Assembly (NCBI GenBank): GCA_017475785.1
Contig: JAFVEX010000005.1
Location: 1 to 10,165 of the forward strand
Length of the DNA stretch: 10,165 bases
DNA from: Eubacterium sp.
GTDB lineage: Bacteria > Bacillota_A > Clostridia > Lachnospirales > Lachnospiraceae
Direction of reading: 5' to 3'
Shown here piece after piece: positions 1-10,165 of the stretch (positions are counted from its first letter, which is position 1; the number at the start of each line of letters is the position of its first letter). Position numbers and translations under genes: made by a program. The notes beneath the pieces are model-generated. The model did no database searches, had not been told where the DNA came from, and worked only from the letters and a program-made list of their open reading frames with translations.

Positions 1-708
1 GAAAAAATACTGTTTGAAGAATGGCTTTCGACGGTACAGAACGCAACTGCTCTGGAGTACACGCTGCGCATCAATACCATTCTGGAGCTGAACAAGCTGG
101 AATCGGGGGATATTTCCGGCGCGATTATATCTTCTGTCGTGCCGTCTGTGACACAGACTGTAAAACAGGCAATTTCAAGGCTGACCGGCAAAGAAGCGCT
201 GATTGTCGGACCCGGCATCAAAACCGGCCTGAAAATCCGGCTTGATAACCCGGCTCAGCTGGGCAGTGACCATGCGGCAAATGCCGTCGGCGCCATCCGG
301 GACTATCCGATGCCTGCGATCATTATCGACATGGGAACCGCGACCACTGTATCTGTAATTGACAGGCAGGAGAATTATCGGGGCGGCATGATCTATCCCG
401 GCATGATCGTTTCGCTTGCTTCCATGACGGATCAGGCATCGCAGCTGCCAAATATCAGCCTGGACGCGCCAAAAAAGATCATCGGGACAAATACCATCGA
501 CTGCATGAAAAGTGGAATCATCTACAGTACTGCCGCCAGCATCGACGGCGTCATCGAACGGATTGAAGAAGAACTTGGCGAGCCGTGTACACACATCGCG
601 ACCGGCCGGTACGCGAATCAGGTCATCCCCTACTGCCGGCAGGAAATAACCCTCGATGAACAGCTGCTCCTGCGCGGGCTCATGATTATTTATGGAAAGA
701 ATAGCTAA
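1..708 (+). CDS. coaX: Type III pantothenate kinase, 5' truncated by window edge
   Basis: Type III pantothenate kinase phosphorylates pantothenate, the first committed step of coenzyme A synthesis, in the cytoplasm. Reading frame 1 is open from base 1 to the TAA at 706-708, giving 235 residues; the family is about 255, so roughly 20-25 N-terminal residues, including the first phosphate-binding Asp-x-Gly-Asn motif, lie outside the window. Visible family blocks are SGAIISSVVPSVT, VGPGIKTGLKI, DNPAQLGSDHAANAV, IIIDMGTATT and the C-terminal LLLRGLMIIYGKN. The acidic residues expected in the active site are present (Asp at codon 90 in GSDH and Asp at codon 110 in IDMGTATT). Oddities: the usual GADR is GSDH, and the usual ATGG near the C-terminus is ATGR. 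An internal ATG at 139 is not the real start because homology runs upstream of it. The stop codon is the outermost base triplet of the 706-815 palindrome. No upstream neighbour is visible. Confidence 0.9.
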   Translation, partial: EKILFEEWLSTVQNATALEYTLRINTILELNKLESGDISGAIISSVVPSVTQTVKQAISRLTGKEALIVGPGIKTGLKIRLDNPAQLGSDHAANAVGAIRDYPMPAIIIDMGTATTVSVIDRQENYRGGMIYPGMIVSLASMTDQASQLPNISLDAPKKIIGTNTIDCMKSGIIYSTAASIDGVIERIEEELGEPCTHIATGRYANQVIPYCRQEITLDEQLLLRGLMIIYGKNS

Positions 709-815
709 GGGGCTGCTGCAATAAAGCAATCAAGCGCATAATATACATCACCGGAACTGCAGATGTCCCGGTGATGTATATTATGCGCTTGTCTGTTTAT
801 TGCGACAGCCCCTTA
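706..815. repeat. Long near-perfect palindrome at the coaX stop codon
   Basis: The left arm (706-754, 49 nt) and right arm (768-815, 48 nt) are reverse complements except for a two-base swap near the outer end and a 5-against-4 base mismatch in the middle. The 13-nt loop is 755-767. The inner 24 bp (CAAGCGCATAATATACATCA then CCGG) pair perfectly, and the outer ends read TAAGGGGCTG on both strands. As RNA it would form a very long hairpin between the convergent coaX (+) and the 869-1747 gene (-). It lacks a downstream T run, so it is not a classical rho-independent terminator. Sharp GGGGCTG ends and near-identical arms are what a small non-autonomous transposable element or an IS-end-derived palindromic repeat would look like; no transposase is present. 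The palindrome itself is seen directly; the mobile-element reading is inference. Confidence 0.85.
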
Positions 816-868
816 ACGCCAACTAAAGTGAAGCCGGGATCCGGTGGAAGTCTGTTTCTGCGTTTCCC

Positions 869-1747
869 CTAAGGGCGCAGCGGAACCGGCTCATCCTGCC
901 CGCTCTCAGTTCCCGCAGGATTTGTCCCATCCAGAGCGTCTGTACCAGCGGCATTTATGTCTGTCCCGTCCACCGCATTTATTCCGGCAGTATCTGTACC
1001 ACCCAAAGCATCTGTCCCGGCGGCATTTGCCCCATCCAGAGCGTCTGTACCAGCGGCATTTACGTCTGTCCCGTCTGCCGCATTTGTTCCGGCAGTATCT
1101 GTACCACCCAAAACATCTGTGCCGGTGGCATTTGCCCCATTCAGAGCATCTGTACCAGCGGCATTTACGTCTGTACCGTCTGCCGCATTTGTACCGGCAG
1201 CATTTACATCTGTTCCAGTACTTTCTGTCTCCCTGGCGGAATCAGTTCCCGCGGCGTCAGTCTCATCTGCAGGTTTTTCCCCGGTGCCATCTGTCGCGTC
1301 CGGATCTACCACGATCAGCCTGCTCTCGTACTGCTTTCCGTTTATCTCTACGACAATCGGCGTCTCGCCGGCTACATTCGTATCGACCTGCGTCATATCA
1401 GTCACGAAATACACGGCTGCCCTGCTTTTTTCCCGCTTCAGAAACGCACGTGCCTCCGGAAGCGGGCTGCCCAGCTCAATGGTAAGTGAATCTCTGACCG
1501 GATCACCAACCACGATCCTGACGATGACGATCAGCGCGATCACCGCCAGTATGATGCCCGCTGCCGTCAGACGGATCCTCCTGATCCGCTGCCGCAGCAT
1601 TTTTTCCCGCCTGCGGCGCCTCGCAATCCTGCGCTTGCGCTCTCTGATATAGCGGCGGTACTCCTCTTCCTCCTCGCGCTGCAGCTCCTCGACCGGATCC
1701 TGTGCCGCGTACCGTTCGTACAGTTCCATCTCGTCCCGATAATTCAT
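869..1747 (-). CDS. Single-pass membrane protein with Ig-like segment and AGTD-rich repeat tail
   Basis: I do not recognise a named family. The 292-residue protein has an acidic then strongly basic N-terminus (Glu-rich around 20-30, Arg/Lys-rich 31-60), one hydrophobic segment at about 61-80, then an exterior part. Residues about 85-147 (from SLTIELGSPLP to YESRLIVVD) look like the small beta-sandwich that often precedes transglutaminase or similar domains in clostridial surface proteins; that is an impression, not a proven match. After a Thr/Asp/Glu-rich linker, residues 177-281 are a 35-residue tandem repeat built from AGTDA/GTD units, without Cys or Trp. The basic stretch before the hydrophobic segment predicts N-in, repeat-out topology. 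Start: ATG with AAGGGGAG at ideal spacing. It follows dCMP deaminase by 141 bp on the same strand. No sortase or dockerin signal is seen at the C-terminus. Confidence 0.75.
   Translation of the reverse strand: MNYRDEMELYERYAAQDPVEELQREEEEEYRRYIRERKRRIARRRRREKMLRQRIRRIRLTAAGIILAVIALIVIVRIVVGDPVRDSLTIELGSPLPEARAFLKREKSRAAVYFVTDMTQVDTNVAGETPIVVEINGKQYESRLIVVDPDATDGTGEKPADETDAAGTDSARETESTGTDVNAAGTNAADGTDVNAAGTDALNGANATGTDVLGGTDTAGTNAADGTDVNAAGTDALDGANAAGTDALGGTDTAGINAVDGTDINAAGTDALDGTNPAGTESGQDEPVPLRP
905..1177 (-). repeat. In-frame 105-bp tandem repeat, about 2.6 copies
   Basis: The + strand marker CCCATCCAGAGCG occurs at 926 and 1031, and a diverged copy (CCCATTCAGAGCA) at 1136, so the period is exactly 105 bp or 35 codons. 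In protein the units begin GTDVNAAGTDAL (residues 191-225, 226-260, then 21 residues of a third copy). A shorter related piece (residues 177-190, DNA up to about 1219) suggests the repeat grew from a smaller AGTxAxxG unit. Copies differ at only a few bases, pointing to recent expansion by slippage or unequal recombination. Confidence 0.9.
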
Positions 1748-1770
1748 TTTCTCCCCTTATAAATCTCTGA

Positions 1771-1790
1771 TTCTGCATTCTCTTGCAGAA
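1771..1790. promoter_or_regulatory. 7-bp inverted repeat upstream of the membrane-protein gene
   Basis: TTCTGCA (1771-1777) and TGCAGAA (1784-1790) form a perfect dyad with a 6-base spacer, 24 bp upstream of the ATG at 1747. No T run follows on the minus strand, so it is not a terminator. It could be an operator or a 5'-UTR hairpin. No convincing -35/-10 pair was found around it, so the gene may depend on read-through from upstream. Confidence 0.3.
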
Positions 1791-1888
1791 ACCATGAGCG
1801 GAATGCGCAAGATCACATTCTTTCCCTGTTGATTCTCTCCCCTGTAACCGTTTCTATATTTGCCAGCGCGGTGTTTTGCCGGCTCCCT

Positions 1889-2377
1889 TTAAACCGTCAG
1901 CTCAATCAGGCGCCCCGTCGCCTGATACCGCACGATTTCCACTCCGGCAGATGCCAGCATCATCTTCGATGCCGTCACGCTTGGAGTTCCATTGTACTTA
2001 TCGCTGTCGTAAATTACCGTTTTTATCCCTGCCTGAATAATTGCCTTTGCGCACTCATTGCACGGAAACAGTGACACATAGATCTTGGTTCCCTCCAGGC
2101 TTCCCCCGCGGTAATTCAGAATGGCGTTCAGCTCGCTGTGCGTCACGTAGACATATTTCGTCTTCAGCGGATCGTCATCCTCACGTGCCCAGGGAAATTC
2201 ATCATCGGAGCATCCTGCAGGCAGTCCGTTGTATCCGATCGAAAGAATCTTGTTGTCCTGGCTGACGATACAGGAGCCGACCTGTGAATTGGGATCCTTT
2301 GACCGCTGCCCGGCAAGCTTCGCGACAGCCATAAAATACTCATCCCATGAGATATAATCTTTCCGTTTCCCTGTCAT
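1889..2377 (-). CDS. dCMP deaminase family protein
   Basis: Deoxycytidylate deaminase converts dCMP to dUMP, feeding thymidylate synthesis. The 162-residue protein carries the zinc-dependent deaminase signature: His80 and Glu82 in THSELNAI, and Cys106/Cys109 in PCNEC. The N-terminal block RSKDPNSQVGSCIV is typical of dCMP deaminases (comEB-type in Bacillus). The signature reads HSE instead of the commoner HAE; the zinc ligand and the catalytic Glu are unaffected. The frame is open upstream to 2494, but that extension overlaps upp and matches nothing; the ATG at 2377 has AAGAGG seven bases upstream and precedes the conserved start of the fold. It begins 13 bp after the upp stop, on the same strand, so it is probably co-transcribed with upp as a pyrimidine-salvage pair. 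Confidence 0.92.
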   Translation of the reverse strand: MTGKRKDYISWDEYFMAVAKLAGQRSKDPNSQVGSCIVSQDNKILSIGYNGLPAGCSDDEFPWAREDDDPLKTKYVYVTHSELNAILNYRGGSLEGTKIYVSLFPCNECAKAIIQAGIKTVIYDSDKYNGTPSVTASKMMLASAGVEIVRYQATGRLIELTV

Positions 2378-2390
2378 GCTTATGCCTCTT

Positions 2391-3020
2391 TTACTTTGTT
2401 CCGAAGATCCGGTCTCCGGCGTCTCCAAGACCCGGCACGATGTACCCGTGTTCATTGAGATGGTCGTCCAGCGCGCCGATGTAAAGATCCACATCCGGGT
2501 GATCTTCCTGCATCTTCTTGATACCTTCCGGCGCGGCTATGATGCACATAAAATGAATCGAGCGCGCGCCGTGCCCCTTCAGAAGCGTGATTGCGGCAGA
2601 AGCGGATCCGCCGGTCGCAAGCATCGGATCGGTGACAAATACATCTCTGCGGTCAATATCCGCAGGAAGCTTACAGTAATATTCAACCGGCTCCAGTGTC
2701 TCCGGATCCCGGTACAGGCCGATATGTCCGACTTTTGCGGCCGGATTGATCGTCTTAAATCCTTCTACCATGCCAAGACCTGCGCGAAGAATGGGAATCA
2801 CAGCCATCTTCGGACCTGCGAGGCGCTTGACGGTCGTCGGCGCGACCGGCGTCTCGATCGCGACATCCTCAAGAGGAAGGTCACGGGCCGCCTCGTAGCA
2901 CATCAGCATCGCGATCTCGCCGATCATCTCGCTGAACTCTTTTGAACTGGTGTCTTTCTCACGAATGATTCCGATTTTGTGCTGAATTAACGGGTGATCC
3001 ATTACCATAATTTTACTCAT
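2391..3020 (-). CDS. upp: Uracil phosphoribosyltransferase
   Basis: Upp makes UMP from uracil and PRPP, the main uracil salvage reaction, in the cytoplasm. At 209 residues it has normal full length. The PRPP-binding loop [14 protein letters not shown] is at residues 127-140, the [11 protein letters not shown] block at 77-87, and the C-terminal uracil-binding segment [16 protein letters not shown] at 192-207. Start: ATG at 3020 overlaps the TGA of the upstream phosphatase-like gene (ATGA, 4 bases) and is preceded by GAGGAGG inside that gene, so translation is probably coupled. No PyrR-type attenuator or separate promoter is seen at the junction. All catalytic motifs are intact. Confidence 0.97.
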
Positions 3021-3478
3021 TCAATTTCGTCCTCCTCATTAAGCCTCGTTACAATAATTTTCACCAGTCCCTGCAGAATCTCAAAACACTTGCCGCAGGT
3101 GGGCAGATCCGCGCCGTACAAAGGCTCGATATCGCCCGAAAAGCCGACAAATCCGCCGACCGTATAGACATGCTCCGCGCGCGGAGAGATCGCGCGCACT
3201 TTATCGATCTGATCTTCCTCCATCACCAGGACAAGTGTCCGTTCACTCAGATCGTCTGCTGACAGCTGAACCGCCTCATGTCCTTTTGCGGTTAAACCAT
3301 GATTCGCAAGAATTGCTTCGATTTTCTGGTTGACTGGCTCCGGAAACAGGACGACCAGCCCCCTGGCAAGGATTTCCGTCTCAAACTGAAGCGGCTCCTT
3401 GCGCATAATTGAAGCTGCCATGACACTGCGCGCAGTGGCATCCGCATCTACAAATATGATTTTCTCAAACTGCATCAT
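3017..3478 (-). CDS. LMW protein-phosphatase-like protein lacking the catalytic cysteine
   Basis: The 153-residue protein has the length and layout of low-molecular-weight tyrosine/arginine phosphatases and sits directly after sua5, as ywlE does near ywlC in Bacillus. In active members the N-terminal P-loop is V-C-x5-R-S. Here it reads [16 protein letters not shown]: Asp11 replaces the nucleophilic Cys, Ala16 replaces the second Cys, and Arg17-Ser18 remain. The C-terminal general-acid Asp-Pro also seems altered, to Glu-Pro in GDIEPLYG. Codons around residue 11 are clear (GAT), with no frameshift. The protein is therefore predicted not to use the usual phosphocysteine mechanism; a binding, regulatory or pseudoenzyme role is possible. 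TCGKC near the C-terminus adds two nearby cysteines. Start: first of two tandem ATGs, overlapping the sua5 stop (ATGA). Confidence 0.8.
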
Positions 3479-4611
3479 AATTCTATACCCTTGTCAACAT
3501 CGCTGCCGCACTGCGCGAGTATCTCATCTGCCAGAAGCACCCGGTGGCCGGCGGCTTTCAGGAGCCGGTTCATAATTGCCTGTCCCATGGCCGGCGTCCG
3601 GAACGATTCGGAATAAATCACATCAACCGCTTCAGCGTCACTCTCCCGAAGAATCTCGTACAAATGATGCGCGATCCCTGCTTCATCGCTGCGCGTTCCA
3701 AGCGACCACACAATTCCGTCCTGATATGTTCCTGCCGTCTCGTCAGTACAGATAATGCCTACCCGGAGACCCTCTTCTGTTTTCTGCCGCGCAAGCTTCC
3801 GGATCGCGGCGGCGGCAGCTGCCCCTTCAACGATGGTCAGCTCTGCCCGCGGCGCGTAATGCCGGTATTTCATGCCAGGCGCCTTCGGCCGTACGGATTC
3901 GGAATCCGACTGGAGCCCGGGATCGACCTCTACCTCCCCGATCAGCTCCTGCAGCATCTTCCTGCTGATATATCCGGGACGCAAAATAACAGGCGGCGAC
4001 ACGGTAAAATCGACAATCGTTGACTCCAGCCCGATATCAACCTGTCCCCCGTCGATGATATAATCGATGCGGTCACCCAGATCTTCAATTACATGTGACG
4101 CCAGCGTCGGACTTGGCCGTCCGGAGGTATTCGCGCTCGACGCGGCGACATATCCCCCCGCGTACCGGATCAGTCTATTGGCAATCCGGCTGCTCGGAAA
4201 ACGCACCGCCACGCTGTCCAGGCCTCCCGTTGTCGCCTCGGGAACCGCGTCTGTCTTCTCGAAAATCATGGTCAGCGGACCGGGCCAGCACGCCTCTGCC
4301 AGGCGCCGGGCGGCGTCCGGCACACTGGAGGCAATCGTCTCCAGCGCGTCGATGTCAGCAATGTGCACAATCAACGGGTTATCAGACGGACGTCCCTTGG
4401 CCGCATAGATCCTCCGCGCAGCGTCCGGATCCAGCGCATTGCCGCCCAGCCCGTACACCGTCTCTGTCGGAAATGCCACCAGACCGCCCTCCCGCAGGAT
4501 CTGCCCTGCCTCCCGGAGTGCGTTATCATCTGGAGTGTCCTCTGTCATGCGCACAATTTTTGCCTGCGGCCGTAATTCTTCATCCGCCGGATTCTCTGCT
4601 ATCGGGCACAA
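3475..4611 (-). CDS. sua5: L-threonylcarbamoyladenylate synthase, Sua5 type
   Basis: Sua5/TsaC2 makes threonylcarbamoyl-AMP from threonine, bicarbonate and ATP, the first step of the t6A modification at position 37 of ANN-decoding tRNAs. The 378-residue protein has the long two-domain form: a YrdC domain at about 26-222 with FPTETVYGLG (47-56), the KGR motif in AAKGRPSDNPL (Lys72, Arg74) and SSANTSGRPSPT (158-169), a linker with PGMKYRHYAP (246-254), and a C-terminal Sua5 domain to the end. The start appears to be TTG: GGAGG lies nine bases upstream of the TTG at 4611, whereas the first internal ATG (4548) lacks a ribosome binding site. The SD lies inside the 3' end of the upstream coiled-coil gene, whose stop is separated by one base, so coupling is likely. 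It overlaps the next gene by ATGA. Confidence 0.93.
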   Translation of the reverse strand: MCPIAENPADEELRPQAKIVRMTEDTPDDNALREAGQILREGGLVAFPTETVYGLGGNALDPDAARRIYAAKGRPSDNPLIVHIADIDALETIASSVPDAARRLAEACWPGPLTMIFEKTDAVPEATTGGLDSVAVRFPSSRIANRLIRYAGGYVAASSANTSGRPSPTLASHVIEDLGDRIDYIIDGGQVDIGLESTIVDFTVSPPVILRPGYISRKMLQELIGEVEVDPGLQSDSESVRPKAPGMKYRHYAPRAELTIVEGAAAAAAIRKLARQKTEEGLRVGIICTDETAGTYQDGIVWSLGTRSDEAGIAHHLYEILRESDAEAVDVIYSESFRTPAMGQAIMNRLLKAAGHRVLLADEILAQCGSDVDKGIEL

Positions 4612-4612
4612 A

Positions 4613-5065
4613 TCAGAAATCCTCCGGATTTTTCTGGTTCAGTCCCGGCATATCTCTGACAATTCCATTGATGGAACGATAGGACTCCATAAATTTCTTC
4701 TGAACCTGATTGATCAGGCCGAGAATGCCCTGCAGTTCTTCCTCAACTGTCTTATATCTCTGCTCGCCCTCGTCAATGCGGCGGTCAATCTCCGTCTGGA
4801 CGTCGTCGATCTTCTGCTTCGCCTCGAGATCTGCCGAATCCAGAATCGCGCGGCGCTGTTCTTCCGCGTCGCGGATCATCTGATCGGAGCGGATCTTCGC
4901 GTCATAAACCAGACTTCCGATGCTCTCGTAGTTGTCGATGTACGACTGATATTTGTCGCGGATATCTGCTTTCAGACGCTCGATCTCCGCGTCGCGCTCA
5001 TTCAGTTTCTTCCTGAGTTCTTCGATTTCTCTGTCTCTTTCCTGGATGATTTCATACTCGTTCAT
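4613..5065 (-). CDS. Small coiled-coil protein (DivIVA-like appearance)
   Basis: The 150-residue protein is highly charged and almost wholly alpha-helical in appearance. Residues about 5-40 (repeated RDREIEELRKKLNERD-like heptads) and about 60-125 are predicted coiled coils; there is no signal peptide or membrane segment, and the tail ends MPGLNQKNPEDF. This composition resembles DivIVA/GpsB-type or ATP-synthase-subunit-like helical proteins, but the characteristic DivIVA N-terminal membrane-binding motif is not evident, so I do not assign that function. Start: ATG at 5065 with AAGGAG seven bases upstream. It lies 98 bp after the GH18 gene and its stop abuts the Sua5 TTG start, so it is probably in the same transcript. 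A scaffold or envelope-associated role would fit the neighbour but is only inference. Confidence 0.75.
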   Translation of the reverse strand: MNEYEIIQERDREIEELRKKLNERDAEIERLKADIRDKYQSYIDNYESIGSLVYDAKIRSDQMIRDAEEQRRAILDSADLEAKQKIDDVQTEIDRRIDEGEQRYKTVEEELQGILGLINQVQKKFMESYRSINGIVRDMPGLNQKNPEDF

Positions 5066-5163
5066 TTTTTTCTCCTTGTTCCTGTGACTGTGCCAGAAAG
5101 TTCCAATCTGTATCCATCCAGATCCGTTCCGGATCCTGTCTGCTGTTCTGCCGCGCGCTTCCC

Positions 5164-6831
5164 TTACAGGCCATTCTGGATAATGCTCCAGACAGAAGCA
5201 GTCTCAAACCCGATCCGCCACGCGGCGACGCCTGCCAGCTGATACTCCCTGACAAGATTCATCTTTGCGGTGAGTGACTGCTCATCCTCCATCCAGATGC
5301 TGTAACGCGCCTCGCTGTCGGAGGAAGTCCCAAAGTTCTGCCCAAGCGACTCGTCAAACGAAAGCGTGATTTCATGCTCCTGCACAAAGCTGCCCGCCTG
5401 CTCCATACTGAGCGCCTCGCTCTGCGGCACATCTGTGCCAAACGGAACCGTCCATCCTCTGGTATAGAATGGAATTCCGTTAACAACCTGCTCTGCCGGC
5501 ACCTCTGCGAGCGTTCCTTCAATACCATCCCTGACGAACGGCAGAGAGGCGACCGAACCCGCTTCGTCCGAGGCAGACGTGTGCTCATCGTAGCTCATCA
5601 CGATAATATAATCTGCCCAGTTCGCCTGCTCGGCACGCTTATAATAGCCGGTGTAGAGCGGCACCATATCATCGACAGAGAGGTAAAGATCCCGCTCATG
5701 CGCCGCCTGGCTCAGTTCTCTGATGAACTGGAGATACTGCGGCGCGGTGTCTTCCCGGATCGTCTCGAAATCAAGATTAATCCCGTCAAATCCCGTCTTT
5801 TTCGCTTCCTTGATCACCTGGTCGATAATGTGCGCGCGCATTTCCTGCGTCTCAAACAGCGCTCCGACGTCAACGTCCTTCCCCTTGATGTCTCCGAAAT
5901 GTGCCCAGACCTGAAGCCCTGCGTTATGCGCACGCTTTACATATTTTTTGTTCGCAAAGGAGATGACCTTGCCGTCCTTGTTCGTGATGTCGAACCAGGT
6001 CGGAGAGATGACGTTCAGCCCTTCCGCGTCCTGAATCAGACCGGACAGCATATCGTTTCCTTCGGCAGAATCAACATACTGCCAGGCCATCACGATCTTT
6101 TCCGGAAACTGCTTATGCGTAAACTGGAAAGATTCCTTCTCCTCGTGCGGAAGCCCCCGCTCCTCGTTGAACTCCACGGCGCCGGTCTTGATGTAGCCGA
6201 TAAATCCGTCCTCGGTCGCGACGCCCGTCCAGTTGTCCAGATGCTCCGTGACAACGACCGTGCTGCCCGACTTGAGCGTTGTCAGCACATCGCTTTTCGG
6301 GCCTCCGCGATACCGCACCGGCGTGTTTTCCACAACCTCCGCCGTCTCCAGTCCGTCCCAGGAAGTCCTGATAACGATCCGCCTGTCATACTCGCTGACA
6401 TCTGCCGCTGAGTTTTCGCTGATGCACGCCGCGGACAGATAGGGAAGCCCCTCCTCAAGGACCACTGCCCCGGTTCCGTCATCCGGCGTCCAGGTGCGCG
6501 TCTCCTCCGGCAGCGTCAGGTAAAGCGTCTGGCTGGGCTCCTCCCAGTAAAATCCGCTGTTCAGCACGTCCCAGACCGTCTGATAATCAACGTAGACCGC
6601 TCCGTTTATCACTTTTCCTTTTGCCTCAAGAATCTGGTCATCTACGACAATTGCCGCCTCATCATCGGACTCCAGCCCGAAATAAGACGCCGTCTCCATT
6701 TTTCTGTCCGTCGGCGAATACTTCTTAAAAAAGAAAGCAGTGATAAACAGGATCCAGATCACTGCCAGGATCGAAATGATTACGGGAATCGGTGATTTTT
6801 TCTTTTTTCTTGTCTGTCTGCGGCTGCTCAT
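5164..6831 (-). CDS. Membrane-anchored GH18 glycosidase with SH3-like domain
   Basis: Predicted 555-residue cell-surface glycosidase. Order: basic N-terminus (SSRRQTRKKKKS), one hydrophobic segment at about 15-36 acting as uncleaved anchor, a region at about 60-150 resembling the copper-amine-oxidase N-terminal-like domain common in clostridial surface proteins, an SH3-like domain at about 160-220 (VRYRGGPKSDVLTTLKSG, WTGVATEDGFIGYI), then a GH18 barrel to the C-terminus. The catalytic strand reads FDGINLDFE with the proton-donor Glu at about 356; Asn in the fourth place is usual in the YaaH/SleL-like peptidoglycan glucosidase branch rather than true chitinases. VMSYDEH further on fits the family. 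The substrate is thus more likely peptidoglycan or cortex than chitin, by inference. Start: ATG at 6831 has AAGGGAG five bases upstream; an ATG at 6864 lacks an SD and lies upstream of the predicted transcription start. No sporulation-specific promoter was recognised. Confidence 0.88.
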   Translation of the reverse strand: MSSRRQTRKKKKSPIPVIISILAVIWILFITAFFFKKYSPTDRKMETASYFGLESDDEAAIVVDDQILEAKGKVINGAVYVDYQTVWDVLNSGFYWEEPSQTLYLTLPEETRTWTPDDGTGAVVLEEGLPYLSAACISENSAADVSEYDRRIVIRTSWDGLETAEVVENTPVRYRGGPKSDVLTTLKSGSTVVVTEHLDNWTGVATEDGFIGYIKTGAVEFNEERGLPHEEKESFQFTHKQFPEKIVMAWQYVDSAEGNDMLSGLIQDAEGLNVISPTWFDITNKDGKVISFANKKYVKRAHNAGLQVWAHFGDIKGKDVDVGALFETQEMRAHIIDQVIKEAKKTGFDGINLDFETIREDTAPQYLQFIRELSQAAHERDLYLSVDDMVPLYTGYYKRAEQANWADYIIVMSYDEHTSASDEAGSVASLPFVRDGIEGTLAEVPAEQVVNGIPFYTRGWTVPFGTDVPQSEALSMEQAGSFVQEHEITLSFDESLGQNFGTSSDSEARYSIWMEDEQSLTAKMNLVREYQLAGVAAWRIGFETASVWSIIQNGL

Positions 6832-6867
6832 ACGTACTCCCTTATCCTTGAATGCTCTCTGCATTTA

Positions 6868-6896
6868 ATATTAGCATGTCAACAGGGAGATATCAA
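6868..6896 (-). promoter_or_regulatory. Predicted promoter of the GH18 gene
   Basis: On the minus strand TTGATA (6896-6891) is followed after 17 bases by TAATAT (6873-6868), a reasonable vegetative sigma-A-like promoter. Predicted transcription start is about 6861, leaving a 30-nt leader to the ATG at 6831. It may drive the whole minus-strand series down to dCMP deaminase, as no clear terminator is seen between those genes. Confidence 0.5.
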
Positions 6897-6950
6897 ATAA
6901 ATTGACCCGGGAACATTTGAATTTTTTGTGTTTGTCAGAATTGTCTGCCA

Positions 6951-7013
6951 CACAAAAGCCATCCGGTTCAGACTGGCTGCCGGGGAACCTCGCAGTGTCA
7001 TAAACCAGATGGC
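6951..7013 (-). terminator. Hairpin with U tract ending the candidate RNA
   Basis: On the minus strand GCCATCTGGTT (7013-7003) pairs with AACCGGATGGC (6968-6958), 11 bp with one G-U wobble, then TTTT (6957-6954). The 34-base interior can form a second small stem (CTGC/GCAG, GAC/GTC). The U tract is short, so termination may be partial. No U tract follows on the plus strand. Confidence 0.55.
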
Positions 7014-7236
7014 CCGATTCCATTGTGTTCCTGTTGTTTACAGGTTCATGTAAAAAATCCCGTACGACTCCTTTCTGTCTGAAATTTCCATAGTTATCCG
7101 CAGACTGCTCAGTGCAGCTGCGCGAAACGGCCTTGCCAGGTTTCTGAAATCAAAACATAAAATGCCGCAAAGCGGTTACGACGCAAAAAAACGATGCTGG
7201 AAAATACTGCTGAAACGCAGGACTTGTTTATAGATG

Positions 7237-7275
7237 AAAAAAACGCGATTTGCTAATCCGGACTGATTATCTGCG
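7237..7275 (-). terminator. Attenuator-like hairpin with T7 overlapping a three-codon ORF
   Basis: CGC-A-GAT (7275-7269) can pair with ATCGCG (7249-7244), with an inner AATC/GATT stem (7268-7265 with 7258-7255) and a hexaloop; seven T follow (7243-7237). The stem is interrupted by bulges, so it is only moderately stable. Its 5' arm is the coding sequence and stop codon of the Met-Arg-Arg ORF, so a ribosome on that ORF would block it. That arrangement suggests translation-controlled attenuation, which is inference. Confidence 0.4.
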
Positions 7276-7278
7276 CAT
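7267..7278 (-). CDS. Putative three-codon leader ORF (Met-Arg-Arg)
   Basis: ATGCGCAGATAA is preceded, eight bases after its GGAGG core, by GGGAGGTGAT (7292-7283), which contains nine bases (GGAGGTGAT) perfectly complementary to the 3' end of 16S rRNA. This is the strongest Shine-Dalgarno in the window, in front of its shortest ORF, about 40 nt after the predicted transcription start. It is unlikely to encode a functional protein; if used, it would position or stall ribosomes. The two codons are Arg CGC and Arg AGA. An in-frame upstream GTG-ATG inside the SD is too close to be used. Confidence 0.35.
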   Translation of the reverse strand: MRR

Positions 7279-7323
7279 GGGCATCACCTCCCTGGCAGAA
7301 ACCTGACGGCCGTCCGTGGCTCT

Positions 7324-7351
7324 ATTATACCATTATGTATACAAATTGCAA
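7324..7351 (-). promoter_or_regulatory. Strong promoter-like sequence for the intergenic RNA
   Basis: Minus-strand TTGCAA (7351-7346), 16-base spacer, then a consensus TATAAT (7329-7324); predicted start about 7317. The neighbourhood is AT-rich and contains TATAC repeats. It reads away from mecA and is about 450 bp from the GH18 gene, which has its own promoter. Confidence 0.6.
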
Positions 7352-7399
7352 GTGCAAAAAAGTTCTTTGTACTGCATTTGTGATTTTTTGTTTTTTCCA

Positions 7400-7428
7400 T
7401 TTACTTTTCTGCGAAAATGTGATATAGA
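7400..7428 (+). promoter_or_regulatory. Possible mecA promoter
   Basis: TTTACT (7400-7405), 17-base spacer, TATAGA (7423-7428). The predicted start (about 7435) would fall on the Shine-Dalgarno AAAAGGAG (7434-7441), giving an almost leaderless message, so the real promoter may instead lie further upstream. Weak support. Confidence 0.3.
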
Positions 7429-7451
7429 TACCCAAAAGGAGAAGTGATTTC

Positions 7452-8201
7452 ATGAAGATCGAAAAAATCAATGACAATCAGATTCGCTGCACGCTGACCA
7501 GCAGCGATCTTGAGAGCCGCAAAATCCGGCTGAGCGAGCTGGCGTACGGCTCTGATAAAGCGAAGCTGCTGTTTCGTGACATGATGCAGCAGGCGCGCAG
7601 CCATTTCGGATTTGAATCGGGCAATTCTCCTCTGATGATCGAGGCGATTCCGATCTCGCCTGACAGCATTGTCCTGATCATTACGAAAGTGGAGGATCCG
7701 GAGGAACTGGATACGCGGTTCTCCCGCTTTTCCTCGCCGGATCCCGAGCCCGGCAGCGATTTGACGCGCCATCTGTCCGGAGCGGACGAGGTTCTTGACC
7801 TGTTTAAGAAGATCACGGACGCAAAAGAGGCGGCACGCCAGGCCGAAGCTGAAGCTTCCAGAGAGCAACAGGCGGAACAGCCGGCACAGGAAATCACCGC
7901 GGCTGTTAACCTGATTCAGGCATACCATTTTGATTCGCTTGATTCGGCCGCGCGGGCGGCTCACAGCCTGCGGCAGGCTTATGACGGTCTGAACACGCTG
8001 GTCAAGGATCCCGCGTCTGCGTCTTACACCCTGCTGCTCCACGCGGAGGGAACGGAGCCGGAAGTATTCAATAAGGTCTGCAACATTCTCACCGAGTACG
8101 GCGACAGCATCGTGATGTCCCCGGGCGCTGAGGCACACCTGCTGGAGCACGGCGACATTCTTCTTTCCGGAACGGCGCTGCAGACACTTGCGACGTTCTG
8201 A
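7452..8201 (+). CDS. mecA: Adaptor protein MecA
   Basis: MecA is the substrate adaptor that delivers proteins to the ClpC-ClpP protease and promotes ClpC hexamer assembly; in Bacillus its best-known target is ComK. The 249-residue protein shows the family N-terminal domain (MKIEKINDNQIRCTLT at 1-16, LSELAYG, FRDMMQQA, SPLMIEAIP, VLIITKVEDPEELDTRFSRF to about 93), an acidic and Ala/Glu/Gln-rich linker (about 94-150), and the C-terminal ClpC-binding domain (about 153-249, with FDSLDSAARAA and a repeated beta-alpha pattern ending SGTALQTLATF). Start: ATG with AAAAGGAG at about nine bases. It is a single gene between the intergenic RNA element and the minus-strand crh cluster; no clpC or mcsB is in the window. 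Confidence 0.95.
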   Translation: MKIEKINDNQIRCTLTSSDLESRKIRLSELAYGSDKAKLLFRDMMQQARSHFGFESGNSPLMIEAIPISPDSIVLIITKVEDPEELDTRFSRFSSPDPEPGSDLTRHLSGADEVLDLFKKITDAKEAARQAEAEASREQQAEQPAQEITAAVNLIQAYHFDSLDSAARAAHSLRQAYDGLNTLVKDPASASYTLLLHAEGTEPEVFNKVCNILTEYGDSIVMSPGAEAHLLEHGDILLSGTALQTLATF

Positions 8202-8237
8202 GGTTTAAAAAGAGTGTGCTTGCGCACTGTTCGCGCG

Positions 8238-8274
8238 CGGTGCTGAAGGTCCAGTGGGTCTTCGCTTAGCACCG
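8238..8274. repeat. Structured intergenic palindrome downstream of mecA
   Basis: CGGTGCT (8238-8244) pairs with AGCACCG (8268-8274), with an inner GAAG/CTTC pair (8245-8248 with 8260-8263) and a four-base bulge. Directly after it comes ACCGGAGCGGAGCGATTTCC. There is no T run, so it is not the mecA terminator. Compact hairpins of this sort are often dispersed extragenic repeats; whether this one recurs elsewhere in the genome cannot be seen from one window. Confidence 0.4.
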
Positions 8275-8325
8275 ACCGGAGCGGAGCGATTTCCTGTAAT
8301 AAAAAGCTTTATAAGAAAACCGTGT

Positions 8326-8358
8326 AAAAAGGCTGCAGTTCCTGGCGGAACTGCAGCC
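8326..8358 (-). terminator. Rho-independent terminator of the rapZ-whiA-crh cluster, possibly bidirectional
   Basis: A perfect 12-bp stem, GGCTGCAGTTCC (8331-8342) with GGAACTGCAGCC (8347-8358), and a 4-base loop. On the minus strand five T follow (8330-8326), placing it 55 bp after the crh stop. On the plus strand CGTTTATCTTT follows, so it may also end mecA transcription. Confidence 0.88.
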
Positions 8359-8413
8359 CGTTTATCTTTGCCTGCCGTATGTATTTTCTGTCTGTTCTGC
8401 GGATCCCGAATGG

Positions 8414-8671
8414 TCAGGCATTCTGCTCAAGAAACCCTTTCAGTTTCTCAAGCGCCTCGGCTTCGTCCGGTCCGTCTGCTGTCACGGTGATGTCGTCCCC
8501 GGTGTCGATCCCAAGCGTCATCATTCCCATAATGCTTTTGGCGTTGACGCTCTTTGTGCCGCTCTCCAGATACACTCTGCTCTGAAACTGGCTTGCCAGC
8601 TGTACCAGCATGGCGATCGGTCTTGTCTCAAAACCGCCGGACATGTTAACAGTTACATTTGCCCTTACCAT
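8414..8671 (-). CDS. crh: Crh-like HPr paralogue with Glu15 and intact Ser46
   Basis: The 85-residue protein has the HPr fold and length, but the phosphorylation site of PTS HPr (GLHARP, His15) reads GFETRP with Glu15, so it cannot carry phosphate from enzyme I through His15. The regulatory site is intact: VNAKSIMGMM with Ser46, the residue phosphorylated by HPr kinase in HPr and Crh. B. subtilis Crh likewise lacks His15 (it has Gln) and keeps Ser46, and is also the last gene of the yvc cluster with rapZ/yvcJ and whiA/yvcL. The call is therefore Crh-like: a CcpA co-effector or metabolic signal protein rather than a sugar-transport phosphocarrier. The ATG overlaps the whiA end by seven bases and has AAGGAGGAG within whiA. 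A strong terminator follows. Confidence 0.8.
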   Translation of the reverse strand: MVRANVTVNMSGGFETRPIAMLVQLASQFQSRVYLESGTKSVNAKSIMGMMTLGIDTGDDITVTADGPDEAEALEKLKGFLEQNA

Positions 8672-9576
8672 TCACGCGCTCCTCCTTGTTGTCCCCGGAT
8701 CGTTTCTGCTATTTTCCCCAATTTTCGCAATCTGTGGTTCACACCTGATTTTCCGACCGGAGGGTTCAACATTTTTCCCAACTCCAGAAGAGTTGCCTCT
8801 GGGTATTGTAACCGAATCTGAGCCATCTCGTCAAGACCATTTGGCAGATGGCGGAATCCGATGGTCCGCTCGATCAGACGGATATCTTCGATCTGCCGCA
8901 CAGCTGCGTTGACAGTCTTGTTGATGTTCGCCGTCTCGCAGTTGACCTTGCGGTTGACATTTTCTCTCATTTCCTTGAGAATCCGCACATTTTCAAAATC
9001 CATCAGCGTCACGCGCGCGCCCATCAGGCCGATCAGGTCGGACAGGTCGGAGCTCTCCTTGATATACACGACCGCGTACTGTTTCCGGTGAATAATGCGC
9101 GCCCGGATATGCAGATCCTCCAGACAGGCAACCAGCTGCGCCGCCGGCTGTTCTTCACTGCAGACAATTTCGCAGTGATAAGACCGGCTGGGATCGCTGA
9201 TGGAGCCGGCCGTCAGAAACGCGCCCCGGAGAAACGCGCGCCTGCAGCAGTCTTTCTGAACGATTGCCCCATCCGCCGCCTGAACGATGCGTCTGATCTC
9301 CTCCGGCTCCGTCACCGTCACAAGCCAGGTCTGGCGGCCCCTGCGGCCTCTGTCCGCGCGCCGCCCTGCCTCCAGATGAAACAGCTTTTTCAGGAGGATT
9401 TCGTATTTGGCAGCAGTCTGCTCATTTTCTGTCGCAAACACCAGCGGCTCCTGACCCGCAGGATCCATCTCCGCGCCGGAATAAAGCAGCATCGCCGACA
9501 GCTCCGCGATCTGGCAGTGCCGCGCGCCGTCGATCTGCCTGCATAATTCTTTTTTGACATCACTTGAATAAGACAT
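8665..9576 (-). CDS. whiA: DNA-binding protein WhiA
   Basis: WhiA is a conserved Gram-positive protein linked to cell division and chromosome segregation in Bacillus and a sporulation regulator in Streptomyces. The 303-residue protein starts MSYSSDVKKELCRQ, typical of the family, followed by the LAGLIDADG-homing-endonuclease-like domain (about 5-200, including CCRRAFLRGAFLTAGSISDP and ESSDLSDLIGLMGA) and a C-terminal helix-turn-helix (about 245-295, with YPEATLLELGKMLNPPVGKS and VNHRLRKLGKIAE). Its start overlaps the rapZ stop by one base (TGATG); only a weak SD (AAAGAAAG) is visible, so translation likely depends on coupling to rapZ. The order rapZ-whiA-crh fits the yvcJ-yvcL-crh arrangement. 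Confidence 0.95.
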   Translation of the reverse strand: MSYSSDVKKELCRQIDGARHCQIAELSAMLLYSGAEMDPAGQEPLVFATENEQTAAKYEILLKKLFHLEAGRRADRGRRGRQTWLVTVTEPEEIRRIVQAADGAIVQKDCCRRAFLRGAFLTAGSISDPSRSYHCEIVCSEEQPAAQLVACLEDLHIRARIIHRKQYAVVYIKESSDLSDLIGLMGARVTLMDFENVRILKEMRENVNRKVNCETANINKTVNAAVRQIEDIRLIERTIGFRHLPNGLDEMAQIRLQYPEATLLELGKMLNPPVGKSGVNHRLRKLGKIAETIRGQQGGAREW

Positions 9577-10165
9577 CAGATGTACTGCTTTCTTTTATTA
9601 TCATTCTGCATGTCCCGGTGCTCAATTCGAATCCCGGACGTGCCGGGCTCTGACAGGGCTCTGAAAATAGCCTCTGCCAGCGCGACAGACCGGTGCCTTC
9701 CGCCGGTGCAGCCAACTGCCACCACCAGCTGGTTTTTACCCTCCGCGACATAGTGCGGCATCAGAAAGCGGATGAGATCCGTCACTTTTTCCAGAAATAC
9801 CTCTGCGGCACCGCTCTCCATAATATAAGCGCACACCGCCGGATCCTGCCCGGTCAGTCTGCGGAGCTCCTCCACATAGTAAGGATTTGGCAGGAACCGC
9901 ACGTCAAATACGAGATCTGCGTCCGCAGGAATTCCGAACTTAAATCCAAACGAGAGGATCGTCACATTCAGGTTATTAAACCGGTAAGCCTCCATGAAGA
10001 TCTGTTTGAGCTGCGTGCGAAGCTCCCTTGTCAGCAGCTGGCTGGTGTCGATGATATAATCTGCCTTGCTTTTCAAAAACGCCAGACGCTTCCGTTCTTC
10101 CCGGATCCCGGCCTCCAGATGGCCGCCAGGGGCAAGCGGGTGCGTGCGGCGCGTCTCCTTGTAGC
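9576..10165 (-). CDS. rapZ: RapZ/YvcJ nucleotide-binding protein, 5' end beyond the window
   Basis: RapZ-family proteins bind nucleotides and RNA-linked partners; in E. coli RapZ controls GlmS through sRNA decay, and in Bacillus YvcJ is a GTPase affecting competence. The frame is open to the window edge, giving 195 of about 290 residues; the N-terminal Walker A is outside. Seen here: YKETRRTHPLAPGGHLEAGI at the truncated end, ADYIIDTS, SFGFKFGIPADADLVFDVRFLPNPYY, VAVGCTGGRHRSVALAE and the terminal HRDM, all diagnostic of the C-terminal domain. A TTG codon at 10076 within the gene is not the real start, since homology continues upstream. It is joined to whiA by a TGATG overlap. Confidence 0.95.
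   Translation of the reverse strand, partial: YKETRRTHPLAPGGHLEAGIREERKRLAFLKSKADYIIDTSQLLTRELRTQLKQIFMEAYRFNNLNVTILSFGFKFGIPADADLVFDVRFLPNPYYVEELRRLTGQDPAVCAYIMESGAAEVFLEKVTDLIRFLMPHYVAEGKNQLVVAVGCTGGRHRSVALAEAIFRALSEPGTSGIRIEHRDMQNDNKRKQYI

Follow-up and report, generated by a model that had tools for sequence, protein, structure and literature searches.

A predicted structured RNA between mecA and a GH18 gene of Eubacterium sp. and its probable relation to a small-ORF leader of Lachnospiraceae

The gap between two divergent genes of a Eubacterium sp., mecA and a GH18 protein gene (both named by Pfam), is occupied by a minus-strand stretch which, on balance, appears to be a stand-alone structured RNA of about 365 nt, descended from a leader present at the mecA-GH18 locus of many Lachnospiraceae. 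The whole stretch of DNA that was analysed, called here the window, is 10,165 nt long and its features are collected in Table 1. In relatives this RNA is, judging from sequence comparison, a leader or a dual-function RNA and not a purely non-coding one, because an ORF family of about 70 aa, initially detected at this locus, is found in 152 of 299 genomes of the family. An earlier note, made from the letters of the window alone, had seen no convincing protein in this RNA, which suits the window, where none was recognised, but not many of the relatives. As the window is without the ORF, the UAUAUCAC box and the second helix P2, it should be seen as a derived relative and not as a canonical member.

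Table 1. Positions of predicted features in the window
Feature	Position	Strand	Basis
mecA, divergent, upstream	7452..8201	+	Pfam MecA, 228 bits
Promoter: -35 TTGCAA (7351-7346), 16-nt spacer, -10 TATAAT (7329-7324)	7324..7351	-	Scan; conserved in L001-L003
Predicted transcript, about 365 nt	6954..7317	-	Start inferred from -10, end from T tail
P1 5' strand GUCAGGUUUCUG	7296..7307	-	Helix test, p 0.005
G-box GGGAGGUGAU, Shine-Dalgarno-like	7283..7292	-	G-box stretch inside alignments to L007, L008
Three-codon ORF ATG CGC AGA TAA, 3' of G-box	7267..7278	-	Sequence
P1 3' strand CAGAAACCUGGC	7135..7146	-	Helix test and pairing probabilities
P1 outer extension GGCCGUU, pairs with GACGGCC (7314-7308)	7126..7132	-	Folds and helix test
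Local hairpin GCGCAGCUGC...GCAGUCUGCG	7099..7123	-	Folds
Second Shine-Dalgarno-like box AGAAAGGAG, common to L001-L003	7068..7076	-	Alignments
Frame AUU UUU UAC AUG AAC CUG UAA, at the site where L004 and L005 open an ORF of about 75 aa	7038..7058	-	Sequence; putative
Terminator hairpin, 11-bp lower stem, C-rich apical loop CUGCGAGGUUCCCCGGCAG	6958..7014	-	Fold against shuffles
Separate promoter-like site of GH18, TTGATA-17-TAATAT, 9/12 bases	6868..6896	-	Promoter scan
GH18 protein gene, downstream	5164..6864	-	Pfam Glyco_hydro_18, 95 bits; ORF as listed

The promoter which the earlier note had read on the minus strand is present; it matches the consensus at 10 of 12 bases, has TG ahead of the -10 element, and recurs in the relatives L001-L003 including the spacer core GTATACATAATG (by alignment; blastn pieces with E of 2e-4 to 0.03). 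Since three promoter-like sites were found within 6000-8000 against 1.5 in shuffles, the match is weak by itself. The 11-bp hairpin followed by TTTT was likewise found, with the arms GGCCAUCUGGUU...AACCGGAUGGCUUUU spanning 7014-6954 of the minus strand, TTTT included; for 6950-7020 the folding energy is -33.7 kcal/mol, compared with -20.9 for shuffled sequences (z -4.1, 0/200 as good), and the hairpin is followed by a short, interrupted U tract (UUUUGUG). A simple terminator scan, whose rule admits loops of 3-8 only, did not report this hairpin. The fold of 6930-7317 as a whole has a z of -3.2, with 0/100 shuffles as stable. The GH18 gene, whose true start may be an ATG further inside the listed ORF, does have a promoter-like site of its own, and blastn finds weakly matching pieces of this region in L001-L003 (E 0.008-0.03). 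The proposal of a separate unit of about 370 nt, with its own predicted promoter and terminator apart from the site of GH18, can be retained.

The ORF lists of the window contain no protein of the ~70-aa family, and the longest minus-strand ORF that begins in the RNA region (7023-6871, 50 aa) crosses the terminator and found no homologue when searched, in agreement with the view that no convincing protein is encoded. The impression that peptides of this stretch turn up elsewhere as hypothetical proteins was right in so far as relatives have an ORF at the locus, but not for the longest peptide of the window itself. No known RNA class had been recognised, and none was found in the mecA-GH18 region with Rfam 15 (4227 families) at E up to 1; over the whole window the same search gave three matches, all within 690-829.

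The 5' end of the window RNA pairs across about 150 nt in P1, a 12-bp helix (p = 0.005 against 200 shuffles, with regions set by hand after the same helix was already visible in an earlier fold), of which a core of 10 pairs has a probability of 0.96-1.0. The U-box, as the UAUAUCAC box is called here, was not found in the window, where the best score has p 0.69 and the aligned site -7.9 bits; the score has p 0.18-0.26 in L001-L005, 0.047 in L006, 0.73 in L007 and 0.95 in L008. For P2, by which the pseudoknot is formed in some relatives, the window likewise gave no signal (A x C, p 0.33). Behind the G-box a start-X-X-stop arrangement is present in the window and in L004, L005, L007 and L008, with spacing equal within one base and with ATG, TTG, TTG, ATA and TTG, respectively, as starts.

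The GH18 relatives L001-L009 come from a single scan. The local alignment of the window RNA scores 80-92 with L001, L002 and L003 against a shuffled maximum of 52 (0/300), and 62 against 60 with L007 (0/300); for L008 and L004 p is 0.017 and 0.06, respectively. The alignments indicate that it is through L001-L003 and L007 that the window RNA is linked to the leader family. The terminator apical loop, CUGC(A/G)AGGUUCC(C/U)CG, is near-unchanged in L001-L003 and the window, and the window stem differs. Constraint on the RNA in the sister genomes is probable and supported by computation: the RNA stretch with its promoter has an identity of 0.79 and 0.80 between L001 and L002, respectively, and L003, against 44-58% at the fourfold sites of GH18 and MecA in the same pairs. 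The gap between mecA and the promoter is 66-67% identical in these pairs and that between the terminator and GH18 71-81%; the latter is about as conserved as the RNA and the constraint is therefore not limited to it. Conservation at nucleotide level, as earlier suggested, thus holds for L001-L003 but is of short range, as the window and L001-L003 are no more than 53-56% identical globally and blastn of the window RNA, run without a positive control, found no match in 397 family genomes. The L003 RNA with its promoter matched by blastn in 4 of 61 relatives, namely G001-G003 and, with a 43-base piece, one more. Deeper conservation appears to lie in position, boxes and pairing rather than in nucleotide sequence. 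By the P1 test L004 has p 0.085, L005 p 0.105 and L006 p 0.04, and all three encode the small protein at the same place; the leaders of L001-L003 and L007 are shorter and gave no P1 of this kind in the helix test, the 5' hairpins of L001-L003 fold no better than shuffles, and in G003 the ORF profile has no match.

In the mecA-GH18 gap of many Lachnospiraceae a G-box (AAAGGAGG), P1, a UAUAUCAC-loop hairpin and an unannotated ORF of about 70 aa are found. The 15-row profile by which this ORF was detected matches twice in one genome and otherwise once, and has no match in 147 of the 299 family genomes; a 47-row profile matched 2 of 291 class genomes, both already in the family draws. From the better-scoring matches 90 loci were taken (30 from the 299-genome search and 60 more), and within the stretch examined GH18 is present in 88 of them and mecA in 60. 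None of 47 members of the small-ORF family matches Pfam at E <= 0.01, and a fold search with a model of the small protein gave no significant match. By eye, the small ORFs of L004 (1567-1791) and L005 have no usual start codon nearby, and for those of L046, L052 and L072 no start was found; AUU or AUA after a Shine-Dalgarno box may serve as the start of such ORFs. Four loci (L061, L102, L112 and L129) have the UCAC-loop hairpin and the small ORF, with no mecA in the examined stretch. L061 and L024 are one and the same place; there the hairpin lies behind a long open frame and can thus accompany the ORF without a mecA leader.

Within 260 nt upstream of the ORF TATATCAC was counted in 40/90 loci (shuffles 1.3) and a broader UCAC pattern in 67/90 (shuffles 6.8). 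The UCAC string often lies in a hairpin loop whose stems vary between loci, the stem beating shuffled flanks (p <= 0.05) in 25 of the 72 loci with the string, hence it is not distinctive alone in most loci. To test for P1, the best uninterrupted helix joining the 60 nt upstream of the G-box to a 93-nt stretch upstream of the U-box was taken, the G-box and the UCAC string being the only anchors of these regions; 36 of 60 mecA loci qualified and 24 were dropped. With this rule 22/36 loci beat 100 shuffles at p <= 0.05, against 4/36 and 2/36 in two controls. For P2, which joins the same 5' region to the sequence after the U-box, 9/27 loci reached p <= 0.05 and 5/27 in a third control, which includes hairpin arms. 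The strands follow in the order P1a, P2a, P1b, P2b, which makes the structure a pseudoknot. Across 14 loci 94.9% of the cells of its pairs are paired, and in 13 of 21 pairs both sides have changed. Of five measures, four have an observed value that is attained by 0/500 shuffles, and for the one on further pair types 10/500 attain it; no slide comes close. These 14 loci were picked by eye for both helices from 16 inspected, with L067 (register unclear) and L074 (no P1 strand found) excluded, a choice that favours the structure, so that the fixed-rule P1 test in 36 loci is the fairer one. Own-versus-swapped pairing gave no signal, either for the G-box with the U-box loop (p 0.86) or for the G-box with the C-rich box (p 0.41). 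CCCCTC is present in 21/90 loci in the first 200 nt downstream of the ORF, against 1.3 in shuffles. In the 260 nt behind the ORF, before GH18 (L040-L129), TAATGACG was noticed in 29/90 loci against 0.5 in shuffles and TGTCGAA in 20/90 against 1.8. We take TGTCGAA to resemble a Spo0A box, and control of GH18 by sporulation is possible.

The 147 genomes without a profile-detected ORF (20 named directly, the remainder inferred by subtracting the matched ones) were sampled by searching 40 of them for mecA, from which 30 loci were taken; GH18 is nearby in 12. The UCAC pattern was found in 5 of these 12 and, as a measure of chance, in 3 of the 18 others; by eye, L163 and L147 have UCAC variants. Parts of the leader are kept without such an ORF in L023, L030, L034, L137, L138 and L163. 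The P1 test gives p < 0.01 in L030 and L163, 0.037 in L031 (here with an ORF of 46 aa), 0.08 and 0.05 in L034 and 0.055 in L138, and is not significant in L137, L149 and L023; by rule L144 and L147 have no G-box. In some of these copies a diverged ORF may have been overlooked by the profile.

As to the mode of action, it can be proposed that in relatives the leader would control the access of ribosomes to the ORF of about 70 aa behind it. P1 would close the 5' domain beside the Shine-Dalgarno-like G-box, and a ribosome on the G-box or on the three-codon ORF would overlap the 3' part of P1a; because P1 adjoins the G-box, the ribosome there and P1 should be mutually exclusive. Whichever of them wins would, in the ancestral leader, set the exposure of the second box and of the downstream start. 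Taken alone, this ribosome/P1 switch is a doubtful proposition. Since the ORF is absent in the lineage of the window, the RNA itself would have to be what is kept there. The product under selection is most likely the window RNA or its C-rich loop, acting most likely outside its own message via the purine-rich boxes or the C-rich terminator loop, and the action may consist in pairing with other messages or in protein binding.

The closest rival, itself rather unlikely, is a dual-function trans-acting small RNA of the RNAIII or SR1 type, the C-rich loops of which pair with the Shine-Dalgarno sequences of other messages while a small protein is also encoded in relatives. It would account for a C-rich loop near-identical in L001-L003 despite the different stem of the window, for the excess of CCCCTC behind the ORF, and for leader parts that survive where no ORF was detected; however, the C-rich box could equally pair with its own G-box, a pairing itself without covariation, and the window encodes no recognised small protein. 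Should the locus instead be a decaying remnant, in which the small ORF was lost and the leader is still transcribed with no function, the missing ORF, U-box and P2, the empty blastn search and the low identity to L001-L003 would be expected. This is less probable still, as the RNA of L001-L003 diverges less than fourfold sites, promoter and terminator loop are retained in the window and in L001-L003, and the P1 of the window is intact.

The fixed order of the locus, together with the presence of GH18 at nearly all small-ORF loci, would also agree with a 5'-UTR or attenuator of the GH18 gene, regulated by terminator read-through. Against this reading, which we hold to be improbable, GH18 has a separate promoter-like site, a strong hairpin precedes it, and in relatives the 260 nt behind the ORF carry the two motifs TAATGACG and TGTCGAA. 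It is barely credible that a small protein, started from a non-AUG codon, is hidden in the window as well: L004 and L005 do seem to open their ORF at AUU after a matching box with no ATG near, but the AUU frame ends after six codons in the window and after five in L001-L003, and the longest ORF of the window is without homologue. The reading as a stand-alone RNA derived from the leader is preferred over these.

Leaders of ribosomal protein operons of the L20 type are 5' leaders with a long-distance pseudoknot near the Shine-Dalgarno sequence, and by this description the leader of the relatives is alike; it differs in that the ORF family has no Pfam or significant fold match and the window has no P2. 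RNAIII/hld and SR1/SR1P are dual-function, terminated RNAs with a C-rich loop and a small protein. By that description the terminated RNA and the C-rich loop are shared and relatives encode a small protein, whereas no recognised protein is encoded by the window copy. The families of Rfam 15 are similarly structured bacterial RNAs from intergenic regions, but none of them matches here at E up to 1, and 20 loci of relatives are likewise without a match. With a limit of E 10, six matches came from 14 loci of relatives, the best of them being Clostridiales-1 (RF01699) in L026 (1385-1493, between the small ORF and GH18 and close to the latter; 32 bits, cut-off 48); the remaining ones, including a 17.7-bit sroH, are at chance level or eukaryotic. 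Literature searches found no description of an RNA at the mecA-GH18 locus. A survey of structured-RNA candidates from the human microbiome, presumably by Fremin and Bhatt, has also to be mentioned. According to its main text, in which a word search finds neither mecA nor 'glycos', the candidates are intergenic and filtered against Rfam (PMC8040213); possibly the mecA-GH18 RNA is listed unnamed in the supplementary tables. As the RNA matches no Rfam 15 family and the small protein no Pfam family, the locus is apparently undescribed.

A wider proposal, conceivable though somewhat improbable, is that of a new class of structured RNA of Lachnospiraceae: a large, partly pseudoknotted leader with Shine-Dalgarno-like and UAUAUCAC boxes, serving as a translation-controlled switch for an unnamed small protein and repeatedly freed to stand alone, the window included. 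If this is true, an RNA locus has been overlooked in about half or more of the sampled genomes of a large gut family, due to a sequence that drifts while pairing is kept and to a protein that is short, sometimes without a standard start nearby, and without Pfam match. The loss of the ORF with the RNA kept would then be a natural experiment in the passage from leader to independent RNA.

Two further features of the window were noticed. The C-terminal part of the minus-strand ORF 869-1747, for which Pfam gave no match, consists of 105-bp tandem repeats with 93% matches and is rich in Ala, Thr, Gly and Asp. Behind the first gene of the window, at 714-805, lies a long, near-perfect inverted repeat, both strands of which match a microRNA model of Rfam with a score far under the cut-off; most likely it is a bidirectional terminator.
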